Under the pieces are notes generated by a model that was not told where the DNA came from, searched no databases, and worked only from the letters and a program-made list of their open reading frames with translations. A DNA stretch of 64,000 nucleotides from positions 62,001 to 126,000 of the forward strand of contig SVRI01000003.1 of assembly GCA_015064895.1 (NCBI GenBank). Direction: 5' to 3'. The translations under genes and the position numbers were made by a program. Of this stretch, positions 1-64,000 are shown piece by piece. Position 1 is the first letter of the stretch, and each line of letters opens with the position of its first letter. Source of the DNA: Oscillospiraceae bacterium. Lineage in GTDB: Bacteria > Bacillota > Clostridia > Oscillospirales > CAG-382.

Positions 1-37
1 GAATTACGACTGCAAGCAGTAATGAAATCTTTTTCAT
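1..37 (-). CDS. Start of a secreted or membrane protein gene (cut by window edge)
   Basis: Reading the minus strand from base 37, an ATG opens a frame beginning MKKISLLLAVVI, which is the basic head and hydrophobic core of a signal peptide. A GAAAGGAAG ribosome-binding site lies nine bases upstream, so this is a real start although it is far too short for the ORF track. The rest of the gene lies to the left of the window, so the mature product is unknown. It is divergent from recG. Confidence 0.6.
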   Translation of the reverse strand, partial: MKKISLLLAVVI

Positions 38-223
38 TTCTGTTATCTTCCTTTCGTGATTGTAATAACATAATAACATTGTATATCATACCTCTCTTGT
101 GTGAAAGGTGTGTGAAGTAATTGCAACATTTTACAATTTATACAAACAAACAATACTTTATTTGGTATATAATATATCTTAGAGTAAAATGCCATAGGTA
201 TGTAAAGAAGGAGGCGGAAGAAG

Positions 224-2314
224 ATGAATAGCATGCAAATGCCCATAACAAAACTTTTCGGCGTAAGCACGGCAAGAGAAAAACTCTTTTCAAAGCTTGG
301 AATCAAGACTCTTTATGACCTTCTCTACCATTTTCCCGCCGCCCATGAAAACAGAGGAAACACCGTTCTTGTCGACGATGCAGAGAACGGCGAATATGCT
401 TCTCTTATTCTTGAGGTAATTACACCTGTTACAAGCACGAGAATCAAATCAAAGGGCGGCAGAGCCATGACGGTGCAGAAGTTTACAGCCTGTGATGAAA
501 CAGGCTCTGTCAAGGTCACCTGCTTTAACAGGGAGTTTCTGGGACAGAGCGTGAAAGTTGGGAATAAGTACCGTTTTTACGGCATAATCAACGGTATTGC
601 AGGACTTTGCAGTATGACAAGCCCTTCGATTGAAGCGGCAGACGGCAAGGTGCTTTTGCCGTATGTTCCGAGATATCCGCTGACGGCAGGACTTACCTCA
701 AACATACTTTCATCTTGTATAAAACAGGCACTTGAGCTGTGCAAAAATGACATAGATGACTATCTTTCCGACTCAGAACGTGAAGAATTTGACCTTTGTA
801 CCCATTATGAGGCACTCTGCGGCATTCATTTTCCCGAAAACGAGGAAACTCTAAGGCAGGCAAAACGAAGACTTGCCTTTGATGAAATGTATGCCTTCCA
901 GTTGAATTCCATACTTCTCGGCGAAAACGTAAAATCGGGCAAGGCTTACAGAGTAGACTATCCCGAAATGCGTGAATTTCTGTCACACCTGCCCTTTGAA
1001 ATGACACGGGCACAGAAAAAGGCGCTCCATGATATACTTTGCGATATGAGCGGCGTGACAAAACCCGAAGATAATACACGTGATGAATTTATTTCGCCTG
1101 CAAGACGGCTTGTTCAGGGCGATGTGGGTTCAGGTAAAACGGTTGTCGCCCTTGCGGCAATGTATGCTGCGGCAAAGTCGGGATATCAGTCGGCTCTCAT
1201 GGTACCGACGGGCATACTTGCAAGACAGCATTATGAGGATGCGGGAAGACTTCTTTCAAAGATGGGACTTCACGTGGCACTTCTCACAGGCGGCACAAAG
1301 GCGGCTGAAAAAAGACAGATTTTAGCAGACCTTAAGTCGGGCGAAATTGACTGTCTTATCGGCACTCACGCACTTATTGAAGATAATGTTGAGTTTAAGA
1401 ATATTGCCCTTGCCGTGACAGACGAACAGCACAGATTCGGTGTGGGTCAGCGAAAGACGCTTGAAGAAAAGGGAGAACGCAAAATATTCCCCCATACCCT
1501 TGTCATGTCGGCAACGCCGATACCCCGAACCCTTGCCATGATTCTTTACTGCGACCTTGACATAAGCATCATCGACGAGCTTCCCAAGGGCAGACAGAAG
1601 ATAGATACCTATGCTGTGGGCGAAGATTATCACACACGTGTCTATAACTTTATCCGCCAGAGGGTAGAGGAAGGCAGACAAGCCTATGTCGTTTGTTCCT
1701 TAGCCGAAGAAAAGAACGCCGAGGGTGAATATATACAGACGGCAAACTATGAAATGAAGTCGGCAAAATCCTTCTGCGAAAAGCTAAAGAGCGAAGAATT
1801 AAAGGGACTGAATGTCGAATATGTCCACGGACGTATGAAGCAGGCAGAAAAGGACGAAATAATGAGCCGTTTTGCCGACGGTGAAATTGATGTGCTTGTG
1901 TCAACCACTGTAATTGAAGTCGGCGTAAATGTGCCGAATTCCGTTGTAATGCTCATAGAAAATGCCGAACGCTTCGGTCTTTCGCAGCTTCATCAGTTAA
2001 GGGGACGTGTCGGCAGAGGAAGTCATAAATCCTACTGTATACTTGTTTCTCCTCTTATGAACAAGTCCAAGGATTCGGACTTTGCAAAAAGAGTGAAAAT
2101 CCTCTGCGACAGCGGTGACGGCTTTGAGATTGCAAAGAAGGATTTGGAACTAAGAGGTCCCGGTGAATTCTTCGGCCGGCGGCAGCACGGAGCTTTGTGC
2201 TTCAGGATGGCGGATGCCATGGGTGATGTAAAGCTTCTCGAACAAACCAAAACTTTGGCAACACGCCACGCAAAAGAAAAAAGAGAATTGGAGATAGAAA
2301 AAATTGGGTTATAA
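224..2314 (+). CDS. recG: ATP-dependent DNA helicase RecG
   Basis: RecG is a monomeric superfamily 2 helicase that remodels stalled replication forks and branch-migrates Holliday junctions. The 696-aa protein has the family's length and order: an N-terminal OB-fold wedge region (about residues 50-180), a Walker A motif GDVGSGKT near residue 300, the RecG-typical box DEQHRFG near 400, [10 protein letters not shown] near 430, and a helicase C domain ending with LRGRVGRG near 590. An AAGGAGG site nine bases upstream fixes the start. The end overlaps the uvrA start, so the two DNA-repair genes are translationally coupled. Confidence 0.96.
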
Positions 2315-5129
2315 ATCGCTTAAAATCACGGGCGCAAGAGTCCATAACCTTAAGAATATAGATGTTGAAATCCCGAGGGACAAGCTGGTTGTCTTTACGG
2401 GACTTTCGGGTTCGGGAAAATCCTCCCTTGCTTTTGATACAATCTATGCCGAGGGCCACCGACGCTTTGTGGAATCCCTGTCCTCCTATGCAAGACAGTT
2501 CCTCGGTCAGCTTGATAAACCCGACATCGACGGTATTGAGGGTCTTTCTCCCGCCATATCCATTGACCAGAAAACCACAAGCAAAAACCCCCGTTCCACC
2601 GTAGGTACGGTTACCGAAATATATGACTATCTCAGACTTCTCTACGCAAGAGTCGGCACACCTCACTGCCCCGTTTGCGGCAAGGTTATCGAAAAGCAGT
2701 CTATAGATACAATTCTCGATAAGATTCTGCATCTACCCGAGGGTACAAGGTTCTATGTACTCTCTCCCGTTGTCAGAGGTAAAAAAGGCACGCACGAAAA
2801 ACTCCTTGCCGATTCTCAGAAAAACGGTTATGTAAGAGCAAGAATCAACGGTGAGATTATGTCTCTTTCGGATAATATCGAGCTCGATAAGAATAAAAGA
2901 CACAATATAGAAATAGTGGTAGACAGACTTGTAATGAAGGAAGACATCCGTTCACGCCTTGCAGACTCGGTCGAAACGGCATTCAAACTCTCGGACGGAC
3001 TCTGCGTTATTGCTCTTCACGAGGGCGAATTTGAGGGCATGAGTGAAATGATGTTCTCACAAAACTTTTCCTGTGCCGAGCACGGTATAAGCCTCGGAGA
3101 GCTTGAACCTCGAATGTTCTCCTTCAACAGCCCCTTCGGTGCCTGCCCCGATTGCGACGGACTTGGCGAAAGCTTTGTTCTTTCTCCCGAAAAACTCTTT
3201 CCCGACATGTCAAAGAGCCTTTCCGAGGGTGCCTGTGTGTGTAACGGATATAAGAGTGCAAAGGACGGAACATGGGGTGCCGAGGGCATAAATGCGGCAC
3301 TTCGCGAATTCGGCTGTGATGTTAATACGCCCCTTGACAGAATGAGTAAGAAAGCAAGAGATGTGCTTTTCTACGGCAAAGGCGACGAAAAAATCCGCTA
3401 TGGCTACAGAGGATATAATCTCAGCTTTATCGGTATTGTCCGCGAAATTGAAAGAAGATACAATCAGAACTATACAACTCCCGAAATGAGAGCCTATTAT
3501 GAGCAGTTTATGGACACCGTTCCGTGTTCATCCTGCGAAGGAAAACGTCTGAAGAGGGAATCCCTTTCGGTGACGGTCGGCGGGCTTAATATCGCAGAGC
3601 TTTGTAATTTGTCGGTTGAAAAGGCAAAGGTTTTCTTTGAAAACCTCAAATTCGGTAAGACGGAGGCAGTTATTGCAAAGGAAATCTTAAAGGAAATCCT
3701 GTCCCGACTCAGCTTTCTTGAGAATGTAGGTCTCGGATACCTTTCGCTGTCACGCCGTTCGGGTACCCTTTCGGGCGGTGAAAGTCAGAGAATAAGACTT
3801 GCAACACAGATTGGCTCGTCGCTTATGGGCGTGCTTTATATCCTTGATGAACCCAGCATCGGTCTTCATCAGAGGGACAATTCCAAGCTTATTGCAACAC
3901 TTAAGAATCTGCGTGATATCGGCAACACCGTAATTGTTGTTGAGCATGACGAAGAAACCATGCTTGAATCCGACTACATTGTAGATATCGGTCCTGCGGC
4001 AGGTATTCACGGCGGTCAGATTGTGGCAACGGGTACGCCTAAGCAGATAATGAACAATAAAAACTCGGTAACAGGCGACTTTCTTTCGGGAAGACGTAAG
4101 ATTGCCGTTCCCAAGGAAAGAAGAAAAGGCAACGGTAACTTCCTTAAGGTAATAGGTGCCGAGGAGCATAACTTAAAGAACATCGACGTTTCATTCCCCC
4201 TTGGAACCCTGACTTGTGTTACGGGTGTTTCCGGCTCGGGTAAATCGTCGCTTGTAAATTCAATTCTTTTAAACAGCCTTGCAAAACAGCTTAACCGTGC
4301 CCAGACAACGGCAGGTAAGCACAAGAAAATCGAGGGTGTAGAACACCTCGATAAAGTCATTGCCATTGACCAGTCGCCCATCGGCAGAACACCAAGATCC
4401 AACCCTGCTACGTATACCGGTCTATTTACCGACGTAAGAGATCTTTTTGCCGCAACCCAGGGTGCAAAAATGCGGGGATATAAGAAGGACAGATTCTCCT
4501 TCAACCTCAAGGGCGGCAGATGTGAGGCGTGTGCCGGCGACGGTACGCTTCTTGTGGAAATGCATTTTTTACCCGACGTTTATGTAACGTGTGACGTCTG
4601 CAAGGGTAAGAGATATAATAAGGAAACGCTTGAAGTCAAGTACAAGGGCAAGAGCATATCCGATGTTTTGGAAATGACCTGCGACGAGGGAAGGGAATTC
4701 TTTGAAAACATCCCCTCAATGCACAGAAAACTCAAAACCCTGTGCGATGTGGGTCTGGGATATATCAAGATAGGTCAGTCCTCCACAACTCTTTCGGGCG
4801 GTGAAGCACAGAGAGTAAAGCTTGCAACCGAGCTTTCCAAAAAGAGTACCGGCAAGACGCTGTATATCCTTGATGAACCTACAACGGGTCTTCATACTGC
4901 AGATGTCGAAAAGCTTATTGACGTACTGCAGAAACTGGTCGATGCAGGTAACACCGTAATTGTAATCGAACACAATCTTGACATGATAAAGAATGCCGAT
5001 TACATTGTTGATCTCGGTCCCGAGGGCGGAGATGCAGGCGGTGAAATTGTGTATACAGGTACACCTGAGCAAGTGGCGGAATGTGAAAAGTCCTACACGG
5101 GTGTGTACCTCAAAAAAATACTTGAATAA
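2304..5129 (+). CDS. uvrA: Excinuclease ABC subunit A
   Basis: UvrA is the damage-recognising ATPase of nucleotide excision repair and loads UvrB at lesions. The 941-aa protein has two ABC ATPase halves: Walker [10 protein letters not shown] near residue 35 with signature LSGGESQR near 490, and Walker [10 protein letters not shown] near 640 with signature LSGGEAQR near 830. Zinc-binding cysteine pairs are visible (CPVC near 121, CPDC near 280, CEAC and CDVC near 745-765). The start is a TTG inside the last codons of recG, with a GGAG about ten bases upstream. uvrB and uvrC are not in this window. Confidence 0.97.
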
Positions 5130-5165
5130 TTCCCTTCAAATATTGCAGGAAAGGAAAATGCAAAA

Positions 5166-7088
5166 GTGATAATACTCAGTGCCTCAGACGTAACTCTGTC
5201 CTTCGGTACGGACGTGATACTTGACAGAGTAAGTCTCGGCATACAGGAAAACGATAAAATAGGAATAGTGGGCGTAAACGGCGCGGGCAAGAGTCTTTTT
5301 ATGAAGATTCTTGCAGGACGTCAGGAGCAGAGCGAGGGTGATGTGTTCCTTGCCAAGGACACAAACATCGGCTATCTCGAGCAGAATACAGGGCTTGAAT
5401 CCGACGGTGAAATGTTTGAGGAAATGTGTAACGCATTCCCGAAGCTTCTTGACATGGAAAAACGTCTTGCCGAACTTGAAAGGCTTATGAACGAAGCCCA
5501 TGACGACGATAAGCATATGAGCCTTGCCAAAGAATATACGACCCTCGAAGATAATTTCAAGCGTGAGGGCGGATATGAGTTCAGAAGCAGAATTTCAAGT
5601 ATGCTCACAGGTCTCGGCTTTGAAAAGGACACCCATACAAGAAGAATCAATACCCTTTCGGGCGGTCAGAAGACAAGGCTTGCCATAGCACGTCTTCTTT
5701 TGTCGGAGCCGGACATACTTATGCTTGACGAGCCTACCAACCACCTTGACATTGAGACGGTTGAATGGCTTGAAGAATACTTAAAGAACTATAAAAAGTG
5801 CCTCATTGTTATTTCCCATGACAGATATTTTCTCGACAAGGTAACAAAAAAGACCTTTGAAATTGAGAATAGGGAAGGCAAGCTCTACAATACTTCTTAT
5901 ACCGACTATGTAAAGCAAAAGGAAATCGACAGAAAAATAGATCAGAAGCACTATGACCTTCAGCAGAAGGAGATAGCAAGACTTGAGTCTTTCATTGAAA
6001 ATCAGCGCAGATGGAACAGAGAACGTAATATTATTGCCGCAGAAAGCAGAATGAAGGCTATCGACCGCATGGAAAAACTGGAAAAGCCCAAGGATTTGCC
6101 GTCTAATATACGCTTTCGGTTTCAGACGAGCGACAGCGGCTTGTGTCCCGATAAAATGCTTGAGGTTACGGGACTTACAAAGGGATTTCCGGGTAAGCAG
6201 CTTTTTGAAAATGTGTCTTTCCTGCTTCACGGCAGAGATAAAATGTTTATTCTCGGTCAGAACGGGGTGGGTAAGTCCACAATGCTAAAAATTCTCTGCG
6301 GAAAAATCGGTCAGGACTTCGGTACGTTTGAATATGCCCGCGGTCTTGCCATAGGTTACTATGATCAGGAGCATCAGGGACTTGATAACAGCAATACCGT
6401 CATTGATGAGCTGTGGGACTGCTTTCCCAATAAGACACAGACCGAAATCCGAAGTGTGCTTGCAGGCTTTCTCTTTACAAGCGAGGACGTGTTCAAGAAG
6501 ATTGACGTGCTGTCGGGCGGTGAAAAGGCAAGACTTACCTTTGCAAAGCTCATGCTTGAAAAGAGCGACCTTCTGATACTTGACGAACCTACAAACCACC
6601 TGGATGCACCCAGCCGTGAAGTGCTGGAGCAGGCACTTGTCGAATACGACGGCACCGTGCTTTGCGTATCCCATGACAGATATTTTGTCAAAAAACTTGC
6701 CAGCCGTATTTTCGAGATGAGAGAAGACGGTACATTTGACTTCAAGGGCGGATATGAGGACTTCTGTTCATATAAGGAAAAGAGAAAGTCTGCGGATTCT
6801 TCGTCGGATTCGGAAAAGACGGGCGTAACCAATTCACAAATGGACTATGAAAAGGCAAAGGAACTCAAAAACAGAAGAAAGAGTGCCGAAAAGAAACTTG
6901 CCGAAACCGAAAAACGCATCGAAGAAACAGAAGCGGCAATTGAAGAAAACCAAAAAAAGCAGGAGGAGTTTGCCTCTGATTATGAGCAGATTTCCAAACT
7001 CTTTTCCGAGCTTTCCGAGCTTAATGACCGTCTTGAAAAGCTGTACGAGACCTGGGACGAACTTCAGTCGGTTTTGAGCGAAAATTAA
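5166..7088 (+). CDS. ABC-F family ATP-binding protein (ribosome-associated type)
   Basis: This soluble protein has two ABC ATPase domains and no membrane segments, which is the ABC-F arrangement of ribosome-acting translation factors and some antibiotic-protection proteins. Walker A motifs GVNGAGKS (near 40) and GQNGVGKS (near 365), signatures LSGGQ (163) and LSGGE (449), and two DEPTNHLD Walker B motifs are intact. A charged linker separates the domains, and the last 80 residues form a Glu/Lys-rich coiled coil. The start is GTG at 5166 after AAGGA; an upstream ATG at 5158 runs into a stop after three codons. It most resembles housekeeping YdiF/YfmR-type members, but the subfamily cannot be fixed by eye. 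Confidence 0.9.
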   Translation: MIILSASDVTLSFGTDVILDRVSLGIQENDKIGIVGVNGAGKSLFMKILAGRQEQSEGDVFLAKDTNIGYLEQNTGLESDGEMFEEMCNAFPKLLDMEKRLAELERLMNEAHDDDKHMSLAKEYTTLEDNFKREGGYEFRSRISSMLTGLGFEKDTHTRRINTLSGGQKTRLAIARLLLSEPDILMLDEPTNHLDIETVEWLEEYLKNYKKCLIVISHDRYFLDKVTKKTFEIENREGKLYNTSYTDYVKQKEIDRKIDQKHYDLQQKEIARLESFIENQRRWNRERNIIAAESRMKAIDRMEKLEKPKDLPSNIRFRFQTSDSGLCPDKMLEVTGLTKGFPGKQLFENVSFLLHGRDKMFILGQNGVGKSTMLKILCGKIGQDFGTFEYARGLAIGYYDQEHQGLDNSNTVIDELWDCFPNKTQTEIRSVLAGFLFTSEDVFKKIDVLSGGEKARLTFAKLMLEKSDLLILDEPTNHLDAPSREVLEQALVEYDGTVLCVSHDRYFVKKLASRIFEMREDGTFDFKGGYEDFCSYKEKRKSADSSSDSEKTGVTNSQMDYEKAKELKNRRKSAEKKLAETEKRIEETEAAIEENQKKQEEFASDYEQISKLFSELSELNDRLEKLYETWDELQSVLSEN

Positions 7089-7108
7089 TCAAATAACGAA
7101 AAAATGAT

Positions 7109-7157
7109 AATTTGACTATGGGTGAACGAAAAAACACTTATAGTCAAATTTTTTTGC
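7109..7157 (+). terminator. Rho-independent terminator after the ABC-F gene
   Basis: AATTTGACTAT pairs perfectly with ATAGTCAAATT, and the stem extends inward through GGGTG/CACTT with two G-T wobbles around an AACGAAAAAA loop. A run of seven T follows. It ends the recG-uvrA-ABC-F unit. Confidence 0.85.
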
Positions 7158-7510
7158 GTGTAGAAAATGGAAATGGTTTTTTGTGCAAAAATCACAAACG
7201 GAAAATCAATAACTCAACAAAAACGCCATAGAAAGTTAACAATTGACGTCTAAAATACTTGTAATGTAAATTATAGATTGAAAACTATATCTGCTTATAA
7301 ATTCAAAATTACAAACTTGAATTTAATAAAAACGGCTTAATTACGTAAAAAATCGAGTAGAATATGAAGCATAAATAAATTTATTTCGTATAAATTAGCA
7401 ATAATATACAAACAAAATAATTTACATCAACTGCGGGGCGATAAAAATAATTGTAAAAATTTTGCGTTTTTGCATATCTGAACCCCTTGATTTTCCTTGA
7501 TTTACTGCTA

Positions 7511-7539
7511 TTGACAAACTTTCTTTGCATTGATATACT
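7511..7539 (+). promoter_or_regulatory. Sigma-A promoter of the giant-SBP/DUF5696 operon
   Basis: TTGACA at 7511-7516 and TATACT at 7534-7539 are separated by exactly 17 bases. No gene lies between the ABC-F terminator and this promoter; the intervening 350 bases are AT-rich and I see no other feature in them. The seven genes that follow share this single good promoter. Confidence 0.75.
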
Positions 7540-7545
7540 ATGTTC

Positions 7546-7709
7546 ATGTAATTGGGTGCTTTTTGCCCTTTTTTAAGTGTTGTTTGTGTGAATTCGCGGT
7601 GAAGATATTGCGAAAATGTCTCGTCATGCGATGACGCATTTATAATATGAAGAAAAGTGCGGGAAGAACCTTGTACCGAGCAATACTCATTCAGAGGAGG
7701 AAATTAGCA
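7546..7709 (+). other. Long 5' leader with small hairpins
   Basis: About 160 nt separate the predicted transcription start from the first gene. The leader holds a weak GGGT...GCCC hairpin followed by six T (around 7554-7575), which resembles an attenuator, and a perfect CGTCAT-GCG-ATGACG palindrome (7622-7636). Neither matches a riboswitch I recognise. The palindrome could be an operator instead. Confidence 0.35.
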
Positions 7710-10700
7710 ATGATGATTGCAAAAAACAAAAGCAGACTTGTTGTTCTCGTACTTATTGCAAGCATGCTTTTACAAGCGTTTGGTTCAGTTGCTGTCTATG
7801 GTGCTGCGTTATCAGAGCAGGAATATGCAACCAAGCAAAACAACTCGGAAACCGAGAATTCACGTGATGCAATGAAAGAGCTTATGGTTTCTACCGCTTA
7901 CAGTGAATATCTCGTTCTTTACGATGAAATTCCCGATGCTAAGGAAAGCATTCGTATAGAAGCCGAAAATTATGTCAGAGAAGAAGATGCAGGTCAGCAG
8001 AGCCAGAATGCAGCAAGCCAGAGTGCTTATGCAGAGGTAAGAATTGTTGACGGCATGTATCTTGACACACCCGGTTCAGGAAAGGTTTCTTTTAAGTTCA
8101 CTGCTCCCGAAACTGCAATGTATACAATCAAATTAAGATATTTGCCTTTGACGGGAGACGGCGGCTGGATAGTTTCCGAAAACGGTGCTAACTCCACCGA
8201 TGACGACAGCCACAACTCCAACATTGAACGTATCCTTCTTATCGATGACCTTGTTCCTTTCAAGGAAGCACGTACACTTAATTTCTCGCGTACATGGGTT
8301 GACGATTATGCTAACGGCTTTGATAAAGACGGAAGATATAAGTTCAACCGCGACATCAATATGAATGAAATGCGTCCTATCAAGGTTGAAGACCCTGAAT
8401 GGACAGAAACATACCTTTATGATTCCGAAACCTTCTATGAAGATCCTCTTAAGTTCTATTTTGAAAAGGGCGAACACACCATCACTCTTGATGCTGCAAG
8501 TGAACCCTTGAGACTTGACTGGATTGAAGTTGGTTATGCTGAGCCCCTCAAGTCTTATAAGGACTACCTTGAAGAACACAAGGATGCTCCGACTCCCAAG
8601 GCACAGCCTATTATTGTTCACGCAGAAACACCTTCCGCTACAAGCGAACAGGTTATCTACGCAATGAACGACAGAACCAGCGGTATTACATATCCTCAGG
8701 ATCCCGCCCAGTCACTTCTCAACACCCTCGGCGGTAACGGCGGTGACAAATGGAAGAATCCCGGTCAGTGGGTAAGATACGAGGTTCTTATTACAGAATC
8801 CGGTTGGTACGATATCGTTCCCAGATTCAAGCAGACTATCAACCAGGGTCTTTTCTCGTCAAGAGCAGTTAAGATTGACAATGAGTATCCCTTTGAGGAA
8901 GCAAGAGGTCTTCAGTTCAAGTACGCTGATGACTGGCAGGTGGCTCCTCTTAATGACGGTAAGACAAACTTCAAGTTCTATCTTGAAGCTAGCGAAAAGC
9001 CGCATGTAATTGAATTTAAGGCAGTACTCGGCGACATGGCTGACCTTCTTAACGAAATTGAAGGTATTCAGACAAGACTTAACGACTACTACAGACAGAT
9101 ACTTATGATCACAGGTTCTGAACCTGATGAATTTACCGACTACGAATTTTCAAAGCTCATCCCGGGTGTTCTTACAGGTATGAAGACCGAAAAGCAGAAC
9201 CTCCAGAACGTTTCGCTGAGACTTGAAAAGAAGATCGGTACAAAGGGCGAAAATACGGTAATCCTCGACAGAATCGCATTCCTTCTCGGAGAAATGAGCG
9301 GTGATGAAACAAAGATTGCCGCAAACCTCGGTAACTTCAAGAGCTATATCGGCTCACTCGGTACATGGTTACTCAGCACTAAAGCTCAGCCCCTTCAGCT
9401 TGACAGTATATATGTTCAGCCTACAGGAACAAAGCTTCCCAAGGCAAATGCAAACTTCTTCCAGTCCATGGGACACGAGCTCAGCTCGTTTGCAATGTCC
9501 TTCTTCACCGACTATAACTCAATCGGTGCTTCTCAGAAGATTGAAGACGACGACCCCAATGCGGTAGAAGTATGGATTACAACAGGCCGTGACCAGGCGA
9601 CAATCATGCGTCAGCTGGTTGACGGCAGCTTCAACAGCGAAGATATTGCTGTAAACTTAAAGCTGATTGCGGCAGGTACACTTCTTCCTGCAACACTTGC
9701 AGGCGTAGGTCCTGACGTATCAATGGATGCCGACCCCAACGGTTACGGTATCAGAAACGCAGTTATTCCTCTTAACTACTTTGAAGCAGAAACAGTAGGA
9801 AAGATTAATGACAGAGTGTCAATAAAGAATAAACAGCCCGTTCTTTCCTATTCCGATGTTAAGCAGGCTTACTTCAGCAACGAAGACGGTCAGGTAATTG
9901 AAGAACTCTTTGTTCCTCTTACAATCCTCGACCCCGACAGAGTTGAGTATGTTGATAAGGATAACCCCGATAAGGGATATAAGGTTGTTGACGGTGTGGT
10001 AAGAGACGGTAGAGTTGCTTACGGTCTTCCTTACACAATCGACTTCCCGATGCTCTTCTACAGAAAGGATATCTTCGTAGAGCTTGGCCTCGACGTTCCC
10101 GAAACATGGGATCAGGTAGAAACAACAATCAGAGCACTTTCCGAAAAGCAGATGGAAATGGGCTTCTCTCAGGCTATGACTCAGATTTACATGTATCAGT
10201 CAGGTCATGAGTGGTTCAAGTCTGCAAGGGATTATGCACAGTATTATCCTAACGGTGAAGTAAGCGAACGTGAATACTTGAGAACGGTAGGTATCGAATC
10301 CAATCTCGGCTCCAACGGTGCACTTGATGCGTTCCAGAGAATGACCGAATGGTTTACACTCTACGGCGAACCCGTATCCTATGACTTTGCAAACAGATTC
10401 AGAACAGGTGAAATGCCTATTGCAATCGCAAATTACACAACCTATAACCAGCTTAAGGTATTTGCTCCTGAAATTGCAGGTCTTTGGGAATTTGTTCAGC
10501 TTCCCGGTGTTGAAAGAACCGTTGAAGTAATTAACGAAGAAACAGGCGAAACAGAAACAAAAACATATATCGACCATTCCACACCCGGTACTCCTCAGGC
10601 GGTAATGATGATGAAGGATGCTGCGGATGACATCAAGGACGGTCAGGATATCACAGAATCCAAGAAGGCACAGAATGCATGGGCATTCCTCCAGTGGTGG

Positions 10701-11072
10701 GTAAGCACAGATACACAGGTTAAGTTCGGTCAGGAACAGGTAGCCCTCATGGGTACCGCCGCGAAGTACAACACAGCAAACATCGACGCACTTCTCGGTC
10801 AGTCCTGGACAGCACAGGAAAAGAAAAACCTCGAGCAGCAGTTTGCATCACTCAAGGGAACTCCGATGTCCCCCGGTAACTACATCGTTGCAAGATATAC
10901 AAACTTCGCATTCTATAATGTTGTAAACGACGGTGAAGTTGCAGCGGAAGCATTACGCGGTTATGTAGATGACATTGACCACGAGCTTTCAAGAAAACGT
11001 GCAGAGTATGGCTTCATTACAAAGGAAGACTACTTTAAGGAAGATCGCTTTAAAGGCGCGAACTTGGGATAG
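7710..11072 (+). CDS. Giant extracellular solute-binding protein with carbohydrate-binding-like modules
   Basis: This is the extracytoplasmic binding component of a carbohydrate ABC importer. The ORF track starts at 7647, but the GAGGAGG site at 7694-7700 points to the ATG at 7710, which gives a clean signal peptide (MMIAKNKSRL... then a hydrophobic core) and a 1120-aa protein. That is more than twice the size of ordinary sugar-binding proteins. After the signal come two beta-rich modules (about residues 80-290 and 300-440). The first opens with RIEAENYV, the usual beginning of CBM6/CBM35-like domains. A helical linker follows (about 440-560). The C-terminal half (about 610-1090) looks like an SBP_bac_1 domain, with GRDQATIMRQLVDGSF and SMDADPNGYG segments. 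No lipobox cysteine is seen, so anchoring is unclear. It is first in a seven-gene operon with four permeases. Confidence 0.85.
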   Translation: MMIAKNKSRLVVLVLIASMLLQAFGSVAVYGAALSEQEYATKQNNSETENSRDAMKELMVSTAYSEYLVLYDEIPDAKESIRIEAENYVREEDAGQQSQNAASQSAYAEVRIVDGMYLDTPGSGKVSFKFTAPETAMYTIKLRYLPLTGDGGWIVSENGANSTDDDSHNSNIERILLIDDLVPFKEARTLNFSRTWVDDYANGFDKDGRYKFNRDINMNEMRPIKVEDPEWTETYLYDSETFYEDPLKFYFEKGEHTITLDAASEPLRLDWIEVGYAEPLKSYKDYLEEHKDAPTPKAQPIIVHAETPSATSEQVIYAMNDRTSGITYPQDPAQSLLNTLGGNGGDKWKNPGQWVRYEVLITESGWYDIVPRFKQTINQGLFSSRAVKIDNEYPFEEARGLQFKYADDWQVAPLNDGKTNFKFYLEASEKPHVIEFKAVLGDMADLLNEIEGIQTRLNDYYRQILMITGSEPDEFTDYEFSKLIPGVLTGMKTEKQNLQNVSLRLEKKIGTKGENTVILDRIAFLLGEMSGDETKIAANLGNFKSYIGSLGTWLLSTKAQPLQLDSIYVQPTGTKLPKANANFFQSMGHELSSFAMSFFTDYNSIGASQKIEDDDPNAVEVWITTGRDQATIMRQLVDGSFNSEDIAVNLKLIAAGTLLPATLAGVGPDVSMDADPNGYGIRNAVIPLNYFEAETVGKINDRVSIKNKQPVLSYSDVKQAYFSNEDGQVIEELFVPLTILDPDRVEYVDKDNPDKGYKVVDGVVRDGRVAYGLPYTIDFPMLFYRKDIFVELGLDVPETWDQVETTIRALSEKQMEMGFSQAMTQIYMYQSGHEWFKSARDYAQYYPNGEVSEREYLRTVGIESNLGSNGALDAFQRMTEWFTLYGEPVSYDFANRFRTGEMPIAIANYTTYNQLKVFAPEIAGLWEFVQLPGVERTVEVINEETGETETKTYIDHSTPGTPQAVMMMKDAADDIKDGQDITESKKAQNAWAFLQWWVSTDTQVKFGQEQVALMGTAAKYNTANIDALLGQSWTAQEKKNLEQQFASLKGTPMSPGNYIVARYTNFAFYNVVNDGEVAAEALRGYVDDIDHELSRKRAEYGFITKEDYFKEDRFKGANLG

Positions 11073-11117
11073 AAGAGTAAATCCCATCTAAGATAATCGA
11101 TTTAAGGAGTGAAATAA

Positions 11118-12074
11118 ATGTCAGAAAAAGCTGTCACAAAGCAACAGGCTGCACCGAAGCTTAGAAAAGACATGACCAAATGGGAATGGACTCTCCGCGA
11201 AATGAAGGTTAATAAGGTTGGTTACGTAATGGTAGCTCCCTACTATATCGTGTTCCTTCTTTTCACAGTCGTTCCGGTATTCGTGTCGCTGTTCCTCAGC
11301 TTCACACAGTTTAATATGCTTGAAGTACCCCAATGGGTGGGTGTAGATAACTACATAAGACTCTTACTTGATGACGATACATTCCTTCTTGCTGTTGAAA
11401 ACACCCTTGTTTTCGCAACAATGACAGGTCCTGTATCCTATCTTCTCAGCCTTATGTTTGCGTGGTTCATCAACGAACTTACGCCAAAAATCCGTGCCGT
11501 AGTAACACTTATCTTCTATGCGCCCAGTATCTCCGGCCAGGTATATCTTATCTGGCAGACACTGTTCTCCTCTGACCAGTACGGCTGGGTAAACGGTACA
11601 CTCATGAAACTCGGTGTTATAAACAGCCCGATTTTGTGGTTCCAGGATACCAATTATATTATGACACTTTGTATCGTCGTTGCCCTCTGGACATCACTCG
11701 GTACATCCTTCCTTTCCTTCATCGCCGGCTTCCAGGTAGTTGATAAGTCCCTCTACGAAGCAGCCAGCGTTGACGGCGTAAGAAACAGATGGCAGGAACT
11801 CTGGTACGTAACACTTCCCGTAATGAAGAACCAGATGATGTTCGGTGCTATCATGGCGATTACATCGTCCTTCGGTTTCGGCGCAATTGTTACAGCACTC
11901 TGCGGATTCCCGTCCGTTGACTACTGCGCTCATACCATCATGCATCACCTTGATGACTATGGTGGACAGCGTTGGGAAGTAGGTTACGCATCTGCGATTG
12001 CAACAATCCTGTTTGCAATCATGATCGGTTCTAACCTGCTTGTAAATAAATTACTGTCGAAGGTAGGTAAATGA
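11118..12074 (+). CDS. Sugar ABC transporter permease, MalF/UgpA type (pair 1)
   Basis: This 318-aa inner-membrane protein is one half of a sugar-import channel. It has a short cytoplasmic head, about six hydrophobic segments and the cytoplasmic EAA loop EAASVDGVRNRWQELW that docks to the ATPase. An AAGGAG site precedes the ATG. It overlaps the next permease by four bases (ATGA), as expected for subunits made in equal amounts. It probably works with the giant binding protein upstream; the substrate cannot be read from the sequence. Confidence 0.9.
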   Translation: MSEKAVTKQQAAPKLRKDMTKWEWTLREMKVNKVGYVMVAPYYIVFLLFTVVPVFVSLFLSFTQFNMLEVPQWVGVDNYIRLLLDDDTFLLAVENTLVFATMTGPVSYLLSLMFAWFINELTPKIRAVVTLIFYAPSISGQVYLIWQTLFSSDQYGWVNGTLMKLGVINSPILWFQDTNYIMTLCIVVALWTSLGTSFLSFIAGFQVVDKSLYEAASVDGVRNRWQELWYVTLPVMKNQMMFGAIMAITSSFGFGAIVTALCGFPSVDYCAHTIMHHLDDYGGQRWEVGYASAIATILFAIMIGSNLLVNKLLSKVGK

Positions 12075-12943
12075 TGATGAAATTGCCAAAGATTAAAAGA
12101 CGTTCATTTAACCGTTCCGTCGGCGGTGACGTGGGTATCAACTTAATGCTCTTTATTTTCGGTGCATTCATGTTCCTCCCCATGATTTATGCGGTTTCCC
12201 AGTCATTAAAACCTCTTGACGAACTGTGGATGTTCCCCCCGAGATTCTTTGTTATCAATCCTACATTCAAGAACTTCGGCGAACTCTTCAGACTCATGAG
12301 CGAATCCTGGGTTCCCTTCTCAAGATACATATTCAATACAGCATTTGTTTCCATCGCGGGTACATTCGGTCACTTGTTCCTCGCATCCATGGCGGCATAT
12401 GCTATGACAAAGATTAACTTCCCCGGACGTAAGGGTATGTTCATGCTTGTATACTATTCCCTTATGTTTAACTCAACAGTTACATCTCTTTCCAACTTCA
12501 TCATCATGTCTGCACTCGGTTGGATCGATACATATTGGTCTCTTATCATTCCTGCCTTCGGTTATACCCTCGGCTTCTACCTCATGAGACAGTTTATCGA
12601 AACAACAGTTCCGGATTCCGTACTTGAATCTGCAAGACTTGACGGTGCAAAGGAACTTACAATCTACTGGAAGATAGTAATGCCTATGGTTAAGCCTGCT
12701 TGGCTCACACTTATCGTTTACTCCTTCCAGGGTCTCTGGAATAGCGGTACTTCCATTTATATCTATTCCGAACAGCTCAAGACATTCAACTACGCAATCC
12801 AGCAGATTCTTGCCGGCGGTATCACACGAAGCGGTGCGGCAGCAGCTTCAACGGTTATCATGATGATCGTTCCTATCTCCGTATTCGTTGTTACTCAGAG
12901 TAACATTATCGAAACAATGGCAAGCTCGGGTATGAAAGACTAA
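12071..12943 (+). CDS. Carbohydrate ABC transporter permease, MalG/UgpE type (pair 1)
   Basis: This 290-aa partner permease has six predicted membrane spans and the EAA loop ESARLDGAKELTIYWKIVMP. The start overlaps the stop of the preceding permease, which indicates translational coupling. It belongs to the CUT1-type sugar importer family. No ATPase gene is present next to it, so it must use a shared MsmK/UgpC-type ATPase encoded elsewhere. Confidence 0.9.
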   Translation: MMMKLPKIKRRSFNRSVGGDVGINLMLFIFGAFMFLPMIYAVSQSLKPLDELWMFPPRFFVINPTFKNFGELFRLMSESWVPFSRYIFNTAFVSIAGTFGHLFLASMAAYAMTKINFPGRKGMFMLVYYSLMFNSTVTSLSNFIIMSALGWIDTYWSLIIPAFGYTLGFYLMRQFIETTVPDSVLESARLDGAKELTIYWKIVMPMVKPAWLTLIVYSFQGLWNSGTSIYIYSEQLKTFNYAIQQILAGGITRSGAAAASTVIMMIVPISVFVVTQSNIIETMASSGMKD

Positions 12944-12957
12944 GGAGGATACAGAAA

Positions 12958-15258
12958 ATGAAAAAATCAATAAAAATTATCCTCTTGACTCTTTGCTTTG
13001 TCTTGCTTCTCGGTATGGCAGCAGTAAATGCTATCATTCCTTATACTACATATACATATGATATCGACGGTAACTACGTTGAATCACCCCATGCATATGT
13101 ACCTTATGAAGTAATTACATCTTCAACTCTCGGTATCGGCGACTCACCTATTACCGACCCTCAGGACTTCTGTACAGGACGTATCTCCCAGATTGGTGAT
13201 GATGCTCAGAAGTACTTCTACTGGGACGGAAAGATTTATATTTCCGACACCAATTCTTCGATTGAAAATCCCGTTCCTAAGGTTGTTATTGCTGAATATG
13301 ATGAAGTCCAGTCCGGTTTTAAATATATAGCTGAAATTTCAACCTTCGTAAATGAATGGGGTGTTCCCGACAGAATCACTTCACCCTCGGGTCTTTACGC
13401 AATCGACAATCTTCTCTTTGTCTGCGATATTGACTCTGCAAGAATCCTTGTTTTTGCTACCGATGATGTAAATGTTGACGGTGTTGAATACAAGCTCGGT
13501 GACTTCGTAAAAACAATTGAAGAACCCGAAAGCGAAGTAATCAGTGACAACCACGTTTACAGACCTCGTGCTGTTGCTGCAAATACTCTTAAGGATAAAG
13601 ACGGTGTTATTTCGTTAGGTTATATGTACGTTGTCGGTGAATCTACTCACCAGGGTGTTATTTCCATCAACGGTGAAGGCGAATTTTCAGGCTTTATCGG
13701 CACTCAGTCCAACACTCTTACATTCTTCGATATGCTCTGGAGAAAGCTTCAGACAGAAGAACAGAGAAATAAGTCTGTAAAGAACGTATCAACATCCTTC
13801 AATAACGTTAATATCAACGAAAAGGGCTTTGTGTACGCAACAACAGATGCCATCAATGATGATGACCTCTTCAAGGCTATTCAGGCAAAGTCCATTACAA
13901 GTGACGTTTCTCCCGTTAAGATGCTTAACCCTAACGGTCAGGACGTAATGAAGCGTTCGGGCTTCTTCCCGCCTGTAGGTGAAATTACATTTACACAGCA
14001 GGCAACTCCCCAGTATTCAATCACAGGTCCTTCAAAGGTAGTTGACGTTGGTCTAGGTCCTGAAGGTACATGGTCCATCATCGACGAAAAGAGACAGAAG
14101 GTATTTACATATGATGAAGACGGTAACCTTCTCTTTGCATTCGGTGATAAGGGTTCGCAGCTCGGTAATATCTCAATGGTAGAAGCTGTAGACTATGCTT
14201 ACAGCGACGATGATGCAAACTCTGCAAACTACCTTATGATCCTTGACAGTACAAATGATGCCATTACTGTTTATAAGAGAACAGAATACGGTGATGTACT
14301 TGTTCAGGCTCTCAGAAATCAGAGAGACAGAAAGTTCGACGAAGCCGAAAAGGACTGGAGAGAAATCCTCCAGAGAAACTCCAACTTCGACATGTCTTAC
14401 ATCGGTATCGGTAAGAGCCTTTACCGTCAGGGTAAGTATGAAGAAGCAATGGCTCAGTTCAAGTTTGCATATGATACGGAAAACTACTCTGAAGCATGGC
14501 AGCAGGTAAGAAAAGAATGGGTTGAAAAGTATGTAATTGTTATTCCCATTGTTATTATCGCATTCCTTCTTCTTGTTTCCTTCATATTCAAGTATGCAAA
14601 GAAGGTAAATGATGCAGGTCTTGCTTTGAGAAAGAAGCGTACACTCAAGGAAGAATTTATGTATGGCTTCCATGTAATGTTCCATCCGTTTGACGGCTTC
14701 TGGGATATCAAGCATGAATACAGAGCTTCCACTAAGGGTGCTACAACAATTCTTATCCTTACTATTCTTTCATTTATATACTATTCAATCGGTCAGGCAT
14801 ACATAATCAGTCCTTATCCTACCGATGTAAGTGTAGTAATGATGTTTGCATCCATTCTTCTTCCCGTATTCCTCTGGGTAATTTCAAACTGGTGCTTTAC
14901 AACACTGTTTGACGGCGAAGGAAGCCTTAAAGACATTTATATTGCAACATGTTATGCTTTGTTCCCGCTTCCTCCGTTCCTCATTCTTACAACACTTCTT
15001 TCCAATATCGTAACAGTAGATGAAGCAGGTCTTCTTACACTTGCTCTGGGCGTATCCCTCTTCTGGTGCGGCTTCCTGCTGTTCTTCGGTATGCAGGTAA
15101 TTCATGACTATACATTGTTCAAGAACATTCTTACAACTCTTGCAACAATTATAGGTATGGTGTTCATTATGTTCCTCGCAGTTCTCTTTACAAGCCTTGT
15201 AACGAAGATTGTTGGATTCGTATATAACATAATCATAGAACTTTCATATAGAGTATAA
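12958..15258 (+). CDS. Membrane protein: N-terminal anchor, beta-propeller-like, TPR and Yip1-like domain
   Basis: This is a 766-aa multidomain protein of unknown role. An uncleaved signal or anchor (residues 1-28) is followed by a long extracytoplasmic region (about 80-450) with repeated strand-turn motifs such as YAIDNLLFVCDIDSARILVF and TWSIIDEKRQKVFTYDEDG, as in NHL/six-bladed propellers. Two TPR-like helical pairs follow (about 455-510, including SYIGIGKSLYRQGKYEEA), then one span (about 520-545) and a C-terminal block of about five spans (580-766) of the Yip1/YIPF type. A GGAGG site lies eight or so bases upstream. Its position between the permeases and the DUF5696-like gene suggests it is a structural or sensing part of the same uptake machine; that is inference. 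Confidence 0.75.
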   Translation: MKKSIKIILLTLCFVLLLGMAAVNAIIPYTTYTYDIDGNYVESPHAYVPYEVITSSTLGIGDSPITDPQDFCTGRISQIGDDAQKYFYWDGKIYISDTNSSIENPVPKVVIAEYDEVQSGFKYIAEISTFVNEWGVPDRITSPSGLYAIDNLLFVCDIDSARILVFATDDVNVDGVEYKLGDFVKTIEEPESEVISDNHVYRPRAVAANTLKDKDGVISLGYMYVVGESTHQGVISINGEGEFSGFIGTQSNTLTFFDMLWRKLQTEEQRNKSVKNVSTSFNNVNINEKGFVYATTDAINDDDLFKAIQAKSITSDVSPVKMLNPNGQDVMKRSGFFPPVGEITFTQQATPQYSITGPSKVVDVGLGPEGTWSIIDEKRQKVFTYDEDGNLLFAFGDKGSQLGNISMVEAVDYAYSDDDANSANYLMILDSTNDAITVYKRTEYGDVLVQALRNQRDRKFDEAEKDWREILQRNSNFDMSYIGIGKSLYRQGKYEEAMAQFKFAYDTENYSEAWQQVRKEWVEKYVIVIPIVIIAFLLLVSFIFKYAKKVNDAGLALRKKRTLKEEFMYGFHVMFHPFDGFWDIKHEYRASTKGATTILILTILSFIYYSIGQAYIISPYPTDVSVVMMFASILLPVFLWVISNWCFTTLFDGEGSLKDIYIATCYALFPLPPFLILTTLLSNIVTVDEAGLLTLALGVSLFWCGFLLFFGMQVIHDYTLFKNILTTLATIIGMVFIMFLAVLFTSLVTKIVGFVYNIIIELSYRV

Positions 15259-15278
15259 GAAAGGAAGGGTAATTGAAA

Positions 15279-17993
15279 ATGAAAAATATTAAATTAGTAA
15301 GTTACATTCTTTCCGTTCTTATGCTTGTTGTAGCTCTCGGAGTTTTTGCATCGGCATCCGATGACGGCTTTGCACTTGAGACGGATTATCTCACACAGTC
15401 GTATAAGAGCCCTGAAGAAAAGCTCGCAACAATGGGTATCTATGACGAGGGTACCAAGGAAAGAATTCCTAACTATAAAAATGATAAGTATGAGATCTGG
15501 GCACATGAAGAAACCGGTGAAGTCGGTATTAAGGATCTCACAACCGGACAGATTATTCTTACAAACCCCTATGATATAAGTACATCCAAAGCAGATGATA
15601 CTGTAAAACAGAAGCTTTTATCACAGATCGTTCTCCAGTATAAAGACTCCACCGGCTCTGTTGTTGAATTTAACTCCTATGCACATGCCGCTCTTAACGG
15701 TAAGGTGGTTGGCGGTGAAAGAATCAACCAGATCAGAGTATTTAATACAAGAAACGGTGTCAGAGTTGAATATACTCTCGGTAAGGAACAGGCAAAGTAC
15801 GTAGTTCCCAAGCAGATTGAACAGCTTAGCTTTATTGAAAATCTTGTTAATGTATGGGAAAACAAATCTTCAAGAGAATATGCTCAGTTCCTTGCTTACT
15901 ATGACCTCAAGGACCCCAACGACAAGACTCTTGCAAAAACAGTTCTTACATCCATGAAGGAACAGTTCCCTGCTACAGAAAAGGGTTTTGCAATCTACGT
16001 TCTTGACCCCGGTGTATCCAACAGAGAACTTGAAATGCTCTCGGGTTATATTGAAAACAATACCGACTACAGTGCAGAACAGATGGCTGAAGACTATGAG
16101 CTTATCGACTATGTTGATACATCTGCGGCTCCCGCTATCTTCAGATTTGCAATTGAATATTCGGTAGATGAATACGGTGTTAAGATTTCAATGCCTGCCA
16201 ACAGTATTTCGTATGACTCTTCCAGCTATACACTTACAAACGTAAAGCTTCTTCCTTATCTTGGTGCCGGTAATAATCAGAGTGAAGGCTTCACATTCCT
16301 TCCCGACGGTTCCGGTACAATTACAAGATTTGAAGATATAAAGAATAAGCAGTTTACACTTACAGGTAAGCTCTACGGTAGAGACTACGCATATCACACA
16401 GTTACCGGCAGCAACCAGGAAACAATGAGACTTCCCGTAATCGGTGTTCTCGAAAAGAAGAGAGCTCCCGAGTCCTTGCAGGTAAAGGGTGAGGATGAAA
16501 AGCTTATTGAACAGGGCTTCGTTGCATATTTTGTAGATGGTGACTCACTTGTTGAACTCAGCTCCGACCATGGCGGCGGTGTTCACGGTTACAGCTCTGT
16601 TTATGCTACATTCTATCCTAAGGCAAAGGATACATATGCTCTTACCGGTATTTCCGCATCCGGTGATGCCGAATGGTCCGTAACATGTGAAAGGAAGTAT
16701 ATTGGCGATTATGCCATGAGAATTTTCCCTGTATACGGTGAAGGTGCTGACTACACCGATATGGCGGCAACTATCAGAGGATATCTTGAAGATACAGGCG
16801 TTCTTACTAAGCTTGATCCTGAAGCAGAGACTTCCGAAGATACAGCACTTTACATTGAAAACTTCGGTACAATCAAAACTGATGAAAAGTTTATCGGTTT
16901 CCCCGTAAAGCGTCAGACAACTCTTACAACATTTGATCAGACAGAAGGTATGATTACCGACCTTAATAAGGCAGGCATCAACAATATCAATGTTAAGCTT
17001 ACCGGTTGGTATAACGGCGGTATGGAGCATACTGCACCTTCCTCACTCAGTGTTCCTTCCAAGCTTGGCGGAGCAAAGGGACTTAAGGAACTTGCAAAGT
17101 TTGCAAAGAGCAAGAACGTAGGTCTCTATCCCGACCTTGATTATACATACGTTGAAAACTTCAAGATGTTCGACGGTATTTCCAAAAAGAAGGATACAGC
17201 AAAGACAATTGACGGACGTAATGCCGTGCACAGAGTATACAATGCACTTTATCAGGGCTTTGAATCCGATGATAAGGCACTTATCAGCGCAGGTTCTCTC
17301 CAGAAGCTTTATAAGAAGGTTCAGAAAGAGTACGAAGGCTACGGTGCCGGCGGTATATCTGTAGCTTCACTTGGTTACGACCTTAACTCAGACTTCAATG
17401 AAGATTATGTAATCAACCGTGATGATGCCGAACTTCTTACAGAAGAATTTCTTGCAACTCTTAAGCAGAGAAATGGCAGTGTAATGGTTGACGGCGGTAA
17501 CGCATATGCTCTTGGATATGCCGATCATATTCTCAGTGTGCCGCTCGATAGCAGTATGAACATCAACACAAGTGAATCCATTCCCTTCATGGGCATGGTA
17601 CTTCACGGATATACAGAGTTTGCAGGAACACCTATCAACCTTGACGGTGACTATGAATACAGTATGCTCAAGGCTATTGAAAACGGTGCAAACCTCTACT
17701 TCCTTGTATCTAAGGAAAACACATCTGAACTCAAGGCATTCCCTGAATTCAGTAAGTATTATGCTATAAGCTATGACAACTGGAAAAACGATATCGTTGA
17801 TACTTACACAACATTCAATGAAGCAATGAAGGGTGTTAAGTATTCAGTTATTTCCGAACACGAAAAGATAGGTACAAGACTTGTAAGAGTCAAGTACGAT
17901 AACGGAACAGAATTTATTCTTAACTACAATACTCATTCTGTTACAACCGAGGACGGTACCGAGGTTGAAGCAATGAGCTTTGCGGTTAGATAG
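15279..17993 (+). CDS. DUF5696-like secreted protein, possible glycoside-hydrolase fold
   Basis: This 904-aa secreted protein begins MKNIKLVSYILSVLML with a typical signal peptide. The ORF track uses TTG at 15273, but AAGGAAGG at 15261-15268 sits ten bases from the ATG at 15279, which is preferred. The N-terminal half is beta-rich. From about residue 530 the chain reads like an alternating beta/alpha barrel, with segments such as INNINVKLTGWYNGG, KNVGLYPDLDYTYV and SIPFMGMVLHGYTEF, reminiscent of glycoside hydrolase barrels. I recognise the gene order (giant SBP, Yip1 protein, this protein, permeases) as that of DUF5696 proteins in Firmicutes. Enzymatic activity is not established from the sequence, and catalytic residues cannot be assigned with certainty. 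Confidence 0.7.
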   Translation: MKNIKLVSYILSVLMLVVALGVFASASDDGFALETDYLTQSYKSPEEKLATMGIYDEGTKERIPNYKNDKYEIWAHEETGEVGIKDLTTGQIILTNPYDISTSKADDTVKQKLLSQIVLQYKDSTGSVVEFNSYAHAALNGKVVGGERINQIRVFNTRNGVRVEYTLGKEQAKYVVPKQIEQLSFIENLVNVWENKSSREYAQFLAYYDLKDPNDKTLAKTVLTSMKEQFPATEKGFAIYVLDPGVSNRELEMLSGYIENNTDYSAEQMAEDYELIDYVDTSAAPAIFRFAIEYSVDEYGVKISMPANSISYDSSSYTLTNVKLLPYLGAGNNQSEGFTFLPDGSGTITRFEDIKNKQFTLTGKLYGRDYAYHTVTGSNQETMRLPVIGVLEKKRAPESLQVKGEDEKLIEQGFVAYFVDGDSLVELSSDHGGGVHGYSSVYATFYPKAKDTYALTGISASGDAEWSVTCERKYIGDYAMRIFPVYGEGADYTDMAATIRGYLEDTGVLTKLDPEAETSEDTALYIENFGTIKTDEKFIGFPVKRQTTLTTFDQTEGMITDLNKAGINNINVKLTGWYNGGMEHTAPSSLSVPSKLGGAKGLKELAKFAKSKNVGLYPDLDYTYVENFKMFDGISKKKDTAKTIDGRNAVHRVYNALYQGFESDDKALISAGSLQKLYKKVQKEYEGYGAGGISVASLGYDLNSDFNEDYVINRDDAELLTEEFLATLKQRNGSVMVDGGNAYALGYADHILSVPLDSSMNINTSESIPFMGMVLHGYTEFAGTPINLDGDYEYSMLKAIENGANLYFLVSKENTSELKAFPEFSKYYAISYDNWKNDIVDTYTTFNEAMKGVKYSVISEHEKIGTRLVRVKYDNGTEFILNYNTHSVTTEDGTEVEAMSFAVR

Positions 17994-18009
17994 AAAGGGG
18001 TGCTGGTAA

Positions 18010-19008
18010 ATGAATAATACAGCTAATGCTAAACAGTCAAGAAATGTTCAAAGCGTGCCTGTAAACACAGCGCCCGCCAGAAAAAAGAAGCCGGCATCAC
18101 TTGATGCAAAGAAGGCAAGAGCCGGATGGTTCTTTGTACTTCCCTTTGTAATCGGTTTCGTAATTCTTTATATTCCCATGCTTTATAAGTCTGTTATGTT
18201 CTCGTTCAGCCAGATTAAGGTTCTTGAAAACGGTGGTTACGAACTTATTTCTATAGGGTTTGATAACTACACCGAAGCGCTTTTCTCTGATGCAAACTTT
18301 GTAAGAACACTTACGGAAAGCTTAAAGCAGCTCGTACTTGATGTACCTGCAATCGTAATTTTCTCGCTCTTCATGGCAATCATGCTTAATCAGAAGATGA
18401 TCGGCCGTGCGGTGTTCAGAGCAATCTTCTTTATCCCTGTTATTCTTACAACAGGTCTTATCGACCAGATAGACCAGGGCAATATGGCTATGGATTACAT
18501 GAACAACGGCGGCGGTATTGATACCGGCGCAGGCAGCGAAGAAGGTCTTATCAATTCAATGGACGTAACAAGTCTGTTAGGCAATATGGCGGTAGGGTCA
18601 GAGCTGGTTGAGTACGTTGTAAACCTGGTTAATGACATTTTCAATATTGTTAACCGTTCGGGTGTACAGATGCTTATATTCCTCTCGGGTCTTCAGTCAA
18701 TTTCACCTGCCATCTACGAATCCTGTAAGATGGACGGTGCTTCCGGATGGGAAACATTCTGGAAGGTTACATTCCCCATGATAAGCCCCATGATTCTTGT
18801 AAATGCAATTTATACCGTAATCGACTCCTTTACGTCTGAATCAAACGCCGTAATGAAGTATATCAATACGGTATATAACACAGGTACTGTCCGCCCCAGA
18901 GAAATCAGTAGTGCAATGTCCTGGATGTATTTCCTTCTTGTACTTGTAATGCTCGGACTTGTAGCACTTATACTCTCGGCGTTCGTATTCTACCAAAGAA
19001 AAGACTAA
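18010..19008 (+). CDS. Sugar ABC transporter permease, MalF/UgpA type (pair 2)
   Basis: This 332-aa permease has a Lys/Arg-rich cytoplasmic head of about 40 residues, around six membrane spans and the EAA loop ESCKMDGASGWETFWKVTFP. It has an unusually long Gly/Asn/acidic insertion between spans (about residues 155-215) that pair 1 lacks. It lies 16 bases after the DUF5696-like gene. It forms the second permease pair of the operon with the next gene, and no second binding protein is encoded. Confidence 0.88.
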   Translation: MNNTANAKQSRNVQSVPVNTAPARKKKPASLDAKKARAGWFFVLPFVIGFVILYIPMLYKSVMFSFSQIKVLENGGYELISIGFDNYTEALFSDANFVRTLTESLKQLVLDVPAIVIFSLFMAIMLNQKMIGRAVFRAIFFIPVILTTGLIDQIDQGNMAMDYMNNGGGIDTGAGSEEGLINSMDVTSLLGNMAVGSELVEYVVNLVNDIFNIVNRSGVQMLIFLSGLQSISPAIYESCKMDGASGWETFWKVTFPMISPMILVNAIYTVIDSFTSESNAVMKYINTVYNTGTVRPREISSAMSWMYFLLVLVMLGLVALILSAFVFYQRKD

Positions 19009-19028
19009 GGAAAGGAGGATAATATATT

Positions 19029-20069
19029 ATGAACAACAATGCTACCAATAACACAACCGATGCTCAGCTCAGAAAAATCTCGAGAAAAGAGATGAAGGTT
19101 GACTTTGAAGGCAAGCTCAGCTTCAAGGAAAGATTCCGTCTTAAGTACCTTTCCTTCCGGTTCCTCGGTGTCATGATTTATAAGTTATTCAGACTTATCT
19201 TGCTTGTAGGTATTTCCTATATCATTATCTATCCTTTCATAACAAAGATTTTGTCCTCCTTTATGAGCACAAATGACCTTGTTGACGTAACGGTAAAGCT
19301 TATCCCGAGAAACCCCACTCTTGACCAGTGGAAGTACATAATTATTGAAAACAAGTATTTCCTTGCACTTTTCAATACAGCAAGAATTTCACTTCTTTGC
19401 GGTTTCTTCCAGACACTCATTTGTGCGATTATCGGTTACGGATTTGCAAAGTTTAAATTCAAAGGCAGAAACATTCTCTTCTTTTGCGTAATTATTACAA
19501 TGCTTATCCCTCATGACACGCTTCTTCTTGCGATGTTCATGCACTTCAGATATTTTGATATCTACGGTCTCTACGGACTCATTACAGGTGCTCAGGGTAT
19601 TAACCTTATTAACACCGAATGGCCTTTGTATCTGCTTTCTCTTACGGGTCTTGCATTTAAGAACGGTCTTTATATCTTTATTTTCAGACAGTTCTATAAG
19701 GGCGTTCCCGATGAACTTGAAGAAGCTGCATACATTGACGGAACAGGTGTGTTCCAGACATTCTTCAGAATTATCCTTCCTCTTTCCGTTCCTATGATGA
19801 CAACAGTATTCATGTTCTCATTCTCATGGCAGTGGACCGATACATTCTACACAGCATCTCCGTTCTTTACAACAAACGATATCCATCTTCTTCCCAATAT
19901 TGTTGAGGTTCCTCAGAGCCTTAAGATGGAATTCGCTGCAAGCGGTCTTTGGGAATCCATTATTATGAATACCTGCGGTCTGCTTGTTATTATACCATTG
20001 TTCATTATCTTCCTCTTTGCACAGAGATCCTTCGTTGAAGGTATTGAACGTTCCGGTATCGTTGGTTAA
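19029..20069 (+). CDS. Carbohydrate ABC transporter permease, MalG/UgpE type (pair 2)
   Basis: This 346-aa permease has a polar N-terminal tail of about 50 residues, six predicted spans and the EAA loop EEAAYIDGTGVFQTFFRIILP. An AAAGGAGG site precedes the ATG. It is the last gene of the operon; a strong terminator follows 15 bases after its stop. As with pair 1, the ATPase must come from elsewhere in the genome. Confidence 0.9.
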   Translation: MNNNATNNTTDAQLRKISRKEMKVDFEGKLSFKERFRLKYLSFRFLGVMIYKLFRLILLVGISYIIIYPFITKILSSFMSTNDLVDVTVKLIPRNPTLDQWKYIIIENKYFLALFNTARISLLCGFFQTLICAIIGYGFAKFKFKGRNILFFCVIITMLIPHDTLLLAMFMHFRYFDIYGLYGLITGAQGINLINTEWPLYLLSLTGLAFKNGLYIFIFRQFYKGVPDELEEAAYIDGTGVFQTFFRIILPLSVPMMTTVFMFSFSWQWTDTFYTASPFFTTNDIHLLPNIVEVPQSLKMEFAASGLWESIIMNTCGLLVIIPLFIIFLFAQRSFVEGIERSGIVG

Positions 20070-20084
20070 TCCAATAAACACTTT

Positions 20085-20114
20085 AAAGCTCCCGTCTTTG
20101 ACGGGAGTTTTTTT
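20085..20114 (+). terminator. Terminator of the seven-gene transport operon
   Basis: CTCCCGTC pairs with GACGGGAG around a TTT loop, flanked by AAA on the left and seven T on the right. It is a textbook intrinsic terminator and separates the operon from lexA. Confidence 0.92.
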
Positions 20115-20147
20115 GATGCCTTAAATGTTAACAATGAGTTAATTATA

Positions 20148-20159
20148 GAACTTTTGTTT
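20148..20159 (+). promoter_or_regulatory. LexA operator (SOS box) upstream of lexA
   Basis: GAACTTTTGTTT matches the Gram-positive SOS box GAACNNNNGTTC at all but the last base. It overlaps the first bases of the -35 element of the lexA promoter, so LexA bound here would block its own transcription. This is the usual autoregulation. Confidence 0.6.
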
Positions 20160-20186
20160 GACAAACCGTGATAATACTGTTATAAT
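20158..20186 (+). promoter_or_regulatory. lexA promoter
   Basis: TTGACA (20158-20163) and TATAAT (20181-20186) both match consensus exactly with 17 bases between them. Such a strong promoter fits a gene held down by a repressor. Confidence 0.85.
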
Positions 20187-20217
20187 TAAATCATAAAGTA
20201 AGGAAGGTGGCGACAGT

Positions 20218-20829
20218 ATGAAGGAACTTAAACCAAAAGAACTGCGCGTATTTGAATATATAAAGCTTAAGATAGAGGAGCAGGGTTATGCCCCTTCGGT
20301 AAGAGAAATATGTGCCGACCTCAACATTAAGTCAACATCCACATCACAGATGTATATTGACCGCCTTATCGATAAGGGCTATCTTGAAAGAGAAAATGGC
20401 AAGAGCAGAACTCTTAAACTCTCACAAGAGGTAGAGTCAACCCGTGCACAGAACTATAAAGTACCGCTTCTGGGTCAGGTTGCTGCAGGTACCCCCATAC
20501 TCACAGCCGAAAACTTTGACGGATATATCAACTTCTCGACAGAAAAGAAGTATTCCGAAAAGGATCTTTTTGCTCTTTCCGTAAAGGGTGAAAGCATGAA
20601 GGAAATCGGTATTATGAACGGTGATATAGTTGTTGTTGAAAAATGCGACTATGCCGATAACGGCAAGATTGTTGTTGCCATGATTGACGATGAAGCAACT
20701 GTCAAACGCTTTTTCAAGGAAAACGGAAAATATAGACTTCAGCCTGAAAACAGCGAAATGAAGCCTATTATTGCCGATGAAGTTGCGGTGCTCGGTCAGG
20801 TGGTTGCAAGCCTGAGGTTCTATAAATAA
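20218..20829 (+). CDS. lexA: SOS transcriptional repressor LexA
   Basis: LexA represses DNA-damage genes and cleaves itself when RecA filaments form. The 203-aa protein has the N-terminal winged helix (KELRVFEYIK through SVREICADLN), the Ala-Gly cleavage site in QVAAGTPI near residue 88, the catalytic serine in VKGESMKEIG near 126 and the catalytic lysine in EATVKRFF near 162. All parts needed for autocleavage are present. AAGGAAGG lies just upstream. The stop overlaps the comF start by one base (TAATG). Confidence 0.97.
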   Translation: MKELKPKELRVFEYIKLKIEEQGYAPSVREICADLNIKSTSTSQMYIDRLIDKGYLERENGKSRTLKLSQEVESTRAQNYKVPLLGQVAAGTPILTAENFDGYINFSTEKKYSEKDLFALSVKGESMKEIGIMNGDIVVVEKCDYADNGKIVVAMIDDEATVKRFFKENGKYRLQPENSEMKPIIADEVAVLGQVVASLRFYK

Positions 20830-21479
20830 TGGGTTTTGCCGACCTTTTCTTTGACAGAAGATGTAAAATATGTAATGAACGTATTTCTAAGGGTGCAATA
20901 TGTCCTGATTGCGATAAAAAGCTTGCCGGTATATTGCAGATACGTAGATATTACATAAATCTCGACGGAAAAGAACTTGAGGTACTGTATCTTTTTGATT
21001 ATGAACATCCGATTGTCAAAAAGCTGTTGTTTGCATTAAAAAGAAATGCCGACAGGGAATTGTTTGTGTATGCGGCAGAGCTGTATGGCAGAATGTTGTG
21101 TGATATAAATGATGCGGGTGTTGTCTTTGCACCAAGACGCGGAGTAAATAAGCGTAACTACGGCTATGATCATATGCAGAGGATATCAAAGCTTTTGTGT
21201 AAAGCAAGCGGCGGAAGATTAAAATATGCACCTTTAATTAAAAGAAGACATTTTACCAAAGAGCAAAAGAACCTCGACTTTGAAAAACGCAAGAAAAATG
21301 TCGAGCATGCCTTTAAGATAACAAAAAACGATATTCCGAAGAATATCGTTCTTGTAGATGATGTTATAACAACGGGAAATACAGCTCTGTCATGTTCAAG
21401 AGCCATTCTTAACCGAAGAAGCGATGCCGAAATAAAGCTTGCGTTTCTTGCATCAGCGGGCAGCTTTACCAAGGTATGA
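20829..21479 (+). CDS. comF: ComF-family phosphoribosyltransferase-like protein
   Basis: ComF proteins are needed for single-stranded DNA handling during natural transformation. The 216-aa protein has an N-terminal zinc-binding pair (CKIC near 15 and CPDC near 28) and the C-terminal PRPP-binding motif VLVDDVITTGNT near residue 172. It is coupled to lexA through a TAATG junction and so is probably co-transcribed with it under SOS control. Its 3' end overlaps the convergent holA gene by 27 bases. Confidence 0.9.
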   Translation: MGFADLFFDRRCKICNERISKGAICPDCDKKLAGILQIRRYYINLDGKELEVLYLFDYEHPIVKKLLFALKRNADRELFVYAAELYGRMLCDINDAGVVFAPRRGVNKRNYGYDHMQRISKLLCKASGGRLKYAPLIKRRHFTKEQKNLDFEKRKKNVEHAFKITKNDIPKNIVLVDDVITTGNTALSCSRAILNRRSDAEIKLAFLASAGSFTKV

Positions 21480-22595
21480 CAATTTGAATATTAATTCCAA
21501 AAGAAGCTCATAGCTGTCAGTGCGTGAGCTTTTTATTTTTTTGTCATATTCAATACATAGCTTTGCACATTGGGAGGAAAAGGTGGTTTTGCCCTTGAAG
21601 TCGCGGTTCCTGTCAAGCAGTATTGCCGACATATTCTTTACACCGAACTCGTTAATGTTCATGGACTTTGAAATAACTGGTACGGGAACACCTTTTTTTA
21701 TAAGATTGTCTGTGACACAAAGGTCATGTACCGCTTTAGAAATGGTGCCGAGAATGAGTATCGGCTTTTCGCGGTTGTCCCTTAAAACATTAAGAGCCTT
21801 TGCCGCTTTTATGAAGTTGCCGGAAAGAGCACCGTTTGATATGTCGAAAACCTGTGCCTGCATTGATTTTATGCAGATGTAGTCAATGTCTGCCTTTTCA
21901 AGTGTGTCTCTGTTTTCAAATTTCAGATAGTCAATCAGCTTGTCAATCTCGTTTTTGAGGTCTGTCATGCTGTTTCCGACAACCTGACAGAGATATACCG
22001 CAACATACCTGTCAACATTGAGCTTTGCCTTGGAAAAGTGCCTGAGTACCCATGTTATAAGTATGCTGCTTGATGGCGGCTCACGTCTGAAGTTGACAAT
22101 GAGTGCAAATTCAGAGAGTTTTTTGTATATTGCTTTTGATAATGCGTCCTCCTCACCGTCATAAAACCAGAAGATAACAATGGTCTTTTCGGGAAGCTTT
22201 TGCAGATAACTAAGAAAGTACTCGGTATCACTGTTTGTAAGCTCGGTAAAATCGGGTGAATACAGCTTTATTACACGATATGCTGATTCGTCATCCGAGC
22301 TTCCTTGGTCCTGCTCGTCAAACATCGAAAACATGTCAAAGCTTTCAACGGCACTCGTGTCGCAGGCGGCTATAAAATCGGGAAGATTGAAATCAGAACC
22401 GTATATTGACGTGACATTCAGCTTGCTTTCGGATTGCTTGATGAGAAGATTTGAGTAATGATTCTTGGTATATTCTTCGTCTCCGTAGAAAATGTATACA
22501 CCGTCGGTTTGACCGTTTTTTATCTTGTCTTTAAGTATCGCAAGATTGTTTGCATGGATGTCCTGCGGTTTTTCTTTTTTTTGCGGTTTTGCCAT
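21453..22595 (-). CDS. holA: DNA polymerase III delta subunit
   Basis: HolA (delta) opens the sliding clamp within the clamp-loader complex. The protein matches the family in length (about 380 aa), in the N-terminal GVYIFYGDEEYTKNHY segment (the clamp-loader YLLYGEE motif with no real Walker A), and in the helical C-terminal collar. The track begins at a GTG at 22604, but AAAGGAG overlaps the end of comEC and best serves the ATG at 22595. It is the last gene of mreC-comEC-holA, an order in which comEC and holA adjacency is common in Firmicutes. Confidence 0.85.
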   Translation of the reverse strand: MAKPQKKEKPQDIHANNLAILKDKIKNGQTDGVYIFYGDEEYTKNHYSNLLIKQSESKLNVTSIYGSDFNLPDFIAACDTSAVESFDMFSMFDEQDQGSSDDESAYRVIKLYSPDFTELTNSDTEYFLSYLQKLPEKTIVIFWFYDGEEDALSKAIYKKLSEFALIVNFRREPPSSSILITWVLRHFSKAKLNVDRYVAVYLCQVVGNSMTDLKNEIDKLIDYLKFENRDTLEKADIDYICIKSMQAQVFDISNGALSGNFIKAAKALNVLRDNREKPILILGTISKAVHDLCVTDNLIKKGVPVPVISKSMNINEFGVKNMSAILLDRNRDFKGKTTFSSQCAKLCIEYDKKIKSSRTDSYELLLELIFKLSYLGKAAR

Positions 22596-22600
22596 AATCA

Positions 22601-24814
22601 TCACTCCTTTATGTAGAAATTCTTTTTATTGAAGGTGTTGTAAATGCCGTCGGCTTGTGTGTTTTTCGGGATTCGGGTGTAGAATACTTTGCAATCGGGC
22701 TTTGTGTCTGATTCACAATCAAACTGATTCTTTGTTTCTCTTGTGAAGAAGGCACAGATGTCATTATTTTCATCAAAATAGTCTTTGCTGTATTCTTTGG
22801 CGAATACGACACCCGATTTTGTTTTTCCGTCGTCTGCGGTTATTTTGTAATAATCGGCAAAGAAAAAGTCAATTTGAGTGTTTCCGAACTTTATGCTTTC
22901 AGGTATGAAGGAACAGCTGATGTCGTATTCCGTGAGAGCTTCGGCAAGCTTTGTGCCGTCGGGTGTGTCAGGTGTAAATACTGCTTTTATACCGTATCTT
23001 TGCCCAAATATTTTGACACTTGAAGCAAGAATGTCTGTGTCGATATCCTTGTCGGGTAAAAGTAAAAGATAGTTGTTGCCGCCTATGGTGTCAAATTCCG
23101 TAAGATGCTTGTTGTCACATATAAGACTGTCGGCATTGACAATGAGATATCCGTGCCTCGGAAGATGAATATTCAACTTCCTGTCACCTTCATTCTGCCT
23201 GAAATAACTGATGGAATATGTGCTGTCGTGGCTAATTGAAGCATAAAGGGAATGAAATGACAGAAAAATACCGAGATTGATTATTGCAATAATGCAAAAA
23301 GTAATGCCGCGTTTTAGACCGAAAGCTACAAACAGCGTAAGAGCGAAGATGCTTAAAACGTAAATGATCAGAGCAATTTCCGACGTGTCTCTGTCAAGAT
23401 ACGTGTATGAATGTTTCAAATCCGAAAATCTGTCGGAAACCCACACCATAAAGCCGCAAAGCTTAGCACAAACAAAGCCTATAGCATGTAGTATGGGTTC
23501 AAGTATTGACACAAAGGACAGCGGAAATAAAAATATAAGAACAACCAGCAGAGTGAGTAAATACTGGCAGGGTATCGTTACAAGAAATGTGGATATAATC
23601 GAAAGGTTTGATATTCCGCCAAATGAGTAGCATACAATCGGAAGTGTAAACACAACCGCACCGAGATTTGAAATTAGGGCATCTGAAATTCCGACCAATG
23701 CTTTGGAAAAGATGTTTGAAGTGCTTTCAAAATGTACAATGTTGGAAAAAGTAATAATTCCAAAGCATGAAGTGACTGACAGTATAAGTGAAATGTCAAG
23801 AATGCTGTAGGGTGAGAACATGCAAATGATCAGCAAAGAAACAAACAGGGAAGAATACGCATCGGCTTTCTTTCCCGACAACATTGCAACAAATGAAAGT
23901 ATGCACATTATACAGGCTCTTACGGTTGACAACGAACAGCCGGTAAAGAATGTGTAGAGACAGCAGATAAGAATTATGAGAAGACACTTTGTTCGCTTGT
24001 GAAGTGATAAAAAAGAAAAAAGCGAGAAAAACATTCCCGTAATAATTGAAAGGTGCATACCCGATACGCAAAGTATATGGGTAAGCCCGCTTTTTCTGAA
24101 ACTTTGCTTGGTGTCCTGTGATACATAGTCCATGTCTCCTGCAAACATGGCATAACAAACGGATGAGTTTTCGTAGTCGTAGTCATCCCGCACATAATTA
24201 TATATCATGTCACGGCTGAACAGACGTATTTTCGAAAGAAATGAAGGTTTGCCGGGTGAGGATGAGATAATTTTCGCAGAGCTTATGTCAACAAATACAT
24301 TTTTACTACGCAGATAAGAAGCTGTATCAAAGTCCGAGGATGACATGTCAGCAGAATTGTTTGCATAGCCCGAAAAAATAATCTTATCTCCCGAAGAGAT
24401 GCCTTTTGCGGCGTAGCTGCCTATTCTTGCAGGAATACTCTCTTCAAGTTTCTCGCCGTTTATGTGTGTAATGTCAGCAAACATTATCGAATAGGATTTG
24501 TAATGCTGACAGTCGAAAACCTCGGCATTACACTGTATCTCGTTGTTGTCGCCTTTAGAAACAAAATTCTTTGCCCGTAATTCGTCGTTTACATACACTC
24601 TGTAGGGATTGATTACGCTGAAAAGTATAAGGAATACGTAAAGACAGGCATGGAAAAAGCTCTTTTTGAAAAAGAAAAAGGAAAATGCAACAATGGAAAC
24701 AGCAAGAGCTGCATAGAAAATAACCTTGAAATGCTGAGGATATATAAGTGTAATTAAGGTGAAGGTAATTGCCGTAAGAGCGGCAATTACCATATGCCTT
24801 GTCAGAGCTTTCAT
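22601..24814 (-). CDS. comEC: ComEC/Rec2-type DNA uptake channel
   Basis: ComEC forms the membrane pore that brings single-stranded DNA into the cell in competence. The 737-aa protein has two N-terminal spans, a soluble OB-like region (about 80-200), and the multi-span competence domain (about 220-500) with FRKSGLTHILCVSGMHLSII and the helix STVRACIMCILSF. The C-terminal region (about 530-737) sits where most ComEC proteins carry a metallo-beta-lactamase-like domain, but I see no HxHxDH motif. The start overlaps the mreC stop by one base. The other competence gene visible in the window is comF. Confidence 0.9.
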   Translation of the reverse strand: MKALTRHMVIAALTAITFTLITLIYPQHFKVIFYAALAVSIVAFSFFFFKKSFFHACLYVFLILFSVINPYRVYVNDELRAKNFVSKGDNNEIQCNAEVFDCQHYKSYSIMFADITHINGEKLEESIPARIGSYAAKGISSGDKIIFSGYANNSADMSSSDFDTASYLRSKNVFVDISSAKIISSSPGKPSFLSKIRLFSRDMIYNYVRDDYDYENSSVCYAMFAGDMDYVSQDTKQSFRKSGLTHILCVSGMHLSIITGMFFSLFSFLSLHKRTKCLLIILICCLYTFFTGCSLSTVRACIMCILSFVAMLSGKKADAYSSLFVSLLIICMFSPYSILDISLILSVTSCFGIITFSNIVHFESTSNIFSKALVGISDALISNLGAVVFTLPIVCYSFGGISNLSIISTFLVTIPCQYLLTLLVVLIFLFPLSFVSILEPILHAIGFVCAKLCGFMVWVSDRFSDLKHSYTYLDRDTSEIALIIYVLSIFALTLFVAFGLKRGITFCIIAIINLGIFLSFHSLYASISHDSTYSISYFRQNEGDRKLNIHLPRHGYLIVNADSLICDNKHLTEFDTIGGNNYLLLLPDKDIDTDILASSVKIFGQRYGIKAVFTPDTPDGTKLAEALTEYDISCSFIPESIKFGNTQIDFFFADYYKITADDGKTKSGVVFAKEYSKDYFDENNDICAFFTRETKNQFDCESDTKPDCKVFYTRIPKNTQADGIYNTFNKKNFYIKE

Positions 24815-25662
24815 TATTCGTAAATGTTTTTAAATGATGAAATAACCATTACCTTGTCGCAGAAAACAGAGGCATGTTCAATTTTGACTATAGCTTTGTT
24901 TGAATGGGTTCCTGCATCGGGTGCAAAACCTTCAACACTGCCTATTTTAAGACCTCTCGGATAGATTTCACCGTATCCGCTTGTAAGTATTTTGTCGCCC
25001 TTTTTGAAGGTTGTTTCCTGCGGCAGGTTTTTAATGACACACTTGTTTTGTGAGAATGTGTCGTAGCTGCCCGAAAGAATTGCAGTTTCACCGGTTCTTT
25101 CGTTGTATATACCTTCGTTCATGTCATATGATAAAATCGACTTGCATCTTGTGGAGGTTACATCAACCGAATGTGTGATGCCGACAAGGGTGCCTTCATC
25201 CGATATTACCGGCATGCCGGGTTTTATACCATGGGATGAACCTTTGTTGATGGTGAAGAATATTGAATACCCTCCGGTATTTCTCGAAATAACATCTCCG
25301 TCAATAAATTCAAAGTCGGAGTGTTCTTTTTTGATGCCGAGAAACTTTGAAAGCGACTCGTTTTCTTTGGTTAATCTGTCGATGGTTTCGTTTTCTTCCT
25401 TTAACTGCTTGTTCTCAAGAGTAAGTCTGTCGTTTTCTTTCTTTAAACTGTCGACACCTTCGAAATAAGTACCTACAGACTCAAAAAAGTTATATATACT
25501 TTTTGTTGCACTCTGAAGAGGCGTCACGGTAACAGAAAGACCGTTTGTAAGAAAATTGCTTACACCGAACGAACGTGAAGCAAAGCAAAACGCCGATATT
25601 AAAACTGCTATAGCAAGCATTATGGGAATGGAATAATCCCTTTTTCTGTGCGGTATTTTCAT
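24814..25662 (-). CDS. mreC: Rod shape-determining protein MreC
   Basis: MreC is a periplasm-facing scaffold of the elongasome that organises cell-wall synthesis. The chain has a basic head, one span (about 11-30), a coiled coil (about 55-105, rich in KKENDRLTLENKQLKEENE-like heptads) and two beta-barrel halves. The track starts at 25686, but the AAAGGAAG site lies inside that extension and points to the ATG at 25662 (MKIPHRKRDY), giving 282 aa. mreB and mreD are not next to it, which is unusual; instead comEC follows with a one-base overlap. Confidence 0.88.
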   Translation of the reverse strand: MKIPHRKRDYSIPIMLAIAVLISAFCFASRSFGVSNFLTNGLSVTVTPLQSATKSIYNFFESVGTYFEGVDSLKKENDRLTLENKQLKEENETIDRLTKENESLSKFLGIKKEHSDFEFIDGDVISRNTGGYSIFFTINKGSSHGIKPGMPVISDEGTLVGITHSVDVTSTRCKSILSYDMNEGIYNERTGETAILSGSYDTFSQNKCVIKNLPQETTFKKGDKILTSGYGEIYPRGLKIGSVEGFAPDAGTHSNKAIVKIEHASVFCDKVMVISSFKNIYE

Positions 25663-25709
25663 ATTTTCACTTCCTTTGGAAGACATTACTAAAAATTAAA
25701 AAATAACAA

Positions 25710-25738
25710 TTTACTTTTGTCTCATTCTATATTATAAT
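25710..25738 (+). promoter_or_regulatory. Probable promoter of the U32 peptidase-dus unit
   Basis: A perfect TATAAT (25733-25738) has a weak -35 candidate TTTACT 17 bases upstream. It lies in the 125-bp divergent gap shared with mreC. Confidence 0.45.
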
Positions 25739-25787
25739 GTATAAAGACAGTATTTGCAATAATAAAAATGTAAAAAGAGGAGAAGAT

Positions 25788-27791
25788 ATGACAAAACCTC
25801 TTATTCTTTCGCCTGCGGGCTCATATGAAGCACTTACGGCGGCAATCAATGCAGGTGCCGACGAAGTCTATTTCGGACTTCCCGAGTTTAATGCAAGATA
25901 CAACGCAAAAAACTTTACCGATGAAGAACTTCAAAATGCACTTAAAATGTGCCGTATTCTCGGAGTAAAATCAAATATTACCCTAAACACGCTGCTGACT
26001 GATAGAGAAATACCGGAGGCACTCGATATGGTGTATAAGGCGGCAAGCCTTGGGGCAGATGCATTTATCGTGCAGGACCTTGGCTTTGCACGTGAAATAA
26101 AAAGGGAAATGCCGTCTGTCATACTTCATGCCAGTACCCAGTGTGCATGTCATAATCTTGAGGGAGCAAAAAAGCTTACTGAGCTTGGCTTTGACAGGGT
26201 GGTGCTTGCCCGTGAAATGCCTAAGGAAGAAATACAGAAGGTCATAGACCACGGAATAGAAACGGAAATTTTTGTCCACGGTGCCCTTTGCGTGTGCCAG
26301 TCGGGTATGTGCCTTATGAGCAGTGTTATAGGTGACCGAAGCGGTAACAGGGGACTTTGCGCCCAACCCTGCCGACTCCCGTATAATATGACTGAAAACA
26401 AAAACAGATATCCTCTCAGCCTTAAGGACTTGTCCTTGGGTACAAGGGTAGAGGAGCTTGTTGGTATGGGTGTGACAAGCCTTAAAATTGAGGGCAGAAT
26501 GAAAAGCCCGGAATATGTCTACGGCACGACAAAAATCTGGCGGGAGCTTGTTGACGGCGGTGTAAATGCCACAAAACAGCAGATGAATGAGCTTGAAGAC
26601 ATATTCTCAAGAGGCGGATATACCGACAAGTATTTTACCGGCGGGTACATGAGGGATAACCGTGACATGTACGGTGTAAGAAGTGAAAACGACAAGGAAA
26701 ATACAAGAAAAATTGAAAAAGACCTTGATTTTTCAAAGACTGTCAGAAAAAGAAAAATAGAGCTTTTTTGCAGTCTCGTACCCGAGGAAAAGGCAAGAGC
26801 TTCGGCTGTTTGCGGCGATATAAAGGTTGAAGTTACATCCGATTTTATTGTGCCTTCGGCAACAGGCAGACCGCTGACAGAGGATGATGTAAAGACGTCT
26901 CTTACAAAGCTGGGCACAACGCTGTTTGAAGCCGATTGCGACAGTGTAAAAGTGGAAGTATCAGGGCAAGTATTCCTCAGTAAATCCATGCTCAATTCCA
27001 TAAGACGCGACCTTTGCGAATCGCTCGAAAAGGCATTGTCGGGGCAGAACGGGGTGGAAAGAAACACATTTGAAAAGACATTTTCAAGAAGAAAACGGGT
27101 AGAGGATATGCAGAAAATTGTGTCCTGCATGAGCGTTGAAGCGGCAAAAAAAGAAAACGCCGATTGTGTCAGCTTTCCTCTTTGTGATGTGGAAAAGGAA
27201 TTTGATTTACAAGGCAAAACATTTGGTGTTACATTGCCGAGAGTTATATATTCATGCGAAATGGATGAATGTATGAGACTTCTTGAAATCGCAAAGCAAA
27301 AGGAAGCAAAGTTTGCCCTTGTTTCAAACATAGGTCATGTGGATGCCGTGAAAATGTCAGGTCTTTCTCTTTACGGGAACATAGGCATGAATGTCTTTAA
27401 TTCAAGTACAATAGATGTGCTTGAAGATATGGGCTTTTGTCTGATTACCGTATCGCCTGAGCTAAACGAGGCACAAATCAGAGACCTTGGTAAAAAAGAT
27501 GAAACAAAGCTTTGTGCTTTTGTCAAGGGAAGACTTCCTCTTATGGTGCTCGAAAGCTGTATTGTCAGAGCGGGCGGCACATGCAAAATGCAAAATGATG
27601 AGCCTTGCACATATCTTTGCGACAGAATGAATATAAATTTCCCCGTTTACGGCGAAAAGAGACTGTCCGTGCAGCCGTATCCCTGCAGAAACATAATATA
27701 TAATTCTACTGTCACGGATATACTTTCAAAGAATGAAAAAATGCAGAAGATGAATGTCGATGCGGCACTCATTTATTCCCTGGAGAAATAA
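25788..27791 (+). CDS. U32-family peptidase-like protein with C-terminal DUF3656-type region
   Basis: U32 proteins were named as collagenase-like peptidases, but characterised relatives such as RlhA and UbiU/UbiV act in RNA or quinone hydroxylation using iron-sulfur clusters. The 667-aa protein has the barrel start LILSPAGSYEALTAAINAGAD, the family motif HGALCVCQSGMCLMSS with RSGNRGLCAQPCR (about 165-205) whose cysteines could bind a cluster, and a long C-terminal extension. AGAGGAG at 25776 selects the ATG at 25788; the track's start at 25737 lies within the promoter. It is joined to the dus gene by a TAATG overlap, which fits an RNA-modification role; that role is inference. Confidence 0.85.
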   Translation: MTKPLILSPAGSYEALTAAINAGADEVYFGLPEFNARYNAKNFTDEELQNALKMCRILGVKSNITLNTLLTDREIPEALDMVYKAASLGADAFIVQDLGFAREIKREMPSVILHASTQCACHNLEGAKKLTELGFDRVVLAREMPKEEIQKVIDHGIETEIFVHGALCVCQSGMCLMSSVIGDRSGNRGLCAQPCRLPYNMTENKNRYPLSLKDLSLGTRVEELVGMGVTSLKIEGRMKSPEYVYGTTKIWRELVDGGVNATKQQMNELEDIFSRGGYTDKYFTGGYMRDNRDMYGVRSENDKENTRKIEKDLDFSKTVRKRKIELFCSLVPEEKARASAVCGDIKVEVTSDFIVPSATGRPLTEDDVKTSLTKLGTTLFEADCDSVKVEVSGQVFLSKSMLNSIRRDLCESLEKALSGQNGVERNTFEKTFSRRKRVEDMQKIVSCMSVEAAKKENADCVSFPLCDVEKEFDLQGKTFGVTLPRVIYSCEMDECMRLLEIAKQKEAKFALVSNIGHVDAVKMSGLSLYGNIGMNVFNSSTIDVLEDMGFCLITVSPELNEAQIRDLGKKDETKLCAFVKGRLPLMVLESCIVRAGGTCKMQNDEPCTYLCDRMNINFPVYGEKRLSVQPYPCRNIIYNSTVTDILSKNEKMQKMNVDAALIYSLEK

Positions 27792-28756
27792 TGAAAATAG
27801 GAAATGTAGAAATCAAAAACGGTGTGTTTTTAGCACCCATGGCAGGCGTCACCGACAGAGCATTCCGCTATATGTGCAAGAAGTACGGTGCAGGCGGAAT
27901 GACTACCGAAATGGTGTCGGCAAAGGCAATCTGCTACAAGGATAAAAAGACGGCAAAGCTTGCATTTATTGCCGACGAAGAACGCCCCTGCGGACTTCAG
28001 CTTTTCGGCAGCGAGCCCGAGATTATGGCAAAGGCGGCTGTGGAAGTATATGATATGTTCCACCCGGAGTTTATTGATGTGAATATGGGCTGTCCCGCAC
28101 CCAAAATCGTAAATAACGATGAAGGCTCAAGCCTTATGAAGAACCCTTCGCTTTGCGGTGAAATAGTCAGGGCAATGAAGACTGCACTTTCGGGCAGATG
28201 CCCTCTTACCGTTAAAATCCGCCGCGGATTTGATGCAGGTCATATTAACGCGGTTGATGTTGCAAAAGTGTGCGAGCAAGCGGGTGCCGATGCAATCTTT
28301 GTTCATGCAAGGACAAGGGAGCAGATGTATATGCCGCCGGTGGAATATTCCACCGTTGCCGAAGTAAAAAGTGCGGTAAAAATCCCCGTTATAGGAAACG
28401 GGGACATAATGTGCGGACTTGATGCAGTAAATCTTATGAAGCAAACGGGCTGTGACGGAGTAATGGTCGGCAGAGCATCTCAGGGCAACCCCTTTGTATT
28501 TGACGAAATCAACCATTTTCTTGAGGGAAAAGAATACATACCGCCGTCAAATAAAGAAAAACTTGAGTGCGTCAAAGAGCATATAGCTCTGCTTATAGAA
28601 GATAAGGGCGAGTTTGTGGGTGTGCGTGAAGCTAGAAAGCATGTGGCTTGGTACATCAAGGGAATGCCGGGTTCAGCATCCATGCGTAACAGAGTAAATC
28701 TTGCCGAAAGCACTGATGAGATGATGTCTCTTATTGACGAAGCATTTATGAATTAA
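27791..28756 (+). CDS. dus: tRNA-dihydrouridine synthase (DusB-like)
   Basis: Dus enzymes are flavoproteins that reduce uridine to dihydrouridine in the tRNA D-loop. The 321-aa protein carries FLAPMAGVTDRAFR at the start, the catalytic-cysteine motif NMGCPAPKIV near residue 100 and the FMN-site HARTREQMY near 170, followed by a GNGDI segment and the C-terminal helical domain. The ATG overlaps the stop of the U32 gene. Its 3' end overlaps the convergent ATPase gene by 11 bases. Confidence 0.94.
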   Translation: MKIGNVEIKNGVFLAPMAGVTDRAFRYMCKKYGAGGMTTEMVSAKAICYKDKKTAKLAFIADEERPCGLQLFGSEPEIMAKAAVEVYDMFHPEFIDVNMGCPAPKIVNNDEGSSLMKNPSLCGEIVRAMKTALSGRCPLTVKIRRGFDAGHINAVDVAKVCEQAGADAIFVHARTREQMYMPPVEYSTVAEVKSAVKIPVIGNGDIMCGLDAVNLMKQTGCDGVMVGRASQGNPFVFDEINHFLEGKEYIPPSNKEKLECVKEHIALLIEDKGEFVGVREARKHVAWYIKGMPGSASMRNRVNLAESTDEMMSLIDEAFMN

Positions 28757-29855
28757 GAATTTTCTTTATATACTTATCGCTTATTTTTTCTACCGTCGTG
28801 TAATTGGTGCACTGACGGTAGATTTTTTCTGTATCTGCGTGTGCATTACCTGCGTTTTTCAGGTATTCAAGTGCTTGGTTTTCCATGTTTAGCGACAGCT
28901 TTTCATAGAATTTTCTCAGTGGCTTTGTGTGTGAAAGAGCCTTTATATCAATGAATCTTTTGAGATTTACGATTTTACATTTTTTCAAATTTCTGTCGCA
29001 TTTGTTGACGGCATTTTCATCATATAATGAAATTGAAATGCCTTCTTTCGGGAAATAAAGAGCATTGATTTCATCTTTTTTATCTGCCTTGAAGCTGACA
29101 TACATTTGTGCACCGGCATTATCTGCACAGTCGTAAACACGTTTTAAAAACAGGTGTGAAAGACGGCAGCCTGCAAACGGTTCTTTTAGGAATACACATT
29201 GCTTTGCCGTATCTTCAAAGGTGAAGAGCCTGATTTTCCCGAGAGAAGAAAAGGCTTCGGTTATTCGTATTTTTTTATTGGCTTTTACGTCTTTTTCATT
29301 TTTTCTGAATACACTTTTAGCCAGCCTTAGTGCAGACTTATCAAGCTTATCAAAGAGTATGTTTGGAAATGTGAGCTTATATATAAGTCCGTCCATGACA
29401 TCCTTACTGTAGAGACAGCCGTAGGCTTCTTTATAGCATTTTTGCTTTTGTCTGCAGAGCTTTGTTATTTCATCTTTATTCTGATAGAGTTTATCTGTGT
29501 CCCAGCCCTCACCGAGGTTGATTATAATCTCACGCACACCTGCATATTTGGGTTCGGCGGCATGGGGATTTGTTCCGTCAATAACGGCAACTTTTTTGTC
29601 TTTGATTATGATACCGTCAAGTGATTCTGGGTCGGATGAGCAGTGGAAATATTCCACATTAAGACCCTTTTCTTCTGCTGCTGTGCCGAGTTTTTTCATG
29701 AATGTGCTTTTACCGCATCCGGGACCGCCTTTCAGGATATAAACCCTGTCGCAGTCGCTTTCGCAAAAGATTTCATCGAAGTAGCTTACAAATCCTTCTT
29801 TTGTATTGGAGGCGGCAAAAAATCTTATGCCGTCTTTTTTATATAAACCGTTCAT
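28746..29855 (-). CDS. P-loop ATPase of the PRK06851 type, function unknown
   Basis: This is a soluble 369-aa nucleotide-binding protein. It has the P-loop GGPGCGKSTFMKKLG near residue 45 and a probable Walker B strand VAVIDGTNPH near 92. The layout matches clostridial proteins annotated as PRK06851; its substrate is not known to me. AAAGGAGAAG upstream supports the ATG start. It is a single gene transcribed toward dus and divergent from the RNase P RNA gene. Confidence 0.7.
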   Translation of the reverse strand: MNGLYKKDGIRFFAASNTKEGFVSYFDEIFCESDCDRVYILKGGPGCGKSTFMKKLGTAAEEKGLNVEYFHCSSDPESLDGIIIKDKKVAVIDGTNPHAAEPKYAGVREIIINLGEGWDTDKLYQNKDEITKLCRQKQKCYKEAYGCLYSKDVMDGLIYKLTFPNILFDKLDKSALRLAKSVFRKNEKDVKANKKIRITEAFSSLGKIRLFTFEDTAKQCVFLKEPFAGCRLSHLFLKRVYDCADNAGAQMYVSFKADKKDEINALYFPKEGISISLYDENAVNKCDRNLKKCKIVNLKRFIDIKALSHTKPLRKFYEKLSLNMENQALEYLKNAGNAHADTEKIYRQCTNYTTVEKISDKYIKKILNS

Positions 29856-29916
29856 GGCAAACTTCTCCTTTCAGATGTCTATACTTTATCCTATGCCGAA
29901 GACAGCACCTGTGTGC

Positions 29917-29945
29917 TTGACAAAACGGCGAGAAAAAGGTATAAT
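29917..29945 (+). promoter_or_regulatory. rnpB promoter
   Basis: TTGACA (29917-29922) and TATAAT (29940-29945) are perfect consensus elements with 17-base spacing. The first base of the RNA lies about nine bases after the -10 element. Confidence 0.88.
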
Positions 29946-29953
29946 AACACTTA

Positions 29954-30295
29954 CGACTGGGGTGAACAATCGCGCTGGACAGAAATGTCGGTGAGGAAAG
30001 TCCGGGCTTCACAGAGCAGGATAACGGATAACGTCCGCCGGAGGCGACTCCCGGGATAGTGCAACAGAGATATACCGCCGTATTTTACGGTAAGGGTGGA
30101 AAGGCGAGGTAAGAGCTCACCGGCGTGGTGGTGACATCACGGCCCTGTAAACCCTATCCGAAGCAACACCGAATGCAGAGAGCTTTATGCTACGTTTGCT
30201 CGACGGAATCTGTGAGGTGGCAACAGAGCTTTATGGCAACATAAAGCCAAGATAGATGATTGTTCTCGACAGAACCCGGCTTACAGCCCCAGTCG
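29954..30295 (+). ncRNA. rnpB: RNase P RNA, bacterial class A
   Basis: This is the catalytic RNA that removes 5' leaders from pre-tRNAs. Conserved landmarks are in order: GAGGAAAGTCCGGGCT (helix P4 5' part), GATAGTGCAACAGAGA, GGTAAGAGCTCACCG, ATCCGAAGC and the closing ACAGAACCCGGCTTACAG (P4 3' part). The ends pair as CGACTGGGG with CCCCAGTCG (P1), which sets the boundaries. The internal helices suit the ancestral A type rather than the B type of Bacillus. Confidence 0.95.
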
Positions 30296-30299
30296 CGGG

Positions 30300-30337
30300 T
30301 AGCACCCGCCGGCAATTTCACGGGCGGTGCTTGATTT
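30300..30337 (+). terminator. Terminator-like hairpin after rnpB
   Basis: GCACC-C-GCC pairs with GGC-GGTGC across a short loop with one bulge, followed by TTGATTTT. It is imperfect but well placed to end the RNase P RNA transcript. Confidence 0.55.
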
Positions 30338-30339
30338 TA

Positions 30340-30660
30340 ACAAACAAAAGGTGTCGCGCAACGAACATCGTTTGCGTTGCATAAATCCAACAACGCAAAC
30401 TCATCGAAACACCGACGAAAGTTCAGAAAAACATACAGATATAATGCACGATTGTCCGTTCACAACCGTCAAACACCGACGGTTGCGAACTGTAAACAAA
30501 TTAGCACTACACCCAATGTGAGGAGTTAAGCCGCCTCTTTTTGAGTGGTCGGTTTGGTTCACTTTCCTGAGTGAAAATGAACGGAAAACGCACGTCGCAA
30601 CGTGCGGAATCCTCACTACATATAACTTAGCACTATATTAAACTCAAGAAGGAAAATATA
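30340..30660 (+). repeat. Noncoding stretch packed with hairpins and a dispersed-repeat fragment
   Basis: No credible gene lies here. Four inverted repeats are visible: GTTTGCGTTG/CAACGCAAAC (30370-30400, 11-nt loop); GTTC-CAACCGTC-type arms at 30458-30490 (13 bp with one mismatch, loop AAACACC); TTCACT/AGTGAA (30558-30575); and CGCACGT/ACGTGCG (30589-30606). The first has the same loop and outer stem as hairpins at 62.3-62.5 kb. The stretch 30489-30550 (TAGCAC then GAGGAGTTAAGCCGCC) is a partial copy of the element found twice at 62.76-62.96 kb. Confidence 0.6.
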
Positions 30661-30663
30661 AAA

Positions 30664-31083
30664 ATGCGAATTTTAGGAATTGACTACGGCGACGTAAGAG
30701 TCGGTCTTGCAATCTGTGACCCCACGGAATTTTTGGCAAGCGGTATCGGCAACGTAGTTATAAAAGGCATGAACGATGCGGTTGAAAAGGTCTGCGAGAA
30801 AATAAAAGAAACCTCTGCCGAAAAAATAGTCCTCGGACTTCCCGTCAACATGAACGGAACACAAGGCGACAAGGCGGAAAAAATCAAGGTCTTTGCCGAG
30901 AAGCTGAAAGATGCCTCGGGGCTTGAAATTGACTTTATCGATGAAAGACGCACCACTATCATGGCACACGGCTTCATGAACGAAACAGGAACCCACGGCA
31001 AAAAACGCAAGGACTCGGTAGATACTCTGTCTGCACAGATAATACTTCAGACATATCTCGACATGAAAAGAGGAAACAAATGA
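30664..31083 (+). CDS. ruvX: RuvX/YqgF-family pre-16S rRNA nuclease
   Basis: YqgF/RuvX is an RNase H-fold nuclease that takes part in the final trimming of the 16S rRNA 5' end and is often annotated as a Holliday-junction resolvase. The 139-aa protein has the first catalytic motif ILGIDYGDVRVGLAI, the central glutamate segment IVLGLPVNMNG and the closing DERRTT plus DTLSAQIILQ. AAGAAGGA precedes the ATG. The stop overlaps rsmG by four bases. In many Firmicutes it follows ireB; here ireB lies 3 kb downstream. Confidence 0.92.
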   Translation: MRILGIDYGDVRVGLAICDPTEFLASGIGNVVIKGMNDAVEKVCEKIKETSAEKIVLGLPVNMNGTQGDKAEKIKVFAEKLKDASGLEIDFIDERRTTIMAHGFMNETGTHGKKRKDSVDTLSAQIILQTYLDMKRGNK

Positions 31084-31826
31084 GTTTTTCCACAAAAGAT
31101 ACCATTCTTGACTATTGTAAACTGAATAATATTGATATTTCGCAAGAAACAGCCGAAGGGTTTGAAAAGCTGTCGGATATGCTTCTTGAGTTCAATTCCC
31201 ACACCAATGTGACGGCACTCAAAACACGGGAGGATATTGCGGTGAAGCACTTTGCCGACTCTTTGGCGGTGCTGAAATATGACCTTATCAAGAAGAACGC
31301 ATCCGTCATTGACATCGGTTGCGGTGCGGGTTTTCCCGGGCTTCCCGTAAAGATGTTGAGAGATGACATTAAAATCACCTTCGTTGACAGTACGGCAAAG
31401 AAGCTGAGGTTTACAAATTCCGTTGCCGAAGCATTCGGAATGTCGGATGTTGAAACCTGTCCCGAAAGGGCAGAGGAGCTTGTGGCAAAGGGCAAACGTG
31501 AAAAGTATGATGTTGCCGTGTCCCGTGCCGTTGCATCCTTGCCCGTTCTCGTGGAGTTGGTGCTCCCCTTTGTCAAGGCGGGCGGCTGTTTTGTTGCATA
31601 TAAAAGTTCAATTGAAGCTGATATAAACAACAAGGAAAGTGAGCTTTCAAAGTCGCTGAATGGCATAAAAAGACTCGGCGGCAAGGTTGAGGATATACTT
31701 GATGCGTCCCTGCCGGGTGTCAATGACGAAACCCAGAAGCATTCTCTTATCGTAATCAGAAAGGTGGGCAAGACACCCATCGAATTTCCGAGAAGATATG
31801 CTCAGATTGTCAAAAAACCGCTTTAA
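31080..31826 (+). CDS. rsmG: 16S rRNA (guanine527-N7)-methyltransferase RsmG
   Basis: RsmG (GidB) methylates G527 in the 530 loop of 16S rRNA; its loss gives low-level streptomycin resistance in other bacteria. The 248-aa protein has N-terminal NSHTNVTALKTREDI, the SAM-binding motif VIDIGCGAGFPGLPVKML near residue 78 and the conserved SRAVASLPVLVE segment near 150. It overlaps ruvX by ATGA, so the two ribosome-maturation genes are coupled. Confidence 0.95.
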   Translation: MSFSTKDTILDYCKLNNIDISQETAEGFEKLSDMLLEFNSHTNVTALKTREDIAVKHFADSLAVLKYDLIKKNASVIDIGCGAGFPGLPVKMLRDDIKITFVDSTAKKLRFTNSVAEAFGMSDVETCPERAEELVAKGKREKYDVAVSRAVASLPVLVELVLPFVKAGGCFVAYKSSIEADINNKESELSKSLNGIKRLGGKVEDILDASLPGVNDETQKHSLIVIRKVGKTPIEFPRRYAQIVKKPL

Positions 31827-31917
31827 AATTTAATATATAATCGACACGCTTTTAGCCTTTTCCCGCATGTGCTTTGATAGAATAACATTGCACGCACAAA
31901 AAAGGGAGGTTAAAAAC

Positions 31918-32535
31918 GTGTCGGAATTTTTTTATAAGGAAACAATAGGACCTGTGCTTTCACCTGTAATAAAGGTCAGGCACAGCAGTATTTCTCCGAC
32001 GGTAGTGTCGGCAATTGACAATCTGCTTTCACCCTCGGGTAATATGTTCACACGGGCAGAAACAGTCAAAAATCTCATGAAAATAGAAAAACTGAGCCTT
32101 GATGAAACGTCAAAGGTTTTGTCAATAAAACGCACGGATGTTGCCAACAAGCTCAGACTTCTGGAGTTTTCGAAAAAAGAACGCTCGGCAATTCTCGAAT
32201 ACGGCTTTTCGGAAACCGAGGCACTTGAATTTTTGGCTCTTGACAAATCTGCAAGGCTGTATGCAATAGAGTACTATCATAAGAATCTTTCGGGTTCTGT
32301 GGGTACACGTGAATATGTTGATTCTTACCTTAAAAACGAGTCGGGTCTTTTGCGTAAACAGAACAAACCGACAGAAGGTGTAAGAAAGTTTGTCATACGT
32401 GATGCGGGATTTGTTGTAAATTCTCTTGAAAATATTGTGAAAAATGCAAGAAAAGCAGGATTTCAGATAGATGATGAAACAAATGAAAGCGATGATTGTT
32501 ACGATATACATATAACCTTAAAAAAGAATAAGTAA
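31918..32535 (+). CDS. ParB/Noc-like DNA-binding protein lacking the N-terminal domain
   Basis: This 205-aa protein resembles the central helix-turn-helix of ParB and Noc (MFTRAETVKNLMKIEKLS, then LSIKRTDVANKLRLLEFS), followed by a C-terminal part that could dimerise. The N-terminal ParB/Srx CTPase domain with its GERRxxA motif is absent. The start is GTG at 31918 after AGGGAGG; the track's ATG at 31867 has no ribosome-binding site. It lies directly after rsmG, the place where Bacillus keeps noc. A reduced nucleoid-occlusion or ParB-derived regulator is the best guess; function is inference. Confidence 0.65.
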   Translation: MSEFFYKETIGPVLSPVIKVRHSSISPTVVSAIDNLLSPSGNMFTRAETVKNLMKIEKLSLDETSKVLSIKRTDVANKLRLLEFSKKERSAILEYGFSETEALEFLALDKSARLYAIEYYHKNLSGSVGTREYVDSYLKNESGLLRKQNKPTEGVRKFVIRDAGFVVNSLENIVKNARKAGFQIDDETNESDDCYDIHITLKKNK

Positions 32536-32547
32536 TGCTGCTTTAAG

Positions 32548-32576
32548 TTGACAAAAATCAAGTCGGCGAGTATAAT
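32548..32576 (+). promoter_or_regulatory. Promoter of the Mn-type CDF gene
   Basis: TTGACA (32548-32553) and TATAAT (32571-32576), 17 bases apart, both perfect. Only about 25 nt of leader precede the gene, which leaves no room for a riboswitch. Confidence 0.85.
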
Positions 32577-32610
32577 ATACTAAAATCACATCTTGTGAGG
32601 TTGCAGATTA

Positions 32611-33780
32611 ATGATTACTCTTTTGTCAAAGCTTTTTATAAAAGACAGTACCAATTATGAAAATTCCGACGTTCGCAGCAAATATGGTTTTTTGTGTGCC
32701 ATAGTCGGAATTGTTCTCAATATTCTTTTGTTCTGTGCAAAAATGCTGGCAGGACTTCTGGCAAACTCCGTCTCTGTTCTTGCAGATGCCTTCAATAACC
32801 TTTCGGATGCGGGCTCAAGTCTTGTTACCCTTTTCGGCTTTAAGGCGGCAAGCAAAAAGGCAGACAGCGACCATCCCTTCGGTCACGGCAGATACGAGTA
32901 TATAGCTGGTCTTGTTGTTTCGGTGCTCATAGTTGTAATGGGTGTTGAATTTATCAAAAGCTCGATTGAAAAAATAGTGTCGGGTGAAAATGATACACAT
33001 TTCACCCTGCTTACGGCAGGAATACTTGTTTTTTCAATTCTTGTAAAGGTTTATATTTTTATTTTCAATAAAAACGTAGGCAAGAAGATATCTTCCCCCG
33101 CACTTCTTGCAACGGGCGCCGATGCCCTTTCCGACTGTATTGCAACCGGTGCAATTATCGTGTCGGCTGTAATTTCAAACGTGACAAGCTTTGCGGCAGA
33201 CGGCTGGTGCGGTCTTGTGGTATCGCTTATGATTATTGTCGCAGGTCTTAACGCGGCAAGAGAAACGATAAATCCCCTTCTTGGACAGCCTCCGAGCAAG
33301 GAGTTCGTAGAAAAAGTCGAGAGCCTGCTTATGGCACATGACGAAATTGTTGGCATTCACGACCTTGTTGTCCACGACTATGCACCGGGACATATTATGA
33401 TTTCCGTTCATGCGGAAATTTCCGATAAGTCCGACATCATCGAGGCACATGAGCTTATAGATAATGTCGAACGTGAGATTGCCCAAAAGCTGTCCTGCGA
33501 GGCGGTTATACATATGGACCCCATTTCTACCGACGATGATAGGGTAAATGAGATAAAGCAAAAGGTTTGCAATGTTCTTCTTTGCATTCACGAGGACGTT
33601 ACAATACACGATTTCCGCATGGTTGACGGTAATACGCTTACAAATCTGATTTTCGATATTGTGGTGCCCTTTGATGTGAAAATGGATACCGACGAAATTA
33701 AGAAGGAAGCCGACAGACTCGTGAAAACCATCGATAAAAAGTATAATGCTGTGGTCGATGTGGACAGAAAAATGGTTTGA
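32611..33780 (+). CDS. Cation diffusion facilitator, probable Mn(II) exporter (MntE-like)
   Basis: CDF proteins export divalent metals in exchange for protons. The 389-aa protein has six predicted spans (about 25-210), the CDF landmark HPFGHGRYEYIA, and an extended cytoplasmic C-terminal region. The intramembrane metal site reads NxxxD in span 2 (ADAFNNLSDAG) and DxxxD in span 5 (GADALSDCIATG). This ND/DD quartet is reported for Mn-transporting MntE, whereas Zn exporters have histidines. It is distinct from the second CDF gene in this window at 56.2 kb. GAGG lies 14 bases upstream of the ATG. Confidence 0.82.
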   Translation: MITLLSKLFIKDSTNYENSDVRSKYGFLCAIVGIVLNILLFCAKMLAGLLANSVSVLADAFNNLSDAGSSLVTLFGFKAASKKADSDHPFGHGRYEYIAGLVVSVLIVVMGVEFIKSSIEKIVSGENDTHFTLLTAGILVFSILVKVYIFIFNKNVGKKISSPALLATGADALSDCIATGAIIVSAVISNVTSFAADGWCGLVVSLMIIVAGLNAARETINPLLGQPPSKEFVEKVESLLMAHDEIVGIHDLVVHDYAPGHIMISVHAEISDKSDIIEAHELIDNVEREIAQKLSCEAVIHMDPISTDDDRVNEIKQKVCNVLLCIHEDVTIHDFRMVDGNTLTNLIFDIVVPFDVKMDTDEIKKEADRLVKTIDKKYNAVVDVDRKMV

Positions 33781-33798
33781 TGCAAAAAGGAGATTATC

Positions 33799-33987
33799 AT
33801 GGATAAAAAAGAAACAGGCTGTAACTGTGACTATTGCGTGCATTATGATTGGGACGAAGAAGGGGAGTATTACGAATGTAATATGAGCCTTGATGAGGAC
33901 GAAATGGTGTACTTTCTGAAAGGTCAGTATAAGAACTGCCCCTATTTTCAGGCGTATGACGAATACAAAATTGCACGTAAGCAGTAG
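33799..33987 (+). CDS. Small Cys-rich protein, DUF6472-like
   Basis: A 62-aa acidic protein with cysteines in CNCDYC, YECNMSLDED and NCPYFQ, ending in DEYKIARKQ. This pattern matches DUF6472-type proteins of Clostridia as I recall it; four or five cysteines could bind zinc. AAAAAGGAG sits eight bases before the ATG. It follows the CDF gene by 18 bases and is probably co-transcribed. Function unknown. Confidence 0.75.
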   Translation: MDKKETGCNCDYCVHYDWDEEGEYYECNMSLDEDEMVYFLKGQYKNCPYFQAYDEYKIARKQ

Positions 33988-34025
33988 TAAATCATTATAA
34001 ATTTGTTAATTTATCACAATTCCCC

Positions 34026-34054
34026 TTGATATTTTGATATATGTGGTCTATAAT
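34026..34054 (+). promoter_or_regulatory. ireB promoter
   Basis: TTGATA (34026-34031) and TATAAT (34049-34054) with 17-base spacing, in the 110-bp gap before ireB. Confidence 0.75.
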
Positions 34055-34097
34055 AACATATGGATAAAAATGTCCAAGGCGAAAGTGAGTGATATAA

Positions 34098-34358
34098 ATG
34101 TTCGAAAACAGAAATGATCAGACAAAGACCTTTTCAATTTCACAGCTCAAAGAGCTTGAAACAAAGCAGACGCTCCGTCAGGTTTATGATGCTCTTGTTG
34201 AAAAGGGATATAACCCCATAAATCAGATAGTCGGCTATATTCTGTCCGAGGACCCGACATATATTACAAGCTATAATAATGCCCGCGGACTTATCAGAAA
34301 GCTTGACAGAGACGAACTTATGAAGATTCTTGTCAACAGCTATCTCAGAAATGACTAA
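34098..34358 (+). CDS. ireB: IreB-family regulatory phosphoprotein (UPF0297)
   Basis: IreB is a small substrate of the PASTA Ser/Thr kinase IreK in Enterococcus and links cell-wall stress to antibiotic tolerance. The 86-aa protein shows the family sequence throughout: [13 protein letters not shown] near the start (with the candidate phospho-threonines), a central [21 protein letters not shown] and the end [13 protein letters not shown]. It stands with its own promoter and a small gene of unknown function rather than beside ruvX. Confidence 0.93.
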
Positions 34359-34378
34359 AAGCCGAAAGGAAGATAATT

Positions 34379-34648
34379 ATGGCACAGCCTATGATTTATA
34401 AGGGAAGACCTGTAGTCAGAGACGGAAACAAGCTTTATTTCGGAGAACCCACAAACCCCTTTATGGTAGTACTTACGGTTCTTCAGAATGTAAACGATGT
34501 TCCTTCAAGAATACTTGTACAGCTTCAGAACACAGATCCCGCCCTTGCATTTTCAAACGAAAAAATTGTAAAGGAAGCAGAAAGAAAGAACCTTTTTGAT
34601 GCATTTGAACTGTGTTCTCTTTGGCTTGAAAAACAGCTCTCCGAATAA
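34379..34648 (+). CDS. Conserved-looking small protein of unknown function
   Basis: An 89-aa soluble protein (MAQPMIYKGRPVVRDGNKLY...) with one beta-rich half and one helical half. I do not recognise the family. AAAGGAAG lies eight bases before the ATG, codon use is like that of the neighbours, and it is followed by a terminator, so it is a real gene in an operon with ireB. In many Firmicutes a DUF1292-type protein follows ireB and ruvX, but this sequence does not look like DUF1292. Confidence 0.7.
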   Translation: MAQPMIYKGRPVVRDGNKLYFGEPTNPFMVVLTVLQNVNDVPSRILVQLQNTDPALAFSNEKIVKEAERKNLFDAFELCSLWLEKQLSE

Positions 34649-34655
34649 TTTTTAT

Positions 34656-34686
34656 GCTCCGATAAATTCGGAGCTTTTTCTTTTTT
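34656..34686 (+). terminator. Terminator of the ireB operon
   Basis: GCTCCGA pairs with TCGGAGC around a five-base loop, followed by TTTTTCTTTTTTT. Confidence 0.92.
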
Positions 34687-34690
34687 TGTG

Positions 34691-34719
34691 TTGACTTTGC
34701 AAATTAAAAGATTTATAAT
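34691..34719 (+). promoter_or_regulatory. Promoter of the MFS transporter gene
   Basis: TTGACT (34691-34696) and TATAAT (34714-34719), 17 bases apart, begin only a few bases after the preceding terminator. The track's ATG at 34688 lies upstream of the promoter and cannot be the start. Confidence 0.82.
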
Positions 34720-34747
34720 CTTTACGGATTCGGACGGAGGTGTCATT

Positions 34748-36028
34748 GTGAACGGAGTGTTTGAAAAAAAGGAGTATAAACATTCAAGAGTAGCATACGC
34801 AATGCAGGCCACACTTGAATATCTTATTACCCTGATGGTTACCGACGCATTCCTTGCAAAAATACTTACTCATCTTGGAATAAGCGACTCTGCAATAGGT
34901 ATAATTGCAACCTTTATATCCCTTGCCATGGTGATACAACTCGGTTCGCTTTCGCTTTCGGGAATAAAGGCAAAGACAAAGACTGTGGTTACTGTCTGTT
35001 CCACGGTGAGTCAGATGCTGTTTGCACTTGTGTATGTAATACCTTTTATTCCCATTGCCGCAACATTGAAAAAGGTTCTTGCGATAGCGTTTATACTGGT
35101 GGCATATGCTTCCATGTATGTGGTCTGGCCGATAATGTACAGATGGGCTTATAAATTTGTCTCTCCCGATAAAAGAGCAAGCTTTTCCGCCACAAAGGAA
35201 ATGTTGTCTCTGGGTCTTGGAATTGTGTTTACTCTTGTCGTGGGGTGGGTAATTGACAGATTTGAAGGACTTGGGAATATAAGCGGAGCATTTGTTTTCA
35301 TTGCCGTTTCGATGGCGGTGATAAGTGTATGTAACGTTTTGTGCCTGCTTTCGATGAAAAGCGAACCTGACGAGGGAGAAAGGATGAAAAAAAGAAGCTT
35401 TTCGGAGATTGTTTCCAATACTTTCGGAAATAAAAGCTTTAACAGCTGCGTTTTTGCCATATCGCTGTGGGAATTTGCAAGATTCTTTCAGCTCGGCTTT
35501 ATGGGAACCTTCAAAACCAAGGATTTGCTCATATCCGTCTCTGCAATTCAGGTAATAAATATGGTGGGTTACGGCATAAGACTTGCCCTGTCAAAGCCCG
35601 TGGCGAGATTTTCTGATAAATACGGATACAGTGCCGGCTTTCAGCTCGGACTTGTCATTGCGGCGTCGGCTTTTCTGATAAATGTATTCACAACAAAACA
35701 GACATGGTATTTTGTTGTAGTTTATACCGTTCTTCATCAGCTTTGCTATGTTGGCGTAAATTCAAACAGCTATAATATCCTTTACAGCTATGTGGATAAT
35801 GCCTACATATCCGAGGCACTTGCCATCAAGAACTGCATTGCCGGTATATCGGGCTTTGCGGCGGCACTTATCGCAGGAAAACTTCTTTCTTTTGTTCAGC
35901 AAAACGGAAACACATTCTTTGGCATCAGGATGTTCGGACAGCAGCTGCTATCGGCAGTATCATTCCTTCTTGCCGTGGCGGCATTGCTCTATGTCAGATT
36001 TGTTCTTTCAAAGCAGAAAAACGAATAA
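34748..36028 (+). CDS. MFS-type membrane transporter, substrate unknown
   Basis: A 426-aa integral membrane protein with about twelve hydrophobic spans and a central cytoplasmic loop near residue 205 (SEPDEGERMKKRS), as in the major facilitator superfamily. GGAGG at 34736-34740 selects GTG at 34748; this agrees with the promoter just upstream. The sequence gives no clear drug- or sugar-specific motif. It is a single-gene unit with its own promoter and terminator. Confidence 0.8.
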   Translation: MNGVFEKKEYKHSRVAYAMQATLEYLITLMVTDAFLAKILTHLGISDSAIGIIATFISLAMVIQLGSLSLSGIKAKTKTVVTVCSTVSQMLFALVYVIPFIPIAATLKKVLAIAFILVAYASMYVVWPIMYRWAYKFVSPDKRASFSATKEMLSLGLGIVFTLVVGWVIDRFEGLGNISGAFVFIAVSMAVISVCNVLCLLSMKSEPDEGERMKKRSFSEIVSNTFGNKSFNSCVFAISLWEFARFFQLGFMGTFKTKDLLISVSAIQVINMVGYGIRLALSKPVARFSDKYGYSAGFQLGLVIAASAFLINVFTTKQTWYFVVVYTVLHQLCYVGVNSNSYNILYSYVDNAYISEALAIKNCIAGISGFAAALIAGKLLSFVQQNGNTFFGIRMFGQQLLSAVSFLLAVAALLYVRFVLSKQKNE

Positions 36029-36035
36029 TCAAGAT

Positions 36036-36066
36036 AAGCGGCTACCGTAAATGGTGGCCGCTTTTG
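36036..36066 (+). terminator. Terminator after the MFS gene
   Basis: AGCGGCTACC pairs with GGTGGCCGCT (one G-T wobble) around GTAAAT, then CTTTTG. The next 200 bases up to the PHP gene are very AT-rich; a weak promoter candidate TTGATT-17-TAAAAT lies at 36208-36236. Confidence 0.8.
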
Positions 36067-36280
36067 TGTGAACAAAAAACAACTTTGTTAATTTTGATAT
36101 TCGACAAAATATGTGCAATATGCACAATTATCGCAATCGTTTTTTACGTGTTTACATATATATAACAAATTATGATAAAAAACTTTTAATATTCTGCTTC
36201 GAAATTGTTGATTTAATAATCTGAGTATGGTAAAATACAATATATAATAGTTTAACTTATATATAATATGGTGAAATAAT

Positions 36281-37120
36281 ATGATTATAAAGTCGGATTG
36301 GCATATACATAGCGAATATTCCCATGATGCTACCCAGACACTTGAGCATGTGGCATCAAGGGCAAAGGAAGTAGGACTTGAGAAATTCGGTATAACTGAC
36401 CATGTGAATTTAAATGATACGCAGTTTCTCGGAATATTGAAAAAATCTTCCATGGGCGTCCGTGAATTTCAGAAAACACATCCCGAGGTTGTTCTCGGAG
36501 TGGAGCTTACTCCCATTGAAAAGCCGGAGTTTGATTATCTTGCAAAAAACGGCGGAATCCGTGAAGGCTATGTTGCTCCGGCAACAGATAAGCCTTATGA
36601 TATAGAGCTTGCCGTAACAAAAGAAGAACTTATAAATCACGGTGTAAGATATGCAGTTGGTGCATCTCACTGGAGGGTTGACAGACCGGGACTTAACTTT
36701 GATTTTTCGGATGTAAACGAAGTTATAAAGGAATGGTACCGCCAGCAGATGTGGCTTGCCTGCGACGAAAGAGTAACGATACTCGGACATCCCTGGTATA
36801 ATGGTTCAAAACTCTGGTATCAGGATTTTTCGGTGATTCCCCACTCCATGAATATGGATATTGCGGCGGCACTCAAGGAAAACGGAAAGTATGTGGAATG
36901 TAATGCATACGTTGCGTACCCGCCCGAATCGAGTGAAAAATTCCGTTATCAGTATGCGGAATTCCTTCGTGAACTCTTTGAAATGGGAATTCCCGTAACA
37001 TACGGCTCGGATGAACACGGCTGTTACAGCGACAGAATTTTTGAAATCGAAAAGCTTCTTTCGTCTGTCGGATTCAAAGAAGGAGATATTTCGGGAATTG
37101 CCGAAGAACATCTCTGGTAA
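36281..37120 (+). CDS. PHP-domain metal-dependent phosphoesterase
   Basis: The 279-aa protein has the metal-binding motifs of the PHP superfamily in order: DWHIHSEYS near residue 6, ITDHVN near 39, GASHWR near 128, GHPW near 168 and YGSDEH near 247. These build a trinuclear metal centre used for phosphate-ester hydrolysis, as in histidinol phosphatase. The substrate is unknown. It lies 24 bases before glgB and seems to be the first gene of the glycogen operon, so a sugar-phosphate substrate is possible but unproven. The ribosome-binding site is weak. Confidence 0.82.
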   Translation: MIIKSDWHIHSEYSHDATQTLEHVASRAKEVGLEKFGITDHVNLNDTQFLGILKKSSMGVREFQKTHPEVVLGVELTPIEKPEFDYLAKNGGIREGYVAPATDKPYDIELAVTKEELINHGVRYAVGASHWRVDRPGLNFDFSDVNEVIKEWYRQQMWLACDERVTILGHPWYNGSKLWYQDFSVIPHSMNMDIAAALKENGKYVECNAYVAYPPESSEKFRYQYAEFLRELFEMGIPVTYGSDEHGCYSDRIFEIEKLLSSVGFKEGDISGIAEEHLW

Positions 37121-37144
37121 AACTTAAGCGGAAAGGATATGCGT

Positions 37145-39034
37145 ATGGCTACAAAAAAGGAAAACCTTGCACAGTATTATTTTCACCAGGGCACAAATTT
37201 CACAGCCTATGATTATATGGGTGCTCACTTTGACGAAAAGAAAAATGCATATACCTTCAGGACATGGGCTCCGAATGCCGATAAGGTTTATCTTGCCGCC
37301 GATTTCAATGAGTGGAAGAAAACACATGCCATGACAAGAGAAAGTGAAGGCGGTGTGTGGAGCATAGATGTGCCGCCGGAATGTTTTAGTGACAGTGATA
37401 TTTATAAATACATTATCGAACGTGACGGAAAATGCGAATATAAGGCAGACCCGTATGCTTTCTATGCCGAGCTTCCTCCAAAAACCGCATCAAGAATATA
37501 TAATATCGACGAGTATGAGTGGAACGATGCCGCGTGGCTGAAATTCCGCAAAAAGAACGTCAAAGAACCCTATGGTTTGCCGATGAATATTTACGAGGTT
37601 CATGCAGGCTCTTGGAAACTCAAGGAAGACGGAAGCTTTTATAATTACAGAGAGCTTGCAATAGAGCTTGCCTCCTATGTCAAGAGTATGGGTTATACAC
37701 ACATAGAGCTGATGCCCGTAATGGAGCATCCGTTTGACGGTTCGTGGGGATATCAGGTGACGGGATATTTTGCACCGACCTCACGTTACGGAAACCCCGA
37801 TGATTTCAAATTCTTTGTAGACTATATGCATTCTGCGGGAATCGGTGTAATCCTCGACTGGGTACCTGCCCATTTTCCCAAAGACGGACACGGACTCTAC
37901 GAATTTGACGGCGGTCCTTTGTATGAGTATCAGGGCTGGGACAGAATGGAAAGCCGTGACTGGGGTACAAGACGCTTTGACGTGGGCAGAAACGAGGTGC
38001 AGTCATTCCTCATATCAAATGCCCTTTTCTGGCTCAGAGAATACCATGTTGACGGACTTCGTGTAGATGCTGTGGCATCCATGCTTTACCTTGACTTTGG
38101 CAGAGAAGCCGGTGAATGGTGTCCCAATGAAGACGGAAGCAATCATTGTAAAGAGGCGGTTGCTTTCTTCCAAAAGCTTTCGCGGGTTATACGTGATACC
38201 TGCCCGGACACGCTTCTCATTGCCGAGGAATCCACAAGCTGGAAGGATGTTACAAAACCCGAAGGACTCGGATTTACACATAAGTGGAACATGGGCTGGA
38301 TGAACGATGTTTTAAAGTATATCGAAACAGACCCCGTGTTCAGGAAATATCATCACGAAAAGCTGACATTCTCTCTTATGTACGCCTTTAACGAAAACTT
38401 TATCCTGCCCATTTCCCACGATGAAGTGGTACACGGTAAAAAGTCGCTTCTTGATAAGGCGGTGGGGGACTACTGGCAGAAGTTTGCATCCACAAGGGCA
38501 TTTCTTACGTATATGATGACACATCCCGGAAAGAAACTGCACTTTATGGGCAATGAAATAGGTCAGTTCAGGGAATGGGACTACAAGGGAAGTATAGAAT
38601 GGTTCCTTCTCGATTACGAATCCCATTCCAAATTCAAGGATTTTTCGAGGGATCTGAATTTTGTATATCTTGAAAACAAATCCATGTGGGAGGTTGAAAA
38701 CTCCTGGTCGGGATTTCAGTGGATAGATGCAGATAACAGAGACTGGAGTATGCTTTCCTATGTGAGATATGACGCAAAGGGCAATGCGGATGTTGTCATA
38801 GTGAATCTTACACCCGTCGGAAGATACGGATATATCTGCGGAGTTCCTTATGACGGTGTTTACGAAGAACTGATAAACAGCGACGATTATAAATACGGCG
38901 GCACGGGTATGGTAAATAATGAACCGATTCCCGTAAGATATGAAGGCTGTCACAATATGCCCTATTCAATACAGCTTGATATCGGACCGTATGGCTCGGT
39001 TGTTCTTAAAAATATCAGGAAAAAGGCAAAATAA
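37145..39034 (+). CDS. glgB: 1,4-alpha-glucan branching enzyme
   Basis: GlgB cuts alpha-1,4 chains and re-attaches them as alpha-1,6 branches in glycogen. The protein (629 aa from the ATG at 37145, chosen because AAAGGA at 37132-37137 is only one base from the track's 37139) has an N-terminal CBM48 (RTWAPNADKVYLAADFN), the GH13 motifs DWVPAHFPKD, nucleophile GLRVDAVASMLY near 305, acid/base IAEEST near 361 and SHDEVVHGK near 425, and a C-terminal beta domain. It starts the glgB-C-D-A-P series. Confidence 0.96.
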   Translation: MATKKENLAQYYFHQGTNFTAYDYMGAHFDEKKNAYTFRTWAPNADKVYLAADFNEWKKTHAMTRESEGGVWSIDVPPECFSDSDIYKYIIERDGKCEYKADPYAFYAELPPKTASRIYNIDEYEWNDAAWLKFRKKNVKEPYGLPMNIYEVHAGSWKLKEDGSFYNYRELAIELASYVKSMGYTHIELMPVMEHPFDGSWGYQVTGYFAPTSRYGNPDDFKFFVDYMHSAGIGVILDWVPAHFPKDGHGLYEFDGGPLYEYQGWDRMESRDWGTRRFDVGRNEVQSFLISNALFWLREYHVDGLRVDAVASMLYLDFGREAGEWCPNEDGSNHCKEAVAFFQKLSRVIRDTCPDTLLIAEESTSWKDVTKPEGLGFTHKWNMGWMNDVLKYIETDPVFRKYHHEKLTFSLMYAFNENFILPISHDEVVHGKKSLLDKAVGDYWQKFASTRAFLTYMMTHPGKKLHFMGNEIGQFREWDYKGSIEWFLLDYESHSKFKDFSRDLNFVYLENKSMWEVENSWSGFQWIDADNRDWSMLSYVRYDAKGNADVVIVNLTPVGRYGYICGVPYDGVYEELINSDDYKYGGTGMVNNEPIPVRYEGCHNMPYSIQLDIGPYGSVVLKNIRKKAK

Positions 39035-39068
39035 AAACGATAATAAAACGTATGGAGGTTTTATATAA

Positions 39069-40274
39069 ATGTTCAAGAAAAAAGAGTGCGTAGCAATGTT
39101 ACTTGCAGGCGGTCAGGGCTCAAGACTCTATGCCCTTACCGAATTTACGGCAAAGCCTGCCGTTTCCTTCGGCTCAAAGTACCGCATCATCGATTTTCCC
39201 CTCTCTAACTGTATCAACTCGAATATTGATACTGTCGGTGTTCTTACCCAGTATCAGCCCTTGCAGCTCAATGAATATATCGGCAACGGTCAGCCCTGGG
39301 ACCTTGACAGAACCTTCGGCGGCGTTACTGTTCTTCCTCCTTATCAGGGCAAGAACGGTGCCGACTGGTATAAGGGTACGGCAAACGCCATTTATCAGAA
39401 CCTCAAATATATCGAAAGATATGACCCCGAGTATGTACTCATCCTTTCGGGCGACCATATCTATAAAATGGACTATGCAAAGATGCTTCAGTTCCATAAA
39501 AAGACGGGTGCTGCCTGCACAATAAGCGTACTCAATGTGCCCATAGAAGAGGCAAGCAGATTCGGTATTCTTTCTTCCGATGAAAACAACAAGATTTTCA
39601 AGTTCGAAGAAAAGCCCCCCAAACCTCAGAGCACAAAGGCGTCCATGGGTATTTACATATTCAATAAGGACGTGCTCTTCAAGTACCTCATTGAGGACGA
39701 AAACACAGAAGGCTCCTCCAATGACTTCGGTAAGAATATTATTCCCACAATGCTCGAGAGAGGCGAACCTATGTATGCATATGAGTTCGACGGATACTGG
39801 AAGGACGTGGGAACAATCAAGAGCCTCTGGGAAGCAAACATGGATCTTCTCGGAAAGAACCCCGAATTTGACATTGACGACGACAATTGGAGATTCCGTT
39901 CGAGAAATGCGGCGGCAGCTCCTCAGTTTATAGGAAATGATGCGGTTGTTGAAAACTCGATTATAACAGAAGGCTGCGTAATAAACGGCACTGTTATAAA
40001 CTCGGTTCTTTCGGCAAATGTCACTGTGGAAGCAGGTGCCGTTGTCAAGGACTCGGTAATCATGCAGGGTACAACAGTAAAGAAGAACGCATCGGTTCTT
40101 TACTCTATCATTGACGAAGAAGCAACCGTCGGCGAAGGCGCAGTTGTCGGTAACGATAGGGAAAACGCCAAGGAAGTAACGGTTCTCGGAATGGGAGCAG
40201 ACCTTCCCGCAGGTGCCAAGGTTGAAGAAGGCAAAATCCTCAGTGCAGAAGACGTGAAAGGAGGAAACAAGTAA
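39069..40274 (+). CDS. glgC: Glucose-1-phosphate adenylyltransferase, catalytic subunit
   Basis: GlgC makes ADP-glucose, the committed precursor of glycogen. The 401-aa protein has the nucleotide-binding loop [33 protein letters not shown], the substrate-site stretch KFEEKPPKP and the GlgC-typical GDHIYKMDY near 137, followed by a left-handed beta-helix with hexapeptide repeats (about 285-385). GGAGG lies upstream. The stop overlaps glgD (TAATG), so the two subunits are co-translated. Confidence 0.96.
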
Positions 40275-41410
40275 TGGCTACAGCAGCAGGACTTATTTTT
40301 TCAAATATACACGACAGAAATGTTCCCGAGCTTACGGGAAAAAGAAGCATGGCATCCGTTCCCTTCGGAGGCAGATACAGACTTGTTGATTTTGCACTTT
40401 CAAATATGGTAAATGCAAATATCACAAAGGTGGGTATTATCACACACTATAACTATCAGTCGCTTGTTGACCACCTCGGCACAGGTAAGGACTGGGATTT
40501 GGCTAGAAGCACAGGCGGTCTTAAAATTCTTCCTCCTCAGATTACGGCATTTGACAACGTGGGCACAAGGACAGTATTTTCATCCCGTCTTGATGCCCTC
40601 ATGAATGCATACAACTTTGTTTCCAAGAGCACAGAGGAATATATTGTTCTTTCCGACTGCGATATCGTGTGCAATATTGACCTCAAGGATGTTATAAAGT
40701 TCCATATTGAAAACGGTGCTGATATCACTCTTGTCACAAAGAATGTGTACATGACTAAAGAAATGGCAAAGAACTGTACCATTGTTGAAACCGATTCAAA
40801 GGGCAGAGTTACAAATCTTGTTGATAATCCTGCTTCCATGGAAGGCATGCTCGATGTCTGCCTTAACATTTTCGTTCTCAGACGTGAATATCTCAACAGA
40901 ATCATCGTTGATACCCTTTCCCGCGGCTATAAGAGCTTTACAAAGGATATTATTGCGGCGAACAAGGATAATATGAAGTTCATGAAGTACGAATATGCCG
41001 GCTACTTTGCAACAATTAATACCCTTGACGGCTACTTCAAGAGCAGTATGGACCTGCTTTGTGCAGACGTAAGAGACTGCATCTTCGGTGTTAAGTCAAG
41101 ACCCGTTTATACAAAGGTCAAGAACTCTGCACCTGCAAAGTATATGGAAGGTGCTTCCGTTAAGAATTCTCTTATTGCCGACGGTTGTGTAATCGAAGGC
41201 GTGGTTGAAAATTCCATTCTTTTCCGTGGCGTTCACGTTGGCAAGGATACTGTTATAAAGAACTGTATTATAATGCAGGATTCCACAGTCGGTAAGGGCG
41301 TAAATCTTAACTGCGTAATTGCAGATAAGAATGTTGTTATCAAGGACGGACGTAATCTTTCGGGTCACGAAACACATCCATTCTCGCTTGCAAAAGGAAC
41401 GGTTATTTAA
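40274..41410 (+). CDS. glgD: Glucose-1-phosphate adenylyltransferase-like regulatory subunit GlgD
   Basis: GlgD is the non-catalytic partner of GlgC in many Firmicutes and changes its activity and regulation. The 378-aa protein keeps the fold (SVPFGGRYRLVDFALSNM, then a C-terminal beta-helix) but lacks the GGxGxRLxxLT nucleotide loop; it begins ATAAGLIFSNIHDR instead. That loss is the GlgD hallmark. It is coupled to glgC by a one-base overlap. Confidence 0.94.
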   Translation: MATAAGLIFSNIHDRNVPELTGKRSMASVPFGGRYRLVDFALSNMVNANITKVGIITHYNYQSLVDHLGTGKDWDLARSTGGLKILPPQITAFDNVGTRTVFSSRLDALMNAYNFVSKSTEEYIVLSDCDIVCNIDLKDVIKFHIENGADITLVTKNVYMTKEMAKNCTIVETDSKGRVTNLVDNPASMEGMLDVCLNIFVLRREYLNRIIVDTLSRGYKSFTKDIIAANKDNMKFMKYEYAGYFATINTLDGYFKSSMDLLCADVRDCIFGVKSRPVYTKVKNSAPAKYMEGASVKNSLIADGCVIEGVVENSILFRGVHVGKDTVIKNCIIMQDSTVGKGVNLNCVIADKNVVIKDGRNLSGHETHPFSLAKGTVI

Positions 41411-41411
41411 G

Positions 41412-41441
41412 TTAGGAGTTTGGAGTTAGGAGTTAGGAGTT
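41412..41441 (+). repeat. Four tandem 7-mers (TTAGGAG-type)
   Basis: TTAGGAG, TTTGGAG, TTAGGAG, TTAGGAG follow one another just after the glgD stop and run into the 103-bp tandem repeat. The pattern suggests slippage around the AGGAG motif. Confidence 0.8.
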
Positions 41442-41640
41442 AGAAAAGGCTGCAATTCGGGCAGAAACATCTGAGCTTTTGATATCATACCCCGAAATTA
41501 AAAAGGTCTTTGTTTACTTTCTCCTTAAGAAAGTAAAAGGAGTTAGAAAAGGCTGCGATTCGGGCAGAGACATTTAAAATATTGATATCATACCCCGAAA
41601 TTAAAAAGGTCTTTGTTTACTTTCTCCTCAAGAAAGTAAA
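41435..41640 (+). repeat. Two tandem copies of a 103-bp unit before glgA
   Basis: The unit runs from AGGAGTTAGAAAAGGCTGC to a hairpin TTTACTTTCT/AGAAAGTAAA with a five-base loop. Copies begin at 41435 and 41538, and a third begins at 41641 but is replaced by the glgA start after nine bases. The copies differ at few positions. The AGGAG that begins each copy is, in the third position, the ribosome-binding site of glgA. The 25-codon N-terminal extension shown in the ORF track is repeat sequence, not glgA. Confidence 0.88.
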
Positions 41641-41656
41641 AGGAGTTAGGAATTAT

Positions 41657-43111
41657 ATGGCTATAAAGAAGAAAAAGAAAATATTAATGGTAGGCGGCGA
41701 GGCAATGCCCTTTGCCGCAACAGGCGGTCTTGGCGATGTTCTTGGTTCACTTCCCGCAGCAGTTCAGGCTGAAATGAAGAATGCCGACGTGAGACTTGTT
41801 ATGCCGCTTTACAGTGCCATGAAGGACGAATACAGAAAGATGCTTCAGCTCGAATGCGTTTTCGAGGTTGACCTTGCATGGCGTAAGCAGTACTGCGGAG
41901 TACTCAGCCTTGAAAAGGACGGCGTGACATATTACTTTATCGACAACGAGTATTATTTCAAGCGTCCCGATATGTACGGAAACTTTGACGACGGTGAAAG
42001 ATATGCCTATTTCTGTAAGGCTGTAATGCAGATGATGCCAAAGATAGGCTTCTATCCCGACATTCTCCATGCCCATGACTGGCAGAGTGCACTCACCATG
42101 GTGTATCTAAAGACAGAGTACAGAGACGTTCCCGAATACAAGAATATGCGCGGAATTTATACCATCCATAATATTGCATATCAGGGTAAATACGATATGG
42201 GTATACTCTGGGATATTTTCGGCATAGACTATAAGTACGCATCAATTATGTCTTATGACGGCTGTATCAACCTCATGAAGGGTGCTATTGTTTGTGCCGA
42301 CAGGGTTACAACGGTAAGTCCGACATACTCAAAGGAAATCAAGTACCCCAAACATTCCGAAGGACTTCACTATATCCTTCGTGAAAACAACTATAAGCTT
42401 TCGGGTATCCTTAACGGTATCGACTACGATTACTATAATCCCGAAACGGATAAGGCAATAAAGGCAACCTTTACTGCCGACGACCTTTCGGGAAAAGCCA
42501 AGTGCAAGAAGGCACTTCAGAAGGAGTGCGGACTTCCCGAAAAGAAGGACGTTCCTCTTATTGCCATTATCACACGTCTTGCAGGGCATAAGGGTCTTGA
42601 CCTTGTTGAACGCATAATGGAAAGCGTAGTTGCAAATAATGATGTTCAGCTTGTAATACTCGGCAAGGGCGAAGAAAGATACGAAAACTACTTCAAGTAT
42701 CTCGATGCAAAGTATCCCGAAAAGGTGAAGGCTCTTATCACATATGACAGAGACCTGTCAAAGAGAATTTACGCAGGTGCGGATATATTCGTAATGCCCT
42801 CAAAGAGCGAGCCCTGCGGACTTGCACAGATGATTGCATCCCGTTACGGCACAGTGCCCGTAACAAGAGAAACGGGCGGTCTTTACGACTCCATCAAGGG
42901 CTATTATGAGCTTGACGGAGAGATTTACGGCAACGGTTTTACCTTTGCAAATTACTCGGAAGCAGAGCTCAAAGACCGCATTGAAGCTGCACTCGGACTT
43001 TATGGAAACGGTGACAAGTGGACACGTTTGACAAAAAAGATAATGAACATAGACTTCAGCTGGAATATTTCAGCTAAAAAGTATATTGAAATGTACGAAA
43101 ATCTGTGTTAA
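41657..43111 (+). CDS. glgA: Glycogen synthase (ADP-glucose type)
   Basis: GlgA adds glucose from ADP-glucose to the growing glycogen chain. The 484-aa protein (ATG at 41657 after AAAGGAG) has the GT5 fold: HAHDWQSALTM near 130, TIHNIAYQGKY near 160, the catalytic glutamate stretch MPSKSEPCGLAQMIASRYG near 385 and ETGGLYDSI near 415. The N-terminal substrate loop, normally KTGGLxDV, here reads AATGGLGDV, so the usual lysine is alanine. The gene is separated from glgD by a repeat array rather than being directly coupled. Confidence 0.95.
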   Translation: MAIKKKKKILMVGGEAMPFAATGGLGDVLGSLPAAVQAEMKNADVRLVMPLYSAMKDEYRKMLQLECVFEVDLAWRKQYCGVLSLEKDGVTYYFIDNEYYFKRPDMYGNFDDGERYAYFCKAVMQMMPKIGFYPDILHAHDWQSALTMVYLKTEYRDVPEYKNMRGIYTIHNIAYQGKYDMGILWDIFGIDYKYASIMSYDGCINLMKGAIVCADRVTTVSPTYSKEIKYPKHSEGLHYILRENNYKLSGILNGIDYDYYNPETDKAIKATFTADDLSGKAKCKKALQKECGLPEKKDVPLIAIITRLAGHKGLDLVERIMESVVANNDVQLVILGKGEERYENYFKYLDAKYPEKVKALITYDRDLSKRIYAGADIFVMPSKSEPCGLAQMIASRYGTVPVTRETGGLYDSIKGYYELDGEIYGNGFTFANYSEAELKDRIEAALGLYGNGDKWTRLTKKIMNIDFSWNISAKKYIEMYENLC

Positions 43112-43137
43112 AATTATACTTAGGTAATTTTATTCTT

Positions 43138-43172
43138 CGGGGTGATATTATTCACCCCGTTTGAGTTTTTTT
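43138..43172 (+). terminator. Hairpin with T-run between glgA and glgP
   Basis: CGGGGTGA pairs with TCACCCCG around TATTAT, followed by TTTGAGTTTTTTT. It may end or attenuate the transcript before glgP, setting phosphorylase at a different level from the synthesis genes. Confidence 0.75.
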
Positions 43173-43205
43173 ATTGGCAATAAAACTGAAAGGTTGAATA
43201 TATAA

Positions 43206-45641
43206 ATGGCGCTTAGTAAAACACAGGTAAAACAGAATATTGAAACAAAGCTTTCACGTCATTTCGGTGTTTCTCCTAAGGAGGCAACACGCGAGCAGAT
43301 GTATAAGGCTTGTGCAATTACGGTTAAGGATATTCTTACCGAAAAGAGAAACGACTATAAAAAGCTCGTAAATGCCAAGGGCGGCAAGAGAGTTTATTAT
43401 ATGTGTATGGAGTTCCTTCTCGGAAGATCCTTTAAGACAAATCTTTGCAATTTGGGTCTTGAAAAGCAGTATTCGGATGTACTTTCCGAAATGGGCTTTA
43501 ATCTTAATGACCTTTATGAGGAAGAACCCGATGCAGGTCTCGGTAACGGCGGTCTCGGCAGACTTGCCGCCTGCTTCATGGACTCACTTTCATCCCTTGA
43601 CTATCCCGCAACAGGCTTTTCCATCCTCTATGAATATGGTCTTTTCAAGCAGAAGCTTGTTGACGGACTTCAGGTAGAGCTTCCCGATGTATGGCTTCCC
43701 GGCGGTGAAGTATGGCTTGTACCCAGAACCGACAGAACCTTCAAGGTCCGCTTTGACGGCAGAATCAAGGAAGAGTGGAAGGACGGCAGATGTGAAATCC
43801 TTTATGAGGATGCAGAAGAAGTCGAAGCATGTGCATACGATATGATGATTTCGGGTGCCGGCTCCGAAGCTGTGTCGCTTCTGCGCCTATGGAAAGCAAG
43901 AGATATAACAAACTTCGATATGAAGGCATTTACACAGGGTCAGTATATGAAGGCAATGGAAAAGAACACTAACGCAGAAGCTATCTGTAAGGTTCTTTAT
44001 CCATCCGATAACCACCTTGAAGGTAAGATGCTGAGACTTACACAGCAGTATTTCCTTACCTCCGCATCCTGTCAGAGCATTATCCGCGACCATATGGCAG
44101 TTTACGGAACTCTTGAAAACCTTCCCGAAAAGGTTGCAATCCATATCAATGACACTCATCCTGCTCTCTGTATTCCCGAACTTATGAGAATCTTCCTTGA
44201 TGACTATTGCTTCTCGTGGGAAAAGGCATGGGAGCTTGTTACAAAGATTGTTTCCTATACAAACCATACAGTTATGCCCGAAGCTCTTGAAACATGGAAT
44301 GAAGACCTCTTCCGATTAAAGCTTCCCAGAATCTATAACATCCTTTGCGAAATCAACAGACGCTTCTGCATTGAAGCATGGGATAAGGTTGGTAACTTTG
44401 ATAAGATAAGTGCTATGTCGATTATAGCATATAACCAGATAAGAATGGCAAACCTTTCTGTTATCGCTTCGCATACAGTAAACGGCGTTTCGGCACTTCA
44501 CTCGGAAATCTTAAAGAATTCCTGCTTCAAGGACCTTTATAAGATGTACCCCGAAAAGTTTACTAATGTCACAAACGGTATTGCCCACAGAAGATGGCTC
44601 TGCTATTCCAACCCCTCTCTTGCGGCACTTCTTGATGAAACCATCGGAAAGGGTTACAGAACAAAGCCGAATGAGCTTCGTAAGTTTGAAGCGTTTGCAG
44701 ACGATAAGAGCGTTCTTGACAGACTCGCACAGATAAAGCATTCCAATAAGGTAGCTTTCTCCGACCTTGTGTTCAAGAAGACGGGCGTTAAGATTAACCC
44801 CGATTCTGTGTTTGACGTTCAGGCTAAGCGTCTTCATGAATATAAGAGACAGCTTCTCAATGCAATGAGAATTGTCGACAGATACCTTGCACTCAAGGAA
44901 AACCCCGACCTTGATGTTACACCGCAGACCTTTATCTTCGGTGCAAAGGCGGCTCCCGGTTATGATATGGCAAAGCAGATTATCAAGCTTATCTGCGCTA
45001 TTTCCGCCGATATCAATAAGAACCCCAAACTTTCCGAAAAACTTCAGGTTGTGTTCCTTGAAAACTACTGCGTAAGCCTTGCCGAAAGCCTTATGCCTGC
45101 CGCTGATATCAGTGAACAGATAAGCCTTGCAGGTAAGGAAGCAAGCGGTACGGGTAACATGAAGTTTATGATTAACGGTGCTTTGACAGTTGGTACTCTT
45201 GACGGTGCAAATGTTGAAATGCTCGAAGAAGTAGGTAAGGACAACATCTACATCTTCGGTCTTACAACACCCGAAGTTGATGACCTGTGGCTCAAGGGCT
45301 ATAATGCTTCAAGCTACTATCATCATAATGCAAGACTTAAAAAGGTTGTTGATGCCTTCAATGTTGGCTTTAACGGCGAAAGCTTTGCAAATATCTATGA
45401 CTATCTTCTTGTCGGCAGAGGCGGTATTTCCGACCCGTATATGTGTCTTGCCGACTTTGATTCCTACATGCTCTGTAAGGATACGGTAATGAAGGATTAT
45501 CTCGACAAGGATAAGTGGCAGAGAATGTCTCTCATGAACATTGCCGCAGCAGGCAAGTTTGCATCCGACAGAAGTATTGAAGACTATGCAAAGAACATCT
45601 GGCATCTTTCCAAAATCACATCGGAGAATAAGAAAAAGTAA
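43206..45641 (+). CDS. glgP: Glycogen/maltodextrin phosphorylase
   Basis: GlgP releases glucose-1-phosphate from the ends of glycogen using inorganic phosphate and pyridoxal phosphate. The 811-aa length is standard. Conserved segments are GLGNGGLGRLAACFMDS near 115, YEYGLFKQ near 143, HINDTHPAL near 315 and the PLP-lysine region EASGTGNMKFMINGALTVG near 645. AAAGG precedes the ATG. It is coupled to the GH13 gene by a TAATG overlap, giving a degradation pair. Confidence 0.96.
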   Translation: MALSKTQVKQNIETKLSRHFGVSPKEATREQMYKACAITVKDILTEKRNDYKKLVNAKGGKRVYYMCMEFLLGRSFKTNLCNLGLEKQYSDVLSEMGFNLNDLYEEEPDAGLGNGGLGRLAACFMDSLSSLDYPATGFSILYEYGLFKQKLVDGLQVELPDVWLPGGEVWLVPRTDRTFKVRFDGRIKEEWKDGRCEILYEDAEEVEACAYDMMISGAGSEAVSLLRLWKARDITNFDMKAFTQGQYMKAMEKNTNAEAICKVLYPSDNHLEGKMLRLTQQYFLTSASCQSIIRDHMAVYGTLENLPEKVAIHINDTHPALCIPELMRIFLDDYCFSWEKAWELVTKIVSYTNHTVMPEALETWNEDLFRLKLPRIYNILCEINRRFCIEAWDKVGNFDKISAMSIIAYNQIRMANLSVIASHTVNGVSALHSEILKNSCFKDLYKMYPEKFTNVTNGIAHRRWLCYSNPSLAALLDETIGKGYRTKPNELRKFEAFADDKSVLDRLAQIKHSNKVAFSDLVFKKTGVKINPDSVFDVQAKRLHEYKRQLLNAMRIVDRYLALKENPDLDVTPQTFIFGAKAAPGYDMAKQIIKLICAISADINKNPKLSEKLQVVFLENYCVSLAESLMPAADISEQISLAGKEASGTGNMKFMINGALTVGTLDGANVEMLEEVGKDNIYIFGLTTPEVDDLWLKGYNASSYYHHNARLKKVVDAFNVGFNGESFANIYDYLLVGRGGISDPYMCLADFDSYMLCKDTVMKDYLDKDKWQRMSLMNIAAAGKFASDRSIEDYAKNIWHLSKITSENKKK

Positions 45642-47530
45642 TGTTTCCGCATCTTTTTGACAGCAGCGAAGTTCAAAAATTCATAAAGCTTAAAAAATCT
45701 GCCAAAGGTAAATCCGCCTCCCGTCGAGGTGCATTTTCATGTTCTGAAAAACTGAAAATAGAGCTTGAAATCACAAGAAAACTCGGTGTCACCAAGGTGT
45801 ATTTGTGCCTGGATGACGATAATGAAGGCACAGAACATGAGATTGAAATGCCGGTTGAGGAAACCCTCGGAAGCATAGACTGTTATTCGGCAACTCTTGG
45901 CTTTGAAAGCCTTTGTCCCGACGGCGACGGTCTGTTTTTCTGGAAGATAAAGCTTTTTGTCGGAAACCGTGCTTTTTATTCCCATTCCATAAATAACGTT
46001 GATTATTGCTTTTCCGACCTTGAGGACACAAAGCCCTTCAGACTTTTAGTGTATAATAAGGATTTTTCCACACCCGACTGGGCAAAGAGCGGTGTCATGT
46101 ATCAGATTTTTGTTGACAGATTTTGTAAGGGAAACAAAAAAGTACCTGTAAGAAAAGACTGCAAAATCAACCATGACTGGTATGACGGCATCCCTGAATT
46201 TGCCGCAAAAAACGGCGACCCTTTAGAAAATAATATGTTCTTCGGAGGCACTCTTTGGGGCGTTATCGAAAAGCTCGACTACCTCAAAGAACTCGGCGTA
46301 AATATACTCTATTTCTGTCCCATATTCAAGGCTTTTTCAAACCATAAGTACGACACGGGTGACTATGAAACTGTTGACGAAATGTTCGGCGGTGATAAGG
46401 CGTTTTCAGAGCTTGTAAAAGAAGCAAAGAAACGTGATATGAGAATTATTCTTGACGGTGTTTTCAACCATACGGGCGACGACAGCAAGTACTTCAACCG
46501 CTACGGTAAGTATAAGAATGTCGGTGCGTATCAGTCGCAAAAGAGTAAGTACTTTGATTGGTATAAGTTTGAGGAATTTCCCGACAAATACGAAGCGTGG
46601 TGGGGCATTGAAATTTTGCCGAGACTTATGGGTGATAATCCCAAGGTCAAAGACTATTTCCTGTCTGAGAAGGGTATTGTCAGAAAATGGATAAAAAGCG
46701 GAATTGACGGCTGGAGACTTGACGTTGCCGATGAGCTTTCCGAATCTTTCCTCGAAGGTCTGAATAAGGCAGCAAAGCAAGAAAAAACGGATGCACTTGT
46801 TATCGGTGAAGTCTGGGAAAACGCTGCAGATAAGGTGTCCTACGGCAAAAGACGTAAATACTTCCGCGGCAAACAGCTTGATTCTGTTATGAACTATCCC
46901 GTAAAGTACGCAATTATAGACTTTATCAAGGATAAAAACGCAGAAAAGTTCTATAATTCCGTAACCGAAATATACTCAAGCTACCCGCAGTTTTGTTCTG
47001 ATGTTCTTATGAACCTTGTGGGAAGCCACGATACCGAGAGAATACTTACAATCCTCGGCGGTGAGTCTCCCGAAGGTAAGACCAATGCAGAACTTTCGAC
47101 CAAGAAAATGACACCCGAACAGCTACGTGACGGTATACAAAAACTCAAAGTTGCATCTGTTTTGCAGTTTACGCTACCCGGTATGCCCATGATTTACTAC
47201 GGCGATGAGGCGGGAATGGAAGGGTATCACGACCCGTTCTGCAGAAAGCCTTATCCGTGGGGCAGGGAAAACAAGGAACTTCTCAGCCACTATACAAGGC
47301 TATGCCATATAAAGAGAGAAGAAACATCGCTTCATTCTTCACCCCTCGAATTTGTCTGCCATAGTGACGGACTTGCGGTTTACAAAAGAGGCAGTCTTTT
47401 GATTCTCGTAAATACCTCGGATGAGGAAAAAACATTTGAGGTTAAATGCAAGTACACAGAGCTTCTTCTGGGAAAACCCGAAAAGGATGTTGTGACGCTT
47501 CCTGCCATGACTGCAAAAATACTCAAATAA
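45641..47530 (+). CDS. GH13-family alpha-amylase/neopullulanase-like enzyme
   Basis: This is a cytoplasmic (no signal peptide) alpha-glucan hydrolase of 629 aa. An N-terminal beta domain (1-140) precedes the GH13 barrel with VMYQIFVDRFCKG, DGVFNHTGDDS near 275, the nucleophile segment GWRLDVADE near 345, acid/base IGEVWENA near 385 and VGSHDTERI near 463. The layout is like cyclomaltodextrinase/neopullulanase. Its coupling to glgP suggests it debranches or trims limit dextrins left by the phosphorylase; exact specificity is not decidable here. Confidence 0.9.
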   Translation: MFPHLFDSSEVQKFIKLKKSAKGKSASRRGAFSCSEKLKIELEITRKLGVTKVYLCLDDDNEGTEHEIEMPVEETLGSIDCYSATLGFESLCPDGDGLFFWKIKLFVGNRAFYSHSINNVDYCFSDLEDTKPFRLLVYNKDFSTPDWAKSGVMYQIFVDRFCKGNKKVPVRKDCKINHDWYDGIPEFAAKNGDPLENNMFFGGTLWGVIEKLDYLKELGVNILYFCPIFKAFSNHKYDTGDYETVDEMFGGDKAFSELVKEAKKRDMRIILDGVFNHTGDDSKYFNRYGKYKNVGAYQSQKSKYFDWYKFEEFPDKYEAWWGIEILPRLMGDNPKVKDYFLSEKGIVRKWIKSGIDGWRLDVADELSESFLEGLNKAAKQEKTDALVIGEVWENAADKVSYGKRRKYFRGKQLDSVMNYPVKYAIIDFIKDKNAEKFYNSVTEIYSSYPQFCSDVLMNLVGSHDTERILTILGGESPEGKTNAELSTKKMTPEQLRDGIQKLKVASVLQFTLPGMPMIYYGDEAGMEGYHDPFCRKPYPWGRENKELLSHYTRLCHIKREETSLHSSPLEFVCHSDGLAVYKRGSLLILVNTSDEEKTFEVKCKYTELLLGKPEKDVVTLPAMTAKILK

Positions 47531-47536
47531 ACAAAT

Positions 47537-47560
47537 CGGCACCCGAAAGGGTGCCGTGTT
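47537..47560 (+). terminator. Terminator of the glycogen locus
   Basis: CGGCACCC pairs with GGGTGCCG around a GAAA tetraloop, followed by TGTTT. The stem is strong although the T-run is short. Confidence 0.8.
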
Positions 47561-47565
47561 TCGAC

Positions 47566-47593
47566 TTGACAAAGACGAAGATTTGTGTATAAT
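47566..47593 (+). promoter_or_regulatory. tRNA-Arg promoter
   Basis: TTGACA (47566-47571) and TATAAT (47588-47593) with 16-base spacing, ending 16 bases before the tRNA. Confidence 0.85.
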
Positions 47594-47609
47594 ATTTATA
47601 GTTTAATAT

Positions 47610-47684
47610 GCCTGCATAGTTAAATGGATATAACAAGCCCCTCCTAAGGGCTAGTTGTGGGTTCGATTCCCGCTGCGGGTGCCA
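47610..47684 (+). tRNA. tRNA-Arg (anticodon CCU), CCA encoded
   Basis: The cloverleaf folds with acceptor GCCTGCA/TGCGGGT (one G-U end pair), D-stem GTTA/TAAC, anticodon stem AGCCC/GGGCT with loop CTCCTAA (anticodon CCT, reads AGG), and T-stem GTGGG/CCCGC with loop TTCGATT. The discriminator G and CCA are encoded. Confidence 0.95.
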
Positions 47685-47686
47685 GT

Positions 47687-47733
47687 CGAGAGCCTCGACA
47701 CGCTTTTTTGCGTAGCCGGCTCTCGGCTTTTTT
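47687..47733 (+). terminator. Terminator after tRNA-Arg
   Basis: CGAGAGCC pairs with GGCTCTCG, enclosing a small ACGC/GCGT hairpin with a T6 loop, and is followed by GCTTTTTTT. Confidence 0.85.
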
Positions 47734-47762
47734 GTATATTGAGGATTCACGCATCAAATCCC

Positions 47763-47830
47763 AATGCACCTCAATCCGCAAGAGGTGCATTTCATACAGA
47801 AAATTGGAGACCTCAGAAACAAAGGTCTCC
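47763..47830. repeat. Two further perfect hairpins in the tRNA-DUF2975 gap
   Basis: AATGCACCTC/GAGGTGCATT (10 bp, nine-base loop, 47763-47791) and GGAGACCT/AGGTCTCC (8 bp, 47806-47830, followed by TTT) stand in the gene-free stretch before the DUF2975 gene. They may be backup terminators. Confidence 0.6.
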
Positions 47831-47872
47831 TTTGCTTATAAATGTAATTTATCGAAAAACGATAAAAATATA

Positions 47873-47901
47873 TTGACAAACGCAAAAATTCATGATAAAC
47901 T
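47873..47901 (+). promoter_or_regulatory. Promoter of the DUF2975-HTH unit
   Basis: TTGACA (47873-47878) and TAAACT (47896-47901), 17 bases apart. The gene starts about 30 bases further on. Confidence 0.6.
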
Positions 47902-47931
47902 ACAAGTACAGTAAACAATTGGAGGCTGGCT

Positions 47932-48360
47932 ATGAAAAATAAAAACCTCTCGCATTATGCGGCAAAAATTATTATAGATGTGCTGATTCTTGTTGGCGCG
48001 ATATCTGTTGTAACGGTTCCGCTTTGGGAAAAACTGAACGACAAGTGGCTCTTTACAATGGTGATTCTCATGCTGACGGGTGCTGTAGGCGTATATATCC
48101 TCATTACTCTTCGAGGTATGTACAAAACACTTATTTCGGGAAATCCCTTTGTACAAAGCAATGTTAAGGCATTTGGCAGGATGGCGGTCAGTTGTTTGAT
48201 TATTGCACTTTGCTATATTGTAAAATGCTTTGTTGTTTTCTCGCTCGGTACGGTTATTGTAGTGGTAGTTTTTGTCATTGCTTCACTTTTCTGCATGACC
48301 CTCCAGGATTTGTTTGCGAGAGCCGTTGAATATAAAGAAGAAAACGATTGGACGGTGTAA
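47932..48360 (+). CDS. DUF2975-like four-span membrane protein
   Basis: The 142-aa protein has about four membrane spans and the sequence GNPFVQSNVKAFGRMAVS between spans 2 and 3, typical of DUF2975. Such genes almost always come with a small XRE regulator, as here. A TTGGAGG site precedes the ATG. The role of the family is unknown; a membrane-coupled regulatory pair is the usual suggestion. Confidence 0.82.
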   Translation: MKNKNLSHYAAKIIIDVLILVGAISVVTVPLWEKLNDKWLFTMVILMLTGAVGVYILITLRGMYKTLISGNPFVQSNVKAFGRMAVSCLIIALCYIVKCFVVFSLGTVIVVVVFVIASLFCMTLQDLFARAVEYKEENDWTV

Positions 48361-48362
48361 TT

Positions 48363-48569
48363 ATGTCAATAAACGTAAACCTTGATGTAATGATGGCAAA
48401 GCGGAAAATCGGACTTATGGAGCTTGCCGAAAAGATAGATATAACACCTGCAAACCTTTCGATTCTCAAGAATAATAAGGCAAAGGCGGTGCGTTTTTCA
48501 ACCCTTGATGCCATATGTAAGGCACTTGACTGTCAACCTTCTGACATTTTGGAGTGGGTGGAGGATTAG
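48363..48569 (+). CDS. Small XRE-family DNA-binding regulator (YozG-like)
   Basis: A 68-aa Cro/C1-type helix-turn-helix protein: MAKRKIGLMELAEKIDITPANLSILKNNKAKAVRF is the DNA-binding part (quoted in pieces: GLMELAEKI is helix 2, TPANLSILKN the recognition helix), and CKALDCQPSDILEW is the typical end. The ATG at 48363 lies two bases after the DUF2975 stop; the track's start at 48348 would lie inside that gene. Confidence 0.88.
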   Translation: MSINVNLDVMMAKRKIGLMELAEKIDITPANLSILKNNKAKAVRFSTLDAICKALDCQPSDILEWVED

Positions 48570-48572
48570 GTG

Positions 48573-49052
48573 ATGAAGCGGAAAATTTTAATACCTGTAC
48601 TTATAACAGTTGGTGTGCTTGTGTGCCTGTATTTGATGATAATGTTTTTCAGGTTTTTGGAAAATCCTGCTTTGGCAAGTCTTCCGAGATATCAGAGCAA
48701 AAAGGGGTATATCAGCGACGGCTTTCAGGACTACACAATCTACCGTGAATATCATTATTCCAACAGCAAGAAAATGAATAAAGGCCTTGAAAAGAGTTTG
48801 TTTTTTCAAAAAGTTGAAGAAGATGACGTTGATGTGATAAATGGATATCTTGACAATTTTAAGGCTTGGCTGGAACATACGGATTTTGAAAACGAATGTA
48901 AATTTGATTCTGAGTGTATTGACACGTCTGACTACTGGTATTTAATCAACAAATGGGAAAATGACGGAGACGATCACCGGTATTATGACTATGATTTGTA
49001 TTATTATGATGCCGAAACCATGACTATGTATATGATTCATAATAATATTTAG
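48573..49052 (+). CDS. Membrane-anchored protein of unknown function
   Basis: A 159-aa protein with a basic head, one span (about 5-25) and an acidic, Tyr-rich outer domain ending YYDYDLYYYD...MIHNNI. I do not recognise the family. GGAGG ten bases upstream supports ATG at 48573 rather than GTG at 48570. It follows the XRE regulator closely and is probably in the same operon. Confidence 0.6.
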   Translation: MKRKILIPVLITVGVLVCLYLMIMFFRFLENPALASLPRYQSKKGYISDGFQDYTIYREYHYSNSKKMNKGLEKSLFFQKVEEDDVDVINGYLDNFKAWLEHTDFENECKFDSECIDTSDYWYLINKWENDGDDHRYYDYDLYYYDAETMTMYMIHNNI

Positions 49053-49061
49053 AGAGGGAAT

Positions 49062-49433
49062 ATGAAACGAAAAATTAGATACATCCTGCTCGGCGTAATA
49101 TTAACCCTTGTCTGCATATACGTTGGCACGCTTGTGAAAATCGAAATACTGACACATAACCACAAGGACGAACTTATTGATGTGTGCAAAGAAAACACGA
49201 TGGTAGGCGATGATTTTGATTTTTTCAAGGTGTTGGAGTATAGCGAATGCGGTTTTGCAAGGGTCTACCTTATATCTGGCGGCAAATATGCAACAACGGG
49301 AAATGTGTTTACCCTCGGTTACGAAGACGGCGAATGGCATGAAGTGAGTTGGAATACAAGATGGTCAACTTCCGGCAATGCCGATAAAACCGTCTATCCC
49401 TATTTCTGGCATTGGATATACTTTATGTTTTAA
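49062..49433 (+). CDS. Membrane-anchored protein of unknown function
   Basis: A 123-aa protein with an N-terminal span (about 5-25) and an extracytoplasmic domain. It begins MKRKI like its upstream neighbour, but the rest is not clearly related. AGAGAGGG lies upstream and the gap to the previous gene is nine bases. Family unknown. Confidence 0.6.
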   Translation: MKRKIRYILLGVILTLVCIYVGTLVKIEILTHNHKDELIDVCKENTMVGDDFDFFKVLEYSECGFARVYLISGGKYATTGNVFTLGYEDGEWHEVSWNTRWSTSGNADKTVYPYFWHWIYFMF

Positions 49434-49444
49434 CGGTGATTGAA

Positions 49445-49867
49445 ATGAAAAAAACAAATTCAAAAAAACAAATATGGCTTATTATCCTTCTCACCGCCTA
49501 TCTTTTAATCCTTTTTCGCCTCACCGTTTTCCGTTCCGCTTCCTACCCCACAGAAATGTCGGTCAACCTGTCCCTTTTCACAGACCTTGTTGCAACCTAT
49601 CACGAAAACGGCATATGGATGGTAATATACCTTGTTGTCGGCAATATTGTATGGTTTGTGCCATTCGGTTTTATGCTTCCTGCCATATGGCAAAAGCTGA
49701 AATCCTATCACATAATCCCTCTTGGCTTTTTGCTGTCGCTGATTATCGAAACGGGCCAGCTTGCCTTGAGTAAAGGTATGTTTGAAATTGACGACCTTGT
49801 GCTGAATACACTCGGTACGGCAATCGGATGCCTTATATATAAAATTTACCGAGACTTCAGAAAATGA
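49445..49867 (+). CDS. VanZ-like membrane protein
   Basis: The 140-aa protein has four predicted spans and the VanZ-family features IVWFVPFGFMLP, LSLIIETGQL and DDLVLNTLGTAIG. VanZ itself gives low-level teicoplanin resistance; most relatives have no known role. The start at ATG 49445 avoids overlap with the preceding gene, although the ribosome-binding site is weak. It ends 21 bases from the convergent oxidoreductase gene. Confidence 0.85.
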   Translation: MKKTNSKKQIWLIILLTAYLLILFRLTVFRSASYPTEMSVNLSLFTDLVATYHENGIWMVIYLVVGNIVWFVPFGFMLPAIWQKLKSYHIIPLGFLLSLIIETGQLALSKGMFEIDDLVLNTLGTAIGCLIYKIYRDFRK

Positions 49868-49888
49868 AGCCCCGGTTTTACTTTACTG

Positions 49889-50893
49889 TTATAAAGATGA
49901 ATTATAAATTCTTTCAATCAGTTCTACGGGGATTTTTCCCTCGTTTTCGTCAATGTATTCGTTGCTGTTTCCGTTAAGAGCACTTATAAATCCCTCAATC
50001 TGACGTTTGTGCCCTTTGGAGTCAAGAAGCATGTTGCTGGTTGCTGCGCCCGACGACACGAATTTTTCGCAGGGGATTTTTTCGCCTTCGACAATAAGCT
50101 CTACCAGCTTTGTTTCAATAAGATGTGCATATCCTTTTGTGCCGAAAATCTTCATTTCTCTGTCAAATCCGGGAGGTACTGCCGTGCTTGCCGTAACAAT
50201 TCCCAGTGCACCGTTTTCAAACTCAAGATTTGCAACCGCCGTGTCTTCAACTTCAATTTCATGGGAGAGAGTTCTGACTATGCTCGAAACGTTTCTGACT
50301 TTTCCCACAAGATAGCTAATAAGGTCAATGCCGTGAATACCCTGATTCATGAGAGCACCGCCGCCGTCCATCTTCTTGCTTCCTCGCCATGAACCCTTGA
50401 AATATTCTTGGTCACGGTAGTAGTTCATGTGAAGCTCGACAAGAAGAATTCTGCCGAGGATTCCCGAATCTATAAGCAATTTCAGATGCTTTATGTCGGG
50501 CGCCGTTCTCATCTGGGAGATGACCATGAGCTTCCCTTTTGACTTTTTTGCTGCCTTGATTATTCTGTCGCAGTCAGAGACCGAAATTGCCATGGGCTTT
50601 TCGAGAATTACGTTCTTGTCAGCCTCTAAAATTTTTATGGCAATGTCGGCATGAGTACCGCTTGGTGTGCAGACATTTATTACGTCGATATCGTCATTTT
50701 CAAGCATTTCGACAAGGGACGAGAAAGCTGTTGTTCCATGCTTTTTGGCAAATTTTTCTGCATAGGGAAAAGAAATGTCTGAACATCCGCAAAGAGTGGC
50801 ATTTTCAATTTCGCCTATAACCTTTGCATGGGTGTTTGCAATGACGCCACAGCCATAAATACCAAAGCCGATTCTTTTTACTGTATCTGTCAT
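49889..50893 (-). CDS. Gfo/Idh/MocA-family sugar or cyclitol oxidoreductase
   Basis: A 334-aa NAD(P)-dependent dehydrogenase of the glucose-fructose/inositol dehydrogenase family. It has the Rossmann start FGIYGCGVIANTHAKVI, the dinucleotide-site VCTPSGTHADIAI, the family EKPMAIS motif near residue 98 (catalytic Lys) and MNQGIHGIDLISYL near 185 (catalytic Asp/His region). It is third in a unit amidohydrolase-DegT-this gene, six bases after the aminotransferase. Together they suggest oxidation of a hydroxyl followed by transamination. Confidence 0.9.
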   Translation of the reverse strand: MTDTVKRIGFGIYGCGVIANTHAKVIGEIENATLCGCSDISFPYAEKFAKKHGTTAFSSLVEMLENDDIDVINVCTPSGTHADIAIKILEADKNVILEKPMAISVSDCDRIIKAAKKSKGKLMVISQMRTAPDIKHLKLLIDSGILGRILLVELHMNYYRDQEYFKGSWRGSKKMDGGGALMNQGIHGIDLISYLVGKVRNVSSIVRTLSHEIEVEDTAVANLEFENGALGIVTASTAVPPGFDREMKIFGTKGYAHLIETKLVELIVEGEKIPCEKFVSSGAATSNMLLDSKGHKRQIEGFISALNGNSNEYIDENEGKIPVELIERIYNSSL

Positions 50894-50899
50894 TGTCTG

Positions 50900-52249
50900 T
50901 TACTTCTTTTTCTGCTGATTTTCTGCGTTTTCCGCACCATGCCATCTACCGCCCTGAATCTTGTCATCGTCGCCTTCAAGAAGGTCCTTGTAGTTTTCTG
51001 CTACCTTCTTGTAAACTTCAACAAACTTGTCAATCCATTCCTTGTCAAGATTCTTAAACCAGGGAGCGCTTACGCTGTAGAGGTTATCGGAGGGTGCGAG
51101 AGCCTTGTCATCTTCTCTTACATCTCTGTCATTAAAGGCGATTCTTGAGGGTTTACCAACACCGAAGAAGTCGAATGTCTTGAAGTAATCATGGGTATGA
51201 AGGTTATAGTTTGCACCTTCCCAGCAAGTAAATGTGCCGTCGCATTCTGCAGTGATTGCCTGACAGAATCTCTTGGAGGAAAGACCGCCGAAGTATTCGG
51301 GATAGTAGGAAATCATGGGGCTGTAGAAACCACCCATGCATGATCCGTCGGATTCGTCAACACGGATAGGAGAAAGACCGGGAATCTTTTCAATCTGGTC
51401 ATAGAAATAGTTCATGGCAGCTCTGATTTTTTCGCATCTTTCATCATAATACTTGAGCTGAACACGGGCAAGTGCGGTAGAAGTCTGGTTTGCTCTACCC
51501 TTAACACCGCCGAGGGCAATGTGGAAGTAGTTTTTAAGGTCTTCGCTATCTGTTATGTAATTTGCATTGTTTCTTTCGTAGTGACCGTATGCAAGTGCTC
51601 TTTCGTAGAGTTTTCTGTCATCTGTAACGAGTATGCCGAGCTCACCTGCCGCAAAGGATTTTGTGCTCATGAGGGACATTGCCGCAATATGACCGAATGT
51701 ACCGCACTTTTTGCCCTTGTATTTTGAGCCCTGTGCATGGGAAACATCTTCGATTACATAGAGATTATGCTTGTTTGCAATTTCCATGATTCTGTCCATG
51801 TCGCAGGGGTAAGCTATGTAGTGAACGACCATGATAGCCTTTGTTCTGGGGGTAATGCAGCGTTCAATGTCATCGGGATCCATGCTGAGCTTGTCATTGA
51901 TGTTACAGAAAACTGCAGATGCACCAAAGCAAGAAGCCTGGGAAATGCTGCCCCAGTATGTTTTTGTGGGGCAGATGATTTCATCGCCCATGCCAAGACC
52001 GATTGCAAACATTGCAGCGGAAAGGGACATTGTACCGTTTGTGAAAGCAAGTGCATGCTTTCTGCCTATCCATTCTGCAAATTCAACCTGAAACTGTTCT
52101 GTGATTTCAGTAAATGAAAATCTGTTGTTTTTAACAACATCAACAACCGCGTCTATATCTTCCTGTGTAATAATCGGCCACTTGAAAAGGCTCTCTGCGG
52201 GTTTGGAATTTATGAGTTTTTTTCCTCCGAGAAGTGCAAGCTTTGACAT
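50900..52249 (-). CDS. DegT/DnrJ/EryC1/StrS-family PLP aminotransferase
   Basis: The family transfers an amino group to keto-sugars or keto-cyclitols. The 449-aa protein has the PLP lysine in SLMSTKSFAAGELGILVTD near residue 195, EDVSHAQGSKYKGKKCG near 170 and the phosphate-site NGTMSLSAAM near 70. Its layout resembles inosose aminotransferases and AHBA synthases more than nucleotide-sugar enzymes. AAGGAGA lies upstream of the ATG. The close pairing with an Idh-type dehydrogenase is like kanosamine or amino-inositol pathways. Confidence 0.9.
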   Translation of the reverse strand: MSKLALLGGKKLINSKPAESLFKWPIITQEDIDAVVDVVKNNRFSFTEITEQFQVEFAEWIGRKHALAFTNGTMSLSAAMFAIGLGMGDEIICPTKTYWGSISQASCFGASAVFCNINDKLSMDPDDIERCITPRTKAIMVVHYIAYPCDMDRIMEIANKHNLYVIEDVSHAQGSKYKGKKCGTFGHIAAMSLMSTKSFAAGELGILVTDDRKLYERALAYGHYERNNANYITDSEDLKNYFHIALGGVKGRANQTSTALARVQLKYYDERCEKIRAAMNYFYDQIEKIPGLSPIRVDESDGSCMGGFYSPMISYYPEYFGGLSSKRFCQAITAECDGTFTCWEGANYNLHTHDYFKTFDFFGVGKPSRIAFNDRDVREDDKALAPSDNLYSVSAPWFKNLDKEWIDKFVEVYKKVAENYKDLLEGDDDKIQGGRWHGAENAENQQKKK

Positions 52250-52271
52250 AATATTATCTCCTTATTATGAT

Positions 52272-53186
52272 TTATTCTTTTTCGTCAAGTCCGAGAAGCT
52301 TTATCGCATTTCCTCTGACAAATTTGTAGTAGTTTTCTTCGCTTATTCTCTTGTCTTCTCTGAACTTTTTAAGAAAGTCATTGAACATATACTGATGCTG
52401 ATTGAAACTGTGACAGATATCACATCCGTAAAGTAAACGGTCGGAAAATTCTTCAAAGAATCTCTCAGTGAAATCCGGGTCGCGTGTAAGGGCATTTGCA
52501 CCGCTTCCTGCCGAACAGTCGCAGTATAGGTTGGGGTATTTGCGCAAAAGCTCTACGAGTCTTCCGTCTTCAACCTTGCCCTTGGGCACACCGTTTCTGT
52601 TTTCGTTGTCAACGTTTGTTCCGAGTTCTGCCCAGAAGGGCTGTGAATGACCGAGTACCTTGAGGCCGGGATGCTTTTTGAGCATGCTTTCAAGTCTGTA
52701 AAGACCAAGCTCGTCCACAATGCCGTAGCAATTACCGAACTGTGGTGCAATGTGTATTGTCACAGGCATGTTGCAGGCGGCACAGTGCCCAAAGAGATTG
52801 TCCATAAGCGGATCGTCTGCATAAAGGTTTGCCGTAAGCTCACCCATGCCGAGAGCACCTATTGACTTGTAGAACATAAGCACTTCGGAAAGGTCGGCAT
52901 TTTCGTTGTAGCCTGCAGCTCTCGGGTCGACGTTGCAGAACCAGAGGAATCTGTCGGGATAGGAGTCGGCAACGTGTTTGCAGTCGCTTGAAGTAAACGT
53001 TTCAAACTGCCACTCTGTCGAAGCAATTGGAAGAAGCACACCCTTTTCGATATCAAGTTCATCGTAAAAACCTATAAGGTCTTTTGGAGCTATCCAGTGT
53101 TCACCGCGGAATATTTTGATTTTCGGTGCATATTCAGGAAAAGGTGTCACGTGTGCATGAATATCTATTTTCCGGATTCTTTCCAT
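52272..53186 (-). CDS. Amidohydrolase-2-family metal-dependent hydrolase
   Basis: A 304-aa TIM-barrel enzyme of the ACMS-decarboxylase/amidohydrolase-2 type. It has the first metal motif KIDIHAHVTP, a central VTIHIAPQFG near 148, GHSQPFWAEL near 182 and the late aspartate in LLYGCDICHSF near 258. Such enzymes hydrolyse lactones or amides or decarboxylate. It leads the unit with the DegT and Idh-type genes and has its own promoter. Opening a cyclitol or sugar lactone would fit but is inference. Confidence 0.85.
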   Translation of the reverse strand: MERIRKIDIHAHVTPFPEYAPKIKIFRGEHWIAPKDLIGFYDELDIEKGVLLPIASTEWQFETFTSSDCKHVADSYPDRFLWFCNVDPRAAGYNENADLSEVLMFYKSIGALGMGELTANLYADDPLMDNLFGHCAACNMPVTIHIAPQFGNCYGIVDELGLYRLESMLKKHPGLKVLGHSQPFWAELGTNVDNENRNGVPKGKVEDGRLVELLRKYPNLYCDCSAGSGANALTRDPDFTERFFEEFSDRLLYGCDICHSFNQHQYMFNDFLKKFREDKRISEENYYKFVRGNAIKLLGLDEKE

Positions 53187-53216
53187 AAAAATCCCCCTTC
53201 GTGTTGTCTTTACTAA

Positions 53217-53245
53217 ATAATACCACCGAAAAGCATAAAAAACAA
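53217..53245 (-). promoter_or_regulatory. Promoter of the amidohydrolase-aminotransferase-dehydrogenase unit
   Basis: On the minus strand TTGTTT (53245-53240) and TATTAT (53222-53217) are 17 bases apart, about 30 bases before the ATG. Confidence 0.65.
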
Positions 53246-53299
53246 TGAGTATATTTGCTATAAAATTGTGCTATATTGCTCTTTTTGAACGAAAATGGC

Positions 53300-53340
53300 A
53301 AAAAAACACAGACTCTCTGCATTTTTTACAAAGAGTCTGT
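53300..53340 (-). terminator. Terminator after the AraC gene at 53.3 kb
   Basis: Read on the minus strand, ACAGACTCT pairs with AGAGTCTGT around a 15-base loop and is followed by GTTTTTTT. It separates the AraC unit from the catabolic-like unit downstream. Confidence 0.85.
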
Positions 53341-53345
53341 AGTTG

Positions 53346-54197
53346 TCAGCTTTGTTTTCTTGCTTTGCCGGGAGAAGTGCCTTTGACACGCTTGTAGCAT
53401 TGATAAAAGTAACTCACATCACCAAATCCGCAGGTTTCTGAAATGTTTTTGATGCTCTGGTTTTCGTTCTTGAGAAGCGAGTCTGCAAGGGATATGCGGT
53501 AGTTTATGATGTACTGCGTAACCGTCATGCCCATGTGCTGTTTAAACAGCCTGCAGAAGTGATATTTACTTATACTGCAAAGTTCGGAAAGGTCATCAAT
53601 TGTAATATTCTGCGAGTAGTCGTTGAATATTTTCTGAAGGGCGGGCGAGAGAATATCGCCTCTGTGCATGTTTTCGTGATTGCTTTCGTTCGTGTCGGCA
53701 AGTTCTTCACGCAAAAGAAGGGCAAACATTTCTGCAAGAAGGTTTGCGACAATCATGCGGTAGTATTCCTTGCTTTCGGTTACTTCTTCGTGTATGCGCA
53801 TGATTATGCGGTTGAGCCTTGAATTGTTTTTTATGTGATGATTGAACTTATGGTGCTTTGCAAGAAGAAGATGTCTGAGGTCCATGTCTGAAATACCCGT
53901 ATCGGCAAAGAAATCGAGATCGATAATGAGGCTGTAATACTTTCCGTTGTAGGCTTCATTTACAATGTTTGTATGTATTTCATAAGGATTTGCAATTGTA
54001 ATATCTCCGCTTTCGGCAACGATGACATCAGAGTCTATGAGAAGCATAGCTCTGCCCTCGTAAAAATATTTTATCTCGATTGCCTCGTGAAATGCCTTGT
54101 CCCAGGATAACGGCTGACCGCCCGAAACGAGAATACGGAAATCGTTGGCATAATAATTGATATTTTGATTCTGAACTTTTTCCTTCTTGTTTTTCAT
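53346..54197 (-). CDS. AraC-family transcriptional regulator with cupin-like sensor
   Basis: A 283-aa regulator. The N-terminal half is a cupin-like ligand domain (HEAIEIKYFYEGRAML, GDITIANPYEIHTN), and the C-terminal 100 residues hold two helix-turn-helix motifs (ITIDDLSELCSISKYHFCRL and IKNISETCGFGDVSYFYQCY). It lies between the two oxidoreductase units and is followed by its own terminator. It likely controls the neighbouring sugar-like genes; the ligand is unknown. Confidence 0.9.
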   Translation of the reverse strand: MKNKKEKVQNQNINYYANDFRILVSGGQPLSWDKAFHEAIEIKYFYEGRAMLLIDSDVIVAESGDITIANPYEIHTNIVNEAYNGKYYSLIIDLDFFADTGISDMDLRHLLLAKHHKFNHHIKNNSRLNRIIMRIHEEVTESKEYYRMIVANLLAEMFALLLREELADTNESNHENMHRGDILSPALQKIFNDYSQNITIDDLSELCSISKYHFCRLFKQHMGMTVTQYIINYRISLADSLLKNENQSIKNISETCGFGDVSYFYQCYKRVKGTSPGKARKQS

Positions 54198-54259
54198 TTC
54201 TGTAACCTCTGCAAAGCGACATGTTGAAAATCCCCGACATGAGTCGGAGATAAACTTTA

Positions 54260-55294
54260 TTAAACTTCAGGATACTTGATAGTGATGGGTCTATTTTCCT
54301 TGGCGGACTGAACTGTAGCCACTGCAACAGCGACAGTCTTTGCACCTTCCATGGAGGAAATCGGCACATTCTTGCCCGAAAGAAGAGCCTCTGCAAATAC
54401 CTGTGCTTCACCCTTTGTGTTGTGGTTGTTAACGACGGCGGAAATCTTTTCTGCCTTTGATTCGTGTCTCCAGTCTTCACCGTCACCCTTGTCTTCAAAG
54501 AGAAGAATGTGGTCGGAAGTGTTGTCGCAGATAATTGTACCCATTGTACCGTAGAGAACAGTTCTCATGGTGTAAGGACGCTTACAGCCTGTTGAAACGA
54601 AAACCTTGCCTGCAACATTGTTCGGGAACTTGTAAAGAGCAACTGTGCAGTCGTTTGTAGGCCAGTCGGTAAGACACTTGTGGTTTGCAAGGGCATATAC
54701 CTCTGTGGGATCGCCTGCAATCCAGCGAAGAAGGTCAACCGCATGACAGCCGCCGCCGATGAAGCCGTCTCTTTCGGGAGTAACTCTCCAGTCGTCGTAA
54801 CCTCTTGCGTGTATGTAACTGTGAGCATATTCGCTTTCCACAAAGAAGAGCTCACCTATTCTTCCAGCGTCTACGAGTTCTTTCGCTTTCTTGAAGTTGT
54901 CTGTAAAACGGCAGATCTGACCAATCATGAGCTGCTTGCCCGTTTCCTTTTCAACCCTCATCATTTCTTCACATTCTTCCATTGTGAGAGCCATGGGCTT
55001 TTCGCAAAGAACGTGCTTGCCGTCTCTGAGGAATGCAAGAGTCATCTCCAAATGAATCTGGTCGGGGACAACAAGAAGAACTGCGTCAATGTTTTCGTCA
55101 CCAAGGAGCTCCTTGTAATCCTTTACCGCAACGGGAACATTAAATTCTTCTTTGGTCTTTTGAAGTCTGTCATCGCGTGCTGAGTCGCAGATAGCATAAA
55201 GATTGATGCCTTCAATTTCTGTAAGACCCTTTATGTGTATTCTTCCCATTTCTGAACAGCCGATAGCTGCAATATTCAAAATGTTTTTAGCCAT
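54260..55294 (-). CDS. Gfo/Idh/MocA-family oxidoreductase (second copy)
   Basis: A 344-aa NAD(P)-dependent dehydrogenase with Rossmann start IAAIGCSEMGRIHIKGL, VVPDQIHLEMTL, CEKPMALTMEE near 97 and GGGCHAVDLLRWI near 178. AAAGGA supports ATG at 55294; the track's 55306 overlaps the site. It is only distantly similar to the copy at 49.9 kb, so the two probably act on different substrates. It is transcribed ahead of the AraC gene and divergently from a second AraC gene. Confidence 0.9.
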   Translation of the reverse strand: MAKNILNIAAIGCSEMGRIHIKGLTEIEGINLYAICDSARDDRLQKTKEEFNVPVAVKDYKELLGDENIDAVLLVVPDQIHLEMTLAFLRDGKHVLCEKPMALTMEECEEMMRVEKETGKQLMIGQICRFTDNFKKAKELVDAGRIGELFFVESEYAHSYIHARGYDDWRVTPERDGFIGGGCHAVDLLRWIAGDPTEVYALANHKCLTDWPTNDCTVALYKFPNNVAGKVFVSTGCKRPYTMRTVLYGTMGTIICDNTSDHILLFEDKGDGEDWRHESKAEKISAVVNNHNTKGEAQVFAEALLSGKNVPISSMEGAKTVAVAVATVQSAKENRPITIKYPEV

Positions 55295-55326
55295 AATACT
55301 TGCCATCCTTTCTTTTTTATGATATG

Positions 55327-55355
55327 ATTATAGCATACGCAAGAAGTAAACGCAA
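55327..55355 (-). promoter_or_regulatory. Promoter of the second oxidoreductase gene
   Basis: On the minus strand TTGCGT (55355-55350) and TATAAT (55332-55327) with 17-base spacing. It sits in the divergent gap with the AraC gene at 55.4 kb, so either gene's regulator could act here. Confidence 0.65.
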
Positions 55356-55402
55356 CACATATTTGTTTGTTGTTTTCTTCAATTTGTTGGGTGGTGATAA
55401 GA

Positions 55403-56200
55403 GTGCTTTACGAACATTTTGTGAAAGAGCATAGGGAAGAGCCGTCTGTTTGCTATTCGGGTCAGGATAAAAACCTTGAGCCGGGTGTAAGATTCGGCCC
55501 TGTTATCAGGGATATTTATATTGTCGAGTGCTGTACCGGCGGCTTCGGTTCTGTAATAATAAACGGCACGGAATTTCCTCTTCAAAAAGGGGATTGCTAC
55601 TTTCTGTTTCCCGGCGATACCGTAACCCATACCGCGGCAGAAGTGAATCCCAGAGAAGGGGTCTGGTGTGCCATGGACGGACTGGGAATCGGTGCGGTAC
55701 TGAGAAAAGCGGGCATAACAAGCTCTTCGCCCTTTGCACCGAAGGAAGCCTTTAAAGAAATTACCGACGCCGTAAAATGTGTTGTCGATATGAGGGATGA
55801 AAACGATGCGGGGGCAGACCTTCGTCGAACGGCACTCATATATTCTGTCCTTGGTGCTCTTATGAAGCATACGTCTGTAATATCCGATAAAAATATATGG
55901 GTGAAAAAGGCGATAGGTGTTATGGAAACAAACTATCACGAGAATATCACGGTGGAGGATATTGCCTATGAAATAGGACTTGACAGGAGCTATTTTTCAA
56001 CACTTTTCAAGGCACAGACGGGTAAAACACCTCACGCATATCTTACGACGCTCAGAATAAAGAAGGCTTGCACACTTATGCGTCAGCAGAGTATTTCGGT
56101 GTCGGAGGCGGCGAGGTCGGTGGGACTTGACGCACGTAATTTTGCAAGACTTTTCAAAAAGGAAACAGGAATGACACCAAAGGAATATATAAAAAAATAG
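55403..56200 (+). CDS. AraC-family transcriptional regulator
   Basis: A 265-aa regulator with an N-terminal cupin (GTEFPLQKGDCYFLFPGDTV) and a C-terminal AraC DNA-binding domain (ITVEDIAYEIGLDRSYFSTL and ISVSEAARSVGLDARNFARL, ending MTPKEYIKK). GTG at 55403 after GGTGGTGAT is preferred to the track's TTG at 55367, but this start is uncertain. It is divergent from the Gfo/Idh gene, which is a common place for a pathway-specific activator. Confidence 0.85.
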   Translation: MLYEHFVKEHREEPSVCYSGQDKNLEPGVRFGPVIRDIYIVECCTGGFGSVIINGTEFPLQKGDCYFLFPGDTVTHTAAEVNPREGVWCAMDGLGIGAVLRKAGITSSSPFAPKEAFKEITDAVKCVVDMRDENDAGADLRRTALIYSVLGALMKHTSVISDKNIWVKKAIGVMETNYHENITVEDIAYEIGLDRSYFSTLFKAQTGKTPHAYLTTLRIKKACTLMRQQSISVSEAARSVGLDARNFARLFKKETGMTPKEYIKK

Positions 56201-56220
56201 GGAGCGTCAGCTCCCTTTTT
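56193..56220. terminator. Bidirectional terminator between AraC and CDF genes
   Basis: GGGAGC pairs with GCTCCC around GTCA, with seven A on the left and five T on the right. It can stop the AraC transcript on the plus strand and the CDF transcript on the minus strand. Confidence 0.85.
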
Positions 56221-57119
56221 CAATGTAAGTGCCCGTGTGAATGACAGCATGTGTGCCCCTTTTCGACTGACAGCAAACAAGCCTTTTCATGACATATTTC
56301 ATCGGTTTTTTCAAGCTCTAAAGTTACGTGATGTATGCCGTGTTTCTTGAATTCTTCCCGTACCTTTTCCTTTATTTGCGGTGCATTTCCCGATGCCACA
56401 ATGTGAAGTGTCGCAAGCTTTTGACCGTTTGCGTGCGACCAAATGTGTAAATGGTGGACGTCTTCGACACCGTCTGTTTGTAACAGATGTTGTCTGATTT
56501 CAAAGACATCTGTGTTTTTCGGAACCTTTGCAAGAAATACATCAAAAACATCCCTTATGTTTTCCAATGAGTGTAAAATAATATAGCTTGAAACGGCTAT
56601 CGACATAATGGGGTCAAGTATATAAAAATCGGTAAAATGCATGACTACCGCACCTAAAAGAACACAAATCCAGCCAAGAACATCCTCCAGCATATGAAGA
56701 TTTACGGCCCTTTGATTTGCCGAGTCCTTTCCCCTTGTCACAAATGCGGCAAGAGCATTTATAACAACACCGAATATGGCAAAGGCAATCATTTTCCCGT
56801 ATTCGATTCTGACGGGTGATATGATTCGCATTACGGCGTTTGCTATGATTAACACCGAACCGACGAGCAAAATAAGGGTGGTAAACAATGCACCGATAAG
56901 CGAATAATTGCCGTAGCCGTAGGTGTATTTTTCATCGGGTGGCCTTCGGCTTTTTTTCTCCAATAATAAGGATACTCCTATGCCGAGTGCATCCGCTGCA
57001 TCGTGAAATGCGTCGGAGGTTACGGCAAAGCTACCCGAGACCATACCGCCGATAAATTCAAAAATTGAAAAAGTAAAATTAAGTATGAAGGCAAAAAACA
57101 TATTTTTCTGAGTTTTCAT
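56220..57119 (-). CDS. Cation diffusion facilitator, Zn-type (CzcD-like)
   Basis: A 299-aa metal exporter with six predicted spans and a short cytoplasmic domain. The metal site is HxxxD in span 2 (SDAFHDAADALG) and HxxxD in span 5 (NLHMLEDVLGW), the Zn-type quartet. The C-terminus is rich in His and Cys (CCHSHGHLH), as in Zn/Cd exporters. It is divergent from a TetR gene, which may regulate it, with palindromes in the shared gap. Confidence 0.9.
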   Translation of the reverse strand: MKTQKNMFFAFILNFTFSIFEFIGGMVSGSFAVTSDAFHDAADALGIGVSLLLEKKSRRPPDEKYTYGYGNYSLIGALFTTLILLVGSVLIIANAVMRIISPVRIEYGKMIAFAIFGVVINALAAFVTRGKDSANQRAVNLHMLEDVLGWICVLLGAVVMHFTDFYILDPIMSIAVSSYIILHSLENIRDVFDVFLAKVPKNTDVFEIRQHLLQTDGVEDVHHLHIWSHANGQKLATLHIVASGNAPQIKEKVREEFKKHGIHHVTLELEKTDEICHEKACLLSVEKGHTCCHSHGHLH

Positions 57120-57158
57120 TTTGATTTCCTTTCGGTTGTGAGCTTCTGTTTTACACGG

Positions 57159-57187
57159 TTGACTTTAATGTTGAAACAATGTATAAT
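57159..57187 (+). promoter_or_regulatory. Promoter of the TetR gene
   Basis: TTGACT (57159-57164) and TATAAT (57182-57187), 17 bases apart. A palindromic site begins 12 bases after the -10 element. Confidence 0.8.
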
Positions 57188-57198
57188 ATATATAATAC

Positions 57199-57213
57199 CG
57201 AACACATTGTTCG
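57199..57213. promoter_or_regulatory. Probable TetR operator 1
   Basis: CGAAC-ACATT-GTTCG is a perfect palindrome with a five-base centre lying on the expected transcription start of the TetR gene. Confidence 0.5.
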
Positions 57214-57266
57214 ATAATATTGTAAAAACAATCGGGCGGTATTTCAATAAGCAGCAAAATGCAAAT

Positions 57267-57280
57267 GTTCGTTACCGAAC
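57267..57280. promoter_or_regulatory. Probable TetR operator 2
   Basis: GTTCG-TTAC-CGAAC uses the same half-sites in the opposite order and lies in the 5' leader of the TetR gene. Two such sites in one gap favour a role for the adjacent TetR protein. Confidence 0.45.
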
Positions 57281-57309
57281 AAATACGGAAAAATGTATGG
57301 AGAAAAACT

Positions 57310-57870
57310 ATGGACAGACGGCAGAAAAAGACACGGCGGGCGATATTTTCGGCTTTCACTTATCTTTTGTCCCGTAAAAAGTATTCGGGTATAACCATAG
57401 GCGAAATAATAGATGAGGCAGATGTCGGCAGGGCTACATTCTATTCCCATTTTGAAACAAAGGACCATCTTTTAAAAGAACTGTGCCAAGAGCTGTTTTG
57501 CCATGTGTTTGACAGCCTTGACGGCAATGAAAAGGGTCATTGCCATATTTTCGAATGCGACTCAAAGGAAAATGTTTTTCTGCATCTTCTGAGACATCTG
57601 GATAAGAACGACAACAATGTTTCAAAGCTTCTTGTGGGCGAGAACAATGAACTGTTTTTGGGATATTTCAAAAATGAGCTGGGCCGGCTTGTTGTCGGTC
57701 GGAGTGAAATTAAAGGGCTTGCAAAAAACAGGAATATTCCTGAAGACTACTGGATAAACCATGTGTCGGTATGTTTTGTTGAGACGGTAAAATGGTGGCT
57801 GTCGGGAAAAAACAATGATACACCCGAAAGAGTATATGAGTATTTCTTGGGTGCTTTGGGTGTTGGTTAA
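57310..57870 (+). CDS. TetR-family transcriptional regulator
   Basis: A 186-aa regulator. The N-terminal helix-turn-helix is clear (RRAIFSAFTYLLSRKKYSGI, then TIGEIIDEADVGRATFYSHF), with a helical ligand-binding domain behind it. GGAG at 57299 selects ATG at 57310. It probably represses itself and the divergent CDF gene through the GTTCG/CGAAC palindromes. The C-terminal domain has several His and Cys residues (GHCHIFECD), which could sense metal; that is inference. Confidence 0.88.
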   Translation: MDRRQKKTRRAIFSAFTYLLSRKKYSGITIGEIIDEADVGRATFYSHFETKDHLLKELCQELFCHVFDSLDGNEKGHCHIFECDSKENVFLHLLRHLDKNDNNVSKLLVGENNELFLGYFKNELGRLVVGRSEIKGLAKNRNIPEDYWINHVSVCFVETVKWWLSGKNNDTPERVYEYFLGALGVG

Positions 57871-57884
57871 AGAAATATCAATTC

Positions 57885-57913
57885 TTGACTTTGTGTTTTT
57901 TCGCAAGTATAAT
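57885..57913 (+). promoter_or_regulatory. pncB promoter
   Basis: TTGACT (57885-57890) and TATAAT (57908-57913) with 17-base spacing. The track's pncB ORF start at 57885 lies in this promoter. Confidence 0.85.
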
Positions 57914-57935
57914 GAACCAAAAGGGGGAGATGACC

Positions 57936-59366
57936 ATGAAAAAATATAATCCCGCCATGCTGTGCGACTTCTACGAATTTACCATGTCAAACGGCTATTT
58001 TCAAAACGGATATTATAAAAAGACCACATATTTTGATGTATTCTTCAGAAAAGTGCCCGACGGCGGAGGCTTTGCCATTGCCGCAGGACTTGAAAGCGTT
58101 ATAGAATATATAAAGGATTTCCACTTTGATAAAGAGGATATAGAATATCTCAGAGGCAGAAATATGTTCTCGGAGGATTTTCTTGAATACCTTGCAAATC
58201 TGAAGTTTACAGGGGATATCTATGCCGTTCCCGAAGGAACACCCGTGTTTCCCCATGAGCCAATCCTTACGGTAAAGGCTCCTGCCATTGAGGCGCAGCT
58301 TATCGAAACCTATCTGCTTCTCACCCTTAACCACCAGTCTCTTATTGCAACAAAGGCAAACAGAATTGTAAGAAGCGCCGAGGGCAGGGGAGTTATGGAA
58401 TTCGGTTCCCGCCGTGCTCAGGGCGAAAGCGGTGCGGTTATAGGTGCGAGAAGCGCATATATCGGCGGCTGTACATCAACGGCATGCACGGTTTCGGATG
58501 AACTCTACGGTGTTAAGGCTGTGGGAACAATGGCACACGCATGGGTTCAGATGTTTGACTCGGAATATGAGGCATTCAAGACATATTGCGAAACATATCC
58601 CGATAACCCCACACTTTTGGTTGACACCTATAACACGTTGAAATCAGGTGTTCCGAATACAATAAAGGTATTCAAGGAACTTGGCATAACCAAGGGCGGT
58701 ATACGTCTTGATTCGGGCGATATCGCGTACCTTTCCAAAAAGGCAAGAAAAATGCTTGACGATGCGGGGCTTACGGAGATAAAGATTGTAGCCTCCAATT
58801 CCCTTGACGAATATCTTATACGCGACCTTATGCATCAGGGCGCAAAGATTGACCTTTTCGGCGTAGGCGAAAGACTTATCACATCGAAGTCAACTCCGGT
58901 TTTCGGTGGTGTGTATAAGCTGTGTGCCGTTGAGGATGACGACGGAAATATAGTACCTAAAATCAAAGTCAGCGAAAACACGTCAAAGATTACAAATCCC
59001 CATTTCAAGACTCTTTACAGACTTTACGATAATGAAACGGGCAAAGCCATTGCCGACCAGCTCTGCGTATATGACGAGACAATTGACGATACACAGCCTC
59101 TTACCATTTTCGACCCCAATGAACCGTGGAAGACAAAGACAATAGAAAACTTTACGGCAAAGAAGCTTATGGTGGATATATTCAAAAACGGAAAATGCGT
59201 CTACCAAAGTCCGAGCCTACCCGAAATACAGAAGTACTGTCTCGGACAGATAGACAACCTCTGGGATGAACTCAAAAGATTTGAGAATCCCCATGAATAT
59301 TATGTTGACCTTTCAAAAAGATTGTGGGATATCAAGCAGAATCTTCTCTTGTCAGTCAGCAAATAA
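57936..59366 (+). CDS. pncB: Nicotinate phosphoribosyltransferase
   Basis: PncB makes nicotinate mononucleotide from nicotinate and PRPP, the salvage entry to NAD. The 476-aa protein (ATG at 57936 after AAGGGGGAG) has the family's DFYEFTMSNGYF start, GGGFAIAAGLESVIEYI near 47, EFGSRRAQGE near 155, GGIRLDSGDIAYLSKKAR near 255 and VGERLITSKSTPVFGGVYKL near 318. It stands alone with its own promoter and terminator. Confidence 0.95.
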   Translation: MKKYNPAMLCDFYEFTMSNGYFQNGYYKKTTYFDVFFRKVPDGGGFAIAAGLESVIEYIKDFHFDKEDIEYLRGRNMFSEDFLEYLANLKFTGDIYAVPEGTPVFPHEPILTVKAPAIEAQLIETYLLLTLNHQSLIATKANRIVRSAEGRGVMEFGSRRAQGESGAVIGARSAYIGGCTSTACTVSDELYGVKAVGTMAHAWVQMFDSEYEAFKTYCETYPDNPTLLVDTYNTLKSGVPNTIKVFKELGITKGGIRLDSGDIAYLSKKARKMLDDAGLTEIKIVASNSLDEYLIRDLMHQGAKIDLFGVGERLITSKSTPVFGGVYKLCAVEDDDGNIVPKIKVSENTSKITNPHFKTLYRLYDNETGKAIADQLCVYDETIDDTQPLTIFDPNEPWKTKTIENFTAKKLMVDIFKNGKCVYQSPSLPEIQKYCLGQIDNLWDELKRFENPHEYYVDLSKRLWDIKQNLLLSVSK

Positions 59367-59385
59367 AAAAGCATTATAAATAACC

Positions 59386-59419
59386 AATTCCGACAGTCAT
59401 ACAGCTGTCGGAATTTTTG
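59386..59419. terminator. Bidirectional terminator between pncB and the SipL-like gene
   Basis: AATTCCGACAG pairs with CTGTCGGAATT around an eight-base loop, with TTTT on the plus side and an A-rich stretch on the left. Confidence 0.88.
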
Positions 59420-59420
59420 T

Positions 59421-60956
59421 CTATGGAATTATAAGTATGTGCTTTGAGGATATATCGGAGTTTTCTATGGCGTTTGCCTCGGCAATCGTATCTGGCTTTA
59501 CCGTGTACTTTTTTGCAACCGACCACAGACTGTCATTTTTACACGGGTAGTATATGATTATTCTGCCGTTGTCGGATATCGTTTCACTTGACGAGTCGAT
59601 ATTGATGTCTGTAACGGCGGTGTATGCCTTTGAAAGTGCAATTATTCCCGACATATCTATTTCAAAATCGCATAAAAGCTCTCCCTCCTTGACAGAGGCG
59701 TTACAGTTTTTAATTGAAAGAATAATATCCGAAACGGCGTTGTCGGGAAACGTTTCTCCCGATGAAACGGGTACATGAAGATTTACCGTGCTGTCGAATG
59801 CCGTAAGCTCTCCAAGAGTATTAGTGCCGAACACTTCAAGAGCACACTTGATAAGTGCAAAGAATTTTCCGTCCGTGCGTTCGGTTGAAACTGACAATAC
59901 ACTCGGCTTACATGCGGATATTTCTGCTATATCCCTGATATCTGCCCGAACAGGTTCCGATACTCTTACCGTGTCGGATATTCTTTTATAAAGACTGTCT
60001 ACAGAAACTGATGAATATACCGGTGCCGAGATGCGGTTTTCGGCAAAGGCATCAAGTGCCAAGGTTACGTCTGACATTTCATATATGACGGGACAGGCAT
60101 TGTATTTGAGTGTAAATGACAAAACTCTGTTATCGCCGTATGCGTCAAAGGATACCGACGGCTCGACCGAACATACGTCAAAGTAAATACTGCCGACGCA
60201 GTTTTCATTGACGGAGTAGTTTTCTATTATGCCGTTTACCGTGACGTCAGAACTTATAAAGGCGTACTCGGTATTTTCGGCATTTTCGTTTTCGTCATAC
60301 ACTTCATATAATGCAAGAATTTTGAATACCGCTTCATATTCAAGTGAAGCTTCCATGGCTTTGCATGAAGAGGAACAAAAGTAAGCATCGGCACAGATAA
60401 TATCCTTTACGGCAGGCTTTGAGGCATCCAGTGTGATATCGGCTCCGTATTCAGCCCTCTGTTCCGAAAGAGTTGTTTTTGTGCAGATTTGGAGCTGTTT
60501 TTCAAGCACACAGATTTTATCATCATCTTTTGCATCAAAAAAGGGCAGAGCACTTTTGGTTTTTCCGACCACTGAAGCATGGCATATTGCCGACACCGAC
60601 ACTTTTCTGGGAGAGACAGGTTTTGCAATGAGGTTTGAAACACATGCAGATGTGAAAAATGACGCATCACTGTTATTGTCCTGCACGTCCGAGAGGGGTA
60701 TGGATACCGTTTCGCGGAAAAGTGCACTTTTTATTTTACTGCCGAAATCCGACACATAAATTATTCGTATACAGATATCTGTATCGGCAAACGATGAGCC
60801 GGTGTCCTGTCTGAATGTGCATTTTTCCACCCATGCCGAGCTTTTTATGATTTTTGAAATGTTGGGAAGATATTCGGGAAGAATAAACTCGTATTCGAAA
60901 CTGTTATCTTTTTTTGCGGAGAAAATCAAAGCTTCACCCGATAAATACTGTTGCAT
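59421..60956 (-). CDS. SipL-like spore-envelope protein (DUF3794 repeats + LysM)
   Basis: SipL in Clostridioides difficile binds SpoIVA and is needed to encase the forespore in coat. This 511-aa protein has the same length and layout: repeated beta-rich DUF3794-type units (about 30-130, 150-280, 300-440) and a C-terminal LysM (NDSLWSVAKKYTVKPDTIAEANAI, in pieces SLWSVAKKY and ILIIP) at about 460-511. No signal peptide, as expected for a mother-cell protein. AAAAGGAG selects ATG at 60956. It implies the organism can form spores or descends from one that did. Confidence 0.8.
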   Translation of the reverse strand: MQQYLSGEALIFSAKKDNSFEYEFILPEYLPNISKIIKSSAWVEKCTFRQDTGSSFADTDICIRIIYVSDFGSKIKSALFRETVSIPLSDVQDNNSDASFFTSACVSNLIAKPVSPRKVSVSAICHASVVGKTKSALPFFDAKDDDKICVLEKQLQICTKTTLSEQRAEYGADITLDASKPAVKDIICADAYFCSSSCKAMEASLEYEAVFKILALYEVYDENENAENTEYAFISSDVTVNGIIENYSVNENCVGSIYFDVCSVEPSVSFDAYGDNRVLSFTLKYNACPVIYEMSDVTLALDAFAENRISAPVYSSVSVDSLYKRISDTVRVSEPVRADIRDIAEISACKPSVLSVSTERTDGKFFALIKCALEVFGTNTLGELTAFDSTVNLHVPVSSGETFPDNAVSDIILSIKNCNASVKEGELLCDFEIDMSGIIALSKAYTAVTDINIDSSSETISDNGRIIIYYPCKNDSLWSVAKKYTVKPDTIAEANAIENSDISSKHILIIP

Positions 60957-61026
60957 AATCAATCTCCTTTTTTGCTTTTTTGATAAAGCATATGAAAGAG
61001 AAGACCGAAATATTACAAAAGCCCTT

Positions 61027-61176
61027 TCATCTTGAACAAAGAATCAGAAAACCTGAAACTATAAGAAGCACCGACTGAATACATATGAGAAACGAGTCGG
61101 GCAGAAACATGGACAGAAGTATTCCAAAGCCTGCCGCAAGCAATCCGACCCCTATGATAAACGACAACCTTTTCAA
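61027..61176 (-). CDS. 49-aa two-span membrane protein (TTG start, not in ORF track)
   Basis: The minus strand opens with TTG at 61176, eight bases after a perfect GGAGG, and reads through KRLSFIIGVGLLAAGFGILL and a second hydrophobic segment to LCSR and a stop. It encodes two membrane spans separated by a SMFLPDSF turn, typical of small clostridial hypothetical proteins. It lies 70 bases upstream of the SipL-like gene on the same strand and could be co-transcribed with it. Function unknown. Confidence 0.72.
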   Translation of the reverse strand: MKRLSFIIGVGLLAAGFGILLSMFLPDSFLICIQSVLLIVSGFLILCSR

Positions 61177-61225
61177 TGCCGGCACCTCCTTTTGCTTATT
61201 ACATTGTATGCAAAAAGCAAAAAAC

Positions 61226-61254
61226 TTGACAAAGCAACGTCAAAGTAATATAAT
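61226..61254 (+). promoter_or_regulatory. yicC promoter
   Basis: TTGACA (61226-61231) and TATAAT (61249-61254), both perfect, 17 bases apart. Between the start site and yicC, TGTATG/CATACA can form a small hairpin followed by TTTTT. Confidence 0.85.
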
Positions 61255-61320
61255 CTTGTTGTATGTGAAGTGCATACATTTTTCAGTTTCTAATGTTCGG
61301 AGGAGATTATTATTCTTAGT

Positions 61321-62199
61321 ATGACAGGCTGCGGATATGCCAGAATTACGGGTACCGACAGCATAATAACGGTTGAAATCAAATCAGTAAATTCCAGATA
61401 CCTTGACCTTAATGTAAAAATGCCCAGAATGTACTCAAGGGTTGAAGAAAAGGTTAAGGCACTCCTCGGAAAATACACAACACGAGGCAAGGTTGACATC
61501 TACATTTCAAGTGAAGCACTTCCCGGTGCAGAGGATGCATTTATATCCCTTGACGAAGTATATCTTGAAAACTATCTTGCATGTCTCAAAACTTTAAACG
61601 AAAAGTACGGTCTTAAAGATGACATATCCGTAATGACAGTAGCTCAGAACAGAGATGTTTTCACAAATGTAAAATCGACGGAATATACCGTTGACGAGCT
61701 TTGGGAAAGACTTGAGGGTGCGGCGACAGCTTCCATGGAGGATTTCTTTAAAATGAAGCAGACGGAAGGAAAACGTCTCGGCGAAGATATCCTTGCAAAG
61801 CTTGATATTATTTCATCTTATGTTGACATCATTGAAAAGGCGGCTCCCGTGGTTGTTGAGGAATATTCCAAGAGAATCCACGAAAGAGTTGAAGAAGTTC
61901 TTGACGGCAAGGATATCGACGAAACAAGAATAATTCAGGAAGTGGCAATATTTGCAGACAGAGTGGCAATTGACGAAGAGCTTGTAAGACTTCGCAGTCA
62001 CATCGACCAGTTTACAAAGATTATCAAAGAAACAGGTAATGAACCCTGCGGCAGAAAGCTCGACTTTTTACTTCAGGAAATCAACCGCGAAATCAACACC
62101 ACGGGTTCCAAGTGCAACAACGCAGACATTGCAAAGGTTGTTGTAGATGCAAAGAGCGAGGTTGAAAAAATCCGCGAACAGGTTCAGAACATAGAGTAA
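61321..62199 (+). CDS. yicC: YicC-family endoribonuclease-like protein
   Basis: YicC proteins are hexameric endoribonucleases linked to small-RNA turnover in E. coli. The 292-aa protein has MTGCGYA at the start (family: MxxSMTGFG), VEIKSVNSRYLDLNVKMPR near 20, and the C-terminal helical core with GRKLDFLLQEINREINTTGSK near 245. The ATG at 61321 is 17 bases from GGAGG, which is too far. Three ATT codons at 61306-61314 lie at normal distance and in frame, and the family normally has four residues before this methionine, so initiation at an ATT is likely. remA, gmk and rpoZ, its usual neighbours, are absent. Confidence 0.9.
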   Translation: MTGCGYARITGTDSIITVEIKSVNSRYLDLNVKMPRMYSRVEEKVKALLGKYTTRGKVDIYISSEALPGAEDAFISLDEVYLENYLACLKTLNEKYGLKDDISVMTVAQNRDVFTNVKSTEYTVDELWERLEGAATASMEDFFKMKQTEGKRLGEDILAKLDIISSYVDIIEKAAPVVVEEYSKRIHERVEEVLDGKDIDETRIIQEVAIFADRVAIDEELVRLRSHIDQFTKIIKETGNEPCGRKLDFLLQEINREINTTGSKCNNADIAKVVVDAKSEVEKIREQVQNIE

Positions 62200-62233
62200 C
62201 TTACTTTTTCTTTTGCAAAAAAGAAAAAGTAAG
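62200..62233 (+). repeat. Long hairpin directly after yicC
   Basis: CTTACTTTTTCTTTT pairs perfectly with AAAAGAAAAAGTAAG around GCAA. It begins at the base after the yicC stop. Its arms reappear at the joints of the tandem repeat that follows. Confidence 0.8.
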
Positions 62234-62490
62234 CAAAAAGAAAAGAAAACGGGACTACATCTCAGTTTTCACTCGATGTCAGTTCCCGAGAGACATTCCG
62301 TTTGTCCGCCACAAATCAAAGCGGACAAACTCAGGACAGTTTTTGGCAAAGAAAAAGTAAGCAAAACGAAAAGAAAACGAGACTACATCTCATTTTTCAC
62401 TCGATGTCAGTTCCCGAGAGACATTCCGTTTGTCCGCCATAAATCGAAGCGGACAAACTCAGGACAGTTTTTAGCAAAGAAAAAGTAAGA
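62222..62490 (+). repeat. Two tandem copies of a 128-bp noncoding unit
   Basis: The unit runs AAGAAAAAGTAAGCAAAA through ACTACATCTC, CACTCGATGTCAGTTCCCG and the hairpin GTTTGTCCGC/GCGGACAAAC to CAGTTTTT. Copies begin near 62222 and 62350, with a partial third at 62478. The spacing of 128 is not a multiple of three, and the ORF at 62213 reads the two copies in different frames, so the repeat is not coding. Each copy holds a 10-bp hairpin with an 11-nt loop (62300-62330, 62428-62458) like the one at 30370. Confidence 0.88.
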
Positions 62491-62577
62491 AAAAAAGAAA
62501 ACGGGACATAGTGGTCTTTACACAGGGGACGAATAAAAGTCAGTAAGTTTTGTGCTTGCTGGCTTTTTGCTATTTTT

Positions 62578-63059
62578 CTGTACTTTTGCCCCGATGCAAA
62601 AGTACCAAAAAATCTCCACTCAAAAAGAGGGGATGGCTCATTCGGGAGAAACAAAGTGCTAAAAGGCAAATTTTGACTCGGACAAATGAAACCAAATACT
62701 TCTACGAAGCCGTCAAAATTTGGATTCTACCAATTTCAATGATACTGCCGCCCTCATTCCGCTGACCTCCCCTCTTTTGCCGTGGTGGCTTAACTCCCCT
62801 CATTTATATTTGTGCTAATTTGAAGCATATTCGGTTGGTTGGATTAGAGTATACCAAACTAATCCTGATACAGTTTCGCGATAATGAATGTTTGAATCCT
62901 GTAAACAATTACCCGCGTTGAGAGAGGTAAGCCGCCGCGGCAAAGGAGAGAGGTCACGCAGACTCGCTGACATGACGGTTTTTGATGAGATTGGTGTCGA
63001 GTCATCTCTCCTTTTGAGCGGAGAATTTTTGGTTCTTTTGTTTCGGGACAAAAGAACAA
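62578..63059. repeat. Composite inverted-repeat element in the yicC-clpC gap
   Basis: Two blocks occur as inverted copies. Block A (62578-62640) holds GTACTTTTGC/GCAAAAGTAC then CCAAAAAATCTCC...CTCAAAAAGAGG; its inverted copy (62999-63059) holds GTTCTTTTGT/ACAAAAGAAC. Block B (62906-62961, GAGAGAGGTAAGCCGCC...GGAGAGAGGTCA) is inverted at 62761-62820 and partly present at 30489-30550. The order is A, B inverted, B, A inverted. No transposase is present, so this looks like non-autonomous repeats inserted head to head. Confidence 0.75.
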
Positions 63060-63084
63060 AGAACGTCACCGCAGTGAATATGTA

Positions 63085-63112
63085 TAAAGAAAGGCGTACC
63101 GCAGTACGCCTT
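63085..63112 (-). terminator. Terminator of the clpC-type gene
   Basis: AAGGCGTAC pairs with GTACGCCTT around CGCA; on the minus strand the stem is followed by TCTTTATA. It lies 31 bases after the stop codon. Confidence 0.75.
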
Positions 63113-63142
63113 CCAATTTCATTTGTCCACAAGGATTATTTG

Positions 63143-64000
63143 CTATACCTTTTTATACACTACTCTGTTTTCCTCAAGAACCGCCTCAACCTTATCGCCG
63201 CCGGAAATTTCACCCTCAAGAATTTTCAGCGAAAGACTGTCCTCAATCTGTCTTTGCATTGCACGTCTGAGGGGTCTTGCACCGTAGACGGGATCAAAGC
63301 CTTCCTTTGCAAGATGGCTTATCACCTCATCCGAGAAGGTAAGGTCAATGCCGAGATTCTTAATTCTTTCATTTATCTGCGACAGCATAAGTGTTGCAAT
63401 CTTCTTTATGTCTTCATCCGTAAGTTTTCTGAAAACGACAATTTCATCGACTCTGTTCAAAAACTCGGGTCTGAAGTGTCCTTTGAGAGCTTCAAGCACA
63501 AGCTTTTCGGTCTTTATCTGTTCCTTTTCATCATCGGTTTCGTTATTGAAGCCGAGTCTTTTTGGTTCGGTAAGCGAGCCTGTGCCGAGGTTTGAGGTCA
63601 TAATAATGACAGTATTTTTGAAGTCAACGCTTCTGCCGTGGGAATCGGTTAAGATTCCGTCATCAAGCACCTGCAAAAGAAGATTGAACACGTCGGGATG
63701 TGCCTTTTCGATTTCATCAAAAAGCACTACCGAATAAGGATTTCGGCGGATTTTTTCGGTAAGCTGTCCCGCATCCTCAAAGCCGACATATCCGGGAGGA
63801 GAACCTATAAGCTTTGACACCGAATGCTTTTCCATGTATTCCGACATATCAATTCGGACAATTGCATTTTCATCCCCGAAAACGGCTTCGGCAAGTGCCT
63901 TGGAAAGCTCTGTCTTACCGACACCCGTCTGTCCGCAGAAAATAAACGAGCCCTGAGGTCTTTTGGGGTCTTTGAGCCCCGTTCTGCCACGACGTATTGC
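63143..64000 (-). CDS. clpC: ClpC-type AAA+ protease unfoldase, C-terminal part (5' end outside window)
   Basis: This is the second AAA+ domain and the C-terminal D2-small domain of a Clp/Hsp100 unfoldase, which feeds substrates to ClpP. The track starts at an internal methionine (63847), but the frame continues to the window edge and includes the Walker [18 protein letters not shown]. Further motifs are [19 protein letters not shown] (pore loop), [16 protein letters not shown] (Walker B), [15 protein letters not shown] and the sensor-2 [15 protein letters not shown]. ClpC is more likely than ClpB, but the N-terminal and middle domains that would decide are not in the window. Confidence 0.9.

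What the first reader, a model, noticed from the sequence alone, without database searches (positions are those of the whole stretch)
62578..63059. Head-to-head noncoding repeats with a second covarying hairpin
Blocks A and B appear as inverted copies about 65 and 56 bases long. The hairpin in block A changes from GTACTTTTGC/GCAAAAGTAC to GTTCTTTTGT/ACAAAAGAAC, keeping pairing and the CCCGA loop. Block B has a third partial copy at 30489-30550. This is a diverged family of small non-autonomous elements with conserved RNA or DNA structure and no transposase in the window.
Basis: seen in the sequence. Interest (0 to 1): 0.62.

Follow-up and report, generated by a model that had tools for sequence, protein, structure and literature searches.

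The report
Mobile terminator-carrying palindromic intergenic repeat
The paired hairpin blocks are one copy of a roughly 600-base non-coding repeat that has spread to about 36 places in this gut Clostridia genome, mostly between genes that end facing each other, where it brings its own transcription stop signals and in one clear case sits inside the loop of an older stop-signal hairpin.

Summary
Blocks A and B are parts of a ~145-nt (or ~227-nt) hairpin unit; a covariance model finds 107 in this 2.28 Mb genome. The window copy is a composite: two units head-to-head (62578-62804 minus, 62916-63059 plus), flanked by two terminator-like hairpins (62536-62568, 63093-63110) and weak outer inverted repeats. 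In the 0.81 Mb examined there are 36 such dimers, all in the same arrangement, enriched between convergent genes (21/33 against 47/295; p=1.4e-8). A congener carries single units but no dimers in the 0.67 Mb examined, so the composite amplified in this lineage. Orthologous sites without it exist; at one the element sits in the loop of the ancestral terminator hairpin, arms preserved. The terminal hairpin has about 25 variants with 1087 of 1089 outer pairs Watson-Crick, pointing to palindrome upkeep at the DNA level. No RAYT-type transposase is in the genome; no Rfam match; the exact core motif is found only in this genus. Best reading: a MITE/REPIN/BOX-like non-autonomous mobile repeat, a new variant that carries terminators. 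Insertion into terminator loops is shown once, supported at two more loci, and not general. The mobilising enzyme is unknown.

The parts
62510..62534 (+). Outer end, A side (AGTGGTCTTTACACAGGGGACGAAT), weak terminal inverted repeat; family consensus AAGGGGTCTTCATATAGGGAATAAATT
   Evidence: Outer ends of dimers compared by eye; degenerate in the window copy
62536..62568 (+). Terminator-like hairpin A (AAAGTCAGTAAG..CTTGCTGGCTTTTT) facing the left gene
   Evidence: 24 of 32 such sites in fetched own DNA lie within 500 bp of a dimer; conserved left of copies
62578..62804 (-). Left unit (long form, ~227 nt, with variable inner stem-loop)
   Evidence: Covariance-model match C26:124578-124804, 94.2 bits
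62580..62605 (-). Terminal hairpin of the left unit, GTACTTTTGC-CCCGAT-GCAAAAGTAC as read on the plus strand
   Evidence: haplotype with 22 copies
62805..62915 (.). Spacer between the two units; shared by dimers, about 110-127 nt in most copies
62916..63059 (+). Right unit (~144 nt)
   Evidence: Covariance-model match C26:124916-125059, 168.4 bits
63032..63057 (+). Terminal hairpin of the right unit GTTCTTTTGT-TTCGGG-ACAAAAGAAC
63065..63077 (+). Remnant of a third hairpin with loop CCGCAG (GTCACCGCAGTGA)
   Evidence: Recurs with different stems in other copies
63093..63110 (-). Terminator-like hairpin I (GGCGTACCGCAGTACGCC) facing the minus-strand gene ending at 63143 (ClpC-like by reading)
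   Evidence: 20 of 26 such sites lie within 500 bp of a dimer; all 17 I hairpins measured face the neighbouring gene
63113..63140 (-). Outer end, I side, weak terminal inverted repeat (family consensus AAGGGGTGTTTCCTTAGGGATGAATAC)
   Evidence: degenerate in the window copy
30515..30584 (+). Internally deleted single unit upstream of a gene starting at 30664
   Evidence: 22.1 bits, E=1.8e-6 in 301 bases, filters off

Best explanation
The region is one copy of a lineage-specific, non-autonomous mobile palindromic element. Shown: it is repeated, its copies occupy sites that are empty in congeners, and its parts recur together. A single hairpin unit is the older form, shared with congeners. In this lineage two units were joined head-to-head and enclosed by two terminator-like hairpins, and that composite multiplied to at least 36 copies. 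Inferred: it moves as DNA with help in trans from an unidentified enzyme, and goes to intrinsic terminators at gene ends, where it inserts into or near the hairpin loop. Because it brings its own terminators facing both neighbouring genes, replacing the old terminator costs the host little, which would explain its enrichment between convergent genes. The near-perfect terminal hairpin is probably kept palindromic by a DNA process (recognition as a hairpin, or template-switch repair between arms).
For: 107 units genome-wide. 36 of 36 dimers are minus-plus; 21/33 in convergent gaps against 47/295 background, p=1.4e-8; only 1 divergent. A and I hairpins are almost confined to the element and face the neighbouring gene (22/24 and 17/17), usually about 30-60 nt from the gene end. 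Empty site at C7:57861: congener G003 has AAAAGGAACTGC-TTTTATT-GCAGTTCCTT after the orthologous gene; here AAAAGGAACTG and CAGTTCCTTTTT flank the element. Empty site at C10:22989: both congeners have only a ~27-bp terminator between the convergent genes, and part of its left arm remains. C22:25382 also has no counterpart in G003, 697 bp against 3 bp. No dimers or I hairpins in 0.67 Mb of G003. Covariation: 24 of 34 pairs with changes on both sides, 0 of 500 shuffles, slid controls 4-7. Terminal hairpin 1087/1089 outer pairs Watson-Crick, other helices 295 G-T and 62 A-C cells.
Against: No mobilising enzyme identified; only the Y1 transposase family was tested in the genome. No target-site duplication at the clean empty site. 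Complementary host arms around the element are visible at only 3 of 14 testable dimers, and the overall test against mismatched loci is weak (p=0.03 to 0.37 depending on how much of the end is excluded). Flanking intergenic DNA is diverged, so exact boundaries are uncertain. Copies could partly have been exchanged by homologous recombination. Gene calls are my own simple ones, and the genome is a draft.
Confidence: 0.72

Rival explanations
1. The units are structured RNAs: cis-acting leaders or attenuators of the downstream gene, with conservation and covariation reflecting RNA function.
For: Strong covariation; helices 1-4 have far more G-U than A-C cells, favouring one strand; single units in tandem gaps lie in the direction of transcription, 17 against 3, p=0.0026, often about 60 nt before a start codon.
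Against: The downstream genes I read have no common function; no Rfam family; dimers sit mainly between gene ends, not before genes; the terminal stem lacks wobble pairs; many copies vary between congeners.
Confidence: 0.13
2. The copies spread mainly by homologous recombination or gene conversion between intergenic repeats, with transposition only in the distant past.
For: Modules (terminal hairpins, inner stem-loops, third hairpins) are exchanged between copies; several sites carry different units in the two species.
Against: Sites with little or no homology to seed recombination gained the whole composite (C7:57861, C10:22989, C22:25382).
Confidence: 0.1
3. The element is a host function amplified by selection: a bidirectional terminator cassette that the host gains from, not a selfish element.
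For: Constant placement after gene ends and paired terminators; convergent enrichment.
Against: Congeners use short ordinary terminators at the same sites; the ~490-bp interior is not needed for termination; single units show other placements.
Confidence: 0.05

Closest known systems
REPIN / BIME (paired REP sequences, RAYT-mobilised)
   Same: Extragenic, high copy, two palindromic units in inverted orientation acting as the replicating entity, compensatory changes in the hairpin (PMC3116915)
   Different: Units are 145-227 nt instead of short REPs (20-40 bp, PMC3733652); composite carries terminators; no Y1/RAYT transposase in this genome
BOX, RUP and SPRITE repeats of Streptococcus pneumoniae
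   Same: Modular or hairpin-forming small interspersed repeats, 30-125 copies, enriched between convergent genes, non-autonomous (PMC3049150)
   Different: Different host group and architecture: not boxA-B-C modules but a fixed head-to-head pair with flanking terminators. Not compared by sequence here
Insertion sequences that target REP palindromes (IS1397, ISKpn1, IS621)
   Same: Insertion into palindromic sites at gene ends (PMC1525189)
   Different: Those are autonomous IS elements; this one encodes no recognised protein and its clear target is a terminator hairpin, not a REP
MITEs
   Same: Small, non-coding, inverted-repeat ends, strong secondary structure
   Different: No target-site duplication seen, no parent IS found; internal long inverted repeats rather than simple ends

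Membership tests
REP/REPIN with RAYT | Pairs of palindromic units in inverted orientation, extragenic, high copy | tested here: met
   36 dimers, all minus-plus, none inside called genes
REP/REPIN with RAYT | Cognate Y1/HUH tyrosine transposase (PF01797) | tested here: not met
   None in own genome, G001 or G002; the single G003 hit reads as an ordinary IS200-type element with other ends
REP/REPIN with RAYT | Short REP unit of 20-40 nt | tested here: not met
   Unit is about 145-227 nt
REP/REPIN with RAYT | GTAG or CGTC tag at one end of the palindrome | not tested
   Not scanned formally
MITE | Inverted terminal repeats | tested here: met
   82% inverted repeat of 61 nt between units; weak outer ends
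MITE | Target-site duplication | tested here: not met
   None at C7:57861 against G003; other sites too diverged
MITE | Parent autonomous transposon with the same ends | tested here: inconclusive
   None seen in fetched loci; only PF01797 searched genome-wide
MITE | Insertion polymorphism (empty sites in relatives) | tested here: met
   C7:57861, C10:22989, C22:25382
BOX-type element | boxA, boxB, boxC modules by sequence | not tested
   No streptococcal sequence compared
Known structured RNA (Rfam) | Match to a curated family | tested here: not met
   No match at gathering score; best chance hits far below threshold

The most novel reading that the evidence does not exclude
A non-RAYT mobile element that uses the hairpin loop of intrinsic terminators as its target, replaces the host terminator with its own pair, and keeps its end hairpin perfect through a DNA-level hairpin intermediate, so that each insertion is transcriptionally silent and the new nested palindrome is itself a hairpin.
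Probability: 0.25. Interest if true: 0.72.

Novelty: new variant of a known kind. Interest (0 to 1): 0.5.

Why it matters
It offers a natural series (single unit in congeners, head-to-head composite amplified in one lineage, orthologous sites without it) for asking how small bacterial repeats without a RAYT spread. Carrying terminators would explain how such repeats avoid harming neighbouring genes. The terminal hairpin, with about 25 variants and almost no wobble pairs, is a caution against reading covariation as proof of RNA function.

Tried and rejected
Known RNA families: nothing. RAYT/Y1 transposase: absent. The G003 Y1 hit: read as an IS200-type element with different ends. Window locus as empty-site test: the upstream gene is not syntenic, so uninformative. 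Phage or cassette origin of the repeat-rich contig C22: ordinary chromosomal genes by reading, and no exact motif in viral contigs. A possible group I intron end next to one copy (from reading) had no Rfam support. A general test for terminator arms around dimers was weak. Some sites without a unit in G003 (e.g. C8:26151, C14:7406) gave no clean junction. Two syntenic searches for C4:5095 and C30:21908 gave no joined empty site.

Full report
WHAT IS THERE. The window lies at C26:62001-126000 of a 2.28 Mb draft genome in 40 contigs. The 261-base left half gives 44 matches and the 336-base right half 64 matches in the genome, so chance is excluded.

THE UNIT. Aligning copies gives a hairpin unit of about 145 nt: a 5' motif (TAAGCCNCCNCGGC), a long stem (AAGGAGAGAGG..CTCTCCTT) with a variable inner part, GAGCGGAG, TTTTTG and a terminal hairpin. 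A longer form of about 227 nt has an extra inner stem-loop. A covariance model from 23 units finds 107 in the genome and, in congeners, at least 33 in G003, 42 in G002 and 3 in G001, with only weak matches in one of the 33 other family members searched. An exact core pattern is found only in two congeneric MAGs among ~85,000 species genomes (the window's own genome may be left out there) and in no viral contig. The partial copy at 30515-30584 is an internally deleted unit.

THE COMPOSITE. In 0.81 Mb of own DNA the units form 36 dimers and 35 single units, some of the latter cut by contig ends. All 36 dimers are minus-plus. The copies share the whole interior, and most carry hairpin A on one side and many hairpin I on the other. 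A has 24 of 32 and I 20 of 26 occurrences within 500 bp of a dimer. A faces the neighbouring gene in 22 of 24 and I in 17 of 17, usually 30-60 nt from the gene end. A ends in a T run on the side away from the gene it faces, as an intrinsic terminator would; I does likewise on the minus strand. Termination itself is inferred. Outside them lie weakly similar inverted ends (AAGGGGTCTTCATATAGGGAATAAATT and AAGGGGTGTTTCCTTAGGGATGAATAC), degenerate in the window copy. The whole 551-nt core folds as one long imperfect hairpin, z = -8.5 on one strand and -8.4 on the other.

PLACEMENT. Dimers lie in convergent gaps in 21 of 33 cases, background 47 of 295, p=1.4e-8; in divergent gaps once. Single units in tandem gaps follow the direction of transcription, 17 against 3, p=0.0026. 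Gene calls are from a simple codon-score script of mine.

EMPTY SITES. Of the own sites with syntenic G003 DNA, some units are shared (for example before a deoB-like gene) and some are absent. In the G003 DNA examined (0.67 Mb) there are units but no head-to-head dimers, two unit-linked A hairpins and no I. At C10:22989 both congeners have only a ~27-bp terminator (AAAAATCCCC..GGGGATTTTT in G003) between the convergent genes; here AAAATCCC remains, followed by the composite. At C7:57861 G003 has AAAAGGAACTGC-TTTTATT-GCAGTTCCTT directly after the orthologous gene; here AAAAGGAACTG is followed by the element and then CAGTTCCTTTTT. This places the element inside the old terminator loop. Matching arms also flank C10:3751 (AAAAGAGCACCGA, 13 of 13) and C23:159987 (9 of 10), but not the other 11 dimers tested, and the pooled test is weak (p=0.03 to 0.37). 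No target duplication is visible.

STRUCTURE AND LEVEL OF SELECTION. On 122 units, 95.9% of cells pair, 24 of 34 pairs show changes on both sides, none of 500 shuffles reach this, and slid controls give 4-7; the alignment was fitted to the structure, so these counts lean towards it. The terminal hairpin has about 25 haplotypes; in its nine outer pairs 1087 of 1089 cells are Watson-Crick, one is G-T. The other helices hold 295 G-T and 62 A-C cells in 2428. An RNA stem would be expected to show wobble intermediates, so the terminal hairpin looks like a palindrome kept at DNA level, by hairpin recognition or by template switching, which has been proposed to restore perfect stems (PMC8794818). The G-T excess in the other helices and the orientation of single units leave room for an RNA role there.

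COMPARISON. It works most like REPINs (paired inverted units as the replicating entity, PMC3116915) and BOX/RUP/SPRITE repeats (enriched between convergent genes, PMC3049150). It fails the REPIN test on the transposase and on unit size. Insertion into palindromes at gene ends is known for IS1397, ISKpn1 and IS621 in REPs (PMC1525189). I did not find a described small repeat that carries a terminator pair, but the literature search was limited to six queries of an open-access library.

VERDICT. A real, genus-restricted, mobile-looking repeat family; new variant of a known kind. Mobility and composite structure are well supported; terminator-loop targeting is shown once and otherwise suggestive; the helper enzyme is unknown.

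Noticed in passing
window 62220-62507: Two full copies and a partial third of a 128-bp direct repeat with a GTTTGTCCGC..GCGGACAAAC hairpin; related units occur at other places in the genome.
   Followed up: partly
L065 7590-7780 and other dimer flanks: Tandem modules of about 100 bp (GTCGGG..CCCGAC, ACACGGGG, GTGGTCGCATAAACAAC, terminal hairpin) next to dimers; intergenic regions are mosaics of several hairpin families.
   Followed up: partly
copies in several loci, e.g. L062 2067-2090, L134 about 735: A third hairpin with invariant loop CCGCAG and varying stems (TCGACT-CCGCAG-AGTCGA, TCGCTT-CCGCAG-AAGCGA); hairpin I has the same loop.
   Followed up: no
A4 alignment, terminal hairpin: Some haplotypes carry CCGA instead of TCGG in the loop, as loop inversion by template switching would give; not tested.
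   Followed up: no
window 29960-30330: Looks like RNase P RNA directly upstream of the deleted unit at 30515-30584 and a RuvX-like gene at 30664 (by reading only).
   Followed up: no
L131 (G010) and L130 (G042): Weak matches with a similar T-run plus CTTTTN..NAAAAG hairpin in other genera; a wider motif family may exist.
   Followed up: no
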